A stretch of 64,000 nt of DNA from Pontibacter akesuensis. GTDB taxonomy: Bacteria > Bacteroidota > Bacteroidia > Cytophagales > Hymenobacteraceae. Position 1 is the stretch's first letter, and each line of letters begins with the position of its first letter. Below are positions 1 through 64,000 of the stretch, one piece after another. The notes under the pieces are model-generated. The model saw nothing but the letters and a program-made list of their open reading frames with translations, had not been told where the DNA came from and ran no database searches. The stretch spans positions 1-64,000 of the forward strand of contig NZ_CP014767.1 in assembly GCF_001611675.1 (NCBI RefSeq), given 5' to 3'. The position numbers and the translations under genes were made by a program.

Positions 1-48
1 GTAAATCATCTGTTCCTGGCTGTAGCGGTCGTTCCAAAAGTCTTTCAT
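1..48 (-). CDS. Class I SAM-dependent methyltransferase, N-terminal fragment (cut by window edge)
   Basis: Only the first 16 codons are inside the window, read leftward from the ATG at 48 (an in-frame ATG lies two codons upstream at 54). The start reads MKDFWNDRYSQEQMIY. The DFWNxRYSQ opening is characteristic of small Bacteroidota SAM-dependent methyltransferases of the TehB/UbiE-like kind; this assignment rests on recalled family knowledge and a very short stretch. The SAM-binding glycine motif would lie outside the window. It is on the same strand as the DUF302 gene but a terminator-like hairpin separates them, so it is probably a separate transcript. Confidence 0.5.
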   Translation of the reverse strand, partial: MKDFWNDRYSQEQMIY

Positions 49-154
49 AGGCATGCTTTTTATGTTGTTCGATACAAAGATGGGGTATGGTCTGCCCTGG
101 TTCAGTGACATTGGTTACACAAGCTGACTAATTTTGAATGACACGCCGTTTGGA

Positions 155-190
155 AATAAAAAAGGCTGCACTTTTCAGCACAGCCTTCTT
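155..190 (-). terminator. Rho-independent terminator downstream of the DUF302 gene
   Basis: A 7-bp stem (162-168 with 181-187) around a 12-nt loop is followed, in the minus direction, by a run of T residues (complement of 151-163). It lies 24 nt after the stop of the DUF302 gene. Confidence 0.6.
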
Positions 191-213
191 AATAATGTAT
201 AGTAGATTAGTCT

Positions 214-600
214 TTATAGATTGTTAATGGCAGTTTTAAGCTTTTGGCTTACCTCTTCTGCCAAAGAAGAAAGGTTTGGGTTGTCGACGGCAGCCATGGT
301 TTCCATGGGGTTGATAGCGGTTACTTCCACTTCGCCGTTTTCATGCTCCTGCAGCAGGACGTTGCAGGGCAGCATCACGCCGATGTTGGGTTCCTGCTGA
401 ATGGCCTGATGTGCCAGTTTGGGATTGCAGGCACTCAGTATCTTGTAGTTCCTGAAATCTACCTGTAGCTTTTCCTTAAATTTCTCCTTCAGGTCTATTT
501 CACTGATCACGCCGAAGCCTTCCTGTTGCAGGGCTTCCTTTACCTTGGCGGTGGCATTGTCAAAAGAGCCGTTGATTTTCTTGCTGATATGGTAACTCAT
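214..600 (-). CDS. DUF302 domain-containing protein
   Basis: 128 aa, soluble, no signal peptide. The whole protein matches the DUF302 layout: an N-terminal strand-helix unit (YHISKKI ... VKEALQQEGFGVISEID), then the conserved YKILSACNPKLAHQAI segment near residues 52-67, then a GVMLPCNVLLQE strand near residues 74-85. The single conserved Cys in the LPCNVLL segment is typical. The molecular role of DUF302 is not established; it recurs near redox and metal-stress genes. A small DUF2892 membrane protein gene lies just upstream on the same strand (39 nt gap), suggesting co-transcription. A terminator follows the stop. The call is firm at family level; function is unknown. Confidence 0.88.
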   Translation of the reverse strand: MSYHISKKINGSFDNATAKVKEALQQEGFGVISEIDLKEKFKEKLQVDFRNYKILSACNPKLAHQAIQQEPNIGVMLPCNVLLQEHENGEVEVTAINPMETMAAVDNPNLSSLAEEVSQKLKTAINNL

Positions 601-638
601 AGCTTGTTGTTTTTAGTGGTTTTGATCACTTCTGCTTA

Positions 639-833
639 TTATAGGGTATTGATGTCGGCCACATCGTAAGCCGGGCAATGCCCCACCGAGCTTGTAAGCG
701 CAAAGATGGTGGCCAGCCCGCCCAATGCAATGGCTGCCGGTCCTTTCACTGTTTTGGTGGCAATAAGCGCTGCTGCGCCCGCTGCCAGTGCCGACCGCAC
801 CAAGCGGTCTGTTGTTCCCATATTCTTTGTCAT
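639..833 (-). CDS. YgaP-type DUF2892 small membrane protein
   Basis: 64 aa. Residues about 10-50 form two closely spaced hydrophobic segments rich in Ala, Leu and Gly, and the C-terminus has the HCPAY motif that DUF2892 (YgaP transmembrane-domain-like) proteins carry after the second helix. The N-terminus MTKNMGTTDRLVRSALA is also typical. It is probably an inner-membrane protein of unknown function. It lies 39 nt upstream of the DUF302 gene on the same strand, and the two are likely one transcription unit. An overlapping open frame on the plus strand is a shadow. Confidence 0.82.
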   Translation of the reverse strand: MTKNMGTTDRLVRSALAAGAAALIATKTVKGPAAIALGGLATIFALTSSVGHCPAYDVADINTL

Positions 834-1286
834 AGCTTTTTATGTTTTGTGGTTCTGAATATCAACAGTATTTAATTAAATAACGTGGGTATCAGGAGAG
901 TGTTCTAGATCAATGTAACCTTCCCCTCTTTCATAAGAACATATCGAGCTGACTGCTTTCATACGTTGTGATAACCTATGTGGGAGCTGAGCCATTCCTT
1001 TTACCAAGCTTAGTACAGTAACGTACCGTTGAATAACACCAAGTAGATGAACCAGCAGTTAGCGCAACAGGCTTGAAGACGCTCCATGCAGGCGGGTGCC
1101 CATGTAGGAGTAAAGACAGTGGCTGCTGTAGATGAGATCATGTATCAATAGATTCTTACTCGGTCTTATCATTTCTCAAATCCCGTAATACCTTGTGAAG
1201 TAATCGCCGAACTTTAGCAAGTAGCGCAGGTAGTTTATTGCTGTCAAAGCGCTACATTTGCTGCCGAAAAATTAACAAGTTCAGAA
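834..1286. other. Intergenic region between divergent units
   Basis: No credible gene. It should hold the promoter of the DUF2892-DUF302 unit on the minus strand and that of the STAS-like tandem on the plus strand. The only element I can name is the -7 box listed separately at 1253-1260. Confidence 0.6.
1253..1260 (+). promoter_or_regulatory. Candidate Bacteroidota -7 promoter box (TACATTTG)
   Basis: TACATTTG fits the Bacteroidota TAnnTTTG -7 consensus and lies 26 nt before the first STAS-like ATG. A clean -33 TTTG is not obvious; TTTATTG at 1234-1240 is the nearest candidate, with short spacing. It would drive the three-gene tandem 1287-2562. Confidence 0.4.
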
Positions 1287-1697
1287 ATGGTCTTACACGA
1301 CAAAATCATCAGGCTGGACTACAACCCCGCAACGGACATCCTGGAGACCAGCATGCCGGACGTGACGCACTTTATGCTTTCAGAGGTAAAGATGTGCCTG
1401 GACGTCATCGTCACCAACATACGCAACTACGACATCAAAAAGCTTCTGCTGGATGCGTCCAACTCCGTCATAGAAATGGACGAGGACGATGAAGCCTACA
1501 AGGCCGTCGCCATGAAGTTCGGCATGGACCTTTTGGGTACGCGCCTGAAGAAGATCGCGCGGGTGGAATCCGCGGACGCGAGGCGCGAGGCCAAGTCCGA
1601 GGAGGCCAGGCAGCAGGCAAACCTTCCCATGGAGTTCCGGAACTTCTCCAGCAGAGACGAGGCCATGAGCTGGCTGTTGGAAATGCGCGTGGCGTAA
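1287..1697 (+). CDS. SpoIIAA/STAS-like small protein, tandem copy 1
   Basis: 136 aa, soluble. It opens with KIIRLDYNPATDILETSMPD, a signature shared by the next two genes and by the gene at 18334. Conserved landmarks are the LDYNPATD strand near residue 10, a helix with the pattern LSEVKxCLDVI near 30-42, a strand IKKLLLDASN near 51-60 and a C-terminal FxSxxEAxxWL motif. The strand-helix-strand order with a central LLLDAS strand resembles STAS/SEC14-like (SpoIIAA-like) folds; fold and role are inferred. It starts a tandem of three paralogues on one strand with gaps of 26 and 5 nt, so an operon is likely. An insert of acidic residues (EMDEDDEA) follows the central strand. Confidence 0.75.
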   Translation: MVLHDKIIRLDYNPATDILETSMPDVTHFMLSEVKMCLDVIVTNIRNYDIKKLLLDASNSVIEMDEDDEAYKAVAMKFGMDLLGTRLKKIARVESADARREAKSEEARQQANLPMEFRNFSSRDEAMSWLLEMRVA

Positions 1698-1723
1698 ATC
1701 CGTTTACCCAACCGACAAGCCCC

Positions 1724-2152
1724 ATGATCATTTTTGAGAACAGCATCATCAAGCTGGACTACGACCCTGCCACCGACATCGTGGTGATCGAGTACCCCAG
1801 CCTGTACGGTTACCTGCTGCCAGAGATAAAGCACAGCCTGGACATTTTGACGGACACCGTCAGAAGCTACGACATAAAGAGGGTGCTGCTCGACGCCTCC
1901 AGAACGACCGTGTCTGTGACACCAGAGGAAAGCAGGGAGCTAACCGTCTACCTGGCCGGCGCACTGGCACGTACGCGCGTGCGGAAACTGGCGCGGGTAC
2001 AGTCGCTTGACACAACCGTGGAGACGCGGGCAACAGAGAACATAGCGCACGTGCAGCAGGAGTTTACGCTCCCTTACCTGCTGCAAAGCTTCACGCAGAA
2101 GGCGGAGGCCCTGGCGTGGCTGCAGGATGAATCTGTAACGGACCGGATTTAA
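1724..2152 (+). CDS. SpoIIAA/STAS-like small protein, tandem copy 2
   Basis: 142 aa, paralogue of its two neighbours. It begins MIIFENSIIKLDYDPATDIV, keeps the helix LPEIKHSLDILT, the strand IKRVLLDASR near residues 52-61, a basic stretch TRVRKLARVQS near 88-98 and the terminal FTQKAEALAWLQD motif. The same basic patch after the third helix is found in the other copies (TRLKKIARVES, TRLQKVARIAT), so it is probably functional. Codon usage and GC match the neighbours, suggesting local duplication rather than separate acquisition. The ligand and partner are unknown. Confidence 0.75.
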   Translation: MIIFENSIIKLDYDPATDIVVIEYPSLYGYLLPEIKHSLDILTDTVRSYDIKRVLLDASRTTVSVTPEESRELTVYLAGALARTRVRKLARVQSLDTTVETRATENIAHVQQEFTLPYLLQSFTQKAEALAWLQDESVTDRI

Positions 2153-2157
2153 CCACC

Positions 2158-2562
2158 ATGATCATCTACCACAACAGCATCATCACGCTGGACTACAACC
2201 CCGCCACGGATATTTTGTCGGTTGCTTTGCCCGATATGCAGGCGCACTCCATCAGCGAGGTGGAGCATTGCCTTGACATCATTGCGGAGCATATTGTCTC
2301 CTATGACGTGAAGAAGCTGCTGCTGGATTCCAGCAAGGCCGTGGTGGAAGTCGGGGACGAAGCCTACAGGAGCCTCATACTGCAGTTCAGCAGGCAGCTG
2401 ATGAAGACAAGGCTGCAGAAGGTGGCCCGCATCGCGACCCCTGTCGCCTCGCAGGAGCACAGGGCAAATCTGGTGGCAGAGGAGGTGCACCAGCTGAATC
2501 CTGCGGTGGCATACGAGAACTTCACAGGCAGGGCGGCAGCACTGGATTGGCTCCTTCTATAA
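2158..2562 (+). CDS. SpoIIAA/STAS-like small protein, tandem copy 3
   Basis: 134 aa, third tandem paralogue, starting 5 nt after the stop of copy 2, which supports translational coupling. It opens with MIIYHNSIITLDYNPATDIL and has the helix ISEVEHCLDIIAEHI, the strand VKKLLLDSSKAVVEV and the C-terminal FTGRAAALDWLLL. The Ser pair after LLLD occupies the place of Ala-Ser in copies 1 and 2. In classical STAS proteins this loop carries the phosphorylated Ser, but whether that applies here is open. No signal peptide or membrane segment. Function is unknown. Confidence 0.75.
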   Translation: MIIYHNSIITLDYNPATDILSVALPDMQAHSISEVEHCLDIIAEHIVSYDVKKLLLDSSKAVVEVGDEAYRSLILQFSRQLMKTRLQKVARIATPVASQEHRANLVAEEVHQLNPAVAYENFTGRAAALDWLLL

Positions 2563-2638
2563 TTTTCGGCGATTTCGGTAATAACAGAACTTAGACTCAG
2601 GCAGAACCTGAAGGACATAACTAGTTAGCAACTGAACA

Positions 2639-3010
2639 ATGATCAAACAAATTCTACTCGTTGGACTTGGAGGCGGAATTGGCAGCATGTTACGTTTTTT
2701 GACTTCTGTCGTGACTGCAAGATATTACCCGAGCTTCTTTTTTCTTTCAACATTTGCGGTCAACATTATTGGTTGCTTCCTAATCGGACTTCTGCTCGGA
2801 GCACTTGGTCAGAGTGTTCACACAAACCAGGATTTAAAAGTTTTGTTCATTACAGGGTTCTGTGGTGGCTACACCACCTTTTCAGCTTTTGCAGCCGAGA
2901 ATGTTCATTTGATGCAAAACAACAGCTACTGGGTAGCCATGCTGTACATCGGACTCAGTATAATCACAGGACTACTTGCGGTATGGCTCGGTTTAACAAT
3001 GGCCAAATAA
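2639..3010 (+). CDS. crcB: CrcB/FluC fluoride ion channel
   Basis: 123 aa with four predicted transmembrane helices, the usual length for the family. Diagnostic motifs are GGGIGSMLRF near the N-terminus, TFAVNIIGCF near residues 38-47 and GFCGGYTTFSAFAAE near 73-87; the last carries the Thr/Ser-Phe fluoride-coordinating segment. FluC proteins work as dual-topology dimers in the inner membrane and export toxic fluoride. The gene follows the STAS-like tandem by 76 nt and may be co-transcribed or have its own promoter. I looked for a fluoride riboswitch in the short leader and saw no convincing one. Confidence 0.95.
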   Translation: MIKQILLVGLGGGIGSMLRFLTSVVTARYYPSFFFLSTFAVNIIGCFLIGLLLGALGQSVHTNQDLKVLFITGFCGGYTTFSAFAAENVHLMQNNSYWVAMLYIGLSIITGLLAVWLGLTMAK

Positions 3011-3130
3011 ATTCAACTTTAAAAAGTGGAGCACTTTGCTTTAGGATTATAATAGTTTAATATAACCCAACCTCTTGTTCCATACAGGATTTAAGCCACA
3101 CATCACTGCGTTCATGTCAAAAAAACCTTG

Positions 3131-3397
3131 TAGCTGTTGCACAACTCTTACCATCCCCAGGTCTTGCTTCCATTTTAACGCTTAAAGCTCCATCACAGCT
3201 TTCCAGCTGGAGAGGAGACAGTAGAAACGCATCGACAAAAACTGGATAAAGGCTGCTGAGAGAAGCCAGAGCTCCGGCACGTGCGCCGAGAGAGAAGTGT
3301 AGCTCCTTCTTATGCTTGAAAGTCTTCTTGCCCTGCATAGCACTAAAGGTTTAACCAATATGCTTACGGCTGTATTCGGACAGTTGTGCAACAGCCA
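3131..3397 (-). mobile_element. MITE-like relic of the IS1182-type element at 15450-16596
   Basis: A 267-bp segment bounded by the same terminal inverted repeat as the larger element (AGCTGTTGCACAACT at 3132-3146 and AGTTGTGCAACAGCCA at 3382-3397). On the minus strand it still encodes pieces of the transposase N-terminus in two frames (MQGKKTFKHKKELHFSLGA, then LSAHVPE), so it derives from the IS by internal deletion and frameshift. It is non-coding now but could be mobilised in trans. It lies between crcB and amn. Confidence 0.7.
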
Positions 3398-3430
3398 CGA
3401 GGGTTTTATAAGATTCGGGTATAACAAGTG

Positions 3431-3488
3431 TAACTTGGATTGTCGGGCCGGCTCCCATGAATAGGAGCCGGCCCGACAATCCAAGTTA
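3431..3488. repeat. Perfect 25-bp inverted repeat (long hairpin) after the amn gene
   Basis: Arms 3431-3455 and 3464-3488 are perfect reverse complements, 25 bp, GC-rich in the inner half, with an 8-nt loop CATGAATA. It lies 66 nt downstream of the amn stop and 33 nt from the MITE-like relic. No T-tract follows on either strand, so it is not a classical terminator, although a stem of this strength could block polymerase. The right flank contains TTATGATAAGT, which is also found in the dispersed repeat family of this window. Confidence 0.7.
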
Positions 3489-3553
3489 TGATAAGTGATG
3501 TTTACAACAATAAAAGAGCATGGCGGCGTAAGCCTTCAGTTGTGTTACAGGTT

Positions 3554-4321
3554 CTAGTCGAAGCGCAAGTGCTTCACTGACTCACCTGAGTTGATAAGCT
3601 CCAGCAGTGAGTCTATGCCTATGCTCAGGTGTTTCTCCACGTAACTGGTGGTCACCAGCTTATCGCTTTCAGAGGTTTTCACACCTTCTGGTGTCATTGG
3701 GTTATCCGATACAAGCAATAAAGCACCGTGCGGTATTTTATTAGTGAAGCCAACTGTAAAGATGGTGGCGGTTTCCATGTCAATACCGATGGCACGTATC
3801 TGGCGCAGGTACTCCTTAAACTCCTCGTCGTGCTCCCAGACGCGTCGGTTCGTGGTATATACCGTACCGGTCCAATAGTCCATTTCATGCTTCTTTATCA
3901 TCGATGATACGGCACGTTGCAAACGGAACGAGGGCAATGCCGGAATTTCCTGTGGCAGGTAATCGCTAGAAGTCCCTTCACCCCGGATGGCAGCGATTGG
4001 GAGGATGAGGTCACCTAACCGTGTCTTCTTTTTCAGTCCGCCGCATTTGCCCAGGAACAGAGCGGCTTTCGGTTTCACGGCTGACAGCAGGTCCATTACG
4101 GTTGCCGCCATGGCGCTACCCATACCAAAATTGACGATAGTGATATTATTGGCCGTAGCTGTTTGCATGGGCTTGTCCTCCCCTTTTACCTCCACACCAA
4201 ACCTATCGGCAAACATCTTGACATAGTTTATGAAATTGGTGAGCAGGATGTACTCCCCAAACTCTCCCAACGGCACGCCCGTGTAGCGCGGGAGCCAGTT
4301 CTGCACTTCGTCTTCATTCAA
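3554..4321 (-). CDS. amn: AMP nucleosidase (short Bacteroidota type)
   Basis: 255 aa, close to the size of the short Bacteroidota AMP nucleosidases, which lack the extra N-terminal domain of the E. coli enzyme. It belongs to the PNP/UDP-phosphorylase fold. Visible motifs are NFGMGSAMAA near residues 64-73, FLGKCGGLKKKTRLGDLILP near 89-108 and IGIDMETATIFTVGF near 177-191; the GxDMETA segment contacts the ribose. The enzyme hydrolyses AMP to adenine and ribose 5-phosphate in the cytoplasm. It is a single-gene unit followed by the long hairpin at 3431. The start at 4321 gives the expected N-terminus (MNEDEVQNWLPRYTGVPL). Confidence 0.9.
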   Translation of the reverse strand: MNEDEVQNWLPRYTGVPLGEFGEYILLTNFINYVKMFADRFGVEVKGEDKPMQTATANNITIVNFGMGSAMAATVMDLLSAVKPKAALFLGKCGGLKKKTRLGDLILPIAAIRGEGTSSDYLPQEIPALPSFRLQRAVSSMIKKHEMDYWTGTVYTTNRRVWEHDEEFKEYLRQIRAIGIDMETATIFTVGFTNKIPHGALLLVSDNPMTPEGVKTSESDKLVTTSYVEKHLSIGIDSLLELINSGESVKHLRFD

Positions 4322-4464
4322 CAGTTATTTTAATATATGGTATTTTACACCCTGCAACGCAATATGTTCAGCTTACAGCGGAAGAACATGTGAGGGAGCT
4401 TTCTTCTCGTTACTCCATTATATCAGAAACAGTATCTGCCCCTCCAGAAGACTCTTGTTCTTCA

Positions 4465-5214
4465 TCAGGAAGCATGAATGCCGCTCATCACCCGGTTAAC
4501 CAGATACTGCATAAAGATTTTATGTAGCGGCGCCTTCGCAGACTCTTGCCGGGAAGGCGCTTGAACAGAACTGCCTACAGCATCTATGGTTCTATTTATG
4601 CTTTCCAGGAACAGGTGAATGTGGTAACCGTCAGCCAGGGCATGATGTACCCGCACACTCACGGGAAGCATGACCTGCTGGCCCTTCCACTCCAGCCTGC
4701 CGAAGGCCAACTTTGGGATGGCATCGCTTGGGTCCTCCGGGTGCGCATGCTCCATACCCTTGAAGTTAAACCATGGCAGCGTAGTGGCATGTACCAAATC
4801 GGGTCCATTGTGGCCACAGAACAGCTTGTTGCTCTTTTTTACCTCCGCTATAATCTCTGATGCATGCTGGCAGAAGGTGTGCAGGTCAGGGTGGTGCGGA
4901 AGGTGTACGAACGATATGGTTTTATTGTCCTTCAGCACCGTCGTGGAAATGTCCACCGCCTCATACTTTACCACCTCATCGCCCTCCAGCCTTAGCAGGA
5001 AGTTCTCGGTGGCGCGAGTGCCCTCTGTGGCCGCATACAGATAGGCAAGGGATACCGGCAGGCCCTCCCACTTAGCGTAATGGTATAGCTTGGTAATATC
5101 TATCTGCGTGTGCACGTTGAAGAACGGCTGAGCAAAGGATCTAAAAAAGTGAAAATGCTCCTCTCGCTCCCACCCCTCTGTTCTGAAAGGAGCTTTACTG
5201 TATACTGTTTTCAT
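4465..5214 (-). CDS. CatA-like (type A chloramphenicol acetyltransferase family) O-acetyltransferase
   Basis: 249 aa from the ATG at 5214, preferred because the product then begins MKTVYSKAPFR and overlaps the preceding regulator gene by only 20 nt. The CAT fold is shown by the C-terminal VHHALADGYH segment, which matches the catalytic HHxxxDG motif, and by aromatic-rich N-terminal strands (FHFFRSFAQPFFNV). Enzymes of this fold transfer acetyl from acetyl-CoA to hydroxyls and act as trimers in the cytoplasm. Chromosomal Bacteroidota members are often not proven to act on chloramphenicol, so resistance should not be assumed. It is co-oriented with and overlaps a Crp-family regulator gene, suggesting a regulated two-gene unit. 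Confidence 0.82.
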   Translation of the reverse strand: MKTVYSKAPFRTEGWEREEHFHFFRSFAQPFFNVHTQIDITKLYHYAKWEGLPVSLAYLYAATEGTRATENFLLRLEGDEVVKYEAVDISTTVLKDNKTISFVHLPHHPDLHTFCQHASEIIAEVKKSNKLFCGHNGPDLVHATTLPWFNFKGMEHAHPEDPSDAIPKLAFGRLEWKGQQVMLPVSVRVHHALADGYHIHLFLESINRTIDAVGSSVQAPSRQESAKAPLHKIFMQYLVNRVMSGIHAS

Positions 5215-5869
5215 ATGCATGTATCTTTTGCTGCAGCAGTTTCGGATTGATTTCTGCAATGACGGTATGCTGAATTTTAACGGTTTTCGACTCTTCTAAC
5301 TCCACCAGCAGCCTGTTCAGGTTCCGGACAGAGGTGCCTAGGGCATCTGCAACCAGTGACTTTGAAATCTGGAGCTCGTTTAGCCTAGAGAACTCGCGAA
5401 GTACAACCAGCAAAGAGTAGAAAAGCTTGTTAGTACTTTGGATTGCTGCTTTTTCGGATGTGTTCAGCAGCCTTGAGATCATGGCCCGGTGAATCAGCAG
5501 GTTGAAATCTGGCTCCTGCGCGAGCATTTTCAGGAACTGCTCCGGGGCTATTCTCCAGAATGTGCAGTCAGTGACAGTCTCCACGGTGCCAAAATAAGGC
5601 ATGCTCATGATGGTTTCCACATCCCCGAGCACCTCACCCCTATCAAAAATGCCCAGTGTGAATGCCTGCCCTAGGGAGGTGGTGCGCATTACCTTGACCA
5701 AACCAGAGGAAAGGATGAAAACGCTGCGGGGCGAAGCGGCCTGTTGCAATAGCTTTTGGTGTAGCCCGTACTGTACACAGCTTACCCCGTACTTCTCCAG
5801 TAGGTGCTGATGGGTGTCTATGAACCGCATCACCTCTGCCCTGTACTCGGTTAACATGTGCCTTTGCAT
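5195..5869 (-). CDS. Crp/Fnr family transcriptional regulator
   Basis: About 224 aa from the ATG at 5869 (MQRHMLTEYRAEV); an in-frame ATG further upstream would add 23 residues of no family similarity. The N-terminal part is a cyclic-nucleotide-binding-like barrel (SVFILSSGLVKVMR ... FDRGEVLGDVETIMSM) followed by a long helix and a C-terminal helix-turn-helix (SKSLVADALGTSVRNLNRLL). No Fnr-type cysteine cluster is visible. Its end overlaps the start of the CatA-like gene, so both are probably translated from one mRNA. The effector is unknown. Family assignment is good. Confidence 0.85.
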   Translation of the reverse strand: MQRHMLTEYRAEVMRFIDTHQHLLEKYGVSCVQYGLHQKLLQQAASPRSVFILSSGLVKVMRTTSLGQAFTLGIFDRGEVLGDVETIMSMPYFGTVETVTDCTFWRIAPEQFLKMLAQEPDFNLLIHRAMISRLLNTSEKAAIQSTNKLFYSLLVVLREFSRLNELQISKSLVADALGTSVRNLNRLLVELEESKTVKIQHTVIAEINPKLLQQKIHAYENSIQ

Positions 5870-6111
5870 AGCACAAAGGTAAGGCATCCTATGGCTGCCA
5901 TAAAAGGACAAATGTCCGGGAGGCAAATAAACAAACAAGAGGTAACCAGATAGGCGTTAAAAAGAGTGCTAGTTAATCCCTTTCCGTACATTCGACCAGG
6001 CCCCGTCAAAGTACTAAAAGGGCATCCCCTCCAGGAGGTCGGAAAGGGGATCCTCATAACTGCTCTGATGTACAGCAGAGAGTTATTCTGGACATAATCA
6101 CATTACACAGT

Positions 6112-6230
6112 ATTGCTCCTGCTTGCCTATGCTTGGTTCTGCTCGCCCGTTCTTGCTCTTGCCCCGGAAATAAAGGGTTAAATGAGACGAATTGGAAAAG
6201 GGCTTATCATAAGATTTGTTACAGGCCGTT
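6112..6230 (-). repeat. Dispersed intergenic repeat, full copy
   Basis: Read on the minus strand it holds two modules. The first is AACGGCCTGTAACAA followed by TTATGATAAG, a pyrimidine stretch and AATTCGTCTCATTTAA. The second is a TTTCCGGGGCAAGAGC start followed by a 10-bp periodic run of CAAG/CGAG units (AGCAAGAAC, GGGCGAGCAG, AACCAAGCAT, AGGCAAGCAG). Related copies are at 12238, 16597, 22127, 31264 and 43986. It sits directly downstream of the chimeric gene 6265-6489. It fills the gap between that gene and the Crp-family regulator. Confidence 0.65.
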
Positions 6231-6264
6231 CACTCGGGCTTGGTGTTTCTAGCGCGACAAGCGC

Positions 6265-6489
6265 CTACTCGAAGGTGACCCTGATCCGGACCCGCTCGGC
6301 GTCTAGGGCCTTGGCGGGCACCACGCTCACCCGGTATCGGTGTGGACGCCCGGGGAACAGCCCTAAGACGGCGGCGAAGGCCTTCCTGAGCTCCGGGACG
6401 ATTAGCTGCCGCCCCGACAGCTCCACCACCAGCACCCCCTGCGCCGTGGCGTAGTCCAGGCGGCAGACTTGGTCCTCGTAGACAAGCAT
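6265..6489 (-). CDS. Chimeric small protein: STAS-like N-terminus with H-NOX-like C-terminus
   Basis: 74 aa. The first half, MLVYEDQVCRLDYATAQGVL, follows the opening of the STAS-like family in this window (MIIYHNSIITLDYNPATDIL in the gene at 2158). The last 22 residues, RVSVVPAKALDAERVRIRVT plus FE, are nearly identical to the last 22 of the H-NOX gene at 21489 (RVSVVPATALNAERVQLKVT plus FE). The H-NOX haem residues (His106, YxSxR) are absent, so it cannot bind haem in the usual way. The DNA just after the stop also resembles the H-NOX 3' flank, which points to recombination. It starts two codons after the stop of the upstream gene 6493-6726. Confidence 0.6.
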   Translation of the reverse strand: MLVYEDQVCRLDYATAQGVLVVELSGRQLIVPELRKAFAAVLGLFPGRPHRYRVSVVPAKALDAERVRIRVTFE

Positions 6490-6492
6490 AGG

Positions 6493-6726
6493 CTACACGG
6501 CCAGGTAGGTTTGCCTTAGGCTGGCGACGCCCGCGGCGTCTATCTCCTCGCCCGCGCCGCACCGCGCGGTCAGCTCGGCCACCAGCAGCGGGTCCGACAC
6601 GTACAAGCGCTACATGTAGAGGCCGCCAAGGAAGAAGCGGCAGTACAGGCGGTCCGTGCTGACCAGTGTCAGCACGATCAGGTCGCAGGCATTGAGCAGG
6701 CTCAGGAATTCCCTTAGCTCGTTCAT
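6493..6726 (-). pseudogene. Small hypothetical gene interrupted by an in-frame amber codon
   Basis: From the ATG at 6726 the frame runs 38 codons (MNELREFLSLLNACDLIVLT ... LGGLYM) to a TAG at 6612-6610, then stays open for another 38 codons (RLYVSDPLLVAELTARCGAG ... LRQTYLAV) to a TAG at 6495-6493, just before the ATG of the chimeric gene. The two halves are equally long and similar in composition, so a single CAG-to-TAG type change in a 77-codon gene is the simplest reading. No homologue recognised. Readthrough or a sequencing error are alternatives. Confidence 0.5.
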
Positions 6727-7003
6727 GTGAGAAGGGGTTTGGTGAGAGGGTGCAAATCTAACGCTTTTTCGGATACGGAATCCGGCTAACCGGGGATTCA
6801 AGCATGGCGCCTAAATGCAACCACCCATGCCCCTGCAGCCTTTTCGGCGCGCGATCGTATACAGCAGCACGTTTTCCCACGCGTGCGGGGCACGCGTGGG
6901 ATTGTGTTGTTTAGGAAGGGGAGCGGCCGCCCGGAGCAGGGACGCCCAGGCGGCCGCTCCCTTGCTTCCGACCTTCGGTTCCCTGGCTTCAGACAAGAAA
7001 AAC

Positions 7004-7249
7004 ATGGCAGATACAAGTCCCCGCAACAACGGGTGTTCAACAGAGTGCTACGCGGCCGTGCGCGAGGGCGGGCACGGGCTCATCAGCGGAAGGCTCCACC
7101 ACCGGGTACTCCACGACCTGCGGAACCCCTGGGTGCGGCGGACGCTGGAGCGGGGCTCCGACCAGGTAGTGGCCTCCTTCGGGACGCGCGAGGAGTTGGA
7201 GCGGTGGCTGGCCGCCGTGCCCGAGCAAAGGCGGAAGGTTGTGACTTAG
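7004..7249 (+). CDS. Small conserved hypothetical protein, family B copy 1
   Basis: 81 aa from the ATG at 7004 (MADTSPRNNGCSTECYAAV). Upstream in-frame codons exist but encode low-complexity sequence that the paralogue does not share. The paralogue at 19209 shares the core xSTxCYAAVxEGxHGxIxGR, then LHDLRNPWVRRTL, DQVVAxF and ELExWLA, which is strong evidence that both are real genes. The family has no recognisable catalytic motif; its WL ending recalls the STAS-like family. It is followed 19 nt later by a 53-aa membrane microprotein gene on the same strand, so they are probably co-expressed. Function unknown. Confidence 0.7.
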   Translation: MADTSPRNNGCSTECYAAVREGGHGLISGRLHHRVLHDLRNPWVRRTLERGSDQVVASFGTREELERWLAAVPEQRRKVVT

Positions 7250-7268
7250 GAGATCAAATGGAGCGAAG

Positions 7269-7430
7269 ATGGTAGTTAAAGCGCTTTTAGTGGCGGTGCT
7301 TGCCCTGGTGATCGGGTGCGCCGTTTACGCCGTTACCGCGGCATACAGGGAAAGGAGGAGGCTGATCGAGTCCCTGCGGCAGAACCGAAGGTCCAGGAAA
7401 GAGGACTACTACCCCGGCACGCCCGAGTGA
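7269..7430 (+). CDS. 53-aa single-TM microprotein, family C copy 1
   Basis: The product begins MVVKALLVAVLALVIGCAVY, one hydrophobic helix, followed by AYRERRRLIESLRQ and ending RKEDYYPGTPE. Copies at 11679-11876 and 16666-16830 share the AYREKKRL/AYRERRRL juxtamembrane segment, the SLxQNxRSRxED motif and the YPxxPE tail, so the reading frame is supported by comparison despite its size. The helix with a positively charged flank predicts an inner-membrane protein with a cytoplasmic tail (N-out/C-in). It lies 19 nt after the family B gene. Function unknown. Confidence 0.65.
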   Translation: MVVKALLVAVLALVIGCAVYAVTAAYRERRRLIESLRQNRRSRKEDYYPGTPE

Positions 7431-7677
7431 CCCGCAAACCCTGCCCGAGAGGGCCATGGCAGCGGGCAGTCGACGCTAGTTGTCACGACCTTTGGCGATA
7501 CACAGGCCCTTGCCCAGGTGTTGCCGCCTGTTGCCTCTAACCCGGGAAAATCAAGCCTTGTGCGGTTCTGCCCCTGTGCTGGCCAGGGGCCGTGCTCGGG
7601 GAAAAAATATTCGGAGTGAATGCGGAAAGGGGTTACCCCCCCTTGGGAGCTGCCTCCGGCCTGCCAGTATAAAGCGA

Positions 7678-7702
7678 AAGGCCCCTCGGGGAGAGGGGCC
7701 TT
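7678..7702 (+). terminator. Hairpin after the microprotein gene, possible terminator
   Basis: A perfect 10-bp GC-rich stem (7678-7687 with 7693-7702) and a 5-nt loop. No T-run follows, so termination is only suggested. It may end the 7004-7430 unit. Confidence 0.4.
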
Positions 7703-7815
7703 CCATCATGAAAAGCGTTCTTTTCATTTTCTTAGTCATGCCTTTTTACGCCATTCCCGGCAGCGGGGTTGTGGAATGCCCAAACAAAGCGACTTCCCAA
7801 TCCGCGTCTCGGAAA

Positions 7816-7854
7816 GACAGGGGCCGGGCCGCGAAACGCGGCCCGGCCCCTGTC
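7816..7854 (-). terminator. Strong terminator-like hairpin downstream of 7905-8228
   Basis: An 18-bp perfect stem, almost all G and C, with a 3-nt loop. On the minus strand it is followed by CTTTCC. It lies about 50 nt after the stop of the minus-strand family D gene. Confidence 0.6.
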
Positions 7855-7904
7855 ACACTTCTACATAAACTAAAACTTGGGAAAGCTATAGAGGGGTATA
7901 CGCG

Positions 7905-8228
7905 TTACTCCGGCACTTCGATATAGTTTTTGAGCTGGTTGAAGAAAGCGCTGTTGTTGCGGGCGGACTCCACGTCCGCGCACAGGTTGTAGTGCAGGTG
8001 GCGCGTAACGTAGCAGGTGGCGCCCAGCCTGGCCAGGTAGGCGCACAGGGCCTCCAGCTTTTGCAGGTGGCCTTCTTCCACATCAACCTCAGTTTGCGTC
8101 CTGTCCAGGTAAACGGAAACAAGGTTCAGCTGGGGGCAGGCTGCTTTGTTTTTGGCGATGGCATCGCGCAGCTTCGACACGATGATGCCGTACTTCATCT
8201 TCAGGTCTTCTTCTTCAAGGGCAGTCAT
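7905..8228 (-). CDS. Conserved hypothetical protein, family D copy 1
   Basis: 107 aa starting MTALEEEDLKMKYGIIVSKL. Its paralogue at 17580-17924 is alike over the full length, with shared blocks KYGIIxxKLRxAxAKNKA, PQLNLxSVYLDRT, LCAYLARLG and CYVTRHLHxNLCADVExAR. The mix of an N-terminal helix, a strand ending in YLDR and a His/Cys-containing segment (TRHLHYNLCAD) suggests a small alpha/beta protein. I do not recognise the family. Conservation of the TRHLHxN segment makes a metal or ligand site possible but unproven. It is a single-gene minus-strand unit ending in a strong hairpin. Confidence 0.72.
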   Translation of the reverse strand: MTALEEEDLKMKYGIIVSKLRDAIAKNKAACPQLNLVSVYLDRTQTEVDVEEGHLQKLEALCAYLARLGATCYVTRHLHYNLCADVESARNNSAFFNQLKNYIEVPE

Positions 8229-8838
8229 ATCTTTATGCGTAAGGGCTGTGCTATCCTAACGCCACACGGCAAGATGCCGAAACAAAGGGCATCACTCGCA
8301 CCCATGGAAAGCACATATACAGCAGGGTTGTGCAGGTTGTAGGGTATATACGGGCTGCTAAAGGCGATGTTTAATACACAAGGAAGATGGAATAGGAATT
8401 ACGGCAGACTCCTTTGGCAAAGCTGGCAATGCTGCGGATACGCAGCACGGGCTTTCTTCATTCCCGCGACTCTGGAAACTTCCGCTAACCCAGAGGCGCG
8501 CTGCGCTTCTACGATGCGCCAACCAATGTGACCAGCTTTTACCGGATTCACCAGAAAGCCGCTGTCCGCAAAGTCAGTGGCTTTTTTAATCTATGCCTCC
8601 TGTGCTGGTTGCAAAACTTGACTTAATCGCAAGGCCCGGTTGTGCTGGATCATTTAAATACTTATGTTTGACCCTGTTTACATATAAAATACGATATATA
8701 TAAACAAAAGTTGATTATGCTTCAACAGTGCAGTCAAACTGATAACCGAATTGCATTTTTGTGATAGTTTCACCTATGTGCCGGATCCAAGCAAGCATTA
8801 AGAAAGGGAAGTAACCCAATAATAACCAAATCGAATAG
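8229..8838. other. Intergenic region, nothing recognisable
   Basis: No credible gene on either strand. The right third (8640-8715) is AT-rich and may include promoters. The middle (8400-8600) is GC-richer and could be a decayed gene, but I could not identify one. Confidence 0.45.
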
Positions 8839-9186
8839 ATGAAAAGAATCTTGTTTTTAAGCACCCTGGTTGTGTTTGCTGCCACAATGAGCGGCTGCGA
8901 CAAGTGCAGCGGGGAGGACCCGCGCGCCAGGGTGATCAACAACGGCACCAAGGAGGCGAGCGTCCAGATAAAGACCACCGGGGGCAATACAGAGAACCTC
9001 AACAACGTGCCTGCAGGAACATCCTCGGAGCACAGGGGCTACGCCGCGGGCGCGGTAACCTACACCATCACACTGGACAAGGCCGTGTATGAGGAAAGCG
9101 TTGACATGAGGGAATGCTATGAGTACGACATCGTGATTGACGCCAACAACAACATCACCACGACTTCAAGGGACAGGAACGACTAA
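8839..9186 (+). CDS. Small putative lipoprotein
   Basis: 115 aa with a lipoprotein signal peptide: KR, a hydrophobic stretch ILFLSTLVVFAATM and the lipobox MSGC, predicting cleavage before Cys20. The mature part is hydrophilic with alternating Thr/Val/Ile strands (ASVQIKTTGGN, AVTYTITLD, YDIVIDANNNITT), suggesting a small beta-sandwich. A second Cys pair (CDKC near the N-terminus and REC near residue 92) could form disulfides. No known family was recognised. Bacteroidota lipoproteins of this kind sit in the periplasm or outer membrane. It stands alone on the plus strand. Confidence 0.7.
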   Translation: MKRILFLSTLVVFAATMSGCDKCSGEDPRARVINNGTKEASVQIKTTGGNTENLNNVPAGTSSEHRGYAAGAVTYTITLDKAVYEESVDMRECYEYDIVIDANNNITTTSRDRND

Positions 9187-9270
9187 AAAGCCTGTTTCTG
9201 GGGAATTGGTCTTGGTAACACTGCAGCGATTCAGACTCCGGCCGGACTTTCAAACATTATGAAAACACTG

Positions 9271-9519
9271 TCATATTAAAGTTTTTTCATATGTTGTTTG
9301 TTTCTGATAGTCGTAGGAGGGGAACGCGCGCCAGTCCTTGACAAAGGTCTCCTGCGTGATGTCCTGGGCGGACTGCTCGCAGCCGACGATGCGCAGGGCG
9401 ATGCCGTAGACGGCCGCCGAGTAGTTGTCGTACAGCAGGGAAAAGGCGGCTGGGTCCTCTGCCCGCAGACGGGCCACAAGTTCCTCCTCCGGGATGACTG
9501 CTTGTAAAGGTAAAGTCAA
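9271..9519 (-). pseudogene. Truncated ECF RNA polymerase sigma factor (region 2 only)
   Basis: The frame encodes EEELVARLRAEDPAAFSLLY, then IALRIVGCEQSAQDITQETF and VKDWRAFPSYD. This is sigma-70 region 2 of an ECF factor, including the DITQETFVKxWR segment that binds core polymerase and the -10 element. After SYD the sequence leaves the family (YQKQTTYEKTLI) and stops; region 4, needed for -35 recognition, is missing, and no remnant follows. There is no clear ATG (the frame opens at a TTG). It is therefore most likely a dead remnant, although a region-2-only product might still bind core polymerase. Confidence 0.65.
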
Positions 9520-9767
9520 AATAGAATCGTTAAAGCCTTGTAATACAGAGTAAAGGAGTGTTTACGGAACCTGCATCATTTCGCTTCGGAAATATGCCGT
9601 ACATGCACAGACGGGAGCTACGCGATATTGTAGGCGGGCGACAATGCTTATGCCTTAAGTGTCCTCTTTAATGCCAGTAAGCTGTATTCTAGGAGGACAT
9701 TCTAGTAGGTGCCTTCTACTTCGCCCAGCAAAACACCTGCTGAAACTGCCTGTACTGTGGAAAGGAA

Positions 9768-9799
9768 AAAGGGGCTGGCCCCGTCAGGCAGCCCCTTTA
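9768..9799 (+). terminator. Terminator-like hairpin
   Basis: AAAGGGGCTG pairs with CAGCCCCTTT around an 11-nt loop. No upstream plus-strand gene is apparent. Confidence 0.4.
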
Positions 9800-9995
9800 A
9801 ACAGCTCCTCCAGCGTTGCCTACTTCTACCAGAGGCCAAAGCTGGCGATCGGGCTTAGCCCTTAACTGCCGCTGGCTTAGTATTTTACGCCGTTCAGACC
9901 GTAGAGCCTGGGGTTCACGCGAACTGCGCCAACCCTGGCAGGTTATCAGGGTATACATAGCAGAGCTTTCATGATCAAAAACTTCGTAGATGCCC

Positions 9996-10028
9996 AAGGG
10001 GCACCGTCTTTATAAGACGGTGCCCCTT
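9996..10028 (-). terminator. Strong hairpin downstream of 10084-10302
   Basis: A perfect 15-bp stem (9996-10010 with 10014-10028) with loop TAT lies about 55 nt after the stop of the minus-strand gene. No T-tract, so a hairpin terminator is inferred. Confidence 0.5.
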
Positions 10029-10083
10029 GAGTTTAGGGCCTTTGGACTCAAAGGCTTCCTGTATTGTGTAGCAGTTGGCTAGC

Positions 10084-10302
10084 CTAAAGCTTTCCGTGGC
10101 TTGTGGCACTATCCAGAATACTATGGTATTCGCCTTCGCTAATTTGAATAAAAGACTCTATGCCGCCGCATACTTGAAAGGGCCTTTCCAAACAGCGGTT
10201 GTCCGCGATCACGATTGCCTCGCCTACGCTCTTGGCCCTGACGGCTATCCACAGTTCACGCTGGCTGCCTTTCAGCCTAAGCCTGATTTTGAAGTGCCTC
10301 AT
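10084..10302 (-). CDS. Small hypothetical protein
   Basis: 72 aa from the ATG at 10302, chosen over an upstream in-frame ATG because the product then begins with a clean strand MRHFKIRLRLKGSQRELWIA. The remainder has an amphipathic helix (VGEAIVIADNRCLE) and a C-terminal strand-rich part (ESFIQISEGEYHSIL). The pattern, two strands then a helix headed by SVGEAI, is that of a small single-domain protein, but I recognise no family. The opposite-strand frame over the same region reads as random sequence. A hairpin follows the stop. Confidence 0.5.
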   Translation of the reverse strand: MRHFKIRLRLKGSQRELWIAVRAKSVGEAIVIADNRCLERPFQVCGGIESFIQISEGEYHSILDSATSHGKL

Positions 10303-10734
10303 GGGGCTTTTGTGACGGTGGGGTAAACAAAAGGCCAAGGCGCGCACCCATACGCCTCGGCCCTTGTCGTTTTACCTTAATTGCACAAATTTCAATCAAC
10401 CGATTCCGGTGCAATGCGGTAATATACCTTTTGATTAAAAGTATAACTATTTTTGATATTATGCAAGCCCCTGTTCAGGTTAGTTTGCCCGTGCCGTGGC
10501 TGCGCGTGGGAGCGCTGGGCACCTGGAGATGGCCGCGCCGGGAGGGTTGCCCGATCACCAAGCCTTTGCTGCCTGCAGGAGGCCACCTGCGCTACTCACC
10601 CTGCCGTAGGTGCCGCTTACCCTGCCGTAGGTGCCGCTTACCGGCCTTAGGGGGAGGCCTCGAGACCGGCGCTTTTATTTGGGGGCACAAATCCGTAACT
10701 TAGAAAGCAGACAAGCTTTCAAGACCGAAGCACA
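10303..10734. other. Intergenic region
   Basis: No credible gene. It holds a 21-bp tandem duplication (10599-10640) and presumably the promoters of the divergent genes on either side. Confidence 0.5.
10599..10640. repeat. 21-bp direct tandem repeat, two copies
   Basis: The unit CCCTGCCGTAGGTGCCGCTT plus A occurs at 10599-10619 and again at 10620-10640, identical, about 95 nt upstream of the STAS gene. Confidence 0.85.
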
Positions 10735-11085
10735 ATGGGCGTAGCGGTGCAGCACATGGGGGATTACAGTCTGGTGGTGGCAGACGGGCACGTGGACGCG
10801 GCGGACTGCCAGGCGCTCGGGAAGGCCATAAACCAGGCCGGGCTGTCGCTGCACGGGAACGTGTGGGTGGACTGCGAACGGGTGGCCTCCATCTCAACGG
10901 AGGCCCTCCGCGCGGTGCTCTCCCTATCGAGCACGGCTGACAAGACGGGCGTGGCCCTGGTGTTCTACCAGTTGAGTCCTGCATTGAAAGAGGTCATGCG
11001 GGACTCCAGGCTGGATAGCGTGCTGCACATCGTGCCGAGCATCGCCGAGGCTGGCAAAATGTGCAGAAAGGGAAGGGGGCTGTGA
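10735..11085 (+). CDS. STAS-domain anti-sigma factor antagonist-like protein
   Basis: 116 aa, a single STAS domain. Residues 10-30 give the first strands (YSLVVADGHVDAADCQALGK), followed by a helix, the strand VWVDCERVASIS and STEALRAVL near residues 53-62, which aligns with the DxSxxxxIDSSGLRALL core of SpoIIAA-like antagonists. A Thr stands where the phosphorylated Ser normally is. The last third, LDSVLHIVPSIAEAG, is typical of Bacteroidota STAS proteins. Such proteins bind anti-sigma kinases or act in partner-switching modules in the cytoplasm. No HATPase anti-sigma factor is visible in the window. A small gene follows 31 nt downstream. Confidence 0.75.
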   Translation: MGVAVQHMGDYSLVVADGHVDAADCQALGKAINQAGLSLHGNVWVDCERVASISTEALRAVLSLSSTADKTGVALVFYQLSPALKEVMRDSRLDSVLHIVPSIAEAGKMCRKGRGL

Positions 11086-11116
11086 TTGCTTTCGGGGAAC
11101 GTATAAACAGGACACT

Positions 11117-11323
11117 ATGCCAAGAATGACGCTGGCGTACGCCAAGACGATACTAACTAAGGTGAGCTTTGACGCAAGGCTCTTTGAAAAGGAGCTGACA
11201 AAGGCACTGAGGGCGCTCCCGGGCCAGGAGCCCCTGCAGCTCAGGCAGTGGTGCTACGAGAGGTTCTCTCCCCTTTACCTGCCCGTGCTCAACAGGGTGT
11301 TTCAGGTGGGGCCGGGCTGCTAA
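11117..11323 (+). CDS. Small hypothetical protein downstream of the STAS gene
   Basis: 68 aa, mostly helical: MPRMTLAYAKTILTKVSFDA, then LFEKELTKALRALPGQE and LQLRQWCYERFSPLYLPVLN. The LRQWCYERF segment is unlike random sequence and the codon bias agrees with neighbouring genes. It starts 31 nt after the STAS stop on the same strand and is probably co-transcribed. I do not recognise a family, and nothing indicates membrane association. The opposite-strand frame across the same DNA is treated as a shadow here. Confidence 0.55.
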   Translation: MPRMTLAYAKTILTKVSFDARLFEKELTKALRALPGQEPLQLRQWCYERFSPLYLPVLNRVFQVGPGC

Positions 11324-11689
11324 CCGACACCGGGCCCGGAGCGGCAGAGGGAACGCGTGCTGAAAGAGGGCGTATGCAGGCACAACCCTGTGAAGGGCTC
11401 CTGTGCTGCCGCCAGTCACTAAGGTGCATGCCATTCGATATCGAAGATGCCGACAAGCATGCTTATCACTTAAGGTACTGATCAGCAGTATGATGACTAT
11501 CCAATAGGTCAGGAACATCTTGTAATTCCACCCTCGGAGCTTACTGTGCCCGTAGATGGTCGCCTTGAACCTTCTCCAGCTCCTGTACCAGCCAAAGAGC
11601 AGGGCAGCACTCAGTAGCAGGGCAGTTCCGAAGATCAATCCAGTGTAGTTGATTTGAGGTGACGTTCTATTTCCAAGGATGCCAAGCAC
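11153..11689 (-). CDS. Putative two-TM membrane protein with aberrant C-terminus
   Basis: The first 75 codons from the ATG at 11689 encode two convincing hydrophobic helices (TGLIFGTALLLSAALLFGWY and MFLTYWIVIILLISTL) separated by a basic loop (RSWRRFKATIYGHSKLRGW). From about position 11460 on, the frame runs antisense through the 11117-11323 gene and loses any protein-like character, so the real gene probably ended near 11460 and the present frame is a readthrough product. It overlaps the family C gene at its 5' end by 11 nt, head to head. Treat as a damaged or doubtful gene. Confidence 0.3.
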   Translation of the reverse strand: MLGILGNRTSPQINYTGLIFGTALLLSAALLFGWYRSWRRFKATIYGHSKLRGWNYKMFLTYWIVIILLISTLSDKHACRHLRYRMACTLVTGGSTGALHRVVPAYALFQHAFPLPLRARCRLAARPHLKHPVEHGQVKGREPLVAPLPELQGLLARERPQCLCQLLFKEPCVKAHLS

Positions 11690-11876
11690 GTTCTATCCTC
11701 CTGACCCCTGCCAGGATAAGTCCGAGATCAACAGACGAATCGGCATCGATGTGCTCGGGTATGTCCTATACTCTTATGTCATAGCCTACAGAGAAAAGAA
11801 AAGACTGAAGGCTCAGTCCCTTCGGCAGAATCAAAGGTCCAGGGAGGAAGACTACTACCCCAGCAGACCTGAGTAG
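11679..11876 (+). CDS. Membrane microprotein, family C copy 2
   Basis: 65 aa. The C-terminal part, AYREKKRLKAQSLRQNQRSR plus EEDYYPSRPE, matches copies 1 and 3. The N-terminal part differs: a hydrophilic extension (MPSTFYPPDPCQDKSEINRR) comes before a shorter, Tyr-rich hydrophobic stretch (IGIDVLGYVLYSYVIAY). The conserved tail argues that the C-terminal segment is the functional element and that the membrane part has diverged or been replaced. An internal start is not available near the helix. It overlaps the start of the doubtful minus-strand gene. Confidence 0.55.
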   Translation: MPSTFYPPDPCQDKSEINRRIGIDVLGYVLYSYVIAYREKKRLKAQSLRQNQRSREEDYYPSRPE

Positions 11877-13271
11877 CCTGCAAGCTATTCCGGGGGTAAA
11901 GCAGCAGGTACTCGCCGTTGAAGCGGCCCTTCCATCCGTGCGCAAGGATTAGTGCAAATAAAGTGTGCGTGCCACCCCACTACAAGGGGCACTGACGGAA
12001 GCCGGCTCTCGAAGCCGGTCTACCGCTTTTCACGGAGGGCACAGGCGGCAGCGTGTGATTTCTAGGGGGTTGCCAAAGCTGTTGCTACTTGTTTCCTGGC
12101 TTATTGAAAGGGGGGCATGTATCGGAAATAGGGTTTTTATGAGCCGAATATGGGAGTGACTCGTTCTGAAAGGTGTTGACCGATTTGTTGTTAATCCTTC
12201 TAAAGTTGACTACTACAGGTTTTGACGGTCAACCCAGGTACTGCTTCCGCTTGCCCATACTTGCTTTTGTCCCGGAAATATAGGGATTCTTGAGGCTTAG
12301 GTAGACCACACAACTACTTTAAATAAACTAAAATCGATTCCAAGTGAAAATAGAACTTAGGGAGTGCGTTTGGTGCTTCCGTCTTCATCATCAGGCAGAA
12401 AGACGCATACACTCATTGCGCAGACTCCTGCTTTGATTACCTTTGACGCATTAAGTTTGTTTTCATAACTTGGAAAGAGCAGGGGTTATACTTCTGCTTT
12501 TTTTATTGATATTGACTCCCGCTCCTATGCTGAATTAACCCCTTCCAAACGTATCGCGGCCCCAGTGCAAGTATCTAGCTTCAGGCTGTACATGAATCGT
12601 TCATCAGTGGGTGTGCTTGTTTTAGGCGCGTTGCTCTGCGTTGCTGGCCTATTCCAAACCCAAGACACCCGAAAAACAAACCACAACCAAACAGGGACCA
12701 AACCGCCACCGCCGCTTTTCGGCGTCCCAAGAAAGGGCGGTTAAATGAGCTTAGAATAGCCAAACCCGGAAGTAACTGCAATGCACAGTTGAGGGGCCAC
12801 GGATTCTCATTTTGCCGTCTCGCAATTCAAGTCCTGAATTTGTTTCTTGAGATGAGTTGGTGAGACAATAGAAAGATGATATTTAAAAGATATAAGATTA
12901 GCTACTTGTTTAAGTACTGTACTCAACTTAAGGATAAGCTATAAAAATTATTATATATTGATTGTCTTATAATTTACCTTATGTTAAGTAGTAGGGCGCT
13001 AAGCCACTTGCCCTCTAGACACTGCGTTATGAGGCAAAGTGTTTTATCCGCCATTTAACCGACATAAGAGGCTTTTATCCGACATGCCAAAACTAATGCC
13101 TTTTCCCTCTTTACTGTCAGGCTTGTAAAATTGGCAGCACTCTGTCAGTATAGCAGCTATTTGCTGCCTAAGAAGCACGGGGCTTAGTACCCTTTTACCT
13201 TTCCCAAAGCTTAATATAATAAAGACTAACTCATAGTTAATCACGACACTAAGCTTTACCAATTGCGAACG
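11877..13271. other. Long gene-poor interval
   Basis: About 1.4 kb without a credible gene. It contains a dispersed-repeat copy (12238-12292, minus), a short hairpin followed by seven T residues (AGCAG...CTGCTTTTTTT at about 12477-12507) and an AT-rich stretch (12860-13000). An open frame at 12581-12781 on the minus strand is low-complexity and rejected. Confidence 0.5.
12238..12292 (-). repeat. Dispersed intergenic repeat, second-module copy
   Basis: On the minus strand it reads TTTCCGGGACAAAAGCAAG, then TATGGGCAAGCGGAAGCAGT and a tail ACCTGGGTTGACCGTCAAAA that is also found at 44040-44070. The 10-bp spacing of the GCAAG units is kept. Confidence 0.6.
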
Positions 13272-13311
13272 CATTTTGTCAAGTTTTATAACATAAAAAC
13301 TTGACAAAATG
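13272..13311. promoter_or_regulatory. Palindromic operator upstream of the AbiE pair
   Basis: Two perfect 16-bp arms (13272-13287 and 13296-13311, CATTTTGTCAAGTTTT and its complement) with an 8-nt spacer. The right arm overlaps the -33 TTGAC of the promoter. AbiEi antitoxins are known to repress their own operon by binding inverted repeats, so this is the likely autoregulatory site. Confidence 0.75.
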
Positions 13312-13332
13312 AAGCAATGTTTCATATCTTTG
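13301..13332 (+). promoter_or_regulatory. Bacteroidota promoter of the AbiE operon
   Basis: A -33 element TTGAC at 13301-13305 and a -7 box TATCTTTG at 13325-13332, about 21 nt apart, fit the Bacteroidota consensus. Because it lies downstream of the ATG at 13309, that ATG cannot be the start; translation should begin at 13366. Confidence 0.65.
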
Positions 13333-13365
13333 GAGGATAGTCTAACGCTACAGAGGAAATGGAAC

Positions 13366-14091
13366 ATGAGCATTATGCAGCAAGTCCGGGAAAGAATTGA
13401 ACAGGCCCAACCCGGTCAGCTGCTGACTTACGCTGATTTTCAGGTAGCTGATAGCCAGCTGGAGGCCTTGGCAGCGGCGCTAAGCCGCCTTACCAAGCAA
13501 GGAGTAGTAAACCGGCTGGCAAAAGGCCGCTACTATAAGCCAAAGGAAACCGTGTTCGGCAGCGTAAAACCATCCGAAAGGGAAATCATTAAGAGCCTTA
13601 GCACCTCCAAAGGCAACATCAAAGGGTACGAGAGCGGCCTGGGGCTTTACAACCAGCTGGGCCTGACCACGCAGGTTCCCCAGGAGGTGACGCTGATGAC
13701 GCGCAAGCAACGCCGGGTGGCGAAGGTCGGGAAAACCAAAATCCGTTATGTGCAGAGCCCCACCCACTTCAAGTCGTCTGACGTTGACAAGCTGCAGGTC
13801 CTGGACGCACTGCGCGGTTACAAGAAGATCCCGGACCGCAACAGCGAAAAGACGATCCTCCTGCTGCTGGAGTATATCAGAAAATTAGCCGAGCGTGACA
13901 TGGAGCGGTTCCTGGCGCTGGCGCTGGACTACAACCCAGCCACCCGTGCCCTGCTGGGAGCCTTGCTGGAGCAGCTGGACTATGCCCAGGAGGCAGAGAA
14001 GCTGAAGCAGTCCCTGAACCCGTTGACTAAATACAAATTGGGCATTAGCGGGAGCATCCTGCCCAACAGAAAAGACTGGAATATCATATGA
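13366..14091 (+). CDS. AbiEi-like antitoxin (DUF6088 family) of a type IV toxin-antitoxin system
   Basis: 241 aa from the ATG at 13366 (MSIMQQVRERIEQAQPGQLL), chosen because the promoter lies between it and the upstream in-frame ATG and because GAGGAA precedes it. The N-terminal 70 residues form a winged helix (LTYADFQVADSQLEALAAAL, then LTKQGVVNRLAKGRYYKP), the usual DNA-binding part of AbiEi. The rest (GYESGLGLYNQLGLTTQVPQ) is the antitoxin domain. These antitoxins neutralise the nucleotidyltransferase toxin and repress the operon. The stop overlaps the toxin ATG by 4 nt, and a palindromic operator lies upstream. Family assignment is good. Confidence 0.85.
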   Translation: MSIMQQVRERIEQAQPGQLLTYADFQVADSQLEALAAALSRLTKQGVVNRLAKGRYYKPKETVFGSVKPSEREIIKSLSTSKGNIKGYESGLGLYNQLGLTTQVPQEVTLMTRKQRRVAKVGKTKIRYVQSPTHFKSSDVDKLQVLDALRGYKKIPDRNSEKTILLLLEYIRKLAERDMERFLALALDYNPATRALLGALLEQLDYAQEAEKLKQSLNPLTKYKLGISGSILPNRKDWNII

Positions 14092-15062
14092 ACCTGCACC
14101 AAAACCCAGAAGTGTTCCGGGACGCCATCACGGCTACGGCGGAGGCCCTGCAGATCAGGGACGTGTATGTGGAGAAGGATTACTGGGTGACGCTGGTGCT
14201 CTACCGCTTGGCCCACTCTCCCTATGTGGGGCAGGCTATCTTCAAGGGCGGCACCTCCCTCTCCAAGGCCTATAACCTGGTGGAGCGCTTTTCAGAGGAC
14301 ATTGACTTGGCCATCAACGCGCCCGAAAGCATGTCTAACAACCAGGTCATGCAGCTGATCCGCAAAATATCAAAGGAAATAACCCGGGATATGGCGGAAG
14401 TGGAGGACCCGCATCGGACCAGCAAGGGCTCCCGCTTCCGTAAGACGCTGCACGACTACAGGGCCACGGTACAGGGGGACTACGGCCAGGCAACTGATAA
14501 GATTTTGGTGGAGATCAACTCCTTTGCCAGCCCAAATCCACACCAGCTGATGCCGATCACGACTTACATCAGCCAATTTATGGCCCAGCGTAGCTTGCTG
14601 GACCTGATACGCCAATACGGGCTGGAACCCTTTGTGGTGAACGTGGTGCGCCTGGAGCGCACCTTCACGGAGAAGGTGCTGGCTTTGGTGCGGGCTTCCT
14701 ATGCCCAGGATCCCATAGATGAATTGGGCAGTAAGATCCGCCATGTCTACGACCTGCACGCGATGCTGAGAGTACCCGCGGTCGCCGCTTTTCTGCACAG
14801 CGAGGACTTCTTCGAGATGATTTGGGCTGTGCAGGCCGATGATGCCCGCAACAGCGAGTTTCAGGGAGACTGGGCCACACAGCCGCTGGATGCCTGTCTG
14901 CTGTTTACCGATGTGGGCGGAGCCTGGAATTCTTTAGCGTCTGCTTACCAGCAGGAATTCCGTTCCCTCGTGTATGGCACGCTGCCTGACGCGAAGGAAC
15001 TGGTTGCCGTCCTGGGAAAGGTCGCTGCACGCCTTCAGGCATTCGGAGACAGGGAGAATTGA
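14088..15062 (+). CDS. AbiEii/AbiGii nucleotidyltransferase toxin
   Basis: 324 aa. Hallmarks of the AbiEii family are VEKDYWVTLVLYRL near residues 28-41, the nucleotidyltransferase signature FKGGTSLSKAY near 52-62 and the catalytic FSEDIDLAI near 70-78 (two acidic metal ligands). The later TFTEKVLALVRASYA segment, about residue 196, is also typical. AbiEii toxins transfer nucleotides to target molecules such as tRNA acceptor stems, stalling growth during phage infection. It is translationally coupled to the antitoxin (ATGA overlap). All key residues appear intact, so the system should be functional. Confidence 0.9.
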   Translation: MNLHQNPEVFRDAITATAEALQIRDVYVEKDYWVTLVLYRLAHSPYVGQAIFKGGTSLSKAYNLVERFSEDIDLAINAPESMSNNQVMQLIRKISKEITRDMAEVEDPHRTSKGSRFRKTLHDYRATVQGDYGQATDKILVEINSFASPNPHQLMPITTYISQFMAQRSLLDLIRQYGLEPFVVNVVRLERTFTEKVLALVRASYAQDPIDELGSKIRHVYDLHAMLRVPAVAAFLHSEDFFEMIWAVQADDARNSEFQGDWATQPLDACLLFTDVGGAWNSLASAYQQEFRSLVYGTLPDAKELVAVLGKVAARLQAFGDREN

Positions 15063-15093
15063 GTTAGATATTGCAGCGTTGGCTTCATGTAAG

Positions 15094-15116
15094 TAGTCCC
15101 ACAGGCTGTGGGACTA
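15094..15116. repeat. Intergenic copy of the TAGTCCCACA palindrome
   Basis: Arms TAGTCCCACA (15094-15103) and TGTGGGACTA (15107-15116) with spacer GGC. The same core, with spacer AGC, occurs twice inside the yhcG-like gene at 50294 and 50359. It lies 32 nt after the AbiEii stop and may act as a terminator here. Confidence 0.75.
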
Positions 15117-15347
15117 ACTGTTAATCAAACTATAGAATCAAATAGATAAGGAACCGCACAAGCCTTGCACAGCCGCTTTTCCTAATCTCTCTCCATGCGT
15201 AGGCTGATTTGACCCTCAACGGAAGCTAACGAATCTGCTTTTACCTTGAGCCTCTAGCGCTGGCTGCTCCTACTCTCTGAGTCTTCTCCCTTTTATGATT
15301 ACTTGGAGATACGCTATAAAAAAAGCCGCTCTACTGTATCACCAACT

Positions 15348-15386
15348 CGTCTCACAAATCAAAATAATGGTTTGATTTGTGAGACG
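15348..15386. repeat. 16-bp perfect inverted repeat containing CGTCTCA
   Basis: Arms CGTCTCACAAATCAAA and its complement with a 7-nt loop ATAATGG. The preceding CAACT makes CAACTCGTCTCA, the core of the first module of the dispersed repeat, so this is a related or derived element. Confidence 0.65.
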
Positions 15387-15449
15387 GCAATTTGGGACAC
15401 AATACAGGCAGATCATAAATATTGACTACTTGTATTACTTAAACGGCCG

Positions 15450-16596
15450 TGGCTGTTGCACAACTATTGATAGTATTACCTTCTCTGATCCTGAGCTTTC
15501 TAAAAAGCTCTCAAGTCTCAGCTTTGTCTGTCTCAGTTGAAGAAAAGCGGTGAAAATAAAAAGGAACTGCCTGTAGAGCTCTGTTGCCGCTCTTTTTCCA
15601 GTGCCGTGGCTACACTGATTGACTTTGATGGTTTGTACTTCATGTACTTTTTGAGGTTGAAGGCAACGGCGGCCATAAGCATGACCTTATGCGCCCCTGA
15701 TTTTCCTAGTACACCGATTCTGCGCAGGCCGTAATGCTGTACAAGGGTCCCGAAGACCGGGTCCACGGTGCTCTGACGAAGCTTTTTCATGCGCTTGCCG
15801 CGCCTGCTGTTCTGCCTGGCATAGGCCCGCTGGTACTGCTCGTCATAGGCCGTGCGGGTGATCTTGCGGCACCGGGCTTTGGGGGCGCAGGTGGGTTTGG
15901 ACGCGCACTGCCTGCAGTCCGCCGGGGCCGCCCAGTAGTTCTTCAGCAGCCTGCCGTCCGCAGTGCGGTCAAAGCCCTTGAAAGGATGCGGCTTGCCCAT
16001 GGGGCACATGTAGCGGTCGCTCTCCTTGTCATAGGGAAAGGCCTCTATCTCGGGCTTGTACTTGCCGAACACGGGGATCCAGCCTGTGATGCCCTGCTGC
16101 TCGAGCATGTGGTAGTTGGAGCCGTTGGAGTAGCCGGCATCGGCCAGCAGCTCCTGCATGAGCAGCGCATTCTCCTTTAGCCTACCTTGCACCTGCATCA
16201 CCAGGGAAGGCAGGTGCTGGCTGTCCCGGCCGTCGCCAAAGTCCGCCCGCACATGAGAAATAACACCCTTGGCCGTGTCCACGGCCATGCTGCAGTGCTC
16301 GATGAGCTTTCTGTCCGAGATAATGTTCTCCAAGTAGCCTACCAGGCAGAGCTTGAAGAACACCACCGGGTCGATGCTCTGCTGGCCGCAACGCCCGTAG
16401 AATTGCCCCGTCAGTTCGTAGAGAAAGTTTAGGTCCAGCTGCTGCTTCAGTTGCCTATAGAAGCTGTGCTCCGGCACGTGTGCCGACAGCGAGAAGTGCA
16501 GCTCCTTCTCATCCGTGAAAGTTTTCCTGCCCTGCATAACACCAAAGGTTTTACCTATATGCTTACGGCTGGATTCGGACAGTTGTGCAACAGCCA
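15450..16596 (-). mobile_element. IS1182-type insertion sequence, internally deleted
   Basis: About 1147 bp bounded by perfect 16-bp terminal inverted repeats TGGCTGTTGCACAACT (15450-15465) and its complement (16581-16596). It encodes one transposase frame that lacks the central part of the DDE domain, so the copy is probably non-autonomous. I see no target duplication. Its right end abuts a dispersed repeat. The 267-bp MITE-like relic at 3131 has the same ends. Confidence 0.8.
15533..16537 (-). CDS. IS1182-family transposase, internal in-frame deletion
   Basis: 334 aa from the ATG at 16537 (MQGRKTFTDEKELHFSLSAH). The N-terminal DUF772-like domain is intact (DLNFLYELTGQFYGRCGQQS ... SIDPVVFFKLCLVGYLENII, ending IEHCSM). 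Full-length relatives then continue with the RLDILYFLGYDID region and the first catalytic Asp (QAIDSAPVKANAS); here the sequence jumps directly to AVDTAKGVISHVRADFGDGR. The C-terminal cysteine-rich insert (DCRQCASKPTC) and the YGLRRIGVLGKSGAHKVML end are present. About 150 residues and at least one catalytic acid are missing, so catalysis is unlikely. The frame has stayed open. Confidence 0.8.
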   Translation of the reverse strand: MQGRKTFTDEKELHFSLSAHVPEHSFYRQLKQQLDLNFLYELTGQFYGRCGQQSIDPVVFFKLCLVGYLENIISDRKLIEHCSMAVDTAKGVISHVRADFGDGRDSQHLPSLVMQVQGRLKENALLMQELLADAGYSNGSNYHMLEQQGITGWIPVFGKYKPEIEAFPYDKESDRYMCPMGKPHPFKGFDRTADGRLLKNYWAAPADCRQCASKPTCAPKARCRKITRTAYDEQYQRAYARQNSRRGKRMKKLRQSTVDPVFGTLVQHYGLRRIGVLGKSGAHKVMLMAAVAFNLKKYMKYKPSKSISVATALEKERQQSSTGSSFLFSPLFFN

Positions 16597-16655
16597 CCCT
16601 CCTTTTCCGGGATAAGAGCAAGCACTGGCAAGCATGGGCAAGCAGGAGCTTTCAC
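16597..16655 (+). repeat. Dispersed intergenic repeat, second-module copy abutting the IS
   Basis: CCCTCCTTTTCCGGGATAAG followed by AGCAAGCACTGGCAAGCATG and GGCAAGCAGGAGC, with 10-bp periodicity. The IS right end falls exactly at its start, suggesting the IS inserted into, or next to, a repeat copy whose first module is no longer adjacent. Confidence 0.65.
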
Positions 16656-16665
16656 AGTTTGCCGG

Positions 16666-16830
16666 TCACTCGGGGGTGCCGGGGTAGAAGTCCTCTTTCC
16701 TTGACCTTTGATTCTGCTGTAGGGATTGCGCCGCTAGCCTTCTCCTTTCCCTGTAGGCCATAATACCGGCGTAAATGACGCACCCAACCACTGAGGCAAG
16801 TACTGCTACTAAAAGTGCTTTTATCATCAT
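16666..16830 (-). CDS. 54-aa single-TM microprotein, family C copy 3
   Basis: From the ATG at 16830 (or the next codon, also ATG) the product reads MMIKALLVAVLASVVGCVIY, then AGIMAYRERRRLAAQSLQQN and RSRKEDFYPGTPE. It is the closest relative of copy 1: the KALLVAVLA helix, GC, AYRERRRL and KEDxYPGTPE are all shared. A longer frame in another register on the same strand is a shadow. The helix and cytoplasmic basic tail predict an inner-membrane protein. Here it is on the minus strand, unlike the other copies. No function known. Confidence 0.65.
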   Translation of the reverse strand: MMIKALLVAVLASVVGCVIYAGIMAYRERRRLAAQSLQQNQRSRKEDFYPGTPE

Positions 16831-16929
16831 CTTGGCTTAACTTAATATTAGTCACAATCTCTGTCGGTGCCCGGCTCCCCCATCCGTTGTCTCCCCACTG
16901 GCGTGAGCAGCGAGCTATTCTTCATTCAT

Positions 16930-17349
16930 AACAGAAAAGCTATTACTGGTATTGTGTTTTTTCGTTGCGCTCAATTTCCCATGGGCTGTTCCACGGGCTC
17001 TCCCAACAGCCTTTATACCTCCGTCGGCCAGCGTGCTGTTAGGCCCCCTCGAACGGCCCGAACGACGGAGTTTACAGGGAGATGGCTATATTGTGAGGCA
17101 CGGAAAGCTTCTTTTCGTCACGGACAGGCCAGCGAGCGGTCCCTGGTAGAAGCACTGGAAGGCGTCGCCGTTGACTTCTTTGACAGAAGAACCTTGGGCC
17201 GAAGCTACTACGAGTGCTTTGTTTCGGATGAGAGCTGCCTGGCGGGCTTTGGGAGAGGCGATGAGGGGACGCTGACCCTGATCAACCCAGTGTACCCCTT
17301 GGGCTGCGTGAGCTGGGGAACGGGAACATCATGCGCCTTCTGTCCATGA
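16930..17349 (+). pseudogene. Probable frameshifted gene of unknown family
   Basis: Frame 2 from about 16930 gives a signal-peptide-like run (TEKLLLVLCFFVALNFPWAV) without an ATG, and then GDGYIVRHGKLLFVTDRPAS before a stop at 17149. Another frame over 17110-17349 gives plausible protein (SERSLVEALEGVAVDFFDRR, then SYYECFVSDESCLAGFGRGD). Joined near 17125 they would make one secreted protein of about 130 aa, so I infer a frameshift and a lost start. No homologue recognised. Confidence 0.3.
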
Positions 17350-17579
17350 TAAGGGACAACGGGAGCGTCCGCTTCCGTACCCCGCTACGACTGGTCCACA
17401 GCCGTACCGCACGATAACGACAGCTATGCAAAAGTCAGCTCCCAAACAGCGCTAATACAGCAAACACTTCGCCTTTTCAAGCGTATATGCTCTACTGCCT
17501 GATAAAGTTATGAAGGACGAGGGGGCCCGGCGGAGCCGTTGGGGATCGGTTGCGGGCGCGCCCCTTCCCGAGTCAGGGC

Positions 17580-17924
17580 ATGAGCGAAGCACCCGAAGAC
17601 ATGACAGCCCTTGAAGACGAACAACTGAAGATAAAGTACGGCATCATCATAGCCAAGCTGCGCGCCGCCGTCGCCAAAAACAAAGCCCGCTTCCCGCAGC
17701 TGAACCTCATCTCCGTTTACCTGGACAGGACGGGGGCGGAGGCAGATGCGGCCGGGGGGCACCTGCAGCGGCTCGAGGACCTGTGCGCCTACCTCGCCCG
17801 GCTCGGCTCCTCCTGCTACGTCACCCGGCACCTGCACCACAACCTGTGCGCCGACGTGGAGGCGGCAAGGAGCAACAGCGTGTTCTTCAACACCAGGAAG
17901 AACTATATCTCGCTGCCCAAGTAA
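17580..17924 (+). CDS. Conserved hypothetical protein, family D copy 2
   Basis: 114 aa from the ATG at 17580 (MSEAPEDMTALEDEQLKIKY); the ATG at 17601 (MTALEDEQ) would match the start of copy 1 at 7905-8228 exactly and is equally possible. Similarity to copy 1 covers the whole length: KYGIIIAKLRAAVAKNKARF, PQLNLISVYLDRT, LCAYLARLGSSCYVTRHLHH and NLCADVEAARSN. The most conserved part is CYVTRHLHxNLCADVE, which makes it the best candidate for a functional site. It precedes a STAS-like paralogue on the same strand, with a gap of 409 nt, so separate transcripts are likely. Confidence 0.72.
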   Translation: MSEAPEDMTALEDEQLKIKYGIIIAKLRAAVAKNKARFPQLNLISVYLDRTGAEADAAGGHLQRLEDLCAYLARLGSSCYVTRHLHHNLCADVEAARSNSVFFNTRKNYISLPK

Positions 17925-18333
17925 AAGGAGAGCAGAAGCCCCTGACGGTGCTTCCGTATGGTTAATTGCTTTGTAAGGAGAGCCGGGGGCGCGCCGGTGC
18001 CAACCTGGCTCTCTTTCTTTGCCCACCGGCCCCCACTTCCGCCGTTCGGCGCCTGCCCCACCACAGGGAGCCCGCGGCTTCCTGCCGGCGTCGACTTCAA
18101 AGTTCTGCAAGGTGGGCTGCTTAAGTCAAGAGTGGCCGGTGGCGGCCCTTTTCCTTTGCCGCTCCCCCAGCGCAGCGACCGTTCCAGGGCAAGCACCAAG
18201 CCATGAGAGCAGACTAGGTATAAATACTTAAAAGAGAGAGCCAGTACGGATTCCATCGAAAAAAGTTGGTGACCGGAATCTTTTTCTTGGTTTGGCGTGT
18301 CTGTTAGACAGGAATAAGAAGACCAGCAGAAGA

Positions 18334-18729
18334 ATGATCATCCCCAGCCCAGTTATCAGGCTTGACTACAACCCTGCCACGGACGTTCTGTCGGTGGAGT
18401 GGCCCGACGTGCGCGAGCACTCCCTGGGCGAGGCCGAGCACCTGCTTGATGTCGTCGTGCAGGCCGTCAGGCTCTACGACGTGCGGTACCTGCTGACAGA
18501 CACCAGAAAGGGGGTCGTGGACGTGCCGGAGCAGCGCTACAGGGAGCTGCTGCTTCGGTTCACCAGGAGCCTTGCCGCGACCCGGGTCCGGAAGCTGGCA
18601 AGGGTCGTGACCGTGGACACCCTGCGGGAAGGCCCCATCAGCCAGGTGACGCGGGAGTCCGCCCTTGCGGTGCCGATCCGGAGCTTCTACAGCACCGAGG
18701 AGGCCCTAGGCTGGCTCACCTCGAAGTAA
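18334..18729 (+). CDS. SpoIIAA/STAS-like small protein, dispersed copy 4
   Basis: 131 aa from the ATG at 18334 (MIIPSPVIRLDYNPATDVLS), the start that matches the tandem copies at 1287-2562; a longer upstream frame lacks similarity. It shares the helix LGEAEHLLDVVVQAV, the strand VRYLLTDTRKG in place of KKLLLDAS, the basic patch TRVRKLARVVT and the terminal FYSTEEALGWLTS. Thr replaces Ser in the LLxD loop. It is GC-richer than the tandem copies. It stands between a family D and a family B gene in the reshuffled block. Role unknown; a protein- or lipid-binding STAS/SEC14-like fold is inferred. Confidence 0.72.
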   Translation: MIIPSPVIRLDYNPATDVLSVEWPDVREHSLGEAEHLLDVVVQAVRLYDVRYLLTDTRKGVVDVPEQRYRELLLRFTRSLAATRVRKLARVVTVDTLREGPISQVTRESALAVPIRSFYSTEEALGWLTSK

Positions 18730-19208
18730 GATCCCGTTCCCACCCCAAACGCCGCCGGCAAAAGCCAAAGGGGAAAGCAAGGAAGGACCGTCCGTTTGCG
18801 CCCAAAGCAGACGGCAACTCCCCTGCCCCTTAAGCTGCATGCCGTAAATCATCTCACCTTACGGGGGCATGCAGGATTATAAACGGCGGACCGCTCGGCA
18901 TGGTTGGAGAAGGGATGGGGCACGTGAGCCGCGGATCCAGGCGTGCAATCAAGCCGTTCCCAGCGGAGGGCCCCGGAAAACTGTTTTTGTATCTTGCCAG
19001 CAAGGCCGGCGACCGCCCCCGCTCATCGAAAGCGCAGCCCCCCAGCCTGCCTGCGCTTTGCGCGCTGTTCTACTTATCAATTGAAAAGACGTTGGAGGTG
19101 TGCCCGCCACGGGAACCGGAGCGGTGCGTGCGCTTCAACCTGCCTCCCTTGCCCACCGCAACCATGGCTGGCGGCGCGACGTTTAGCCAAACTCAACCAA
19201 GCAACTAC
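18730..19208. other. Intergenic region
   Basis: No credible gene. Overlapping open frames here are low-complexity GC-rich shadows. It probably contains the promoter of the family B gene. Confidence 0.45.
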
Positions 19209-19523
19209 ATGGCAAAGATCATCCCCTGCGACATCGGTCCCTCGACGGATTGCTACGCGGCCGTCAGCGAGGGCGAGCACGGCTTTATCTGCGGCAGGCT
19301 TCACGGCTGGAGACTGCACGACCTGAGGAACCCCTGGGTGCGCCGGACCCTGGACCGGAACCCCGACCAGGTGGTGGCGGCGTTTGAGACGCGCCAGGAG
19401 CTGGAGCAGTGGCTGGCCACGGTGCACGCGGGCCCGAGCCCCGGCAAGGGGGCGCCACCCGCCTCCCTGCCTGCCCGGCACGCTGCCAAGGGCATGGCGC
19501 CCGCTACCTTGGGCCTGTCCTGA
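19209..19523 (+). CDS. Small conserved hypothetical protein, family B copy 2
   Basis: 104 aa from the ATG at 19209 (MAKIIPCDIGPSTDCYAAVS). The longer upstream frame is rejected because the paralogue at 7004 supports only this start. Shared blocks are PSTDCYAAVSEGEHG, GRLHGWRLHDLRNPWVRRTL, DQVVAAFETRQELEQWLA. The last 30 residues (PSPGKGAPPASLPARHAAKG) are a Pro/Ala-rich tail absent from copy 1, perhaps produced by loss of the original stop. Family and function are unknown. Confidence 0.68.
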   Translation: MAKIIPCDIGPSTDCYAAVSEGEHGFICGRLHGWRLHDLRNPWVRRTLDRNPDQVVAAFETRQELEQWLATVHAGPSPGKGAPPASLPARHAAKGMAPATLGLS

Positions 19524-19610
19524 CAACTTGCCGCCACCTGAGCCGGGCCGCACATGCGGAAAGGCGAGCCCCGTGTTTGCCTTTTAGGGCAAACTGTTGT
19601 ACCTTATCAA

Positions 19611-19641
19611 GGCAATCCCCGCGACCAAAGCGGGGATTGCC
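19611..19641 (+). terminator. Terminator-like hairpin after family B copy 2
   Basis: A perfect 12-bp stem (19611-19622 with 19630-19641), loop GACCAAA. It is about 90 nt after the stop at 19523. No strong T-run. Confidence 0.5.
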
Positions 19642-19697
19642 GTTGCCCGACACCGGTAGTTGGTTGATTTGCTTTGTGCAACGAAGGTGAAAACGCA

Positions 19698-19740
19698 GAA
19701 AGCCAAGGTGGGTGGTGCCCTCCTTGGCTTTCGTTTTCCC
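19698..19740 (+). terminator. Second hairpin with short T-run
   Basis: GAAAGCCAAGG pairs with CCTTGGCTTTC around a 13-nt loop and is followed by GTTTTCCC. It lies within the 370-nt gap between the genes at 19209 and 19894, which otherwise holds nothing recognisable. Confidence 0.55.
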
Positions 19741-19893
19741 CACCCACCGCAGGAACTCCCAGTCCCCAGGCCGCGGCGAGCGGCCGGTACCGGATGCTCG
19801 CCCAGCACATCAACGCGCAAAGGCTTGCCGGGGCACGGGCAAAGACAAAGCAGGCACGAAGAACTTCCAGGGGAGCCGGTGACCCTATCGCTG

Positions 19894-20067
19894 ATGGACG
19901 CGGGCTTTATCACCGTGGTGCTGGACCTGAACAGCTGCCATGTGGAGGTGCGGTGGCTGCGGCAAGTAAGCGCCGCCGAGTGCGGGCACCCGCTGCGGCT
20001 GGTTCTGCGCATCGCAAGGGAGATGCAGGCCGAGCTAAGGAAGACGCAGGCGCTTGCGGGGGATTGA
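19894..20067 (+). CDS. Small hypothetical protein
   Basis: 57 aa from the ATG at 19894 (MDAGFITVVLDLNSCHVEVR), continuing WLRQVSAAECGHPLRLVLRI and AREMQAELRKTQALAGD. The strand ITVVLDLNSCHVEVRWL followed by an amphipathic C-terminal helix looks protein-like. A GTG six codons upstream is an alternative start. A longer frame exists but runs through the terminator hairpin. It converges with the minus-strand gene at 20070 with only 2 nt between the stops. No family recognised. Confidence 0.45.
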   Translation: MDAGFITVVLDLNSCHVEVRWLRQVSAAECGHPLRLVLRIAREMQAELRKTQALAGD

Positions 20068-20069
20068 GC

Positions 20070-20336
20070 CTAGGCGGCCTCCAGCTGCGCGGAAGGCTCC
20101 GCGTGGCGCAGGAGCGCGGCGCTTAGGCCCTCGGCCTCGCTCAAGCGGAAGCGCATGACAAAATCCGGGTGCTCGATGCTCCGGTAAAGGAGGGCGTCCG
20201 GGTCGCCGGCGGTGGCCACCCTCCTGAAGCTGTCGGCGAAGTAGTCGGCCGACATGGACTTGGCCACCCCGCCGTCGAGGTAGCGGATCTGCCCACCCCG
20301 CAGCAGGGGCAGGATGCGCTCTTGAAAGTCTTTCAT
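20070..20336 (-). CDS. Small hypothetical protein
   Basis: 88 aa starting MKDFQERILPLLRGGQIRYL. It is a soluble alpha/beta protein with an acidic C-terminal helix (RLSEAEGLSAALLRHAEPSA) and a segment ADYFADSFRRVATAGDPDAL in the middle. In size and position it resembles the interrupted gene at 6493-6726, but direct similarity is weak and I do not claim homology. It converges with the plus-strand gene at 19894. No family recognised; the composition and clean start make it a probable real gene. Confidence 0.55.
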   Translation of the reverse strand: MKDFQERILPLLRGGQIRYLDGGVAKSMSADYFADSFRRVATAGDPDALLYRSIEHPDFVMRFRLSEAEGLSAALLRHAEPSAQLEAA

Positions 20337-20611
20337 CCGTCTTTAGAGTTAGGGGTTGCCGGTACGGGCATATCCCTGGGAAGGCCGGCACGGCTGCGGC
20401 ACTCCCCCGGCTACTGTATGCACAGGGCTTGACCACCCTACTTGTCGCCTGAGGGCCGCGCTCTCAGTGCCTCGCCCCCAGGCTTCTACCCTGCCCACCT
20501 CTACGCCCCGCGCCGGCAAAGGTTCCGGTGCTTTATGGCCCGGGGTCCCAAAGCAAAAAAGCCCCCGCTTGGGCGGAGGCTCTGATGCTTTGGCTAAAAG
20601 TTTGGGCGGTG
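20337..20611. other. Intergenic region with terminator of the downstream minus gene
   Basis: No gene. It contains the terminator at 20551-20580 and the upstream region of the 88-aa gene. Confidence 0.5.
20551..20580 (-). terminator. Rho-independent terminator of the PepSY-like gene
   Basis: On the minus strand GCCTCCGC pairs with GCGGGGGC across a 4-nt loop (one mismatch) and is followed by TTTTTTGC. It is about 30 nt after the stop at 20612. Confidence 0.7.
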
Positions 20612-20959
20612 TTACTTTGCCGATGCGTCGGCGCCCTTCTCGTCTATCCTGATGGAGCCCTGCTGCCCCTGCGCGTTAGTGAGCATCACCTCATACACGG
20701 CCACTGCCCCGGCCTGGCCCTCGGCGGGCGCCACTTTATAAATCTCGCCGACTGTCCAGTCCTTGTAGGTGTCGCTCTTGAGGGCCGCCTTCACAGGCTC
20801 TGGTAGCTGGTCCTGCGTCACCTTCTCCTTTTTCTCCTCCTGGCCCTGGGTCTGCCCCTGCTGGGCGGCGGTCTGCGGAGTGGTGGTCTGTGCGCTTGCC
20901 TCGGTTGCGAATAGGCCCAGCGTTGCGATGGCTGCAGCCAGTACGGTTACTTTCTTCAT
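20612..20959 (-). CDS. Secreted PepSY-like protein
   Basis: 115 aa with a Sec signal peptide (KKVTVLAAAIATLGLFATEA, cleavage after ASA). Residues 25-50 are a Gln/Thr/Lys-rich linker (TTTPQTAAQQGQTQGQEEKK). The C-terminal 65 residues (LPEPVKAALKSDTYKDWTVG ... VYEVMLTNAQGQQGSIRIDE) match the Bacteroidota periplasmic PepSY-like pattern: LPxxVKxAL, then YxxWxV, then a YEVxL strand and a closing xIRIDExG strand. Such proteins are periplasmic and often lie near two-component or stress genes; their role is not established. It is a single-gene unit with its own terminator. Confidence 0.68.
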   Translation of the reverse strand: MKKVTVLAAAIATLGLFATEASAQTTTPQTAAQQGQTQGQEEKKEKVTQDQLPEPVKAALKSDTYKDWTVGEIYKVAPAEGQAGAVAVYEVMLTNAQGQQGSIRIDEKGADASAK

Positions 20960-21488
20960 AGTGCTTGTTCTTTATGGTTTAGGCGGGAACTCTCCCCGCT
21001 TGTGCCTTCCCCTTATGAGAGAACCGTGCCAACTCCGCACAAGACAGACAATAGCTTGCATGTTAGCCGCTTGCATGAAATGGGCCAGACCGGGCACGTG
21101 TGGAGGCAGCGGACCATCTGCGTGCCGCCCGCCACAGACTGGGGACATTCTCCCCCGCCCGGCCCTTCCTGCCGGGTGCCCACCCTTGCCAGGGCCCTGA
21201 AGGAAATTGCACTGTTTTCCCTGCCTTCCGGCAACCACTCTTGCCGTGCATCCGTAAAAAGGAACGGCTAAAAGTTGATGAGTTTCTTTACGGACTTATT
21301 TATAATGGAAAGGCTCCCCAGATGGGGAGCCTTTTTTCGTACACGGTTGGCTGGCGCCGAAGGTGTGGGGCCAACGAGAAAATTGGCTCCGCCTTGCCGG
21401 CGACAGCGCATCCTTTCGTACCTTTCCACAGCCCCGGCCGGACGGGGAGATACTTCAGTTCACAATGCACACATTTACCGAAGACAGC
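20960..21488. other. Leader and intergenic region upstream of the H-NOX gene
   Basis: No credible gene. Several overlapping frames are GC-rich shadows. It contains a strong terminator-like hairpin at 21309-21336 about 150 nt upstream of the H-NOX start, which could be an attenuator or the end of a small RNA. Confidence 0.45.
21309..21336 (+). terminator. Rho-independent terminator upstream of H-NOX gene
   Basis: A perfect 11-bp stem (21309-21319 with 21324-21334), tetraloop AGAT, followed by a T-run (CCTTTTTTCG). No gene on the plus strand precedes it closely, so it may end a short leader or unannotated RNA. Confidence 0.65.
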
Positions 21489-22037
21489 ATGCACGGGTCG
21501 ATCTTCATTTTCCTGAAGCGGTTCGTAGAGAGCAGCAGTGGCTACAGCGCCTGGATCAACCTGCTGGAGAGCGCGGGGCTGCCCCACCGCGCCAGCGCCC
21601 CCTACCGGATGGACGAGGTGTACCCCATCGGCGAGCTCTTTGCCCTCATCTCGGCCGCCGCCCGCGCCGAGGGCACGCCGGAGGCCGACTTCCAGGAGCG
21701 GTTCGGCCGCTTCCTGGTGCCCGACCTGCTGCTGGTCTTCAAGCGCTTCATAGACCCCTCCTGGCGCACGCTCCAGATGCTGCTGCACGTGGGCTCGCAC
21801 ATGCACGGGGGCATCAGGCGTGAGAACGGCAAGACCAACCCGCCCCCGCTGCACGTGACCAGCGTGGGCAGAAACGTGCTCGTCATCGACTACCACTCCA
21901 GGCGCAGGATGGCCGGCTTTGCCGTGGGCATCATCAAGGGGCTAGCCAGCTACTTTGACGAGGGTGATAGGGTGAGCGTGGTGCCAGCCACGGCCCTGAA
22001 CGCCGAGCGGGTCCAGCTCAAGGTGACGTTTGAATAA
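21489..22037 (+). CDS. H-NOX (HNOB) haem nitric-oxide/oxygen-binding protein
   Basis: 182 aa from the ATG at 21489 (MHGSIFIFLKRFVESSSGYS), the usual MxG opening of H-NOX; an ATG eight codons upstream (21465) is possible. The proximal haem ligand is probably His106 (LHVGSHMHGG), followed by NPPPLHV, where relatives have a conserved Pro that flattens the haem. The propionate-binding YxSxR motif is intact as Tyr135-His-Ser137-Arg-Arg139. The C-terminal strand block VPATALNAERVQLKVTFE is shared with the 74-aa chimera at 6265. H-NOX proteins sense NO or O2 and usually sit beside a cyclase, kinase or diguanylate cyclase; none is adjacent here. A cytoplasmic sensor with an unlinked partner is inferred. 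Confidence 0.85.
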   Translation: MHGSIFIFLKRFVESSSGYSAWINLLESAGLPHRASAPYRMDEVYPIGELFALISAAARAEGTPEADFQERFGRFLVPDLLLVFKRFIDPSWRTLQMLLHVGSHMHGGIRRENGKTNPPPLHVTSVGRNVLVIDYHSRRRMAGFAVGIIKGLASYFDEGDRVSVVPATALNAERVQLKVTFE

Positions 22038-22126
22038 GCAGCATGTTGGAAAGCCAGGCAGAGCCGTGGCGAAAGCCACTGATGCTTGGGAAGGCATGGC
22101 GCTTTTTGCGCTAAGAAATCCTAAGC

Positions 22127-22204
22127 CAACGGCCTGTAACAACAATTATGATAAGTCCCTTCCCAACTCGTCTCATTTAACCCTCGTGGCTGTTTTGTGA
22201 GACG
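22127..22204 (+). repeat. Dispersed intergenic repeat, first-module copy
   Basis: AACGGCCTGTAACAACAATT, then ATGATAAGTCCCTTCCCAAC and TCGTCTCATTTAACCCT. It matches the copy at 6112-6230 over about 60 nt and ends in TGAGACG, which pairs with the CGTCTCA (22169-22175, 22198-22204). It lies 90 nt after the H-NOX gene, the same relative position that the other copy has to the chimeric gene. Confidence 0.7.
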
Positions 22205-22243
22205 CTATCTAGGACTAGAAACTATTGCCTCGTCCTAAACAAG

Positions 22244-22930
22244 TTAAACCAGCTTGGTATCTGCTTTTAATTCCGAGAAGAACTTATTCCAATCACGGGC
22301 AGGGAGCACGGCCACATTGAAGGTCTCAAAAGTTTTACCCCTGGCATTCTCATATTGCATAGCCTGCACCATGACCTCCGCCACGTCTTCCCTGGCGATG
22401 TACCCACCGCCCAAGTCCAGCTGCTCGGCAACTACCTGAAGGCTGCCGCTTTTGCTGCTGTTGAGCCGGCCAGGCCGGACAATTGTGTAGGGATGGCCGC
22501 TTCTTTGCACCAAGTCTTCCGTGAGCCTTTTCCAATAGAGCGGCTGGCCCAAATGGGTTGAAGATAGTAAGGCAGACTTATAAACGATGCAGCAGGACAG
22601 ATAGACAATATGCGTCGCCTGCCCTGCGGGAATGCTATCCAAGGCCTTATCCATCCCCACATAATCCACCAGCTCATACCTGCGCTCACCAGAGAAACGG
22701 TCAGCTCCATGGGCTGCCAGAAGGTGCGTCGCACCGGTGACCAAAGCCTTCAGATCCCTGACCTCCACAAGGTCACCTGCAATGACCTCGACGCTGTTGC
22801 CAAAAAGCTCCCGGGCTTTAGCCAGATCCCTGCTCAGCACACGCACATGCAAACCCAGCTCAAGCAGCTTTTGCACGACGTGCTTTCCTGTTTGACCTGT
22901 TCCGCCTAGAACAGCGACTGTTTGTCTCAT
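22244..22930 (-). CDS. NAD(P)H-binding NmrA/SDR-atypical family protein
   Basis: 228 aa. The Rossmann signature VLGGTGQTGKHV lies at residues 6-17, followed by VRVLSRDLAKA, where Arg suits NADPH binding, and GDLVEVRDLKALVTGATHLL. The RPGRLN segment near residue 155 and the REDVAEVMVQAM segment near 195 are typical of atypical SDR (SDR_a5) proteins. Such proteins are NAD(P)-dependent reductases or redox sensors. The gene is last in a run of seven minus-strand genes (29290 to 22244) rich in flavin- and NADP-dependent enzymes, although 266 nt separates it from the previous one. The substrate is unknown. Confidence 0.85.
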   Translation of the reverse strand: MRQTVAVLGGTGQTGKHVVQKLLELGLHVRVLSRDLAKARELFGNSVEVIAGDLVEVRDLKALVTGATHLLAAHGADRFSGERRYELVDYVGMDKALDSIPAGQATHIVYLSCCIVYKSALLSSTHLGQPLYWKRLTEDLVQRSGHPYTIVRPGRLNSSKSGSLQVVAEQLDLGGGYIAREDVAEVMVQAMQYENARGKTFETFNVAVLPARDWNKFFSELKADTKLV

Positions 22931-23195
22931 TGGATGCTATTTTACATGATCGTTTGACAAAGCGCTAAAACAAAGCTGTAACCTAAAAGCAACCAATTTT
23001 CAACCCGAAATTAAAACCCTTTTTAAACCAAAATTAACCAGGATAATAGTTGTACCACTTCCAATGATGAAACCTTTGATAGTAGCGGCTTATTTGCCTC
23101 AGCAAATGGTCGTTTGATGACACGAATGTCGCGCCTGTATCAGGACTAAACAAGCCAGCCAACGCAACTACTTAACATTATATCAAGCCCCTTCA

Positions 23196-24224
23196 TTATC
23201 TGCCTTTGTTTATTTCCATCATGATCTCTGCAAATAATTGGGCAGATTTTAAGCGGTCACTCAGGCTGTACATGGTGGATACAGCTATCAGTTCATCCAC
23301 TCCCGTTTCTTCCAAGAATTCCTGAATTTGCGTCTTCACTGTTTGCTTACTACCGACGAAGGAGTACCTGAGCATTTGCTGTAAGGTTGGATGTTGAAGT
23401 ACTTCTCTCAACTCTTCAGTCATTTCGGTTGGTGGCTGTAATGGGTCTCTGGATCCTGTCAACACACCCACAAACATTCTTATTAAGGAGGTGAACAGTT
23501 TTTCGGCTTCTTCATCGGTATCGGCAACTAAAACATTCACCCCGGCGATGGCATAGGGTTTATCTAAAAACTCGGAAGGTTGAAACTCCTGTTCATAGAT
23601 TCGCAGGGCGTTGTGTAAATGTGTTGAGGCAAAATGGCTGGCAAAAGCGTAAGGCAATCCTTTTTCAGCCGCTATATGTGAGCTATCGGTAGTTGAGCCC
23701 AATACATACAGCGGAACAGCTGTACCCTCTGCAATGGGAGCCCTTACTTTGGCACCTTTATTCTCTACTGAAAAATACTGCTGAATTTTTTCTATTTCCC
23801 GAGTAAAAGAATGTGCTGCCTCCATAAAATCTGACCGGATAGCACGCGCAGTTGCCTGGTCGGTACCAGGCGCCCTTCCAAGACCCAAATCAATGCGGCC
23901 AGGGTATAAATGAGCCAAAGTCCCAAACTGTTCTGCTATAATCAAGGGCGAATGATTAGGGAGCATCACACCGCCTGAACCTACCTGGATCGTGGTGGTG
24001 TTTTCGGCCACGTAGCCAATGAGGATGGAGGTGGCGCTGCTGCCAATATTATCCGAGTTATGATGCTCGGCAAACCAGATGCGTTTGTAGTTACGTGCTT
24101 CCGCTTCTTTTGCCAATGCCAAGGAATTGTGCAGCGTCTGTTGTATAGTTTCCCCCTGCGATACAATGGCAAGTTCTAAAATAGAATAAGCTATTTCTTT
24201 ATGATCCATAGTATTCAATGCCAA
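23196..24224 (-). CDS. LLM-class flavin-dependent oxidoreductase (MsnO8-like)
   Basis: 342 aa, a luciferase-like TIM barrel. Family landmarks are KRIWFAEHHNSDNIGSSATS near residues 43-62, the QVGSGGVMLPNHSPLIIAEQ strand near 80-99, and LYPGRIDLGLGRAPGTDQ near 108-125, the strongest MsnO8-type signature. VLGSTTDSSHIAAEKGLPYA near 170-189 and FVGSKQTVKTQIQEFLEETG near the C-terminus are also typical. These enzymes oxidise organic substrates with reduced flavin and O2. It is the second LLM enzyme in the cluster and is preceded by F420-reductase-like genes. FMN rather than F420 is the more likely cofactor; the substrate is unknown. Confidence 0.9.
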   Translation of the reverse strand: MALNTMDHKEIAYSILELAIVSQGETIQQTLHNSLALAKEAEARNYKRIWFAEHHNSDNIGSSATSILIGYVAENTTTIQVGSGGVMLPNHSPLIIAEQFGTLAHLYPGRIDLGLGRAPGTDQATARAIRSDFMEAAHSFTREIEKIQQYFSVENKGAKVRAPIAEGTAVPLYVLGSTTDSSHIAAEKGLPYAFASHFASTHLHNALRIYEQEFQPSEFLDKPYAIAGVNVLVADTDEEAEKLFTSLIRMFVGVLTGSRDPLQPPTEMTEELREVLQHPTLQQMLRYSFVGSKQTVKTQIQEFLEETGVDELIAVSTMYSLSDRLKSAQLFAEIMMEINKGR

Positions 24225-24557
24225 TGAGATTCTTATTCGATTCTGCTCATCAGGTACAGCTATTTACTAACCAAGCAGTCTATTGATTATGTTTACCCTG
24301 CCGGAGCCTCTTCTCGGAGCCTTACAGGTAGCAGGGAGCGGGTATGTATGCGGGAACAGCTACTACACACAAGAGTGCGGCACGAAGATGCTGGTAGAGC
24401 CTATTCAGGCAAGTAGGAAAAACGAATAAGCCTGCTTTAGATTTCCAGCGGCAGCCAAAGGCCACACGGCGACCACTTCTTCAATAGAAGGAGGAGCTTA
24501 AGACTTGCATGTTTCCTACTTACCTATTTATGTTATCTCCCTAAATGAATAATTTAC
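24225..24557. other. Intergenic gap within the redox cluster
   Basis: 333 nt without a credible gene; it may separate two transcripts of the cluster. Confidence 0.5.
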
Positions 24558-25304
24558 TCACATAAATAACACCCGGCTTAAACTGACACCGAAGTCTGCA
24601 TCAGGATTAGTTGTGGCATCTCCAAGTCGTTCTTGAAACGCTGCAACCGCCAGATCGCGTCGTTTAGGTAATCGCGCCCTATCGGCTGCCGCAATGGCAG
24701 CCGGCAGTTCTTTCAACGTGAGGTCGGTGCCGTAGGCAGGTGCGCCTGGTTGCTGCCGCCAGGACTCGTTGAGTGAACCTGCATCAAACGCATCGAATCC
24801 CGTTTCCTCAACCAGGGCCATCGTCACCTTCCGGTCAATTTCCCGATCTGCGGCTATTGGGATAGCGATCCGGTCAGAGCTTCCGGCCGGCTTCCCTTTC
24901 TTTGCAAAGGAATCTGAACCAATGGCATTCCATGCCTTTGCCACTGGGCGTGCTAATTGTTGCTGCACCCATAGGCTTTCGACTTGCCCAGCCTCAATGC
25001 TGTCAATTCTGTTGTCACGTCCTGGATAGTAGTTTGAGGTGTCAATCACGACTGTTTCATCTGAAATGCCAGCCAGAAGCGGCGCAATCTCAGGAATGCG
25101 GTGAAGGGGAATGGATATGATGATCGCATCCTTATCCAAAGCAGCTTGCTCAGCCGTTAACGCTTTTGCACCAGTAGCAAGCACTTCACTGCCTATCGTT
25201 TCCGGGCCTCTTGAGTTCGCAACATGTACCTCATGCCCTGCCGCACTCAGTTTCAAGGCTAGAGTTTTACCGATATGGCCGGTTCCAATGATTCCTATTT
25301 TCAT
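24558..25304 (-). CDS. F420-reductase-like NADP-binding protein, paralogue 1
   Basis: 248 aa. The N-terminus MKIGIIGTGHIGKTLALKLS is a GxGxIG Rossmann motif, and HVANSRGPETI places Ser-Arg where NADP 2'-phosphate binds. The central IDTSNYYPGRDNRID (residues about 93-107) and the later GFDAFDAGSLNESWRQQPGA are shared by all three paralogues in the cluster. They define the NADPH-dependent F420 reductase-like family (COG2085). True F420 reductases pass hydride to F420, but many members lack proof of F420 use and no F420 biosynthesis gene is seen here. It is separated from the lipase-like gene by 118 nt. Confidence 0.85.
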   Translation of the reverse strand: MKIGIIGTGHIGKTLALKLSAAGHEVHVANSRGPETIGSEVLATGAKALTAEQAALDKDAIIISIPLHRIPEIAPLLAGISDETVVIDTSNYYPGRDNRIDSIEAGQVESLWVQQQLARPVAKAWNAIGSDSFAKKGKPAGSSDRIAIPIAADREIDRKVTMALVEETGFDAFDAGSLNESWRQQPGAPAYGTDLTLKELPAAIAAADRARLPKRRDLAVAAFQERLGDATTNPDADFGVSLSRVLFM

Positions 25305-25422
25305 ATAGCTATATATTTTATATTTCTAAAAGCTGGCTTGGGCAAATCTAAATTGCCTCTAAGTGTATATGCTTCATTTTAATACGGCGTATTCCGCATT
25401 TCCACTAAAAACGCACAAATTT

Positions 25423-26346
25423 TCAAAATCTGCGCTTAATCCAGTCGGCAATGTCTTTGGTGACAATATCACCTTTTTCCTCATTCATCAAAAAATGGCC
25501 GATGCCGCTGTATAAACGCAAGCTGTTGTCGGTTGAATTGGTTTCCTGGTAGAAATCAATCGCATCCTGCGGCACCACGTACAGATCGGCGTCACCGCTT
25601 ACCAAAAGCACCGGGTCGGTGAACTTGCGGCTGTTGTCGCGCAGATACTCCAAACCGCCTTCAAAAGCATTGATCAGGGAAACCGAAACCTCGTTCAGGG
25701 AAAGCGTATCCCCCGCAACAGAAAGTTCCTTTAAATCTTCCAGGCCCGGCAGGTTCAAGGTTCCATGGGCGGCTTCTATGGCAGAAATGTAGCTTTCGGG
25801 ATCTTCGGGCCTAGGCAGCCATCCAAAATTCATTTGGTGATAACGCAGCACCCCGGCCGCTAAGATATACCCATCGACCTGACCTGGGTTCTTGGTGCCA
25901 TACAAGGCAGCCACATGCCCGCCCATGCTGTGCCCGAGAATAAAAACAGGCAATTTCGGGTTTTCCGCTTTGGCTTTCTTTACGATGACATCCATATCGT
26001 CCACCATTTCAAAGAAGCTTTTTACATAGCCTCTCTTGCCTCCGGAAAGGCCGTGACCCCGGTGGTCATAGCGATAGACAGCGATATTCTCTTTGTTTAA
26101 ATCCTTCGTAAATTTATCGTACAGACCCAGGTGGTTCGACAAGCCGTGCGCGACAATTAAAACCGCCTTGGCCTGCTTCTTCGGGTAATCTTTGCTTAGT
26201 CGCAATTTTATCCCGTCGTAAGACGTAACCATCTCAATAGCTTGCTTTCCGGTTTGCGCATGTGCCAAGTTCAGAAAACTCAATCCGCTGATTACTATGG
26301 TGAGCAACACCAGCCTTACTGATTGTTTAAGGGTTCTATTTCTCAT
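25423..26346 (-). CDS. Secreted alpha/beta hydrolase, monoacylglycerol lipase-like
   Basis: 307 aa with an N-terminal signal peptide (VRLVLLTIVISGLSFLNLAH, cleavage around AHA). The catalytic serine is in ILGHSMGGHVAALYG (GxSxG) near residue 135; VAHGLSNHLGLY gives the oxyanion loop, SGDADLYV the acid and GIGHFLMNE the histidine. The YRYDHRGHGLSGGKRG segment is typical of the serine aminopeptidase S33/lysophospholipase family. It probably hydrolyses lipid or ester substrates in the periplasm. The start overlaps the end of the upstream F420-reductase-like gene by 4 nt, so they are translationally coupled, an unusual partner for a redox enzyme. Confidence 0.88.
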   Translation of the reverse strand: MRNRTLKQSVRLVLLTIVISGLSFLNLAHAQTGKQAIEMVTSYDGIKLRLSKDYPKKQAKAVLIVAHGLSNHLGLYDKFTKDLNKENIAVYRYDHRGHGLSGGKRGYVKSFFEMVDDMDVIVKKAKAENPKLPVFILGHSMGGHVAALYGTKNPGQVDGYILAAGVLRYHQMNFGWLPRPEDPESYISAIEAAHGTLNLPGLEDLKELSVAGDTLSLNEVSVSLINAFEGGLEYLRDNSRKFTDPVLLVSGDADLYVVPQDAIDFYQETNSTDNSLRLYSGIGHFLMNEEKGDIVTKDIADWIKRRF

Positions 26347-27056
26347 TTTTCAGCTTCTTTGTTAATCATTGTTTTTTCAAAAAACGGACGTGCCATCTCA
26401 TCAGCCTGAGCAAGGTTCTCAGCGCGTTTACTGATGTCAGCCTGCTGCAAGGCGGCTTTCAACGTGTCTTTATCGAGATCCTGGCAATAGGCAGGTTCAC
26501 CCGGCTGCTGTCTCCACGAATCGGACAGCAAACCCCCATCGATGGCATCAAAACCTATTTTATCAATGAGTTTCATGACAATCTGTTTTTGTTCTTCTTC
26601 ATTACCTGCAACCGATAATGCAATTCGATTTGGTGCTCCGGCCGGAACAGCCTTGGAAGCTAAACTTGGCGCTGTGATATTGTTGAAAGCCTTGATCACC
26701 GAATGACCAATTACCTTCGCGACCCACTCGCTATCCGTTAACCCACCTTCGATATCAGCATTCTTGCCGTCGCGGGAAGGGTAGTAATTACCCGCATCGA
26801 TAACGATGGCTTTAGAGGTGGAAAGAACGGATTTGGGAAGATCCACTATTGCTTTCTCTGGGATAGCGATGATGACAAGATCCTTAGCGCCTGCAGCTTC
26901 ATCTGTCGTCACAGCCCGGGCCCCGGTTCTCTCGGCAACTTCGCTTAATGATTGAGGCCCACGTGAATTTGCAATCAAAACCTCGTGCCCGAGAGCCGTC
27001 AGATACCCGGCAAGTATACTTCCAATGTTTCCTGATCCAATTATTCCTATATTCAT
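26343..27056 (-). CDS. F420-reductase-like NADP-binding protein, paralogue 2
   Basis: 237 aa. It opens MNIGIIGSGNIGSILAGYLT with LIANSRGPQSL after the second strand and keeps IDAGNYYPSRDGKNADIEGG and GFDAIDGGLLSDSWRQQPGE. It lacks the extra C-terminal part of paralogue 3. The glycine-rich loop (GSGNIG) is intact, so NADP binding is likely. It is immediately upstream of the lipase-like gene with a 4-nt overlap. The three paralogues in one operon are more different from each other than recent duplicates would be, so they probably have distinct substrates or act as a heteromer. Confidence 0.85.
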   Translation of the reverse strand: MNIGIIGSGNIGSILAGYLTALGHEVLIANSRGPQSLSEVAERTGARAVTTDEAAGAKDLVIIAIPEKAIVDLPKSVLSTSKAIVIDAGNYYPSRDGKNADIEGGLTDSEWVAKVIGHSVIKAFNNITAPSLASKAVPAGAPNRIALSVAGNEEEQKQIVMKLIDKIGFDAIDGGLLSDSWRQQPGEPAYCQDLDKDTLKAALQQADISKRAENLAQADEMARPFFEKTMINKEAEK

Positions 27057-27089
27057 ATTTATCTTACTTGTTAATTAATAATGTGCTAC

Positions 27090-27896
27090 TTAGTCAATGC
27101 TACTGTAGCGTTCTCTCGGGGGAAGCTGATTGATTTCCCTGTATATGTCTACCGCATGATCAACAAAACCTTCAGGGTAATTTCCGGAAACCAGTATTTC
27201 AAAAAAATCAGATTTGATATTCTGCATTCGATTGAATGCCAGTTGCTGCTTTTCCACCAATGTTTCTCTAGCTGCAGATGCCCTGGCTTTGACAAGGTCG
27301 TCTACTTGTAGGTCTGTACAATAAGCAGGGCTACAAGGCTGCTGTCTCCAGGAGTCTTCCAAAGAACCTGCATCTAAAGCATCAAACCCGGCATCATCTA
27401 CCAAACGCATGACCACATCAATCTCTTCCTGTACATCCCCCGCGACCGCCAGGGCAATTCTATCAGGGCTACCTTTGGGTTTCCCTTCTACAGCCAGGCT
27501 ATAGGCATTGATATTGCTGAAAGCTTTGACTACGCTTCTTCCCATCTGCTGTTGCACCCATACACTGGCCACGGTTCCGTTTTCAATCTCTTCGATTTTA
27601 CCGTCACGGTGAGGCCAGTAGTTAGTGGTTTCCACCACTACGACTTTATCGTCTAACTTACCTTCCAGTGTTTTCGCTAAATCCGGGATCCTAAGAAGAG
27701 GTATTGACACGATTAGGACCTCTATGTCTTTAATCACTTCATCCATTTCTACTGCTGTTGCACCCGCCGATAGGGCGATAGGCTGTATGTCAGTTACCCC
27801 TCTGGCATCTGCGATTGTAACCCGATGTCCCGCAGCACTAAATTTGCTTGCTAGTGTCTTGCCGATCAAGCCGGCCCCAATTATTCCAACTTTCAT
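27090..27896 (-). CDS. F420-reductase-like NADP-binding protein, paralogue 3
   Basis: 268 aa. It opens MKVGIIGAGLIGKTLASKFS with TIADARGVTDI, an Asp-Ala-Arg in place of Asn-Ser-Arg, which may change the NADP/NAD preference. VETTNYWPHRDGKIEEIENG and GFDALDAGSLEDSWRQQPCS are the family blocks. A 40-residue C-terminal extension (NIKSDFFEILVSGNYPEGFV) is absent from the other two. It lies 33 nt upstream of paralogue 2 and 38 nt downstream of the LLM monooxygenase gene, so all are probably in one transcript. Function inferred only at family level. Confidence 0.85.
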   Translation of the reverse strand: MKVGIIGAGLIGKTLASKFSAAGHRVTIADARGVTDIQPIALSAGATAVEMDEVIKDIEVLIVSIPLLRIPDLAKTLEGKLDDKVVVVETTNYWPHRDGKIEEIENGTVASVWVQQQMGRSVVKAFSNINAYSLAVEGKPKGSPDRIALAVAGDVQEEIDVVMRLVDDAGFDALDAGSLEDSWRQQPCSPAYCTDLQVDDLVKARASAARETLVEKQQLAFNRMQNIKSDFFEILVSGNYPEGFVDHAVDIYREINQLPPRERYSSID

Positions 27897-27934
27897 AATT
27901 AGTATAATTTATTATTTTTATTATTCTATTTAGT

Positions 27935-29290
27935 TTACACACGGGGGTCAATCCCATACTGGTCCGGGGCGCCGAGGTGCCCCCTCAGGGTCTTGCTTTC
28001 ATACTCCTGGTGGAAGAGCCCGCGTTCCTGCAGGATGGGAACCACCTCGTCCACAAAGACATCGATCCCGTCTGTATTGACATCAGCCGAAATCCAGAAT
28101 CCATCGGCGGCGCCTGCCTCAAACCACGCCTGCATGTGGTCGGCGGCCTCAACACCCGGCCCCACGATCACGGGGTGATAGTCTATGACCCCGTGGGCCA
28201 ATATATCCCGCAAACTCCAGCCTTCTCTGGCAATTTTCAGGGCGTGTGCTGCGCGAGGGTCGTAGGGGGACGGGCGGGCTGCCGCCAACTGCGCTTTTGA
28301 AAGCGGTTCGTCCATTCGGGTGGAATCGAGTGGGATACCCAGCATCTGCTGCAGGTAGCCCACCCTCTGCGGAATCAAATCTCCTGCTAACTGAATACGG
28401 CGGTCCAGTGCCGCGCGCCTGTCCTTGGCAATGGTGGTCATCAGGCCCGGGATATATTTAATCTCGTCAGGGTCCCGGCCGTACCGTTTGGCCGCCTCCC
28501 GGAACGCATTACGTTGGGCGCGGGCATCTTCAATGGTAAAGGCCGCTCCAATGACTGCATTGGCGAAACGCCCAGCCATTTCGTGCGCATTGGGGCTACC
28601 GCCGGCATGAAAAATGATAGGCTGGCCCTGCTCCGATGGGGGAATATAAAGCGGCCCCCTTGAGGCGACATACTTGCCTTGCAGGTTGATGGGTACGATC
28701 TGGTCTTTCCTGGCGAACTGGCCGCTTTCCTGGTCATGCACCCAGGCGTCTTTTCCCCAGCTGCCCCAAAGCGCCTGGATGAGCTGAATGACCTCGTGGG
28801 CGCGGCCATAGCGTTCCTCACTCGATGGAATAACCCTTCCATAGTTTGCCGCCACATCGTTGCCGCTGGAGGTGACGGCGTTCCAACCCGCCCGGCCGTG
28901 GCTCATAATATCCAGGGCTTTGAATTGCTTTGCCAGGTTGTAAGGTTCGTTAAAGGTGGTTGACCCCGTGGCGACCAAACCGATGCGCTTGGTTTCGCGC
29001 GCCACGGCGGCCAGTGTGAGCATCACATCGAGGTTGAAGCTCGGTGACTCGGTCTCTATGTCCGTCAGCATAGCGCCAGGGCCGTCGGGCAGGAAGATGA
29101 ACTGGAATTTACCCCGCTCGGCTGCCTGCGCCTGCTTTACCCGCGCATCGAAACTCGTGTAGTTCTCAGGGTCCACCCCTGGCATGCGCCAAGCCCCAGG
29201 CTGGGAGCCGTATCCATTTCCAAGATGCAAACCGATGAGCATCTGTTTACCTGCCTTGGCGTCGTTTTTTATTGATTCATTATAAGCCAT
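27935..29290 (-). CDS. NtaA/SnaA/DszA-type LLM flavin-dependent monooxygenase
   Basis: 451 aa, typical length for the family. Diagnostic segments are MLIGLHLGNGYGSQPGAWRM near residues 18-37, LVATGSTTFNEPYNLAKQFK near 103-122, DIMSHGRAGWNAVTSSG near 125-141 (strongest signature) and VASRGPLYIPPSEQGQPIIF near 212-231. These are two-component monooxygenases that need FMNH2 from a separate reductase and attack C-N or C-S bonds in chelators, sulfones and similar molecules. First gene of the operon, transcribed away from hxlR. The cluster has no classical flavin reductase; the F420-reductase-like proteins could be its electron donors. Confidence 0.92.
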   Translation of the reverse strand: MAYNESIKNDAKAGKQMLIGLHLGNGYGSQPGAWRMPGVDPENYTSFDARVKQAQAAERGKFQFIFLPDGPGAMLTDIETESPSFNLDVMLTLAAVARETKRIGLVATGSTTFNEPYNLAKQFKALDIMSHGRAGWNAVTSSGNDVAANYGRVIPSSEERYGRAHEVIQLIQALWGSWGKDAWVHDQESGQFARKDQIVPINLQGKYVASRGPLYIPPSEQGQPIIFHAGGSPNAHEMAGRFANAVIGAAFTIEDARAQRNAFREAAKRYGRDPDEIKYIPGLMTTIAKDRRAALDRRIQLAGDLIPQRVGYLQQMLGIPLDSTRMDEPLSKAQLAAARPSPYDPRAAHALKIAREGWSLRDILAHGVIDYHPVIVGPGVEAADHMQAWFEAGAADGFWISADVNTDGIDVFVDEVVPILQERGLFHQEYESKTLRGHLGAPDQYGIDPRV

Positions 29291-29431
29291 GATCCTAATT
29301 TTTTAATTACATGTATAACACCCAACCTTAGGGGTATTTGCATCCGGATTCATAATAGCGTCTCCCAATCGTCTTGAAGGACTGCGACTACCACATCCCG
29401 CCTTGTAGATTTTTATCTTTGTTAAGTGTTG

Positions 29432-29439
29432 CAAAGTTA
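29432..29439 (-). promoter_or_regulatory. -7 promoter box of the LLM operon (TAACTTTG on minus)
   Basis: TAACTTTG on the minus strand matches TAnnTTTG. The upstream -33 region overlaps the inverted repeat at 29449-29483, so binding of a repressor there would block the promoter. Confidence 0.55.
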
Positions 29440-29448
29440 CGATTTATT

Positions 29449-29483
29449 ACTTTCCTTTGTATAGCGCTTTCCCAAAGGAAAGT
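29449..29483. promoter_or_regulatory. Inverted repeat in the LLM-hxlR intergenic region, candidate HxlR operator
   Basis: Perfect 11-bp arms ACTTTCCTTTG (29449-29459) and CAAAGGAAAGT (29473-29483), 13-nt spacer. It lies 24 nt before the hxlR ATG and upstream of the divergent LLM operon. Confidence 0.65.
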
Positions 29484-29506
29484 GAAATAGTTTAAAATGA
29501 AGAGTT

Positions 29507-29857
29507 ATGGCTAACAAAATGGGGTACCTGTCCTGCCTGGAAACGGTAAAGCCGGTGCGGGATGCGATCGACGTAATTAATGGCAAATGGAAATTGCCCA
29601 TCATCATCTCTGTAATGACCGGCAATGGGCGGTTCACCGATATACAGGATAGTATTCCCGGGATCACCCCGAAGGTGCTGGCCAAGGAACTCAAGGACCT
29701 GGAGCAGCACCAGCTGATAAAGCGGGTGGTGGTAGAGGATTACCCGGTGAAGATCCTCTACAGGCCGGAACCCTATGCCCATACCTTAACTCCTATCATC
29801 GAAGCCTTGAAGGGTTGGGGGCTGAACCACCGGAAGAAGATCTTTGAAAAGGACTAG
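29507..29857 (+). CDS. HxlR-family transcriptional regulator
   Basis: 116 aa, winged helix-turn-helix. The motif CLETVKPVRDAIDVINGKWK near residues 10-29 is the classic HxlR start (C...WxLPII), followed by FTDIQDSIPGITPKVLAKEL near 46-65, the recognition helix, and YPVKILYRPEPYAHTLTPII in the wing. Cys10 is in the place of the redox-sensing Cys of QorR/YodB-type members, which respond to quinones, aldehydes or diamide. It is divergent from the LLM/F420-reductase-like operon, with an 11-bp inverted repeat between them, so it very likely controls it and perhaps itself. Confidence 0.92.
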   Translation: MANKMGYLSCLETVKPVRDAIDVINGKWKLPIIISVMTGNGRFTDIQDSIPGITPKVLAKELKDLEQHQLIKRVVVEDYPVKILYRPEPYAHTLTPIIEALKGWGLNHRKKIFEKD

Positions 29858-29974
29858 TATTGAGGCAAGCAAGAACAGAAAGTCAAGCAGCTTTTCTGAT
29901 TGGCAGGTAGCCCCTATGTAGCAGAAAGCCGTACCTATAAGCTTTAGATCAATTTGAATAAGGAGAAAAAAATA

Positions 29975-31042
29975 ATGAGTAAAATAGCCTTAGTGGTAGG
30001 TGTAAGCGGGATCACGGGAAGCAACCTGGCAGAAGAACTGGTAAAGCAGGGCTGGACGACCTATGGCCTGGCCCGAAATCCTAACATTAGCATAGAGGGT
30101 TTACAGCCAGTTGCAGCAGACCTTCTTAGCCCTGAAAGCCTGTCAGCCGCCCTTGCCGATGTTGCGCCTACGCACGTGTTTTTCACCAGCTGGACGCGCA
30201 TGGAAACGGAGGCAGAAAATATCAGGGTGAATGCAGCGATGGTTCGCAACCTGCTGGATGCCTTGGCTCCGAAGAAGTCGGTGCAGCACGTTGCGCTGGT
30301 AACTGGACTCAAGCATTACCTGGGCCCTTTTGAGGCCTATGCCAAGGAGGGATTTCTGCCCGAAACGCCCTTGCGCGAGGAGCAGCCACGGCTGGACATA
30401 GAGAACTTTTATTATGCGCAGGAAGATGAAGTGTATGCCGCTGCCGCCCGTGATGGCTTCACCTGGAGCATTCACCGCCCGCACACAGTTATTGGCAAGG
30501 CGGTAGGCAACCAGATGAACTTAGGAACCACCTTGGCCGTCTACGCCACCATTTGCAGGGAAACGAATCGCCCGTTCCGATTTCCTGGATCAGAAGCGCA
30601 ATGGAACGGCCTGTCGGACGTGACCGACTCCCGGGTACTGGCCAAACACCTGGTATGGGCAGCCACAACGGAAGCCGCCCGTAACGGAGCATTCAATGTA
30701 GTGAACGGAGAGTACTTTCGCTGGAAATGGCTGTGGAAGCGCCTGGCTAGTTGGTTTGGTGTGGAGCCTGTCGGCTTTGACGGCACCGTTCATCCCCTGC
30801 AGGATCAGATGGCCCAAGATAGTCCCGTGTGGCGTGAAATTGCAGAGCGGGACAACCTAGCCGAACCTGATCTGAGTCGATTGGCATCGCCCTGGCATAC
30901 TGACCTGGACCTGGGACGTCCGATTGAGGTGATGACGGACATGTCGAAGAGCCGCAAGCTGGGATTTACTGTTTATCAGCAAACGGAAGAGTCGTTTTTC
31001 GACCTGTTCAAGCAACTGCGTAACGATCGGTTGATTCCCTGA
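29975..31042 (+). CDS. PRISE-type SDR (progesterone 5-beta-reductase/iridoid synthase-like)
   Basis: 355 aa from the ATG at 29975, preceded by AGGAG; an upstream in-frame start adds MNKEKKI and is less likely. The motif VVGVSGITGSNLAEEL near residues 5-20 and GWTTYGLARNPN near 24-35 define PRISE proteins, as does NFYYAQEDEVY (about residue 141), which holds the catalytic Tyr. GLKHYLGPFEAYAKEG precedes it. These NADPH-dependent enzymes reduce activated C=C bonds of enones. It follows hxlR by 117 nt on the same strand and may be part of the same regulon, extending the range of electrophile-reducing enzymes encoded here. Confidence 0.9.
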   Translation: MSKIALVVGVSGITGSNLAEELVKQGWTTYGLARNPNISIEGLQPVAADLLSPESLSAALADVAPTHVFFTSWTRMETEAENIRVNAAMVRNLLDALAPKKSVQHVALVTGLKHYLGPFEAYAKEGFLPETPLREEQPRLDIENFYYAQEDEVYAAAARDGFTWSIHRPHTVIGKAVGNQMNLGTTLAVYATICRETNRPFRFPGSEAQWNGLSDVTDSRVLAKHLVWAATTEAARNGAFNVVNGEYFRWKWLWKRLASWFGVEPVGFDGTVHPLQDQMAQDSPVWREIAERDNLAEPDLSRLASPWHTDLDLGRPIEVMTDMSKSRKLGFTVYQQTEESFFDLFKQLRNDRLIP

Positions 31043-31854
31043 AATTCCTTCATCACAAAAAAGGGATCATCTTACGGCAATAACATCGAACAAAGGAAGG
31101 GGTGAAAGATCGAACAAGCTGATTTGGGGATGTGTTATACAATCTACAACTTTTGCTATGAGGATGAATTACCAGCTACCAACACTGGTAATTGTAATGC
31201 TTTTTCTGCCCTTGTAGACTCCACAACAGTAAAGGACAATCTTTAGAAACTTCATTAGTAGCTTGTTAGCCAATAACAACGATTATGATAAATCCTTTCC
31301 CAATTCGTCTCATCATTCCCTCCTTTTTCCGAGATAAGAGCAACCGAAGGCAACCAGGTGTCTCTCAAATATGAATTGGGCCACCCGAGACTGCAGGGAC
31401 AGCATATACTGGTGGCCACCCCGTTCCACGTTGCTTTCTGTTGCTAATCAGCGGCTGTTGCCTGCACCGGGCACAGTAGGGAAGTTTAGTGATGGCAGAA
31501 CACTTATTTTAGGGCTGAAGGCAAGTTTTGCTGCTGTAAGCATGCCTTTTTATAGTTGGATAATGAAGGATTTACTTAGGAAATTGTGAGCTTTTTCAGG
31601 ACGAGGCAAATTGTTGACATTTACATAAAGCTGCATACAAAACAGCAGAATATGCCTCCCCCTTCTGCTTTTATGAGAGAAATATCCCGCTATAGAAAGT
31701 TAAACGCAGGGCAACCCTCACAAAAAAGTATCAGCAGCGGGTGAAGGCTGACACGCATCATCCCTCTATGGAGAGCAAAGCTTAAAAGATCAATGCTATC
31801 TATGGATAACCGTCATCTCCTGCAAGGTAGATAAATGACAGCGACGCCAACCTT
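31043..31854. other. Gene-poor interval containing a dispersed repeat
   Basis: No credible gene. The dispersed repeat at 31264-31352 is the only recognisable element; the frame at 31371-31589 is not protein-like. Confidence 0.5.
31264..31352 (+). repeat. Dispersed intergenic repeat, full copy
   Basis: TAACAACGATTATGATAAAT, then CCTTTCCCAATTCGTCTCAT and CCCTCCTTTTTCCGAGATAA followed by AGAGCAACCGAAGGCAACC. It has both modules in the same order as the copy at 6112-6230. Confidence 0.65.
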
Positions 31855-32277
31855 TTATAAACCTGCGGTTTGGTTGCTTTTGAGCCAGTTCAGTCCACTT
31901 TCCCTATCAGTGAAGAAGCGCACCTCTACCAGGGAGCCTATGCAACCAGCATGATTTGCCTCCCCTGCTGCTTCACCAAAAGAACTGAGGTCATCTATGT
32001 AAGCTACATACGCGATGCCTGCGCGACAGGCGAGAGGCAGCCAGGCTTTCTGTAACCATGTCCTTACATCCGCCCTTTGGACAGCGAGCTTAGTTATGTC
32101 ATCCAGCCTGTAGGAGCAGTGCATCTGCTCGTGTACCATAAGGCTAAGCGATAGCGCCTGTTTAATCTCTTTCTTAGAGGCGGCGCTGAACCAGGTGGCT
32201 TCCACTATGTCCATTTCCTCTACATACTCAATTTCATGGATGGGTTTTCCGAAGGTATTCCTAACTTCCATCAACAT
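31855..32277 (-). CDS. Divergent SpoIIAA/STAS-like protein
   Basis: 140 aa. The order of elements is that of the STAS-like family elsewhere in this window: an N-terminal strand pair (IHEIEYVEEMDIVEATWF), a helix (KKEIKQALSLSLMVHEQM), a strand with Asp (SYRLDDITKL), and the C-terminal VRFFTDRESGLNWLKS, equivalent to FxSxxEAxxWL. Sequence identity to the tandem copies is low. Two Cys and a GIAYVAYIDDL strand are distinct. It is a single minus-strand gene beyond the redox cluster. A protein- or ligand-binding role is inferred from fold only. Confidence 0.6.
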   Translation of the reverse strand: MLMEVRNTFGKPIHEIEYVEEMDIVEATWFSAASKKEIKQALSLSLMVHEQMHCSYRLDDITKLAVQRADVRTWLQKAWLPLACRAGIAYVAYIDDLSSFGEAAGEANHAGCIGSLVEVRFFTDRESGLNWLKSNQTAGL

Positions 32278-32551
32278 CGTGATTTCCGGCTAAAGTATTT
32301 TCTCACATATTATCCTATACCTGCCATTCTGGTATAAAAACCGATTGCTATCATCTTTCCCAAAATTTCACTAGTTCAAGTCTTGAAATTCTGTCATTCT
32401 CTTTTAATACCAAATACAGGTCAGTTACTCCTTCTGTTCCTTTTATTTCAAATACTTAGATTCGTTACGCTAAAATTGAGGGCACATGGAAGTAGTAGTT
32501 TCCCTGTGCCTGCCACTGGATAATGCAGCTTCCAAAAATGAAGAATTCCTT
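32278..32551. other. Intergenic region
   Basis: AT-rich, no gene; nothing recognisable. Confidence 0.4.
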
Positions 32552-34312
32552 TTACTGGGGGTAAGCATCGTTTGCAGAAGTGGCGTACAATCCAAGCAAA
32601 GTACCCGTGAAACCTCCTGCCACATTGGTTGAAAGGATATCCCCTGAAACAGTACCTCCCAAATTCACGAAGTCGGTTCCATTCGTTGAATAGCTAAACT
32701 GGTAGTCATCTTCGTCTGCCTTAACCTGTAGCCGTATAGGCTTCCTAGCATCTATTTTGCGGCTGGCAATAACCTTGGATTGTCCCTTCTCTGTTCTTTG
32801 CAACACCACATAGTAATCCTTGTCTTTTTTGGTAACACCAAAAACGTAATTGAAACTTTCGCTTTGCAAAGCCACTATACCGGCTAAATCCTTTTCTGAG
32901 GCCGGCCTGTAATCAAGCGTTGTGGTATAGGAGAAGCTGTTGTGCTGTTGTCGGTGAAAGAGCGTTGAGGTAGGTTTGATTTCCTTAATATTCACCGGGA
33001 AGGGATTTATCTTCAATCCTTTCTTTGTAGAAGAAACAAACGCCTCTCGGGGGCCTCTTAGACCAATCCACCTGTGATCCAATTTGTCAGAAGTGAAATT
33101 ATCGGTGAAAGTAAAATTGCCGTTGGGAAAGTAACCTTCTTCGCCGGTTTTGTTTTTGACCCCTGCTGGCGTCTTCAGCTTTGGTTCCAGGGGTACAAGC
33201 CCATTTACAAAAACGGGAAACTCACCAGACCAGTCGACAGGCAGAATGAATGTCTCACGGCCAATGTTTACCCTGCCCTTTTCGTTTGGACGAATAGCCA
33301 GGAACACGCCATAATGTTTGCCATCAGGCCCCTCCACTAAGTCGGCATGTCCGGCCCAGTCCACCTTGTTTTGCCTATTGGGATTAAGATGTCTTTGTGA
33401 AAGGATGGGATTGTTTGGTGCAGGTGTATAAGGACCTCTCGGATCATCACTTACAAAAACAACTTCGCTGTGGTTTCCACCCGTACCGCCTTCGGCACAC
33501 ATTAAAAAATAACGCCCGTCTTTTTTGTAGATATGAGGGGCTTCAATCCAGATGGGCTTTTTTCCAATATCAACCCCGCCGTCAACTATAATCTTGTCGG
33601 TCCCGGCAACTACCTGGTCCTTTTCAAGGTCATACTCCCAAATCTTTATCACCCGGTGCCCTTCATAAAGTTCTTTTCCTTTATCCGGGGCATCGTTATG
33701 CACCACATAGGCTTTCCCGTTGTCATCAAAGAAAAGAGAGGGGTCGATTCCGTTGAATTGTAACTTGTTGGGCTCGCTCCAGCCTTTTGATGGGTCTTTG
33801 GTTTTCACGACAATATTTCCCAGCCCTCCAGCAAATGCTGTCGTAATCATATAAAAAGTGTCGTTGTTCGGATTATACTCTATATCCGGTGCATATACCC
33901 CGGCGCTGATTCCTGTATCGTGCACGTTCAGCTGCGAAGTACAATCCAGCACATGCCCAATCTGTGTCCAGTTTACCAAATCCCTGGAGTGGAAAATCGG
34001 CACTCCGGGAAACATGGCAAAGGATGAGTGCACCATATAGTAATCACCGCCTTTGCGGGTAATTGCCGGATCGGGATAAGCGCCCTGCAAAATAGGATTG
34101 TAAAACTCACCTTCATTCAGAGGGTAGTTTTTGTATACCTCGTCTTTTCCTTCATACACAAAATTGGAAAACACGGGTGCATTCTTTGCCATCCTCCCCT
34201 TTGTCTGGCTGTTTCCCTCAAATCCCATCAAAGCAAACAACGCCATAAAAACACATTGCAGCATAAACTGCCTGTTTCCTAGTGGAGCTAATCTAAATTT
34301 AATTCTGTTCAT
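32552..34312 (-). CDS. Glycoside hydrolase family 43, beta-xylosidase-like with C-terminal sandwich
   Basis: 586 aa with an N-terminal signal peptide (MLQCVFMALFALMGFEGNSQ). The five-bladed GH43 propeller occupies residues about 60-370: the base Asp is in GAYPDPAITRKGGDYYMVHS, the pKa-modulating Asp in GIDPSLFFDDNG and the acid Glu in IWIEAPHIYKKDGRYFLMCA. The C-terminal 200 residues (GEEGYFPNGNFTFTDNFTSD ... VNLGGTVSGDILSTNVAGGF) form a GH43 C2-type concanavalin-like beta-sandwich, usual in xylosidases that act on xylo-oligosaccharides. It is secreted to the periplasm. It is last in a minus-strand carbohydrate locus. Confidence 0.92.
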   Translation of the reverse strand: MNRIKFRLAPLGNRQFMLQCVFMALFALMGFEGNSQTKGRMAKNAPVFSNFVYEGKDEVYKNYPLNEGEFYNPILQGAYPDPAITRKGGDYYMVHSSFAMFPGVPIFHSRDLVNWTQIGHVLDCTSQLNVHDTGISAGVYAPDIEYNPNNDTFYMITTAFAGGLGNIVVKTKDPSKGWSEPNKLQFNGIDPSLFFDDNGKAYVVHNDAPDKGKELYEGHRVIKIWEYDLEKDQVVAGTDKIIVDGGVDIGKKPIWIEAPHIYKKDGRYFLMCAEGGTGGNHSEVVFVSDDPRGPYTPAPNNPILSQRHLNPNRQNKVDWAGHADLVEGPDGKHYGVFLAIRPNEKGRVNIGRETFILPVDWSGEFPVFVNGLVPLEPKLKTPAGVKNKTGEEGYFPNGNFTFTDNFTSDKLDHRWIGLRGPREAFVSSTKKGLKINPFPVNIKEIKPTSTLFHRQQHNSFSYTTTLDYRPASEKDLAGIVALQSESFNYVFGVTKKDKDYYVVLQRTEKGQSKVIASRKIDARKPIRLQVKADEDDYQFSYSTNGTDFVNLGGTVSGDILSTNVAGGFTGTLLGLYATSANDAYPQ

Positions 34313-34577
34313 CTTTAATTTATATCCTTTAATTTTTTCAGTTTAAACTCTTTAAACGCGTCTGCAATCACCATTTCACAGGTCATTTTGCCTTTTGGCG
34401 CCTTGCCCCAATCAACACTTGCATTTACATTTTACCCGTATGGAGTTGTCCCTTTCTCAGAAGATACTTTTAGCTAATTCTGCTTTGATCTTCAAGGGGA
34501 TCGATGGAAGTGAAACTGCGGCTAAGCAAACGGTCGTGCGAATTGCTAGCGCTGGTTTCAAATGAAAGACCGCCTGC

Positions 34578-35528
34578 TCACTTATTGGGCTCGTTCTTGA
34601 GAAATTTGTTTACCTCCAGCCAGTGCATGAAGGCATCGAACCAGCGATTACTGGTCCGGTCTGGGTTTCCAAGCCCGAAGCCATGGCCGCCGTTCTGGTA
34701 GAGGTGAAACTCGACAGGTATGCCCGCTTTGTACCAGGAATCAACCACCCCGAACTGCCCGCGGAAAAGGAAGTCATCAGTTGCGATTACATTGAACATG
34801 GGCGGCGCGTTTTTCGGCACCTCCACTGGGCCCATACCGCCATAGATAGGACCTATGAAGGCCAGTTTCATGGTCTTGGAGTTTAGCGTTGCATGCATGG
34901 TAAGGCCGGCGCCCGCAGAAAACCCGATCATGCCTATTCTGTCCGTATCGACACCCCATTCTTTGGCTCGTTTGAGAATTAGAGCGTAAGCAGCCTCGGC
35001 GTCTGCGAGCTGGGTAGACAGGTCCAGCTGCGGCATGCCTGGCGGGGTTGCACTTGGTGAAGTGTCAGAAGGCGCGGCCGGAGCCGCGGGAGGGCGATTC
35101 ATCCAAGCTTTAAAGTCATCAAGCGATTCGGGAGTAGGATGAAGCCGGTATTTCAGGACAAAAGCAGCGATTCCTTTTTCAGAGAGTGCTTTGGCAACTT
35201 CCCAGCCCTCGTTGTCCATAGAAAGCCACCTGAAACCGCCGCCGGGTGCCACAATTACGGCTGTGCCATTTGCCTTGCCCGGGGCAGGCAGGAAGGGGGT
35301 TAAGGTGGCAGTTGAGACGTTTCGCGCCATAGGGTCGCCCCACTGGCGGAACCAAGTTTCAGGGGCTTTCTGGCCATTTACACCACCTGTACCGAGCGGG
35401 ATAGAATTCGGCTCGGCAGGGGCTTTGAGTGGATAGATGGTGCCATCCTGTGCCATTGCTGTAGCAGACGAAACTAACAATATGGCCAGAATTAATCTGC
35501 TAGCCATTTTTATTGGATTGAAACCCAT
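34578..35528 (-). CDS. Secreted alpha/beta hydrolase, acetylxylan esterase-like (BD-FAE family)
   Basis: 316 aa with signal peptide (MASRLILAILLVSSATAMAQ). The oxyanion segment IVAPGGGFRWLSMDNEGWEV, nucleophile IGMIGFSAGAGLTM (GxSxG), acid in FNVIATDDFLF and histidine in NGGHGFGLG are all present. A Pro-rich insert (NRPPAAPAAPSDTSPSATPP) lies before the nucleophile. Family members deacetylate xylan or feruloyl-xylan side chains, letting GH43 and GH9 enzymes reach the backbone. It lies between two GH43 genes, all in the same direction. The exact ester is unknown. Confidence 0.88.
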   Translation of the reverse strand: MGFNPIKMASRLILAILLVSSATAMAQDGTIYPLKAPAEPNSIPLGTGGVNGQKAPETWFRQWGDPMARNVSTATLTPFLPAPGKANGTAVIVAPGGGFRWLSMDNEGWEVAKALSEKGIAAFVLKYRLHPTPESLDDFKAWMNRPPAAPAAPSDTSPSATPPGMPQLDLSTQLADAEAAYALILKRAKEWGVDTDRIGMIGFSAGAGLTMHATLNSKTMKLAFIGPIYGGMGPVEVPKNAPPMFNVIATDDFLFRGQFGVVDSWYKAGIPVEFHLYQNGGHGFGLGNPDRTSNRWFDAFMHWLEVNKFLKNEPNK

Positions 35529-35690
35529 GGAGAAATCCTTTTAAATGATCGTTAAAAAACCTGGCATGATGACAGGAAATTAGAATTTTCCCTTTTACAA
35601 ATTATTGAAAATTTTAGCGGCCACTTCCGTCGTTGTTTTTACTCCAGCGAAACTTACTCGGCTTATTTTTGAACGCTATTATTAAAATAA

Positions 35691-37052
35691 CTATTCTGAA
35701 AACATCCAATAGTCAAAAAACAGGATGTTGCTTGCCTCTTTTCCTTTAAAGACAAAGTATACATCATGGATGCCTGTTACCTTCTTAACACTGCTTGCTA
35801 CCAGGGCCCACCGGTCATTTCCTCCGGTAAGGGGCGCTTTCACGGTTCCTATCAATTCTCCTTCTACACTGCCCAACCTGACTTCCAGGTTCACTTCAGT
35901 ATTATGTGTCGTGCCAAGTCTGGCAGTAAATTTAGAGGCTCCCGTCTTCCGGAAATCGACGTCTTTTACTTTGGTGTAGGCACCGTTCCGCAGGGCCGTC
36001 ACGAATACACCAACTTTTTCATTCTGCATAGACTTGACCCCTTCAGACCAGGCTATGGTCTCCGCCTCGTTCTTCACAAACGGGTTTAAAGGGGCCAAGC
36101 CCCTGGTAATTCCTTTCGTCATTTTCATGGGCTGGATGGTACCGTCTTTTTTGAACGTTACCTCCTCCACGCTAACGGAGCGGGTAAAGCCGCCACCGCC
36201 AGGCAAGGCCCCGTTATGGTAGAAGAAATAGGTTTTCCCCTTAAAATCTATGATGCCCGGGTGGTTGGTAAAACTGCTGCCCTCGGTAGACATTAAAACG
36301 CCCTGGTATTTCCAGGGGCCGGTAGGGTTGGCGCTGGTGGAATAACCGATGTGCTCCGGCAGGGGGCCTGCGGCAAATAGCAGATAGTACAACCCTTTGC
36401 GCTTATAAAGCCATGGACCTTCCTCATAGGTGGTAGGCCGCTCCGGACTGCCTTCGCGCCTGCCAAACGATGCTACGGTGTTGGGAACTTGCACGATTTC
36501 GCCCTGGTAGGATATCATGTCTTCGTTCAGTTTGACGTAGAAACTCTTCGGGTTGCCCCAATACAGGTAGGCCTGCCCATCGTCATCCAGGAAAATCGAA
36601 GGGTCAATGTCCCCTCCTCCACTTTGGATCAAGGGTTTGCCCAGCGGGTCTCGGAACGGCCCGTAGGGGCTGTTGGCAACCGCTACCCCAATGGCCATTT
36701 GGTTATCATGGGTGGTTAAGGGAACATACATGTAAAATTTACCTCCCCGTTCTATGCATTGCGGGGCCCACGCATTTATCCTGGCCCAACTGAAATCGGA
36801 ATAGGCCAGTATGGCGCCATGGTCTGTCCAGTTCACCATGTCCTCGGTGGTATACAGCTTCCAGTCATTCATGGTAAACCAGGTAGAGCCGTCTTCATCG
36901 TGGCTGGTGTACAGGTACAGCTTATTGTTATGTACCATGGGGGCCGGGTCGGCAGTATAGGCGGTTTGGATGATGGGGTTTTGCGCCTGGGCGAGAAACG
37001 ACACCAGACAGAAAGCGTACATCAGACAGGTTGCGGTGAATAGGTTGTTCAT
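35691..37052 (-). CDS. Glycoside hydrolase family 43 with C-terminal CBM6-like domain
   Basis: 453 aa with signal peptide ([14 protein letters not shown]). The GH43 propeller (residues 25-300) has Asp in [20 protein letters not shown], Asp in [20 protein letters not shown] and Glu in [20 protein letters not shown]. The last 120 residues ([20 protein letters not shown] ... [20 protein letters not shown]) are a CBM6-type beta-sandwich. This architecture is common in arabinofuranosidases and xylosidases that debranch arabinoxylan. Periplasmic or outer-membrane exposure is likely. It is 155 nt downstream of another GH43 gene. Confidence 0.9.
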
Positions 37053-37207
37053 TTTTACGGCTAAAGTTTTTAAAGCTCCCTATAGGTTATTAAGTAGGAG
37101 GGCTGAAATAAACAGCCATTTCATAATCCTGGAAAGGTTTTGGTTACGAACAGTCGAAGGGCAGCGCGAGCGTGTTTCCAGGGAGTTCATGTTGTTGTAA
37201 TGGTTCG

Positions 37208-38806
37208 TTATTCCACCTCCGTATTCTGGTGATGGATGCGGAAATAATCGAAATCCACTTGGCCGCCCGGTGTTTTGGTGGCGTAGTTGAACAGCCCGAA
37301 GCGGTACCCCATAAAGTGCGGAATGGTGTAGGCCATCTTCAGTGGAGCCCCAATCCTAACCCATGTCTTCCCATCCAGGCTGTAGAAGAAGTTCGTCACA
37401 TCTTTGCGGTACCTGAAATCACACGCGGCCTTCAGGTACACCTTGCTCTGCCTGAGAGGCACTTTCTCCTGCTCTACCGGACCACCAGATTGGGCATTGA
37501 CCACCACAATGGATTTAGCTCCGTTCTCTGACTTGACCCCAACCAAGCCGTATCGCTGCTGCAGCAAAGCAAGGCCGGCAAAATCACCTTCCTTCATCTT
37601 CGATACGTCTATCAGGGTTTCACCGGTGCTCTCCGGCCCGACAGTGCGCTGGGTGAGGGTATTTCTGGCCAGCAGAAAGGACGAGTCCACCCGCCCGGTG
37701 GTTAGGCTCAGGTGGCCTTTCCGCTTTGTAACAGACCAAAGCCTGTTGTCTGGGTTATGGTTCCACTGCCAGACCAGGGGCAAGGCCGCCTCGCCTTTCT
37801 TACGCGCAAATTCATCTGATGCCACAACACCCGGCAGGAGGCCTGTACTGGCGGGTAGGTTCAGGGTATCGGGCACTTTGCCGTTGACGCCCAAGGCCGG
37901 CCAGCCATTCTCCCATTTTACCGGCACCAAATACGGGATACGGCCCACGGCCCCATGGTCCCGGAACAGGTACGCGTACCAATCACCGCCCGGCGTATCA
38001 ATCAATCCGCCCTGCGCCACTCCCTTGTCTTGCAGCACCACCCGGCCTTCATAGGGTCCGGTGATCTTATCTGCCCGATGCACAATGACCGTCCGCATAC
38101 CGTCTTTGGGCCAGGCGATGTTGAAGAGGTAATATTTCCCGTTCACCTTGAAAAGCTGGGAGCCTTCGGCCGGCAGCCCTACATGGGGGCCGGCAGGTGC
38201 CGTTGCATCTTCTATCAGGACCCTTTCCGTACCTGGCTTTGTTCCTGAAAGATCCTCCTTCAACGCTGCCATCTTCAACTGCCCGCCGCCCCAGATCATG
38301 TAAGCGCGGCCGTCATCTTCGAAAAATAAAGTATGGTCATGAAGGGAAGGCTCAAAGGAATGGGCTTTCCAGGGGCCTTTTTCGATGTCCTTCGTCGTGT
38401 AAATGTAGGTTTTCCCGGTCGTTTGGGCGAAGGTGGTCACGTAGTAGGTGTCGTCATGAAAACGAAGGCTGCTGGCCCAGGAGCCTTTGCCATAGGCACT
38501 TTCCCCATTGGCCAAGTTCAACGCGTCCACGTCTCCCAGGGTGTCATAGGCATAATTCACCAGTTCCCAGTTAACAAGATCTTTGGACTTCATGATGGGC
38601 AACCCCGGGCTCATGTGCATGGTGGTACTGCTCATATAGTACGTATCCCCTACCCTGATCAAGGCAATGTCAGGAACATCGGCATGAATGATAGGGTTCT
38701 GAGCACCTTGCCCTTGCGAAGGCAAGGTGCTTAGGCAAACAAGGGCTAATAAACCCAATCGTAAAAGCTTTCTCATCATTGGCGTCATTCGCTTTCTTAA
38801 CAACAC
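37208..38806 (-). CDS. Glycoside hydrolase family 43, xylosidase-like
   Basis: 532 aa with signal peptide (LLRLGLLALVCLSTLPSQGQ). The propeller has Asp in HADVPDIALIRVGDTYYMSS, a central LFFEDDGRAYMIWGGG and Glu in GLPAEGSQLFKVNGKYYLFN. The C-terminal 200 residues (LPLVWQWNHNPDNRLWSVTK ... QVDFDYFRIHHQ) form the C2 beta-sandwich. The WQWNHNPD segment is usual for GH43 members that cut xylan or arabinoxylan oligosaccharides. It is first of the three GH43 genes on this strand. Function is assigned at family level. Confidence 0.92.
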   Translation of the reverse strand: MLLRKRMTPMMRKLLRLGLLALVCLSTLPSQGQGAQNPIIHADVPDIALIRVGDTYYMSSTTMHMSPGLPIMKSKDLVNWELVNYAYDTLGDVDALNLANGESAYGKGSWASSLRFHDDTYYVTTFAQTTGKTYIYTTKDIEKGPWKAHSFEPSLHDHTLFFEDDGRAYMIWGGGQLKMAALKEDLSGTKPGTERVLIEDATAPAGPHVGLPAEGSQLFKVNGKYYLFNIAWPKDGMRTVIVHRADKITGPYEGRVVLQDKGVAQGGLIDTPGGDWYAYLFRDHGAVGRIPYLVPVKWENGWPALGVNGKVPDTLNLPASTGLLPGVVASDEFARKKGEAALPLVWQWNHNPDNRLWSVTKRKGHLSLTTGRVDSSFLLARNTLTQRTVGPESTGETLIDVSKMKEGDFAGLALLQQRYGLVGVKSENGAKSIVVVNAQSGGPVEQEKVPLRQSKVYLKAACDFRYRKDVTNFFYSLDGKTWVRIGAPLKMAYTIPHFMGYRFGLFNYATKTPGGQVDFDYFRIHHQNTEVE

Positions 38807-38871
38807 AACTGCCGTGAAGCAGTGTTTTCCTCCTGACTTTAGGCTGGAGGGGTATGGTGCCCTAGGGCTAC

Positions 38872-39114
38872 TTATGCCATAGACCGTATCAGTTCAACAA
38901 AAGTCCTGTCAGGGTCCTGCACCGGCACAAAATGCGATTCCTGATTCAGGGGTGTGGGCGGACTTCCCAGGAAAGGCACCTTCTTTTCCTTCAGTCTTTC
39001 GCTTATGGGCCTCAGTGCTTTTCCACTGATCGTAAAGCTTTTGCCCTCCACCAGCCCAATTCCCTTTAAATAGAAATCTAAAGAGCTGTCCGGGTCGGAC
39101 ACCACCACACCCAA
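38872..39114 (-). pseudogene. Glyoxalase/VOC-family remnant
   Basis: About 80-95 codons without an ATG (the frame opens after a TGA at about 39168). The part LGVVVSDPDSSLDFYLKGIG is the beta-alpha start of a VOC fold, and HFVPVQDPDRTFVELIRS is its last strand with the metal-ligand Glu. The middle 40 residues expected between GIGLVEGKSF and ALRPISERLKEKK are missing. It lies between GH9 and GH43 genes, with which it has no functional link. It is best taken as a decayed gene. Confidence 0.6.
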
Positions 39115-39192
39115 GCCAATTAACTTACTGCTTGCGCTAAAATATAACAGTTCGAACCAGTAGCTGACTCAAAAATGCTCATTACAGGTTGT

Positions 39193-41739
39193 TTATTTTA
39201 CTAAATTCTTAAAGGCTGATCCAAAAATCAGATAGCTGGTATTTCCGGCAATCGTGCCCTCGTTTTGTCCCCACAGAAACGGCCAGTCATCGTAGTTTTC
39301 AAAGTGGTCGGGTTTTCTGAATAATACACCCGGAGCAACATTGCCCGGAATAAAGGAGAAATCGGCCCTGTTATTGCCGTAAAAGACCGCTTTGGGACGA
39401 GTGGCACCCACCGTTGCCACTAACGAATAATTGTGATACGGATGGGCGCCAAACAGATAGTTAGTGGCTTTGAAAGCATGGCTGGCGCTGATGACATCAG
39501 GGAAATATTTGTTGGCAAAACAGACGGTGGTTCCAAAATTCGTAACAGCTCCGCTACCTGCCCAGTTACCTAGATCGATCGGTACTCCGTAAGGGTTATC
39601 CTTTTCAAGCCCCTTGATGTAATCATTGTACTTTACCACATACGGGCGGAGCTTCTCTTTGTAGGATGCATCCATGTGCGGTATGGCGTTAAGTGCCGTC
39701 AAAAGCTGGAAGGTAACGCCACGGTCAAGTGCAGGCCATAAAAGCTCCTGAAACTTATCCTTGTACTCTTGTTCCCCGGTGGCGATATACAGTTGAAGGT
39801 TGGTCCCCACATTTGCTGCTCTGCTCCATCTTGAGGTGTCCTCCGGCTGGTTGGCAAGTAGCTCCGTTGCCTCTTTCAGCAGTCTTTTTGACTGTTCCAA
39901 CGCTCTTGCAGAAAGATCGTCGTTATACCCCTTCAACGCCCGGCTTGCTGCGGCCAGCATGGTTGCTGCACGGAGATCGAGGCTGGGATTGCGGCTTGTA
40001 AATGCCCACAGATCATCCTTCACGCCACTCGACTGGCCGTCGGGGGCTACTTCGTAGGGGCCCAGGTTCGGATTATAAGGGAGACCGTCTGTTGAGGAGG
40101 CTGCGTCTCCAAGGTGATGGTAATTATCAAGCACAGCGTTGGAGAGCGTTTGCGTCATGTGGCCGATAATCTCTGCCTGGGCTACCAGGTTCAGCGTTCC
40201 GTGCTCGATAAACTGCAACATGTCCGGCGTTCCATCGGGCCGGTGAAGATCAACATAACGCTGCTTCTGGCTAACAAACGTCTGGTCGCGTTGGGGTTTG
40301 AAGTATTCCCATGTGTGCACGAAGTTCTGCACCACGTTGATATTCGATCCTGTCTCGATATCAAAATCTCCGGCATCGAAAAAACCACCGACGTTCAACC
40401 CGGGAATCAATTCGAGTGCTTTGTACTTGGTATCGGTTGTTGGTCCCTGGGCATGCAGGTCGAAATGGTCGCTGTTTGGGGGGGCCTGGAGATAACCTTC
40501 TTTGAAGGGCTCGCCATGCCATACCCGGTACCCCTCGTTGACGAACATATGGTTCATATGGATGGGGATCCATATGTCGCTGGTGGCATCGGTGATCTTG
40601 TCGTAGACGTTATTTTCGATTAAAAAATTGTTCGTTTTAATATCGCCGTACTGGATATAGTATATACCGGGGGCTTTCACTGAGGAAAAGTCGAATTTCA
40701 CATAGTGGTACTTATAATAGTCACCCCAGGATGTGATTTTGCCGCTAAATACTTTGGTGGTTTTGCCGTCGGTGCCTACTTTGTAGATGGTTGACTTGGA
40801 GAGCGGTTTGTCTTTCTTGTCGAGTTCAATGACAGCAACTTTCGGTTGCGAAGGGAGGTAACCCACTTGGGAGAAACCGATGTTTGGCTCTCTTTTCCAA
40901 CCCTTGATGGCGTTTGGTTCAACGGTCCAGGTCAACACCTTGCCTGTTTTTCCTGCCGGAAGTAAACTGCGAACGACAAACCAGCCGTTCTGTGCCAGCA
41001 TGCGGCCATCGAAAAGCATCAGATCGGCATCAGGCGAGGTGATTTTCACCAAACGTTCGGGTTCATCGGGTGCAAGAAGAAAGGTACGGCCGGTTTCGAG
41101 CGGGAGCGGATCAATATATTTGCCGGTCCCCCTGTCGTCTGAAGTGACAAACCCCTTAAACTGCTTTGGCTTTTCACTGTTGGGCTTCGTTACGGTGTTG
41201 CCTACCACATAACGTGGAAAACGGTTGGGGCGGCCATCCATCAAATAGGCCTTATTCCAATACTGCGAGGGTAGAAACTCAAGATTAAATCCAGCGGCCC
41301 CTTCTAGTACCTTCGGAAGGGGTTTGTCCAGGTAAACGGCTATCTCCACACCTTTACCCTTTGCCGTGACCACCACGCGCGAGTCAAAATTATATTCCTC
41401 ATACCGTAACGTAGCCTCAATGGTCTTTGCCGCACGGTCTACCTTTCGGTTTGATATGTTGGGAACAAGATCCCACTGCTCGGGAGTATTGGAAAGTCTC
41501 ACAGCACCACCTTGGGCTGTTCGGACGCCATGGTGAATCAATTCTATGCCGGCGTTCTTCTCATCGTTAAAACCTCCGGTAAAAAGATTATTGTATACCA
41601 GGACATTGACGCCTTGCGTTTCGAAATACGCAAGATCATTGAGTTTCAGATCCTGGCTTGAAGCATAGTTGAATGCCGCCAGTAGAAGCACTATAGCTGA
41701 TAAGAAGATTCGTCTTTTCATGCTTATTGTGAAAATCAT
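39193..41739 (-). CDS. Glycoside hydrolase family 9 with N-terminal Ig-like domain
   Basis: 848 aa with signal peptide (MKRRIFLSAIVLLLAAFNYA). Residues 30-280 are a family-specific beta-rich region; about 285-390 is the CelD-type Ig-like domain (IGFSQVGYLPSQPKVAVIEL ... GIYYIQYGD); the rest is the (alpha/alpha)6 GH9 catalytic domain. GGFFDAGDFDIETG contains the two catalytic Asp residues, and WGQNEGTIAGNTSYLIFGSA near the end has the acid Glu. GH9 enzymes cut beta-1,4 glucans or xyloglucan-like backbones. Its place with GH43 and an esterase suggests hemicellulose rather than pure cellulose. It is the first gene of the carbohydrate locus. Confidence 0.92.
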   Translation of the reverse strand: MIFTISMKRRIFLSAIVLLLAAFNYASSQDLKLNDLAYFETQGVNVLVYNNLFTGGFNDEKNAGIELIHHGVRTAQGGAVRLSNTPEQWDLVPNISNRKVDRAAKTIEATLRYEEYNFDSRVVVTAKGKGVEIAVYLDKPLPKVLEGAAGFNLEFLPSQYWNKAYLMDGRPNRFPRYVVGNTVTKPNSEKPKQFKGFVTSDDRGTGKYIDPLPLETGRTFLLAPDEPERLVKITSPDADLMLFDGRMLAQNGWFVVRSLLPAGKTGKVLTWTVEPNAIKGWKREPNIGFSQVGYLPSQPKVAVIELDKKDKPLSKSTIYKVGTDGKTTKVFSGKITSWGDYYKYHYVKFDFSSVKAPGIYYIQYGDIKTNNFLIENNVYDKITDATSDIWIPIHMNHMFVNEGYRVWHGEPFKEGYLQAPPNSDHFDLHAQGPTTDTKYKALELIPGLNVGGFFDAGDFDIETGSNINVVQNFVHTWEYFKPQRDQTFVSQKQRYVDLHRPDGTPDMLQFIEHGTLNLVAQAEIIGHMTQTLSNAVLDNYHHLGDAASSTDGLPYNPNLGPYEVAPDGQSSGVKDDLWAFTSRNPSLDLRAATMLAAASRALKGYNDDLSARALEQSKRLLKEATELLANQPEDTSRWSRAANVGTNLQLYIATGEQEYKDKFQELLWPALDRGVTFQLLTALNAIPHMDASYKEKLRPYVVKYNDYIKGLEKDNPYGVPIDLGNWAGSGAVTNFGTTVCFANKYFPDVISASHAFKATNYLFGAHPYHNYSLVATVGATRPKAVFYGNNRADFSFIPGNVAPGVLFRKPDHFENYDDWPFLWGQNEGTIAGNTSYLIFGSAFKNLVK

Positions 41740-42313
41740 TTATGAAACCGATTGCAATCTTCTAAAGATAAAATAAACAGTCATAAACATGGAAGAAAAA
41801 GATAAGAATAGTAGCGGTTACAAGTTTTCCACTGCTGCTAATTGTCCCTTTTGTGCAGTGGCCAATCTATTCTGCACCTTTAAACTTTCTGCAAGCCATC
41901 ATTAAAGTGTTGTTTTTTATGGTGCAAGTGCTTGGTGAGCAGCACGGCATTTTTTACTCTTGTTATAAGTGGAAGTATATTCGACTTATTTGTCGAAATC
42001 TACAGAAAACAGGAATTGGGCTATCGAATATAGGATGGATACAAAGCAAAAGCAAGCAACCTGCTGAAGGGTTCTGCTTCCCGTGAAAGTACCCCAACCG
42101 GCAACAACTCCAAGGCAGCATTGTCCTGAAATAGGTTGACAGGCACCGCCCCAAAAAACGGCCGTTTTTCGAGATTGGAAATTTCGGGAGAGGATCCAGC
42201 AATGAGAGTTTATTATATAGTATATTCGTTAGTCCAGTTCCGTTTAGCCAACCAACGGTAGGCGGATAAACGGAATAACTCCTTATATACCGTAGTTGGC
42301 AAACATTTAATAC
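41740..42313. other. Intergenic region, includes a cassette-like hairpin
   Basis: No gene. An inverted repeat at 42247-42300 precedes the DUF4844-like gene. The rest is AT-rich without recognisable elements. Confidence 0.5.
42247..42300. repeat. attC-like hairpin 1 (upstream of the DUF4844-like gene)
   Basis: GCCAACCAACGGTA (42247-42260) pairs with TACCGTAGTTGGC (42288-42300), one bulged A and C, outer ends GCCAAC/GTTGGC perfect. The 27-nt loop is unpaired. The AAC...GTT ends and folded form recall integron attC sites, but the right simple site does not fit the GTTRRRY consensus exactly. Confidence 0.4.
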
Positions 42314-42751
42314 GTGAATAAATCTCTATTAATCTTATTTGTCTTCTTGTCCTTCTCTGCATATGGCCAGATACAAATAAAAACTCCTGAATACGCTATG
42401 ACTAAGTTTGAAGAATTTAAAAAGAAGGAAAAGTTCGTGGAGGAAAGCGCATCCTTCTATACAGGAGTTGCAGACCCTAAGATACGCTCCGTACTGGCAG
42501 AAAAAATAAATAAAGCAGCAGACGATTTCAGGGCTGTAGCGGAGAGTGGAAATCCGACAGACAAAAAATATCAGGACATGATAGAAATTGGTCTTTCAAG
42601 ATTCTCTGATGTGAAAATGGACTTGGATACAGAAGACAGAGAAAGGGTTTGTGGCTATTTTGAAGAACTCATGGACATGGTGGGACTTGAAAGCTCTGGC
42701 GGTCACTTGATGATGTTCATGTATGGGTTTAGCCTTCCAGAATCATCCTAA
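42314..42751 (+). CDS. Small secreted protein, DUF4844-like
   Basis: 145 aa with signal peptide (MNKSLLILFVFLSFSAYGQ). The mature protein is helical: TKFEEFKKKEKFVEESASFY, LAEKINKAADDFRAVAESG, DMIEIGLSRFSDVKMDLDTE and DRERVCGYFEELMDMVGLES. The acidic Asp/Glu-rich part and the final GGHLMMFMYGF recall the Bacteroidota DUF4844 family, assigned from memory with moderate confidence. It is flanked on both sides by attC-like hairpins, so it may be a gene cassette. Low GC relative to the island to the left. No enzymatic motif seen. Confidence 0.65.
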   Translation: MNKSLLILFVFLSFSAYGQIQIKTPEYAMTKFEEFKKKEKFVEESASFYTGVADPKIRSVLAEKINKAADDFRAVAESGNPTDKKYQDMIEIGLSRFSDVKMDLDTEDRERVCGYFEELMDMVGLESSGGHLMMFMYGFSLPESS

Positions 42752-42769
42752 TCAGAAGAATAAAAACAC

Positions 42770-42838
42770 TTGCCAACCAAGTATAGCAGTCATGCTTCGG
42801 CTGACGCCTCGCAATCTGCTATACCAGCACGTTACTTG
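42770..42838. repeat. attC-like hairpin 2
   Basis: GTATAGCAG (42781-42789) and CTGCTATAC (42816-42824) form a 9-bp perfect stem around CTTCGGCTGACGCCTCGC. Left flank is GCCAACCAA and right flank CAGCACGTTAC. The loop sequence recurs in hairpin 3 as CTTTGGCCGACGGCCTCGC. It is between two cassette-like genes. Confidence 0.5.
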
Positions 42839-42850
42839 TAATCAATAGAA

Positions 42851-43888
42851 ATGCGCATCTTGACGTTACTTTTACTGGTTATCTCAGCTTTAGCATGTAG
42901 AAAAGTGCCAGAAAGCATAGACCAAAAAATTTTCAGTAGGATAGAGTATGTCTACAGCCTAAAACCAACTATTGCAAGCGACATCTGGCCTGATTTTAAT
43001 AAAAGCCGGTACGATGTGCCTTTAATTTACTACACAGATACTTCCTCTCTTGTAGCTAACCCTACGAAGCGCTTCTTGAATTCATATAACCCAAAGCTTG
43101 TTTACCAGAATGGGGGCATCAGGATTTACAAGGTGTCTGAACGTATTGACAATATACCATTTCACATGGCAACAGGCTTCACAATGGGCGATTCATCTGC
43201 CTATGATAATTATACTCCGTTTGTGCACAGTAGTGGCTATGAAGAGACTCGCAAAGTAGTTCAAGATATTTCATCAACTGAGGAATGGGTAACAATGGTA
43301 ATTCATGAATACTTTCACGGCTTTCAATACAAACACGATGAGTACCTTCGGTCATTGGCTCAAAATATCTTTTCTGTTCCACAGGACAGCTTGCGTGACA
43401 TCTACAGGAACAACGAATGGTTTAAAGAAAAAGTAGATAGGGAGAATGAGCTACTGTTACTTGCCTTAGAGACTGAGAGCAGAACAAAGATTGACAGCCT
43501 CATCTCTACCTTTCTTAAGCTAAGGAAGCAGCGAAGGAAAGAAACAAAGCAGAGACTTGGGTTCGACATAGAAAGCTACGAGAAGACATATGAGACAATG
43601 GAAGGCACTGCCAGGTACGTAGAGCAAAAGCTCTATGAAAGGTTCTCTGATAAGTTGCCTGATTCAAAACTCATAAGTTCAGACACATCCTACCATTCCT
43701 ATAGTTATTTCAAAGACTATGAGTTAGACAAAGAAGAGTGGCTTTACCTGCCTTCCAAGTCGGCTGTATACTATTATGCCACCGGCTTCAACATGGCCAG
43801 ATTATTAGATAAGCTTAAGGTAAAATACAAGGAAAGGCTGTTTAACGAAGGAGAGCTTTCTATGGAAGAAATAGTCAAAACACTATAA
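42851..43888 (+). CDS. Lipoprotein with HExxH zinc-metalloprotease-like motif
   Basis: 345 aa. The N-terminus ILTLLLLVISALAC is a lipoprotein signal peptide with Cys16. The mature protein has HEYFHGF at residues 152-158, an HExxH zinc motif, in the helix WVTMVIHEYFHGFQYKHDEY. A downstream Glu (METMEGTARYVEQ, about residue 251) could be the third ligand, as in gluzincins with a distant Glu. The middle is highly charged (KIDSLISTFLKLRKQRRKET). I know no close family. It is a putative surface metalloprotease or metal-binding protein. It lies between attC-like hairpins. Confidence 0.6.
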   Translation: MRILTLLLLVISALACRKVPESIDQKIFSRIEYVYSLKPTIASDIWPDFNKSRYDVPLIYYTDTSSLVANPTKRFLNSYNPKLVYQNGGIRIYKVSERIDNIPFHMATGFTMGDSSAYDNYTPFVHSSGYEETRKVVQDISSTEEWVTMVIHEYFHGFQYKHDEYLRSLAQNIFSVPQDSLRDIYRNNEWFKEKVDRENELLLLALETESRTKIDSLISTFLKLRKQRRKETKQRLGFDIESYEKTYETMEGTARYVEQKLYERFSDKLPDSKLISSDTSYHSYSYFKDYELDKEEWLYLPSKSAVYYYATGFNMARLLDKLKVKYKERLFNEGELSMEEIVKTL

Positions 43889-43898
43889 AAAAAACAAC

Positions 43899-43966
43899 AG
43901 GTAACATTGTATAAAAAACATGCTTTGGCCGACGGCCTCGCACGTCTTTTATACGAGGCCGTAACC
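43899..43966. repeat. attC-like hairpin 3
   Basis: GTATAAAA (43909-43916) pairs with TTTTATAC (43947-43954) around ACATGCTTTGGCCGACGGCC TCGCACGT. It follows the HExxH lipoprotein gene by 10 nt. The right end is GCCGTAACC rather than the GTTAC of hairpin 2, so the site is less like attC. Confidence 0.45.
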
Positions 43967-43985
43967 GCCTTCCGCATTTGTATCA

Positions 43986-44073
43986 AAAAACCCTCCTTTT
44001 TCCGAGACAACAGCAAGCAAGAACAAGCAGGAGCAAGCGGAAGCAATACCGGGGCTGACCTTCAAAACCTGTA
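43986..44073 (+). repeat. Dispersed intergenic repeat, second-module copy
   Basis: CCCTCCTTTTTCCGAGACAA, CAGCAAGCAAGAACAAGCAG and GAGCAAGCGGAAGCAATACC, a clear 10-bp periodic array of CAAGCNNGNN units, followed by the tail GACCTTCAAAACCTGTAGCG shared with the copy at 12238. Confidence 0.65.
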
Positions 44074-44087
44074 GCGGGGAAACTACG

Positions 44088-44120
44088 GCTGGGACAGCTG
44101 CTTTGTACCGCTGTCCCAGC
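44088..44120. repeat. 11-bp perfect hairpin
   Basis: GCTGGGACAGC (44088-44098) and GCTGTCCCAGC (44110-44120), loop of 11 nt, adjacent to the dispersed repeat. Confidence 0.6.
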
Positions 44121-44714
44121 GTCCCGTCTTAGCGGCAGACGACGGCTGCTGCCTTAAAGCTGCACTCCGCCTTGACCTAACTCTATTCAACATAAAAGCA
44201 GTTATGGAAAAAACCCCTTTCAGAGTATTCTGATCGGGGCTTTTTTACAACTTTTTTATTGCACTTTGGAAAGTCGATAATATGTAGGCCGCACACCTGG
44301 TTAAAGATGCACGGCTCATTACTGGTTGTGAGCCTATCACTACTTTACAGTGACACTGCTCTGGTAGATATATACAGGAGTAAAGTAATGTATTGGCTGG
44401 AGATAGCTCAAAAGTCAAATGATGCTATTAAGGCTAGTCGTGGGGTGAATTCCAAGCTATATAGGTGCTGCGAGTCTATAGAATAAAGACAAGGGTAAAG
44501 CTGCTTAATTATGATCACTCCTTTCATGGCCGCAAACTCCAGCACTGCCAGGCTTTTTTGTATCACACTTACCATCATCGTCTGGATCGCTCCATTTTAA
44601 GCAAAGGCATTTCGTACAAGAGGTCGAATATTCAGCCCCTTCACTTCTTGATTTGTCCATTTCATCTACATTTTCCATAATGATCTATGTTTTAGTTCAA
44701 CATAAATATCTAAA

Positions 44715-44770
44715 ATATTATAATTAGATCATAAAATACTTACATTTATTTTATGATCTAATTATAATAT
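44715..44770. repeat. 24-bp perfect AT-rich palindrome
   Basis: Arms 44715-44738 and 44747-44770 are perfect complements (core ATAATTAGATCATAAAAT) with an 8-nt spacer CTTACATT. It stands in a region without genes, 750 nt upstream of the NERD/SEC-C gene. The form (24-25 bp arms, 8-nt loop) is the same as the element at 3431-3488, though the sequence differs. Confidence 0.7.
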
Positions 44771-45514
44771 CTTCAATTTTACTTACGGCATACATACCTG
44801 TACAGGTAGCATAGGTATAGTTATAACTACTAGTCTTAGGTAAGGCGACAGATAACTTGACATAATTGTAAATAAAGTAGCTAAAAAATAAGCAATTTTA
44901 GCTTGTAATTAACTTAATGTCAACGTGTTATGATTGATTTTACAAGCGAATTTTTGAGCCAATTCTGCGTGTTTGTTTCTGGTGGAGATTCTTGCTCTGT
45001 ACTGCTACAGGCAGAGCCCGGAACAGAGTGGAGGAGCGGTACTCCGGCAGTGGCCTGGGCAGGTAGATCGGGAAGGGCTGCCCTCCCTCCTTAAGCAACT
45101 TTTTATAGCTGCGCCTCGGTGAGCTGGGCCACCTTTCGCGCGTGGGTTTATAGGGTCTATGATCACGTGCCGGCTTCCCCCGTTGAGTATGACGGGGGGG
45201 TGGTTTTACAAGGACATGAAACAATACCCTCTGAAACTCCCACTCTATTTATCATAAGTGAGCTTATCGGCACATAGGGTCCGCTACCGCTTTTTGCCCC
45301 CATTGGCAACGACTGTTGCTGGGTTGTTGCCAGGTGTGTTGCTCCTGCCCCAGAAAAACGTGGGGTATGGAACATCCAAAAGCACTCAGAAAAGGAGAGG
45401 CTGATTTTCCTTTGAAAAAGATTTGGCGGTGCTGTATGCACAAGCCGTTGTAGAGCATTATTACAAACCACTGAAAGAATTTTATCTATATAATAGCTTT
45501 ATCGACTCTTGCTT

Positions 45515-47677
45515 ATGCCAAAGGAAAAAAGATTAGAACATGAGGTTTTTTCAGAACTGGCTGAACTATGCATTTCTCCAGGATATGTACATGCTATTGC
45601 ATATTTCTGTTTTAGGGATAATACAATTAAGTATGACGATGTTATGTCTGTTGAAGATGTGTTGCAGCAATTTTCAAGAGACAGATTATTGAGAACAGAA
45701 ATATCAACGCTAGTAGGTCTTGCTTGCAAAACAAGAATAAACACAGAGCTGCCCTCACCCGAAGTTGTACAAAACTATATAGACAGAACAGAAACTTTAT
45801 TAGAAGAACTTCATCATTCAATAATGCCGTCAATTGCAGAAGCTTTTGACTTTGAAAAGATAGGAGATGAAAGTTTAGCCCTTTTTAAAAGTGGTGCTTT
45901 TCTAAGGGAACCAATCTTTTACAGCGGTGAAGGAGCTTATCTTTTTCAGTATAGAGACTTTTCAAAACTGAAATATCAGAAGGACGATGATTGGTTTATA
46001 GAAAACAAAAAATTTACTATACAAGAAGCAATTGCTGTAGCAACTACAACACAAGCACTTCAAGATGTAAAAATCACTGAATTGATGTTTGAGCTTGTTG
46101 ATAAGGCTTCAAATGAGTGGAGCCTTCTTCCGGCTTTTAAGTTCACTGTTAAAGAAATAAGTTGTGCCTCCCAAATTGAAGAGGAGATAGTTAATCAGGT
46201 GATTAAATCATTTATATCACCAGTTAACATGAGTGACTTCAATTCTTTAGATGATTATAATCCTACAAATGCTTACCCTATTATTGAATTGTCTAATAAT
46301 GAGTACGTATTGTTTCAAAACTACAGCCTAATGCAAGCTCTGTATGAGACACCTTTTTTCTGGCTGCATGAAGACGAAAGATATCGTCCGACTGCAATGG
46401 AAAATAGAGGAAAGTTTGCTGAGACATTCTCTGCAGATAGGTTAAAGCTTGTATTCGGAGAACACCGAGTATTCACCAACATTAGCATTTACACTTCTAG
46501 AAAAAAGTGGGCAGGTGAAATTGATGTATTAGTTGTATTTGCTAATAGAGCAATCGTTTTACAGGCAAAATCAAAGAAGCTCACAATAGCGGCCCGTAAG
46601 GGGAACGACAGTCATTTACAGAATGATTTTAAAAAAGCAGTTCAAAGTGCTTATGACCAAGCATACCTCTGCGCTACACTTTTAACTGATAGGAACCATA
46701 AACTTATTGATGAAAATGGGGATGAATTGAACATACATCGAGATTTTAAAGAGGTTTATCCTTTTTGTGTAGTCTCTGAACATTATCCCGCTCTTGCTAC
46801 TCAAGCTAAACAGTTTTTACAGTACAATACAACAAATTGTATTAAAGCACCATTTGTCATGGACATCTTTATGCTTGATGTTATGACCGAAATGTTGCAG
46901 TCTCCCTTGCACTTTCTTAGCTATGTAAACAGGAGGACATCCTATGGTGAGAAGATATATTCAACACATGAGCTAACGATTCTTTCGTATCACTTGAAAA
47001 AGAATCTGTGGATGGATAATGAATACTCCGGGATGTATTTTGAGGATGATTTATGTGCTGATCTTGATCTAGCAATGCTGACAAGACGTGAGGATGTTCC
47101 TGGAATTGATACACCGGAAGGCATCTTAACCAAGTATAGAGGAACTGTTTATGATCAGATAGTAAAAGACATAGAGATATTAGAGCATGCTCAGACTATA
47201 GATCTAGGCTTCTTTTTACTTACTTTAAGTGGTAAAACTGTTGAAATATTAAACTCCTCAGTTCCTAAGTTAATCAGGCGCAGCAAGGAAGATGGAAAAA
47301 ACCATGACCTGACCCTTTCCTTTGATGAAATGAGAACTGGGTTGACGATTCATTGTAATGACGATCATCCATCGACATCAATGCCCCGTCTGCGCAACCA
47401 CTGTGAGCAAAGAAAATACACTCAAAAAGCTACCTCCTGGTTTGGAATATGTATTGGAGCGTTTTTTCCTAAAGTGAAGTTTGGAGTTAATCTGGAACAT
47501 GAATGGGCTAAGGAGCAAAGAATGGATGAACTTGTAAAGGATCTTCCGAAGATTCAAAGAGGAGACTTGATTGATTTTAGTACCAGAACTGCGAAACAAA
47601 GAAAAACTGGAAGAAATGAAAGGTGTCCTTGTGGCAGCAGTAAAAAGTATAAGAATTGTTGTCTAGCCAATTTATGA
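45515..47677 (+). CDS. Large NERD-like nuclease-domain protein with C-terminal SEC-C zinc motif
   Basis: 720 aa from the ATG at 45515. The C-terminus RNERCPCGSSKKYKNCCLAN is a complete SEC-C zinc-binding motif. Around residues 330-400, KKWAGEIDVLVVFANRAIVL and QAKSKKLTIAARKGND match the NERD/PDDEXK nuclease core (GEIDVLVV ... LQAKSK), with Asp and Gln-x-Lys in the expected places. The remaining regions, including VEDVLQQFSRDRLLRTEIST, are unfamiliar. The gene is AT-rich, unlike the 6-22 kb island, suggesting separate acquisition. Such SEC-C/NERD proteins are found among mobile and defence genes; a nuclease role is inferred, not shown. Confidence 0.7.
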   Translation: MPKEKRLEHEVFSELAELCISPGYVHAIAYFCFRDNTIKYDDVMSVEDVLQQFSRDRLLRTEISTLVGLACKTRINTELPSPEVVQNYIDRTETLLEELHHSIMPSIAEAFDFEKIGDESLALFKSGAFLREPIFYSGEGAYLFQYRDFSKLKYQKDDDWFIENKKFTIQEAIAVATTTQALQDVKITELMFELVDKASNEWSLLPAFKFTVKEISCASQIEEEIVNQVIKSFISPVNMSDFNSLDDYNPTNAYPIIELSNNEYVLFQNYSLMQALYETPFFWLHEDERYRPTAMENRGKFAETFSADRLKLVFGEHRVFTNISIYTSRKKWAGEIDVLVVFANRAIVLQAKSKKLTIAARKGNDSHLQNDFKKAVQSAYDQAYLCATLLTDRNHKLIDENGDELNIHRDFKEVYPFCVVSEHYPALATQAKQFLQYNTTNCIKAPFVMDIFMLDVMTEMLQSPLHFLSYVNRRTSYGEKIYSTHELTILSYHLKKNLWMDNEYSGMYFEDDLCADLDLAMLTRREDVPGIDTPEGILTKYRGTVYDQIVKDIEILEHAQTIDLGFFLLTLSGKTVEILNSSVPKLIRRSKEDGKNHDLTLSFDEMRTGLTIHCNDDHPSTSMPRLRNHCEQRKYTQKATSWFGICIGAFFPKVKFGVNLEHEWAKEQRMDELVKDLPKIQRGDLIDFSTRTAKQRKTGRNERCPCGSSKKYKNCCLANL

Positions 47678-47721
47678 ATTCTTTAGTTTTATTCTTCGGC
47701 CTTCTGGAATAGCACAAAAAA

Positions 47722-47803
47722 TAACCATCTACAACACTGCACAGGCTACATCCTCGGCTACGCCTCGTTCGCAGTCTGTTCTAAAGGTTACCACCCACCA
47801 TAT
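47722..47803. repeat. Weak attC-like hairpin 4 downstream of the NERD/SEC-C gene
   Basis: It contains CTCGGCTACGCCTCGTTCGC, similar to the loop in hairpins 2 and 3, with imperfect flanking arms (ACAACACTGC and GCAGTCTGTTCT) and outer AAC/GGTTAC ends. Confidence 0.35.
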
Positions 47804-47831
47804 TCGTTCTACTGATAGAATTATGGCAGAA

Positions 47832-49478
47832 CTAACCTTTTCTATCGTTTTGTGGAAAAAAATGCTCTGTCTGAAAAATCAGCTTTAATGCCAACCACCA
47901 CAGATATATGCCATAATGTGCTATTTCCGATGGCGGAATCAATCCGTGACAGAGGTTATTTCGAAAATTGACACTACTTGCCTCCGTTAGAAAGTTTTTC
48001 AGCTCCTCCTGTAAATCCTCTGTTATGGCATCCTTCATTTTACCTAAACATACTCCTAAGGTTTTTTCGTGCTGCAAATCCTCCGCATAATTTGTCATGA
48101 CTATGCCATACTGTGTAGCAATATGCCTCAAGCTGTGTTCAAGCTGAGGCATCAGCAGATGAGCGGCCGAAATATAATTGTTGTTGAAGCCTTCCAACAA
48201 ACCCATTGAGTAAATATCTGCTCTGTCTTTAGTGATGAACCTGCTTTTGGAACCCTCTACCATAGCAAATACAAAGTTCATGTTCAGTTGTCTGTGCACA
48301 TCCATGACCTGCTTGATGGCGACAATGACAGAAATTCTTCTTTCTCTATACCAAAACCTTGCCTCATTGGCCAGAGCATCGTCACCTTTGGCTGAACCAA
48401 TGGCAGCGCCTTTGTTGCTGACTTTTACAGTTTCAGAGAGATACTTAGTTGTTAGCAGCCCCTGACTTTTACGGATTTCCACATACTCTTCTACTTCCCT
48501 TTTTGAAACTATGGGTATGGACAGCAGTTGTTTGAAGCCCGCCTCGAAACTATCTGTTCCTAATTTTGCCACTTCTCCTTTGATGCGCTCATGATCCACA
48601 GGCGGAACAGTTGGAATACCGGCTATCTGAATTACAGTGTGTTTCTCAAGCTGTGCCTTTTCAAGTTTTTCTTCCAATCTTTCTCTTAGAGCGTCGCTGT
48701 TCTCGACTGATTTTATTTCCTGCAGTCCTTTATAGAATATTTGATCAAGGCTAGGGTAAAGGGTGTTCGGCAGCCTATTATCAATTACACGGTCACCCTC
48801 TTTTTCATAATTTTCAGCCCGCCTGACACGCCATTGGTTGACGTCCAACGCTCTAACTACATGTAAAGAGTCTATACAAAATCTAGAGTTGCCGTAATCT
48901 CCTTCTCTTTCATATAAATCCACTTTCTCTTCCAATGAAGTCAAAAACTCAGCCTGGCACCGTTCAGGTGTGAAGATGGATGAAGACTCTTTGATTAATC
49001 GCAGCTGCCAGTAGGGCGCACCTTTTTTTGAAATTTCCTCCTTCACATGTTCGAATAGTGGCTCTAACTCGTCCCTGTATAGAGCCTTGTATTTACGAAC
49101 CAGCTGTAGCTTTCGCACTAAATATTCACAGTTACCGGTAGCCTTATAAATCTCTAAATAGTTACGGCTGGCTTCCTTGACATACTTCGGCCTGTTTGTT
49201 CTGTCTATAGCTTGGACATAGTCACACCACCTGGCGACAATTTCTTTGTTTTTACAGACTTCTACGATATTTGTCTCTTTCAGCATCTCTACTTCGCTGT
49301 CTGAAAACGATAAGTTAGCCGCACTGTCCCCTAAATCACCTACCCGTGGTTTACAAAGCTTTTCCAACACATCAAGAATTTGTGTGTCAAATTCACTGTC
49401 CCTCCTCTTGGCCCATAAATATTTTATTAACTGATCATCGTACAAACCATCGGTTACGGGAATTTCATCGATTGCCAT
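47832..49478 (-). CDS. DUF4209-like protein with a HEPN-type Rx4H motif
   Basis: 548 aa, soluble and largely helical. The N-terminal 300 residues are unfamiliar repeats of helices (YLEIYKATGNCEYLVRKLQL, FLTSLEEKVDLYEREGDYGN) that could be TPR-like. The C-terminal domain has AAHLLMPQLEHSLRHIATQY near 440-459 and SSVNFRNNLCHGLIPPSEIA near 508-527, matching the DUF4209 pattern; RNNLCH is an R-x4-H arrangement as in HEPN ribonucleases. It is preceded on the same strand by the yhcG-like nuclease gene (84 nt gap). Toxin or effector activity is an inference. A DUF7380-type N-terminus is possible but unverified. Confidence 0.65.
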   Translation of the reverse strand: MAIDEIPVTDGLYDDQLIKYLWAKRRDSEFDTQILDVLEKLCKPRVGDLGDSAANLSFSDSEVEMLKETNIVEVCKNKEIVARWCDYVQAIDRTNRPKYVKEASRNYLEIYKATGNCEYLVRKLQLVRKYKALYRDELEPLFEHVKEEISKKGAPYWQLRLIKESSSIFTPERCQAEFLTSLEEKVDLYEREGDYGNSRFCIDSLHVVRALDVNQWRVRRAENYEKEGDRVIDNRLPNTLYPSLDQIFYKGLQEIKSVENSDALRERLEEKLEKAQLEKHTVIQIAGIPTVPPVDHERIKGEVAKLGTDSFEAGFKQLLSIPIVSKREVEEYVEIRKSQGLLTTKYLSETVKVSNKGAAIGSAKGDDALANEARFWYRERRISVIVAIKQVMDVHRQLNMNFVFAMVEGSKSRFITKDRADIYSMGLLEGFNNNYISAAHLLMPQLEHSLRHIATQYGIVMTNYAEDLQHEKTLGVCLGKMKDAITEDLQEELKNFLTEASSVNFRNNLCHGLIPPSEIAHYGIYLWWLALKLIFQTEHFFPQNDRKG

Positions 49479-49562
49479 TTCTCTCCTGCTTTTTAAGCTG
49501 CTGCGGGAGATACCACATCAGCTTTTTTGGTATGAGGCTTAAAATTACATCTGCACCTAAGG

Positions 49563-50681
49563 CTAACCCTTCTCATGGTCACCACTGTCGTGAAGTCTCC
49601 TCTCCAGTTCTTCCTCCAGCTCTTCAACGGTGGGCAGCTCCCCTTTCAGCTCCTCCGGGACGGCATGGATCAGCCGGTACTCAGCCACACCCAGCGGGGC
49701 AGACGCATTCTTCAGCGAGTACTCCACCACGACCTTGTTTGGCGTTTTGCAAAGCAGAATGCCAATGCTCGGGTTATCGCTCGGGTGGCGCAGCTGCGCG
49801 TCCACCGCATTGAGGTAGAAGCTCAGCTTCCCCGCGTACTCCGGCTGGAACTCGGTCACCTTCAGCTCGACCACCACATGGCAGCGCAGCTTGGTGTGGT
49901 ACAGCAAAACGTCCAGGTAGAAGTCGTCCCCGCCGACATTGAGCCGGTACTGCCTACCCATGTAAGCGAAGCCCTGGCCCAGCTCCAGCAGAAACTTCGT
50001 AACCTGTTCGGCAAGCGCGTCCTCCAGGTCCCTCTCCCGTGCCTGGGGCCCGAGGCTAAGGAAGTCGAAGTTATAGGGGTTTTTGAGCGTCTCAACGGCC
50101 AGATCCGCCTGGGGCTTGGGAAGCGTCAAGGCGAAGTTGTTAAGGGCCTTGCCCTGCCTCCTGTACAGGCCGCTCTCCAGATGGTGCAGCAGCACGGCTC
50201 GTGACCAGCCGTAGCGTATCGTCTCACTCACATAGAAAAGCGCCTCTCCAACCTCCGAGCACTTGGTCACAATCTCGCGGTTATGCCCCCATGGAATTAG
50301 TCCCACAAGCTGTGGGACTAATTCCTGTTCGCTGTCCAGGTGAGGCGCCTGGCTTAACTGTCCCACAAGCTGTGGGACTAGTTGCTGCTCCCTGCTGTAG
50401 AACAGGTACCACTTCCTGACATAAAAGAGATTGGTCCTGGAAAACCCTTTTATCTCGGGGAACGCCGCGCTTAGGTCCGTTGAAAGCTGCTCTATCAGCG
50501 CGTCGCCCCAGCCCGCCTCCTGCTGCTTCTCCACTATTCCCCTCCCCAATTGCCAGTACACCTGCATCAGCTCGGTATTCACCCTAACCGCCGCTTTCAG
50601 TTGCGAAACCCGTATCCTGTCCTTCAATGCTGCTAACCAGGACTGGTAAGCCTCTTTCTGATTTAGGTCAATGTCTGCCAT
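49563..50681 (-). CDS. YhcG-type PDDEXK nuclease (DUF1016), carrying two palindrome insertions
   Basis: 372 aa. The N-terminal DUF1016 domain (YQSWLAALKDRIRVSQLKAA, VYWQLGRGIVEKQQEAGWGD and ALIEQLSTDLSAAFPEIKGF) is followed by FSRTNLFYVRKWYLFYS, then a variable stretch with the duplicated LVPQLVG, then WSRAVLLHHLESGLYRRQGK and the PDDEXK nuclease (FYLDVLLYHTKLRCHVVVEL plus KVTEFQPEYAGKL; the catalytic Asp and Glu-Leu-Lys are visible). It is a homologue of E. coli YhcG, a putative restriction/defence or DNA-repair nuclease. The repeat LVPQLVG is encoded by palindromes at 50294-50324 and 50359-50382. The DUF4209-like gene follows after 84 nt. Confidence 0.88.
   Translation of the reverse strand: MADIDLNQKEAYQSWLAALKDRIRVSQLKAAVRVNTELMQVYWQLGRGIVEKQQEAGWGDALIEQLSTDLSAAFPEIKGFSRTNLFYVRKWYLFYSREQQLVPQLVGQLSQAPHLDSEQELVPQLVGLIPWGHNREIVTKCSEVGEALFYVSETIRYGWSRAVLLHHLESGLYRRQGKALNNFALTLPKPQADLAVETLKNPYNFDFLSLGPQARERDLEDALAEQVTKFLLELGQGFAYMGRQYRLNVGGDDFYLDVLLYHTKLRCHVVVELKVTEFQPEYAGKLSFYLNAVDAQLRHPSDNPSIGILLCKTPNKVVVEYSLKNASAPLGVAEYRLIHAVPEELKGELPTVEELEEELERRLHDSGDHEKG
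50294..50324. repeat. Palindromic element copy 1 inside yhcG-like gene
   Basis: Perfect 14-bp arms GAATTAGTCCCACA and its complement with spacer AGC, 31 bp in all. Read on the coding strand it encodes LVPQLVGLI. Confidence 0.85.
50359..50382. repeat. Palindromic element copy 2 inside yhcG-like gene
   Basis: GTCCCACA and TGTGGGAC with spacer AGC, outer arms AACT/AGTT imperfect. It encodes LVPQLVGQ and is spaced 65 nt from copy 1. Confidence 0.8.
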
Positions 50682-51251
50682 GCCTAATATTACACCATTG
50701 CACCTACAGCCGCAAGAGCAGGCCTAATAAATCCATTGTGTCTTCTTCATTCTGCCAGGGCAGGCATTCCTTCTAAATCAGCAGTTCATGACCTATTTAA
50801 CATAAATATACTTATCGGCTGAACCGCCACAACAGGCTTCGATTCAATAAGTACTTAGATTAGAAGTAACTTTCACAATATTTCGCAATATAGAGTACGA
50901 TAACATAGAAAGGACACTCCCTATGTGACTATCAGTTGTGACGGCTACCTCCCCTTTAACTAAATCATGAACACATCTGTGCTTACAACAGATAGTCTAC
51001 GGGTAAAGCATGAGCAATGAAAAAAAGCTAAAGCGTCACGACAATTTTTTAATAGAGGTGATGTTTTAACAAATACCTTTCCCTCCTTTTTCCCTTGCGT
51101 GAAAAGTTTCTCCACCTGGTTTGTAACGGCAGTGGCTGGCACCACCTCCCCTACCGCTACCAGGTGAAAGCCCGGACTTCCGTTCCTCCTTCCGATTTCC
51201 TGATTTGAAAATTCTCAGCCAAGCAAGGGATTTCTAAAGAATTTCCTCCTT

Positions 51252-51287
51252 ATAACGTTTTACAAACGACCGATTATAAAATGTTAT
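51252..51287. promoter_or_regulatory. Inverted repeat before the serine recombinase, operator or recombination site
   Basis: ATAACGTTTTA (51252-51262) and TAAAATGTTAT (51277-51287), 10 of 11 matches, spacer 14 nt. Lies just upstream of the -7 box, in the place of a resolvase res subsite or repressor site. Confidence 0.5.
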
Positions 51288-51290
51288 GCG

Positions 51291-51298
51291 TACCTTTG
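51291..51298 (+). promoter_or_regulatory. -7 promoter box (TACCTTTG) of the serine recombinase gene
   Basis: TACCTTTG matches the TAnnTTTG consensus and is 26 nt before the ATG at 51325. It excludes the upstream in-frame start at 51286 as the translation start. Confidence 0.55.
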
Positions 51299-51324
51299 CA
51301 GCGAACATTACCAGCACCGCAAAG

Positions 51325-52011
51325 ATGAAGTACGTCGCCTACTACCGGGTCTCCACCAAGAAGCAGGGCCAGAGCGGCCTGGGGCTGGAGTCCCAGCGCG
51401 CGATGGTGCAGGGCTTCCTCAAAGCAGGGGATGCGCTGCTCGCCGAGCACATCGAGGTGGAGAGCGGCAAGCGCAATGACCGGCCCGAGCTGGAGGCGGC
51501 CATCGCCCTGGCCAAGCGGGAGCAGGCCCAGCTGCTGATCGCCAAGCTCGACCGCCTCAGCCGCAACGCCGGCTTTATCTTCAAGCTGCGCGACAGCCAC
51601 GTGCACTTCCTTGCCGTGGACATGCCCGACGCCAATACGCTCACCATCGGCATCTTTGCCGTGCTCGCCCAGCACGAGCGCGAGCTGATCAGCTCCCGGA
51701 CCAGGGCGGCCCTCCAGCAAAAGAAGCTTCAGGGCTTTGCCCTGGGCACCCCCGGCAACCTCACCGCCGGTGCCCGCCAGCGGGGCCTCCAGGTGCGGCA
51801 GGAGAACGCCGCCGCCCACAAGGCCAACCGCCAGGCCACCGAGCTCATCCGGATGTACCGGGAGCAGGGCATGACCTTCCAGGCCATCGCCGACCGCCTG
51901 AACAACCAGGGGTACACCACCCGGCGCGGGAAAAGATTCTTCCCCCACACGGTGCAGCGACTGCACGTACGCTTCCAGCGCGCGCTCCCGGCACCCGCCG
52001 CACAAGGGTGA
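51325..52011 (+). CDS. Serine recombinase (resolvase/invertase family)
   Basis: 228 aa from the ATG at 51325 (MKYVAYYRVSTKKQGQSGLG). The catalytic Ser10 is in YYRVSTKKQ; LLIAKLDRLSRNAGFIFKLR near residues 71-90 holds the conserved Arg pair (LDRLSRN). EIxxSRT (ELISSRTRAAL) near 121 precedes a long helix. The C-terminal part (QGMTFQAIADRLNNQGYTTR) is a Hin-type helix-turn-helix followed by a basic tail. Small serine recombinases resolve plasmid multimers or invert segments. Its place beside the iterons suggests plasmid dimer resolution, with the inverted repeat upstream as part of a res site. Confidence 0.88.
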   Translation: MKYVAYYRVSTKKQGQSGLGLESQRAMVQGFLKAGDALLAEHIEVESGKRNDRPELEAAIALAKREQAQLLIAKLDRLSRNAGFIFKLRDSHVHFLAVDMPDANTLTIGIFAVLAQHERELISSRTRAALQQKKLQGFALGTPGNLTAGARQRGLQVRQENAAAHKANRQATELIRMYREQGMTFQAIADRLNNQGYTTRRGKRFFPHTVQRLHVRFQRALPAPAAQG

Positions 52012-52331
52012 GCTCCACCCTCCCCTGCCTGTTGCCTGTTTGAGCAAAAGACGCCTATCCGTCAGCCGTTTTTTGTTAAGGCGGCACTGCCCTACCCTGT
52101 TCTTTAAGGGTCTTCTTCCCCCAGATACCACCAGCCCCTTTGTTGAACATACAATCCGATGCCCCTGCCGGAAAGTTAACTGCCGGATGCGTTCCAGTCC
52201 CCATTATATGTACTGCTTTTCAAAAAGAAAGCCGGCTAAGACAAGGTTCAAAATGGTTTTTTATAAGTGACTGATATGATGGCACTTATAAACGATAAAA
52301 TAGAGTTTGATTGAACGCGACGGAACTGATA

Positions 52332-52873
52332 TATGTACTAAATCCCACCAGGGAGGATCTGGAGCCCCTTTTGCGGGGAGGGAATAGATGTACACCTTTT
52401 CGGAGGGGACGGTCCAGCGCGCCCAGCTCGTTTAAAGTACGCATAACGCATTGATTAACTGCGTATTGCGCAATGCGCATAGCATCCTTTCCTGAGCTGC
52501 CTTGGTGGAATAGATGTACAGAATCCCACCGCGGAACGCCACGCTATTCTTTCTAGGAGAGCGGCCTCGGACGGGCGATATATGTACAAAATCCCACTCT
52601 CCAGCGTACTTTTCCTTCCCTTTTGTTTCTTTTTTCCCCCATAAAACCCTGAAAGGGGAAGGTTTTCTTTTCTTTATTCTTTTATTTAATACTATTATTA
52701 CTTATTAGATGCGGCGTAACAGCCTGACACCCATGCAAATGCTGCCGGATACATGTACGTTTTCCCACCGAAGCCTGTACAAAATCCCACCTTATATGTA
52801 CAGAATCCCCTCGTGGGATGTACACCCTCCCACGGATACATGGCCGAAATCCCATGTATGTACAAAATCCCAC
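52332..52873. repeat. Plasmid origin with iterons (TATGTACAAAATCCCAC)
   Basis: At least eight related units of consensus ATRTGTACAAAATCCCAC occur upstream of the Rep gene. Clear copies are at 52332-52348, 52512-52529, 52580-52597, 52750-52768, 52774-52790, 52794-52811, 52818-52834 and 52854-52873, with degenerate ones near 52385 and 52834. They are all in the same orientation, with close packing at 52750-52873. Frames encoding PTLYVQNP-like peptides across them are artefacts. A GC-rich palindromic patch with GCGCAATGCGCA lies at about 52470. Together with Rep_3 they define an iteron-regulated origin. Confidence 0.85.
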
Positions 52874-52969
52874 TTTTAAGGGCTTTGGGGAAGCATGCCA
52901 TAGAATTCGACAGGTATATGTACTACTTGCAAATTAAATACATATATTTAAGAGTTAAACCTTTTGCCC

Positions 52970-54049
52970 ATGAGTGACCTGATAAATATTCCCGTCAAGC
53001 AGCCCAACAAGCTGGTTACCCAGCACAACAACCTGATAAACAGCTATTTTGATATTCCGACGGTGCAGTTGCGGGCCTTCATCTATGCCCTGGGGCATAT
53101 CCACAAGGACGACAAGGAGCTGACGCACGTGAAGATCCCCATCGACGCCCTCTATGCCTCCAAAGGGGGGAAGAACTTTAAGCAGGTGGCCAAGCTGGCC
53201 ACGGAGCTGCAGGAAATCAAGTTCAAGGTGGAAAGCCAGTCCCCCGACAAGGCGGGAAAGATGAAGCGGACCTACCTGAGCATGGTGATCTTCCCCACCG
53301 TCAGCTACACCCAGGACAGCAGGTACATCATTACCAAGATCAACAACGACCTGGCCCCTTACCTGCTGGACCTGAAGGGAAACTACACGCAGGCCGAACT
53401 GGAGCAGCTGCTGAGTCTGAAGACTATCCAGGCCTACCGGATCTACATGTTCATCAAGCAGGGGCTCTTCAAGGACAAGCCCACCACCATCAAGTACAGG
53501 CAACTGCGGCTGATGCTGGGGCTGGACCTGGAGCTCAACGAGGACGAAGCCAAACGGGCGGGCCTGCCCGAGGGGGAACGTATCAAGACCATCAAGTACC
53601 CCTTGTTCGCCGAGTTCAAGCGGCGCATCCTGGATACGGCGAAGGAGGAGCTGCTGGACACGGACATGGCCTTTGACTACAAGATAAACAAGAAGGGCCG
53701 CAATGCGGACTCCATCACCTTCCATTTGGTGAAGACGATCAACGTGCTGCCCTCCCCCGCTCCCGGTGCGTTGCAGGCGGACCCAAAGACGCTGCAGCAA
53801 AACCTGTTCTCCTCCCCTACCCCAGTCCTCGGATCGGACAAGGTCACGGCGAACGCGGTCCGGATCATGCGCGACAAGTATGCGTTTTCGGAGGAGCAAA
53901 TCCAGAAATACCTCCAGCAGCTTCCTCCCTTGGTGATCACGCGGGCCAACAACTGGTTTTCGACGAACAAGGGCACCCTGACATTCACGTCGGAGGCGGA
54001 GTGGTTTGCCAAGCACCTGGACAACAAGATCTCCAAAAACAAAGGGTGA
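52970..54049 (+). CDS. repB: RepB-type plasmid replication initiator (Rep_3 superfamily)
   Basis: 359 aa from the ATG at 52970 (MSDLINIPVKQPNKLVTQHN). The N-terminal winged-helix domain has QPNKLVTQHNNLINSYFDIP and QLRAFIYALGHIHKDDKELT, typical of Bacteroidota Rep_3 proteins, and the second winged helix includes LKTIQAYRIYMFIKQGLFKD near residues 155-175 and IKYPLFAEFKRRILDTAKEE. It binds iterons and opens the origin for host replication. Iterons lie directly upstream; copy number is controlled by iteron binding and handcuffing in this family. The C-terminal 80 residues (FSEEQIQKYLQQLPPLVITR) are extra to the core. Confidence 0.92.
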   Translation: MSDLINIPVKQPNKLVTQHNNLINSYFDIPTVQLRAFIYALGHIHKDDKELTHVKIPIDALYASKGGKNFKQVAKLATELQEIKFKVESQSPDKAGKMKRTYLSMVIFPTVSYTQDSRYIITKINNDLAPYLLDLKGNYTQAELEQLLSLKTIQAYRIYMFIKQGLFKDKPTTIKYRQLRLMLGLDLELNEDEAKRAGLPEGERIKTIKYPLFAEFKRRILDTAKEELLDTDMAFDYKINKKGRNADSITFHLVKTINVLPSPAPGALQADPKTLQQNLFSSPTPVLGSDKVTANAVRIMRDKYAFSEEQIQKYLQQLPPLVITRANNWFSTNKGTLTFTSEAEWFAKHLDNKISKNKG

Positions 54050-54105
54050 CGGGGCCTGTCAGGCGAAGGAAGTACCCTGATGGGGGTAGGTAGAAGCTTT
54101 TCCTA

Positions 54106-55107
54106 TGCTTAATAAAGTTAATAAGCTTAATAAAGTTATTAAAATCAACACTGTGGATAATTTATGCAGCGTTGGCAATGTTCAACAAATGCATAAAGTT
54201 AATACTTTATGCAAAGTTACGCATTTAGGAAGCGGCAGGCGGAATGCAGCCAATATGCTGGCAAGCCGACGGACTGCCCTCTTTTGCCGTTTTTCCGGAT
54301 GTGGGGCAGGCCCCTGGGCACCTCTATAACTGCTTCCCTCCTCTTGAAGTCGCCTTAGCCAAGCCGTGTGCTGCTGCCCGGCACCTCCTGTGTCTCCTTG
54401 GCTTCCCAAGGCTTGCCTTTCACGGCATCGTGCCCCATTCTCCTAAGCTAGGATGCCTCCGCCCGGACCCCCTGTTTCCATTGCCTCCTTCCGTTGTTGC
54501 CTCCCCAGGCGAGCGCGTGCCTCACTTGGCGGGTAAGGGGGGGCTGCTGTGTGGACGGGGGATGGTCTGAAGTCGGGGCTGCGGCTTTGCCGCTCCTTCT
54601 TTCCAAAGGAACAAGCGTTGCTGACAGCTTGAGGTTATGAACAGTGAATAAAGTAAAAAGAGTATGAAACCTTTCTAATTTATTTATGATGCACACTATG
54701 CATAATTTATTCATTGTTCATAATTTATTAAGTCTAGTAATCGATTAAAGGGGAAAGGGGAGAGTGGTACTGGCGCCAGAAAGGTGCATAGAGTTAATAT
54801 TGTGTGTAAAGTAAATAATATGCATAAAGTTAATAAAGTGCATACATTTCATAATCTTATTGCCTGCACCGCGCCTGTGCGGAGTAGGCGCCATCAGCGA
54901 TAGCTTTTTTTGCACGACATCACCTAAAATACAAGCAGTAGGCAGTACCGTGAATTCACTTTTATTAACAGTTAATAAAGTAAATAAAATTAACAATTTG
55001 TTCAAGTTGATAATTATTAATATACTTACAAGCTTATGCAAGGTTAAGCTTGTTGTTAAAGTAAGCACAGTTAATAACTTATTCATGATTAATAAAGCGA
55101 GAAGCAT
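54106..55107. repeat. AT-rich centromere-like repeat region between repB and parA
   Basis: Repeated AATAAAGTTAATA/TTAACTTTATT-type motifs occur in four clusters (54106-54225, 54635-54745, 54785-54860, 54950-55107), separated by GC-rich DNA (54226-54634 has no gene). Some are palindromic, such as GCATAAAGTTAATACTTTATGC at 54191-54212. Clusters continue just after parA. Such repeats next to ParA and a small DNA-binding protein are the usual form of a plasmid centromere (parC/parS). Several spurious open frames rich in NKVNK result from them. Confidence 0.65.
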
Positions 55108-55866
55108 ATGACGAAGGTCCTGTCCATCGTAAACGCAAAGGGAGGAGTCGCCAAGACGACCAGCACGCTGGGGATCGGGTACGCCCTGAAGGAAATGGGA
55201 ATGAAAGTGCTGCTGGTGGACCTGGACGCACAGGCCAACCTAACCACCTCCGTCGGAATTAGCCCCCGGGAGGAGCTGAATATATCGGACGCGCTGTTGG
55301 ACAACTGCAAAATCACCGAGGTCATCCGCGAGGCGAACGGGGTGGACATTGCCTACTCGGGGCACTCGCTGATCTCACGCGAGAACGCCGTGGCGCATTC
55401 GGTCACCGGGGCGGCCAAACTACGCTCGATCCTGAAGAAGGTGAAAGACAGGTACGATTACGTGATCATTGACTGCCCGCCCTCGTTGGGCATCTATACC
55501 GTCAATGCCCTGATCGCCTCGGACAAGGTTTACATCCCGATGGTGGCCGAACCCTTTGCCTGGAATGGCCTGGATAAAATGCTGGAGACCGTCGACATCA
55601 TCGTGGAGGAGGAGCTTAACCCCAAGCTGAAGCTGGGCGGCTTGTTTTTCACCAACCACTCCAAAAACGCGCAGACAATCCTGGGCAAAACCATCGTCAA
55701 GGAGGCGCAGGACCAGCTAGGGGACAGGGTATTGAAGACAGCGATCCGTACGAACGTGGCCCTGAACGAATGCCTGGTGATGAACCAGGACGTTTTTTCC
55801 TACGCCCCTGATTCCAACGGCGCAAAAGACTACAGGGCGCTCACAAAGGAAATTGTTAACAGTTAA
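55108..55866 (+). CDS. parA: ParA-family plasmid partition ATPase
   Basis: 252 aa, a small (type Ib-like) ParA without N-terminal HTH. The deviant Walker A KGGVAKTT lies at residues 11-18, the Walker A' VDLDAQANLTTS near 38-49, Walker B YVIIDCPPSLGIYTVNALIA near 118-137, and VYIPMVAEPFAWNGLDKMLE near 140-160. ParA ATPase forms nucleoid-bound gradients that segregate plasmid copies. It is preceded by AT-rich repeats and followed by a palindromic hairpin (55862-55896). The next two genes, an RHH-like protein and a GIY-YIG protein, form its probable operon; the first is the expected centromere-binding partner. Confidence 0.93.
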   Translation: MTKVLSIVNAKGGVAKTTSTLGIGYALKEMGMKVLLVDLDAQANLTTSVGISPREELNISDALLDNCKITEVIREANGVDIAYSGHSLISRENAVAHSVTGAAKLRSILKKVKDRYDYVIIDCPPSLGIYTVNALIASDKVYIPMVAEPFAWNGLDKMLETVDIIVEEELNPKLKLGGLFFTNHSKNAQTILGKTIVKEAQDQLGDRVLKTAIRTNVALNECLVMNQDVFSYAPDSNGAKDYRALTKEIVNS

Positions 55867-55896
55867 TACTTTATTTATGTTTAATAAAGTATTAAC
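55862..55896. repeat. 14-bp perfect palindrome covering the parA stop
   Basis: GTTAATACTTTATT (55862-55875) and AATAAAGTATTAAC (55883-55896) with a 7-nt loop. The TAA stop of parA lies in the left arm. It has the same TTAATAAAG words as the centromere-like region and may be a binding site for the partition protein rather than a terminator. Confidence 0.65.
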
Positions 55897-55931
55897 TTTG
55901 TGAAGCGTAGATAACCGCAAACCCCCTTCTT

Positions 55932-56219
55932 ATGGCAAGTAAAGAGACAAAGCGATTCGATAACGTACTGGGCAAGCTGCACGGTGCCAGAACGGCGGAG
56001 GCACCCGCCGGCTCGGTGAGGCAGGAGGTGCCCGTTCCGGTACCTTCCAATGAAAAGCAGAAGTCGAACCGAAAGCGCCAGACCTTTTTTGTGGACAAGG
56101 TGCTGGAGGAGTACATCGACCAGGGCACCCTGCACGAGATGTACCGCAGCAAGTCCGACTTTGTGGAGCACATCCTCATGGCGTACTTCAAAGACAAACC
56201 GTACCTGCAGAAGAAATGA
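55932..56219 (+). CDS. Putative small centromere-binding partition protein (RHH-like)
   Basis: 95 aa. The N-terminal half (MASKETKRFDNVLGKLHGAR ... VRQEVPVPVPSNEKQKSNRK) is basic and flexible; the C-terminal half starts with RQTFFVDKVLEEYIDQGTLH, a strand then helix, and ends with EMYRSKSDFVEHILMAYFKD. This order (strand, helix, helix) and size fit a ribbon-helix-helix protein of the ParG/Omega kind. It lies 65 nt after parA, ending 4 nt inside the next gene, so it is most likely the ParB-type partner binding the AT-rich repeats. Assignment is from structure pattern and location, not from strong sequence similarity. Confidence 0.65.
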   Translation: MASKETKRFDNVLGKLHGARTAEAPAGSVRQEVPVPVPSNEKQKSNRKRQTFFVDKVLEEYIDQGTLHEMYRSKSDFVEHILMAYFKDKPYLQKK

Positions 56220-56542
56220 TGCTGCCTGCATCCAAAACACTCAGTAGGAGGGAGGTGCTGCGGGCGTACAAGCACCTGCGGTATGTGCGCGACAACACCT
56301 CCTACTTCCTGTACTTCATCGTGGAGGGAGGTGTCTGCGTGTACGTGGGGGAGACGAGTAACATCTTCTGGCGCATGGCCAAGCACAAGGCAAAGTGCAC
56401 GGAGGCCTCGCGGATTTACCTGCAGGAGTACGGGGACAAGGAGCAGGTGCTGCGCCTGGAGCGGCACTACATCCGAACCCTCAAACCGAAATACAACAAC
56501 CGCTTCTGCCTTGAGGGCCAGTTGGAGCTCTTTGCCGCCTGA
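56216..56542 (+). CDS. GIY-YIG nuclease-like protein coupled to the partition operon
   Basis: 108 aa. SYFLYFIVEGGVCVYVGETS near residues 27-46 is the GIY-YIG strand pair in variant form (FLYFI for GIY and VYVGE for YIG), NIFWRMAKHK provides the conserved Arg and His, and LERHYIRTLKPKYNNRF near 83-99 the Glu and the YNN end. Catalytic Tyr, Arg, Glu and Asn appear to be present. Its ATG overlaps the stop of the RHH-like gene by 4 nt, so it is coupled to partition genes. The purpose of a nuclease here, perhaps plasmid resolution or stability, is unknown. Confidence 0.72.
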   Translation: MMLPASKTLSRREVLRAYKHLRYVRDNTSYFLYFIVEGGVCVYVGETSNIFWRMAKHKAKCTEASRIYLQEYGDKEQVLRLERHYIRTLKPKYNNRFCLEGQLELFAA

Positions 56543-57507
56543 AAGGCAAGGAGGCAGGTAAAAGCACCTACGTGTCTGTACAAGCGGGGCACAGGGGCAT
56601 CTGGAAACGAAACCTTAGGATTTACCCATGGCAGGAGGTGCCAGTGACCACCGCAGATGCGTGTCACTGGATGTACTTCAGTAAGGGACTTTCTCAGCTT
56701 TCGAAAAGCACTAAGAGCGCTATTACAGAAGTTGCAGGAGCCTTGAAAGCAAAAGTGTGCCTCCTGTTTCCAGCTGCCCAAATTCCTAAGAGAAGTTTTT
56801 TATTGCGCTGGTCTGTTAGAAGGAGTCGTTCCTAAAATAATGTGCTGGATACGGAACATAACAGTTATTAAAGTCCACAGGCTTATAATCGCCGTCTTAG
56901 TAGGAATAACAGTGACAGCAGCCACTCCATTGCCTCGGCCCGACTGTCGAAACTGCTATACGCCACCTTCTGGCCCAGCTCCCGGCTCAGAGACAAGTAG
57001 ACCCTCACAACTGTTTCCTCCCGTTCCTGATTTCCTGTCCTGACACGCGTACCCTTTCACGGCTTGCCCTATTCTTATGTAAGGCAGCACAGGCATTGCA
57101 GCTTCAAAAACCTGAATCAGTCAAAAGCTTTCTTTTTCCCTGCAGAGAAAGAGGTACTTATCAAAGTGAAAAGTAGCTGCATCAAACCTCCCTCCACAGT
57201 GAAATATGTAAAAGTGAGGCATGAATATGTAAAACCCTTTTGAAAAAGGCTTTGTAAAACAGGAACAGGATGTGTATAACTTACACTCAGGCGCTTTGCT
57301 CCAAAGCATTCAGCACGTGAGAGGCTGCCAAAGCGGCGTAAGTTAGAGTAAGCCTGCAAAGCAAGCGACCTGAACAGAGGCTAGGACGCCTCCTCTTCTC
57401 ATCACCCTTGCTCCTACGAAGGACACGTAACCTTGCTTTCTTTGCGACAGCACTGCCTTCAGCACCTTACAGTTAAACTTTAAGCGTAGCAAAAAGACAC
57501 TAGAACG
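56543..57507. other. Gene-poor interval downstream of the partition operon
   Basis: About 960 nt without a convincing gene. A 67-aa frame at 56840-57043 (IIAVLVGITVTAATPLPRPD) is signal-peptide-like but short and unsupported. No repeats or hairpins stood out. Confidence 0.45.
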
Positions 57508-59094
57508 ATGGACAAAGGTCAGGATAAAAATCAAGGCAACGGCAAACACCAGAGCGGTATGGGCATGCGCGGCGTCACGCGCCCCATGGCCGAAAAGGAG
57601 ATCCGCCAGCACAACCAAAACATGCATCAGGACGGGCAGGATAAAGACCAAGACGAGGGGCAGAAGCAGGAAATGCAGGGGATGGACATGACTGACGAGA
57701 TGCGGGAGAAGATGCTGCGCATGCACCACATGCAAACGCTGTGGGTGTACTGGATGATCATCATCCTCGGCGCCTGGGTGCTGCTCTCGCCGCTCACCTT
57801 CGACTACGGCATCGGAACCGTGCAGCCCTCGGGCGGCAGGAGCGTGTGGCTAACGATGGAGCAGCGCATCCTGTTCATGAAATGGAGCGACATCATCAGC
57901 GGCGCCTTGCTGATGTTTTTCGGTTGGCGCGGGCTTACGCCTAACCGCCCCGTCAGCCTCTGGATCTGCTGCTTTATCGGTATCTGGCTTACCATGGCCC
58001 CGCTGCTGTTCTGGTCGCCCACAGCGGTGGCCTACCTGAACGATACCATGGTGGGTGCACTCATCATAGCCCTGACCATACTTATACCGGGTATGCCCAA
58101 CATGATCATGTATATGAAGATGGGCCCCGACACGCCTCCCGGCTGGAGCTACAACCCCTCCAGCTGGCCGCAGCGCTGGATCATGATGGTGCTGGCTTTT
58201 GTGGGCTGGGTCGTGTCGCGCTACCTGGCTGCTTTCCAGCTGGGCTACATCGATACGGTTTGGGATCCTTTCTTCGGGCAGCAGAGCGAGCAGGTGCTTA
58301 ACTCGGCCATGTCGCACAGCATGCCGGTGTCAGATGCGGGCCTGGGCGCCATTGCCTACACGTTTGAGTTCCTGATGGGCTGGATGGGCGCCCCGAGCCG
58401 CTGGCGCACCATGCCCTGGATGGTGGCTATTTTCGGTATCCTGGTGATCCCGCTGGGGCTGGTGCACATCTTCCTGGTCATCAGCCAGCCGGTGATCGTG
58501 GGGGCCTGGTGCATGTTCTGCCTCTTGGCTGCCGCTATCATGATCCCGATGATTCCGCTGGAGGTGGACGAGGTGATTGCCATGATCCAGTTTATGAAGA
58601 AAAAGCTAAAGAAAGGGGAAGAGAGTTTTTGGAAGCTTTTTTGGAAAGGGGGTACCATAAAAAGCGAAGCGGAGGACAAGGCACCGGAGATGATGGCGTT
58701 CCCGCAGAAGCCTGGGCCGGTATACAGCGCCTCTATCTGGGGTATCAGCTTCCCCTGGACCTTAAGCGTAGCTACTGTTTTAGGGTTGGTTCTGGTGGCT
58801 GCCCCAGGCGTTTTCGGCGTTGGCATACAGGAAACGGTAGCAGACGTATTCCACCTGAGCGGCTCTCTGATCGTGGTGGTGTCGATCATCAGCATGGGAG
58901 AGCCGCTGCGCATCTGCCGCTACTTTAACATCCTGCTTGGACTCACTGTGGTAATCGCACCATGGTTTTTGGGGAACAGCCCAACCGGTTTGAGCGTAAC
59001 CGGGGCTGTAGCAGGATTGGCGGTGGCGGCGCTGGCTTTGCCGGTAGGACCAAAAACACAGCGTTATGCAGGATGGGATGCGTATATCAAATAA
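57508..59094 (+). CDS. SPW-repeat/vitamin K epoxide reductase-like membrane protein
   Basis: 528 aa. The first 70 residues are hydrophilic, rich in Gln, His, Met and Asp (MDKGQDKNQGNGKHQSGMGM ... MHQDGQDKDQDEGQKQEMQG), a possible metal-binding region. It is followed by at least ten transmembrane helices. SPW repeats are seen as LGAWVLLSPLTFDYG near residues 88-102 and in VTVVIAPWFLGNSP-like segments at the end. VIVGAWCMFCLLAAA near 330-344 (Cys335, Cys338) is the VKOR-type CxxC. Such fusions oxidise or shuttle disulfides/quinones in the inner membrane, but the role is unknown. The stop overlaps the start of the next gene. Confidence 0.75.
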   Translation: MDKGQDKNQGNGKHQSGMGMRGVTRPMAEKEIRQHNQNMHQDGQDKDQDEGQKQEMQGMDMTDEMREKMLRMHHMQTLWVYWMIIILGAWVLLSPLTFDYGIGTVQPSGGRSVWLTMEQRILFMKWSDIISGALLMFFGWRGLTPNRPVSLWICCFIGIWLTMAPLLFWSPTAVAYLNDTMVGALIIALTILIPGMPNMIMYMKMGPDTPPGWSYNPSSWPQRWIMMVLAFVGWVVSRYLAAFQLGYIDTVWDPFFGQQSEQVLNSAMSHSMPVSDAGLGAIAYTFEFLMGWMGAPSRWRTMPWMVAIFGILVIPLGLVHIFLVISQPVIVGAWCMFCLLAAAIMIPMIPLEVDEVIAMIQFMKKKLKKGEESFWKLFWKGGTIKSEAEDKAPEMMAFPQKPGPVYSASIWGISFPWTLSVATVLGLVLVAAPGVFGVGIQETVADVFHLSGSLIVVVSIISMGEPLRICRYFNILLGLTVVIAPWFLGNSPTGLSVTGAVAGLAVAALALPVGPKTQRYAGWDAYIK

Positions 59095-60406
59095 GAAAAC
59101 ACTCGAAGTAGAGCAGGCGCTGCTATCCGATGAGGAGATAAGGCGCCAGGCACGGGAAGTGCTGTACAAAAACATGATCAGTGGCCGGAAAGCGGGCTTT
59201 TCATACCACTACACCAAACCCTCCCCAGGCACGTACCCTTTCCAGTACTTCTGGGACACCTGCTTTCATGTTTTCATGCTTAGCTCCTTGGGTGAAGAGA
59301 AGATGGCTAAGGAACACCTGCGCAGCCTGTTCCAGATGCAGCGCCCGGATGGTTTCGTGGGGCACATGAGTTATTGGAAGCGCCTGTGGCCCGCTCGTGT
59401 TACAGACCTCCTCCAGTTGCGTCCAAGGGATGTGTTGCGCCTTTACAAACCGCACATGTCCGCGTTGGTGCAGCCTCCCATTGTCGCGCAGGCCGTGCTT
59501 CGTGTTTTCCGCAACTCAAACGATGAGGCGTTCTTAAGGGAAATGCTGCCAAAGCTCAAGAAGTACTATAAGTGGTTGGCGGAAAACCGGGACTTTGAGG
59601 GGGAGGGGCTGCTTTCCATTATCACGCCCTTTGAGTCCGGCATGGACTGGAAGGCCTCTTACGACCCCTTGCTGGGGTACGACAGAGGCAAGGCAGGACC
59701 GCTGCTCTTCTGGAAAGTGCTGCAGGTGGACGCGCACAACTTTTTGAAAGGCTACGACCTACGCGCTATCTACAAGAGCAACAAGTTCGTCGTTAAAGAC
59801 ACTGCCTTCAATACCATCTACGCTCAGAACCTGGAGGCCATGGCCGAGCTGTGCCGGCTGGCTGGAGATGAAGAGGGCCCTGGCTTTCTGCAAAAGGCAA
59901 GTCAGACGGAAAAAAGCATCCTCAGCTACATGTACGATGAAAAGGATGCGGCCTTTTATGATCTGCACGGACACCAGTTCCAGAAGCTACGGGTGCGCAC
60001 CGGCACTGTCTTCTTTCCGGTGGTGCTGAAGGGTGTGCCAGACAATGTCTGCAGGACTGTGCTGGAGAGACACCTGCTGCAGAAGGGTGGCTTCCAGACG
60101 CCCTTCCCTGTTCCCTCCCTGGCAGTAGACGAGCCTGCCTTCCGCCCCGGTGAGTCTTTGTACATCTGGCGCGGGCCTACCTGGGTGGTGTTCAACTGGT
60201 TTATGCAGGGATACCTATTGGAGAGGGGGTACAGGCAGGAGGCAGCCAGCCTCCTGTACAGCGTAAAGCAACTCATCACCAGAAGTGGCTTTCGGGAGTA
60301 TTACGACCCCTTTACAGGGGAGGGGCACGGAGCAGAGGAGTTTACTTGGTCCGGCTTGGTGATAGACATGATAAACCGGCAAATAAAAGCGGAGGAACAC
60401 GTCTAG
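59078..60406 (+). CDS. MGH1-like glycoside hydrolase (GH63-related alpha/alpha barrel)
   Basis: 442 aa from the ATG at 59078 (MRISNKKTLEVEQALLSDEE). The (alpha/alpha)6 pattern contains YPFQYFWDTCFHVFMLSSLG near residues 48-67 (WD substrate motif), ITPFESGMDWKASYDPLLGY near 182-201 (catalytic Asp region), YLYIWRGPTW-like SLYIWRGPTWVVFNWFMQGY near 355-375 and FREYYDPFTGEGHGAEEFTW near 405-424 (catalytic Glu). These are typical of trehalase/GH63-like mannosylglycerate hydrolase-like enzymes. It overlaps the SPW/VKOR-like gene by 17 nt. Substrate, possibly a compatible solute or trehalose-like glucoside, is unknown. Confidence 0.85.
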   Translation: MRISNKKTLEVEQALLSDEEIRRQAREVLYKNMISGRKAGFSYHYTKPSPGTYPFQYFWDTCFHVFMLSSLGEEKMAKEHLRSLFQMQRPDGFVGHMSYWKRLWPARVTDLLQLRPRDVLRLYKPHMSALVQPPIVAQAVLRVFRNSNDEAFLREMLPKLKKYYKWLAENRDFEGEGLLSIITPFESGMDWKASYDPLLGYDRGKAGPLLFWKVLQVDAHNFLKGYDLRAIYKSNKFVVKDTAFNTIYAQNLEAMAELCRLAGDEEGPGFLQKASQTEKSILSYMYDEKDAAFYDLHGHQFQKLRVRTGTVFFPVVLKGVPDNVCRTVLERHLLQKGGFQTPFPVPSLAVDEPAFRPGESLYIWRGPTWVVFNWFMQGYLLERGYRQEAASLLYSVKQLITRSGFREYYDPFTGEGHGAEEFTWSGLVIDMINRQIKAEEHV

Positions 60407-60501
60407 AAGCAGGTAACACTGTCGTGCTGGGTACCTTTCTTCAGCCGCACCTCGATTATACCATTTTTAAATTTTATGTTTCACTTTAACCATGAAACCC
60501 C

Positions 60502-60744
60502 ATGTTCTATCACGTAGAAAACTACAGTTTTAGGCACGTGTCTCTGAGCGCGGGAGGCGTGATGATTGTGGGCCATAGACCCTACGGTGCACTGTTACAG
60601 GCGCTGGCGCAGGATGCTCCCGAACTATCGCCAACGCAGCAAGCCGAAGATGAGGAGAAGTATAAGGCGTATTGGGGAGGGGCACTACCGGGCGGGAAGA
60701 GCAGAAGCGCTGATAACCGTAAATCTAGTACAGGACACGCCTGA
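60502..60744 (+). CDS. Possible small hypothetical protein
   Basis: 80 aa (MFYHVENYSFRHVSLSAGGV ... RSADNRKSSTGHA). The first 40 residues are protein-like; the second half is low-complexity and charged (SPTQQAEDEEKYKAYWGGAL). It is 95 nt after the MGH1-like gene on the same strand. No family is recognised, and the reading frame competes with an antisense frame. Low confidence. Confidence 0.3.
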   Translation: MFYHVENYSFRHVSLSAGGVMIVGHRPYGALLQALAQDAPELSPTQQAEDEEKYKAYWGGALPGGKSRSADNRKSSTGHA

Positions 60745-60842
60745 CTAAGTAAGTCTCTGGTGGATTTATGGCCTCTGCAAGCAGTTAAGCCTACAAAGCC
60801 AATGCCTGCTGCCCAAGACATGCACTAATGAATTTCTGGCCC

Positions 60843-61859
60843 CTAGCCAGGACGGTAAACTTCTTTCCAGGACCAGCCGTCCATTTCCAGCAGTGCCGTA
60901 AGCAGTTTGCGGCGCTCCCCTAGGTCCTGCTCGAAATAATGTCTTACAGCCTCCTTCCCCTTCAGTGGAATCCTTTTCTCCTCCAGCAGCCTTAGGTCGG
61001 GGACAGGTGCCTTTTCGTTGGGGGAGGCGTTCTTTAGGAAGCCCTCCCGCACCACCTCCAGGTAGGAGTCCAGCGCGGTCTGCAGCATCGACATCTTCAC
61101 TTCATCAACTGCCACATCCTGCTGTAGGGCATTTCCCAGCAGCTGATACGCCTCGTCCAGCAGCACAATGGCAGGCGTAATAGATAGCTTCGGCTGGCTG
61201 TTGTGAAAGTGGTGAATGACAGGGTAGGAGTGGTGGTTCATGGTATGCTTGATGAGCATCTGGCACAGATCGGACGTGTTGTCAAAGAAGGAGGAGAAGT
61301 CTTTGCCGTTCCAGCTTTTGGTCAGCATCTGCTGCGGGGTTTTCCCCATGCCGCTGATGTAGAGGCTAAGGGTGCTCTGCAGGCCCACGGCAGAAAGCAC
61401 CGGTAAAAAGTAGGTGATGGAGGTGGTGATGAACACCAGACCCGAATACGCCGCCACGTCCGTCACGATGCGCCAGAAGTCATTCGAGGCCACATAGTCG
61501 CCTATTCCCAGCGTGGAGAGGGTAAAGCCCGCGTAGTAGAGTTTCTCCACCGTGCCGGCAGGGGTTTTCGTGACGCTGTGGACAACAGAATCCGTCTCGG
61601 ACAGCAGGGCAACAAAAAAGCCGAGCCAGAATCCCGCTATCCAAACCAACAGGATTGAAACGAGCACAGCAGGTCCCGCGTAGCCCAGCAGCTTGGATCT
61701 GCCCTTCTTTCCTGCGGTCAGGAAAATGGCTTTGTACACCCCTTTCGAGACAAGGCTCGTGATCATGCCGCCTCCGTTGGAGGAGAAGGTGGTTTTGATG
61801 ATGTCCAGTGCGGTGAGGGCAAAAACAAGCGCTCCAAGGGTAAAATATAAAACTTGCAT
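60843..61859 (-). CDS. Two-TM potassium-channel-like membrane protein
   Basis: 338 aa. TM1 is at residues 1-20 (VLYFTLGALVFALTALDII), TM2 at about 60-85 (GPAVLVSILLVWIAGFWLGF), then a pore loop GFTLSTLGIGDYVASND near 110-126, in which TLGIGD stands for the selectivity filter TxGYGD with Ile for Tyr. A further helix follows (VAAYSGLVFITTSITYFLPV). The C-terminal 180 residues are cytoplasmic and helical (ITPAIVLLDEAYQLLGNALQ). Such proteins are K+ channel-like (Ion_trans_2). The filter change leaves ion selectivity uncertain. It is a single-gene minus-strand unit converging with the 60502 region. Confidence 0.78.
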   Translation of the reverse strand: MQVLYFTLGALVFALTALDIIKTTFSSNGGGMITSLVSKGVYKAIFLTAGKKGRSKLLGYAGPAVLVSILLVWIAGFWLGFFVALLSETDSVVHSVTKTPAGTVEKLYYAGFTLSTLGIGDYVASNDFWRIVTDVAAYSGLVFITTSITYFLPVLSAVGLQSTLSLYISGMGKTPQQMLTKSWNGKDFSSFFDNTSDLCQMLIKHTMNHHSYPVIHHFHNSQPKLSITPAIVLLDEAYQLLGNALQQDVAVDEVKMSMLQTALDSYLEVVREGFLKNASPNEKAPVPDLRLLEEKRIPLKGKEAVRHYFEQDLGERRKLLTALLEMDGWSWKEVYRPG

Positions 61860-62114
61860 GAAAGGCAGGAAGAGTTGGTTTTTCTGCTAAACGAAATTGC
61901 CCTTGGTGGGTTAGCAAGCCATGCTACAGTGGGCGTAAACGGTGTGCCTGCTGTTTCGCTGGCATCGGTTGATATAGCGCCCTTGCGGGCACTTCTTTGC
62001 ATGATGGCACAGTGCAGCTACACAAAATGTATAAAAAGCAACCTTAAATATGTAAAACATAGGGTTCCCGTGTGGGTATAAAGCAAAAGATGTATCATTT
62101 AAACTTAACATACT

Positions 62115-62435
62115 ATGAACAAGGACTTGATAAGAACTTTGGCTGAGTGCGCTGCGGCCTGTAACAACTGCGCTATTTCCTGTCTTCAGGAAGACGATAT
62201 CAAAATGATGGTGCCCTGCATCCGTTTGGACCTGGACTGCGCCGCCATCTGTAAGGAGGCCATCGATTATGTGTCCCGTGACTCCCGCTACGCTGGGGAG
62301 ATACTACGGCAGTGCGCCAAGATATGCAGGGACTGCGGCCAGGAGTGCCAGAAGCATGAGGCGCAGCATTGCAAGGAGTGCGCAGAGGCATGCTTCAAGT
62401 GCGCCGAGGCCTGTGAGCAGCATCAAACAGCATAG
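62115..62435 (+). CDS. Four-helix bundle copper-binding protein (Csp-like, DUF326)
   Basis: 106 aa with 13 Cys residues arranged in helices: CAAACNNCAISCLQED near residues 12-27, CIRLDLDCAAICKEAID near 35-51, CAKICRDCGQECQKH near 65-80 and CKECAEACFKCAEACEQHQT near 85-105. This CxxxC repetition in a four-helix bundle is the copper-storage protein Csp family (PF03860). There is no signal peptide, so it belongs with the cytosolic Csp3 type that stores many Cu(I) ions. It converges with the outer-membrane protein gene at 62522, separated by a bidirectional terminator. Confidence 0.93.
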   Translation: MNKDLIRTLAECAAACNNCAISCLQEDDIKMMVPCIRLDLDCAAICKEAIDYVSRDSRYAGEILRQCAKICRDCGQECQKHEAQHCKECAEACFKCAEACEQHQTA

Positions 62436-62454
62436 CCTTTCATTCTTTTAGGTA

Positions 62455-62495
62455 ACACGAGGGGCCTGTGACTAAATAGCATAGGCCCCTCGTGT
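62455..62495. terminator. Bidirectional terminator between the Csp and OMP genes
   Basis: A perfect 13-bp stem (62455-62467 with 62483-62495), 15-nt loop, ACACGAGGGGCCT and its complement, followed by TTTAAC on the plus strand and TTACC on the minus. Confidence 0.75.
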
Positions 62496-62521
62496 TTAAC
62501 ATGCTTCTGAGGCGCTACCAG

Positions 62522-63895
62522 TTACTGTGGCACCATCAGGGAAGGGAACACACGCAGATAAACCTGCGCACTTACAGGAAGCTCGCCATAATAAGGGTGC
62601 AATTCGCTGCTGCCCCTGAACACGCTTGCCTGCGCACCCAGCTGCAGGTTTACCGCACCCAACTGCGCTAGCTGCCTGTTTGCGCCAACCGTCAATGCCT
62701 GTATGCCAAAGAGGGCGTCGTGGCCGAACATACCTTCCTCAAACCCTAATTCTGCTGCCGACTTCTGCACAAACTCATAGCGTCCGTATACAGCGAACTT
62801 ATCGTTTTGCAGGTTTGACTCCAGCAGGAAAGAGTGTTCCTTATGGTGTGCATCCACGTAATTGTAGCCCCAGTTAACAGTGGTGGTAAAAAAGCGGTTG
62901 TCGCCCGGCAGCTTGTTGCCGTACAGCACAGAGGCCGTCGTGCGGTAAACATCTTCATCGGGCTCATTTGACTCCGGACTCTTCACGTAAGCCGTGGAGG
63001 TTTGCAAACTCCAGTTGGTGGAGGGGTTATAGGTCAGGCGGATCGCACGGGAGTCGAAGCGGGGCTTGTCGAAATCATACCGCTCCTCGTCCGGCTCCCG
63101 GCCAGTGAAAGAGGAGCCCTCCAGCTTGAAGTTGCGGTAGCGAACTCCCAGTGTGGCCACCCCGAAGGTGATGTGGGTGGCGTCCTGCCAGTGGTGGCCC
63201 AGCGGCGAGTCAGGGTTGTTGAGCGCCGACGGGCGGTGCATAAAGGCCACATTGCTTAGGGCAGGCTCACCGGGGTAGCCCAGGTACACAAACACATCTG
63301 CCTCCTCCGATAGCATGTGCGTGTAGCCGACGGACAATTCGCTCAACAGGTCGTGCGGGTGCTGGCGGTCTATCAGCGGAGAGCCTTCAAACGTTTCACC
63401 CGTCTGGAAAAGCAGCGGATAGCCGTTGCCGCCCACTGTGAGCGGGTCCAGGGAGATCATGCCGCTGAACCGCAGTAAGCCCCTGCTCCCTACAAAGCGC
63501 TGCCCCATCAGCATCAGCCAGTTCGGCGCGTCAAACTGGCTGTCGCCCCGTTCGCCCGCCTCAAACACATCCTGTTTGTTATAGCGCAGGAACAGGCTGT
63601 AGTGCAGCATCAGCATCCAGTCGCCCCGGTGGAACATGTTGCCGTACATCGGCGACTCGTCCGGAAGCCAGCCTGTGCCAGAGGCGTTACGGCTCATCGG
63701 CAGGTTACGCGAGAAGGCATGGGACATGGGCATCTGCCCGTGCTGCATGTCCCTGTGCTGCGAGGGATCCTGTTGCTCCACCTGATGGGTCGCCGTGTCT
63801 TTGGGCTGTTGCTGGTGCCCCTCGTGCTGTGCCATAGCCGGAAGAGCCAGCCCCGCTGTAGCAAGGCAGAAGAGTAGGAATTTTAGTGTTTTCAT
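62522..63895 (-). CDS. Outer-membrane beta-barrel protein with His/Met-rich N-terminus
   Basis: 457 aa with signal peptide (FLLFCLATAGLALPAMAQ). The mature N-terminus is rich in His, Met and Gln (HEGHQQQPKDTATHQVEQQD ... HRDMQHGQMPMSHAFSRN), typical of copper- or silver-associated secreted proteins. The rest has alternating amphipathic strands, for example WMLMLHYSLFLRYNKQDVFE, LLRFSGMISLDPLTVGG, LQLGAQASVFRGSSELHPYY and a terminal VYLRVFPSLMVPQ, characteristic of a large barrel. Related Bacteroidota genes occur in copper/heavy-metal loci. The upstream gene ends 8 nt before its ATG, so they are probably co-transcribed. Confidence 0.72.
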   Translation of the reverse strand: MKTLKFLLFCLATAGLALPAMAQHEGHQQQPKDTATHQVEQQDPSQHRDMQHGQMPMSHAFSRNLPMSRNASGTGWLPDESPMYGNMFHRGDWMLMLHYSLFLRYNKQDVFEAGERGDSQFDAPNWLMLMGQRFVGSRGLLRFSGMISLDPLTVGGNGYPLLFQTGETFEGSPLIDRQHPHDLLSELSVGYTHMLSEEADVFVYLGYPGEPALSNVAFMHRPSALNNPDSPLGHHWQDATHITFGVATLGVRYRNFKLEGSSFTGREPDEERYDFDKPRFDSRAIRLTYNPSTNWSLQTSTAYVKSPESNEPDEDVYRTTASVLYGNKLPGDNRFFTTTVNWGYNYVDAHHKEHSFLLESNLQNDKFAVYGRYEFVQKSAAELGFEEGMFGHDALFGIQALTVGANRQLAQLGAVNLQLGAQASVFRGSSELHPYYGELPVSAQVYLRVFPSLMVPQ

Positions 63896-63903
63896 AGTTT
63901 AGG
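63896..63903. other. Short intercistronic spacer
   Basis: 8 nt between the stop at 63904 and the ATG at 63895 imply coupled transcription of the two minus-strand genes. Confidence 0.4.
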
Positions 63904-64000
63904 TTAATACGGTGACAGCGCGTATTCGTCTGTGGGTCCCGGAGTGTAACAGAAAACTATCTCTATCTCCTGTCCGTATTCATGCGTTGCATCATCTGCT
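63904..64000 (-). CDS. C-terminal fragment of a gene upstream of the OMP gene (cut by window edge)
   Basis: On the minus strand one frame is open from the window end to a TAA at 63906-63904 and reads ADDATHEYGQEIEIVFCYTP then GPTDEYALSPY. The other frames stop early. The fragment is too short to name. Its 8-nt spacing from the barrel gene suggests that the two form one operon, possibly for metal handling. Confidence 0.5.
   Translation of the reverse strand, partial: ADDATHEYGQEIEIVFCYTPGPTDEYALSPY

Follow-up and report, generated by a model that had tools for sequence, protein, structure and literature searches.

The locus described here lies in a window of 64,000 nucleotides, with which a contig of Pontibacter akesuensis, 116,138 bases long, begins. 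The genome is assembled in two contigs (99.98% complete), of which the other measures 4.71 Mb, and the chimeric open reading frame sits on a Pontibacter accessory replicon. The ORF list of the window contains, at 6265–6489 on the minus strand, an open frame of 74 aa with an ATG start and a TAG stop. This frame, its parts and the features that surround it are as follows, with the basis of each assignment in brackets.

6265–6489, minus strand: chimeric open reading frame, 74 aa, ATG to TAG (ORF list, sequence)
6361–6489, minus strand: residues 1–43, STAS-like N-terminal part, about 41 of 132 family-profile positions (alignments, profiles, tree)
6334–6360, minus strand: residues 44–52, junction stretch assigned to neither parent (codon comparison with H-NOX)
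6268–6333, minus strand: residues 53–74, C-terminal tail of H-NOX, the last hairpin (protein and DNA alignment)
6215–6264, minus strand: flank specific to the H-NOX 3' flank at 22099–22140 (alignment, shuffles)
6113–6214, minus strand: continuation of the flank, part of a dispersed intergenic repeat (genome searches)
6493–6726, minus strand: upX, a small gene with an in-frame TAG inside (sequence, genome search, alignment)
6610–6612, minus strand: the in-frame TAG, codon 39 of upX (sequence and alignment)
6753–6760, minus strand: TAGATTTG, a -7-like box 26 nt ahead of the upX ATG (motif scan)
7004–7249, plus strand: gene Z, copy A, 77% over 222 nt to 19207–19428 (self-comparison)
7905–8228, minus strand: gene Y, copy A, 80% over 316 nt to 17596–17909 (self-comparison)
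17550–17924, plus strand: gene Y, copy B (ORF list, self-comparison)
21489–22037, plus strand: intact H-NOX (HNOB) gene, the nearest relative found of the chimera tail (PF07700, E 5.3e-22; DNA match)
22098–22184, plus strand: H-NOX 3' flank matching the chimera flank (alignment, genome search)

Longer frames, of 90 aa and 110 aa, also overlap this stretch, so that the openness of the 74-aa frame is unremarkable and means little. The third-codon-position GC content of the chimera (0.89) is similar to that of upX, the intact H-NOX gene and the STAS-like gene at 18334. Scanning of the chimera against Pfam yielded no family at E 1, and the NCBIfam scan was likewise empty. The two-part origin put forward in the preliminary description, a STAS-like start joined to an H-NOX tail, was borne out by protein, profile and DNA matches. 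The first profile searches gave E-values of 1.3e-7 for the head and 2.1e-9 for the tail with profiles in which the chimera itself may have been included, and these values are not to be relied on. With profiles made without window sequences, the head was matched at E 6.4e-4; the H-NOX profile matched the tail only (positions 158–178 of 178), at no better than E 0.07, a piece this short being hard to match, so that the case for the tail rests on the DNA. With filters switched off and a limit of E 100, the head alone did not match H-NOX, nor the tail alone STAS. This speaks against the C-terminal block being an ordinary strand pair of the STAS-like family.

The head belongs to a family of proteins of about 134 aa, several of which are encoded in the window (at 1287, 1724, 2158 and 18292). 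The family is weakly SpoIIAA-like, PF11964 being detected in 4 of 13 members scanned with a best E-value of 2.7e-5, and for this reason 'STAS-like' is used as a loose label. Local alignment of the chimera to the window members gave scores of 67 (1724), 49 (2158), 42 (1287) and 41 (18292), which were reached by 0, 0, 1 and 22 per 1000 shuffled chimera sequences, respectively. The support is thus clearest for 1724 and 2158 and smaller for 1287 and 18292. Aligned with H-NOX for control, residues 1–50 of the chimera scored 25, a value reached by 377 of 1000 shuffles. The likeness of the first half to the start of the family, for which 2158 had been named as the example, thus holds, but the closest kin of the head appear to be upX-linked STAS-like genes of other genomes and not the genes at 1287–2559 or 18292. 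The best relative is a STAS-like gene in the same-genus genome G031 (47% over residues 1–43, E 6.7e-6; phmmer E 6.6e-7). A small tree built from heads of 50 residues, and read without support values, places the chimera head among the upX-linked STAS-like genes and away from the ones located ahead of H-NOX. The head scored 31–62 against 14 H-NOX-linked heads and 60–65 against three upX-linked ones, two ranges that touch, and 90 against the head from locus L130. The match to the family ends at profile position 40–41 of 132, and the remainder of the STAS-like domain, with the LD, KxA and final WL blocks conserved in the family alignment, is absent from the chimera. Elsewhere in the window, at 1287–2562, three STAS-like genes lie in a row, and a similar triple is present on the chromosome contig (L134).

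The last 22 residues of the chimera had been called nearly those of the H-NOX at 21489, and 17 of the 22 are indeed identical. At the DNA level, 70 nt match the window H-NOX at 83% (E 1.5e-13 in a whole-genome search), which shows that the C-terminal piece and H-NOX are of common descent. Over the final 23 codons, stop included, the chimera differs from the intact gene at 13 of 69 nt; eight of these changes are silent (one is stop for stop) and five are replacements. This pattern fits descent of the tail from an H-NOX copy that selection would have maintained during much of the time since the two diverged, though the signal may all predate the fusion. In the ten codons preceding these 23, 11 of 30 nt are the same as in H-NOX. 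The invariant residues H106, Y135, S137 and R139 of a 13-sequence H-NOX alignment all precede the retained tail; we take H106 to be the proximal histidine and the other three to form the YxSxR haem motif. The chimera therefore lacks the haem residues, as had been stated from the translation. The suggestion that its product competes with H-NOX or acts as a partner-binding fragment did not find support. HDX-MS work cited in PMC7108781 locates the contact between H-NOX and its kinase on helices A–C and F, none of which is kept in the chimera. Because both the haem residues and these helices are absent, competition with H-NOX is unlikely.

Structure prediction bears on whether the two pieces could form a domain. 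AlphaFold performed poorly on the single chimera sequence (pLDDT 52); an alignment of 16 sequences, in which fragments of both parents were mixed, led to a compact model (mean pLDDT 71). The predicted elements are, in order, strand-strand-helix from the STAS-like part and strand-strand from H-NOX, with low confidence when no alignment is supplied. The C-terminal subdomain of H-NOX has its elements in this same order, strand-strand-helix-strand-strand. The right order of the elements would suit a working mini-protein, in which the STAS-like strand-strand-helix and the H-NOX hairpin make up one small domain; such a product would mimic half of a STAS-like protein or else the C-terminal subdomain of H-NOX, which is free of haem, and modulate either signalling protein. 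We consider this unlikely. The excess of silent over replacement changes in the tail is in its favour, and the spacing GL-8 residues-RVSVVP is the same as in H-NOX, but within that spacing none of the eight residues is shared. The H-NOX/sGC C-terminal parts among the VIA-align rows (6jt0_B, Z 6.9; 1xbn, Z 5.7; 2kii, Z 5.5; 4it2_A, Z 5.3) also speak for it, but unrelated chains reach Z 7.3 and neither parent rises above this background. No STAS chain was present among the 50 rows shown, and Foldseek with the chimera model gave no match at E 0.001. Moreover, the alignment given to the predictor held H-NOX C-terminal fragments, so that the likeness is partly built in, and the single-sequence prediction is poor. 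The kinase-contact helices named in PMC7108781 are absent, the gene in front is broken (see below), and conservation of the chimera was not seen in the other genomes searched. An improbable extension of the same idea is that of a newborn gene: the STAS-like strand-strand-helix would have replaced the equivalent elements of the H-NOX C-terminal subdomain at a matching point, and the product would fold and tune signalling. If so, it would be a 74-aa haem-free subdomain acting on the H-NOX or STAS-like signalling of the strain.

The DNA that follows the stop had been described as aligning with the 3' flank of H-NOX, which is true of part of it. The two flanks share a 93-nt block at 80%; the 61 nt next to the H-NOX stop have no counterpart in the chimera flank. 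The first ~50 nt of the chimera flank are specific, with a score that was reached by 0 of 5000 mononucleotide shuffles and no match besides the H-NOX flank in the fetched loci L055–L202. About half of the aligned stretch, however, from ~6214 downward, is a dispersed repeat of the P. akesuensis genome, which recurs at C1:4004110, C1:3895252, C2:31274 and elsewhere. This intergenic repeat surrounds the motif CCAAYTCGTCTCAT, of which six exact sites and three with one mismatch were counted genome-wide. It was located in the window at 6182–6195, 22163–22176, 31300–31313 and 15342–15355, and outside it at C1:3891855, 3895296 and 4004180; at some sites AGCAAGAGCAAGCA-like repeats come next.

Comparison of the contig with itself identified 6.17–8.23 kb as a reduced copy of 17.6–22.2 kb, for the most part in inverted orientation. 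The pair, at 6170–8233 and 17596–22184 of the window, comprises pieces of Y, Z and H-NOX at 77–83%. The individual identities are 80% for Y, 77% for Z, 83% for the H-NOX tail and 80% for the flank; the Z piece is in direct orientation within the otherwise largely inverted copy, and the frames of Y and Z in the 6.2–8.2 kb copy are still open. The tail of the chimera belongs to this diverged second copy of the Y-Z-H-NOX segment. The duplication of the H-NOX tail with its flank, which the preliminary description had coupled to a fusion with a STAS-like start, can thus be retained, but what was copied is larger than tail and flank and includes Y and Z. The tail has diverged on a par with Y, Z and the flank (77–83%), which counts in favour of a relic. 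A further short repeat was observed at 7262–7439, 11781–11886 and 16657–16837; one copy of this type adjoins what was judged by eye to be a transposase-like ORF (15533–16621).

The small gene upX lies upstream of the chimera on the same strand, and its stop is 3 nt ahead of the chimera ATG. The unnamed family to which it belongs was found in 25 of 119 genomes searched, all of the same genus (41 match rows). Its members are about 77–90 aa long and have a conserved core, YCRFF...LY.DRM..SD (window copy, L175, L176, L186, L191, L192). The TAG at codon 39 falls at an alignment position that is mostly Asp in the relatives, and among the 41 rows stops occur only in the window copy and in a partial copy of G031. 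In the latter genome, the decayed upX adjoins the best STAS-like relative of the chimera. Of the 40 other match rows, 23 were fetched, and in three of these places (L186, L191, L192) a STAS-like gene follows upX at 33–47 bp, measured between profile ends; one weak match (L087) was excluded. Homologues of Y and W are also near upX in L176 and L186, both from genome G024. Ahead of upX, TAGATTTG fits what we take to be the Bacteroidetes -7 box (consensus TAnnTTTG); sites of this kind are not enriched in the window (30, versus a mean of 38 after shuffling). The premature TAG might in principle be a base error, and the chimera an assembly or sequencing artefact. With 13 differences over 69 nt, the tail is not the result of a faulty assembly join with the intact H-NOX, and the genome is nearly complete in its two contigs. 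We attach hardly any weight to an artefact.

The two-part form was not found in other genomes among those searched. A match over the whole length at E < 0.001 was obtained in the own genome only (197 genomes searched, the own genome included), and all relatives in this set, with matches down to about E 0.8, correspond to one half only. The collections genome_contigs and viral_contigs contained no relative of the chimera, in scans that both reach close relatives only, and plasmids gave no match to its DNA (in distant mode) or protein. In 51 fetched stretches plus the window, the chimera was the single ORF matched by both profiles, which could include the chimera. With profiles rebuilt for 80 sources no ORF was matched by both, but the chimera head itself dropped out, showing that this test is too insensitive for other such short fusions. 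Two candidates for a further chimera were rejected. One, in G017:C23, is a 73-aa frame matching residues 43–74 at E 0.015 that by eye resembles neither family; the other, in G196:C205, matches residues 3–74 at 35% with an internal stop (E 0.49) and was taken as chance.

STAS-like and H-NOX genes do occur side by side. A total of 43 full-length H-NOX genes were retrieved from the genus, and 15 of them are immediately preceded, on the same strand, by a STAS-like gene, with 67–143 bp between profile ends. In a named set that overlaps these 43 genes, the same arrangement was present at 17 of 40 H-NOX loci. Pairs outside Pontibacter were seen in Rufibacter glacialis (L216), R. hautae (L228) and Sabulibacter ruber (L225); by the same rule, 5 of 7 Rufibacter loci have no STAS-like gene upstream of H-NOX. 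The loci with pairs include L086, L088, L090, L092, L101, L104, L106, L107, L109, L110, L112, L121, L216, L225 and L228. On the strength of this gene order, the STAS-like protein is a candidate partner of H-NOX. A limited literature search did not find reports of a STAS-like/H-NOX gene pair, of Pontibacter H-NOX or of a SpoIIAA-like protein together with H-NOX. The review PMC8738867 describes histidine kinases and cyclic-di-GMP enzymes beside the hnox genes of facultative anaerobes; the STAS-like neighbour is distinct from both, and STAS is absent from the neighbour families in one of the figure legends of that review.

The gene pair offers a simple route to the chimera, namely an internal deletion within one of the STAS-like/H-NOX operons that are common in the genus. 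One deletion would yield the exact order of the two pieces, the arrangement exists in 15 of 43 cases and in Rufibacter and Sabulibacter, and one of the H-NOX genes most like that of the window (67% identity; L121, which is the same as L205) has a STAS-like gene in front. However, the head groups with upX-linked STAS-like genes rather than with H-NOX-linked ones, judging from the small tree and from scores whose ranges touch. Also, L205 is the only one of the eight nearest named H-NOX loci (L203–L209 and L237, 62–70% to the window H-NOX) with a STAS-like gene in front, and a upX-STAS-H-NOX triple on one strand was not seen in the loci examined (80-source set). Such a deletion is, in our estimation, a doubtful origin for the chimera.

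Overall, two truncated parents, a broken upX, a rearranged segmental copy and a single occurrence point to a relic of rearrangement and deletion: the 74-aa frame is probably that, and probably functionless. Both parentages, the copied pieces and the stop in upX are observed; from them we infer the order of events and a deletion as the joining step. The segment with Y, Z and H-NOX was copied, largely inverted, on the accessory replicon, and in the copy at 6.2–8.2 kb a upX-STAS gene pair would have ended up ahead of the second H-NOX. A deletion would then have removed the sequence from about codon 43 of the STAS-like gene through to the last ~22–30 codons of H-NOX, leaving an open frame by chance, and a stop likewise disrupted the preceding gene, upX. 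Should a product exist, it would most likely be a functionless fragment. The base rates agree with this, decay of such genes being frequent: H-NOX carries an in-frame TGA in 3 of the 28 H-NOX-bearing genomes of the genus (G030, G031, G041), and the STAS partner is split or reduced in 3 of 15 STAS/H-NOX pairs. Against a relic are the in-frame junction and the open frame, the 8 silent versus 5 replacement changes in the tail and the third-position GC of 0.89, the still open frames of Y and Z, the -7-like box ahead of upX and the compact model with pLDDT 71. As a relic, the frame chiefly documents the copying, inversion and breakage of small signalling genes on an accessory replicon; the recurrent STAS-like/H-NOX neighbourhood in Pontibacter, Rufibacter and Sabulibacter is more useful than the relic itself.

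Compared with the known families, residues 1–43 of the chimera follow the start of the STAS-like/SpoIIAA-like proteins (PF11964), but about 90 of the 132 profile positions are missing. Residues 53–74 correspond to the last hairpin of H-NOX/HNOB (PF07700), with kinship to the gene at 21489 at the DNA level, but about 155 of the 178 profile positions, including H106, Y135, S137 and R139, are missing. Relics of chimeric genes that arose by deletion or rearrangement are known as a general kind. The chimera described here differs from them in that its frame stays open and has a plausible order of secondary-structure elements; it resembles them in the joining of two truncated parents, the broken neighbouring gene and the single occurrence.
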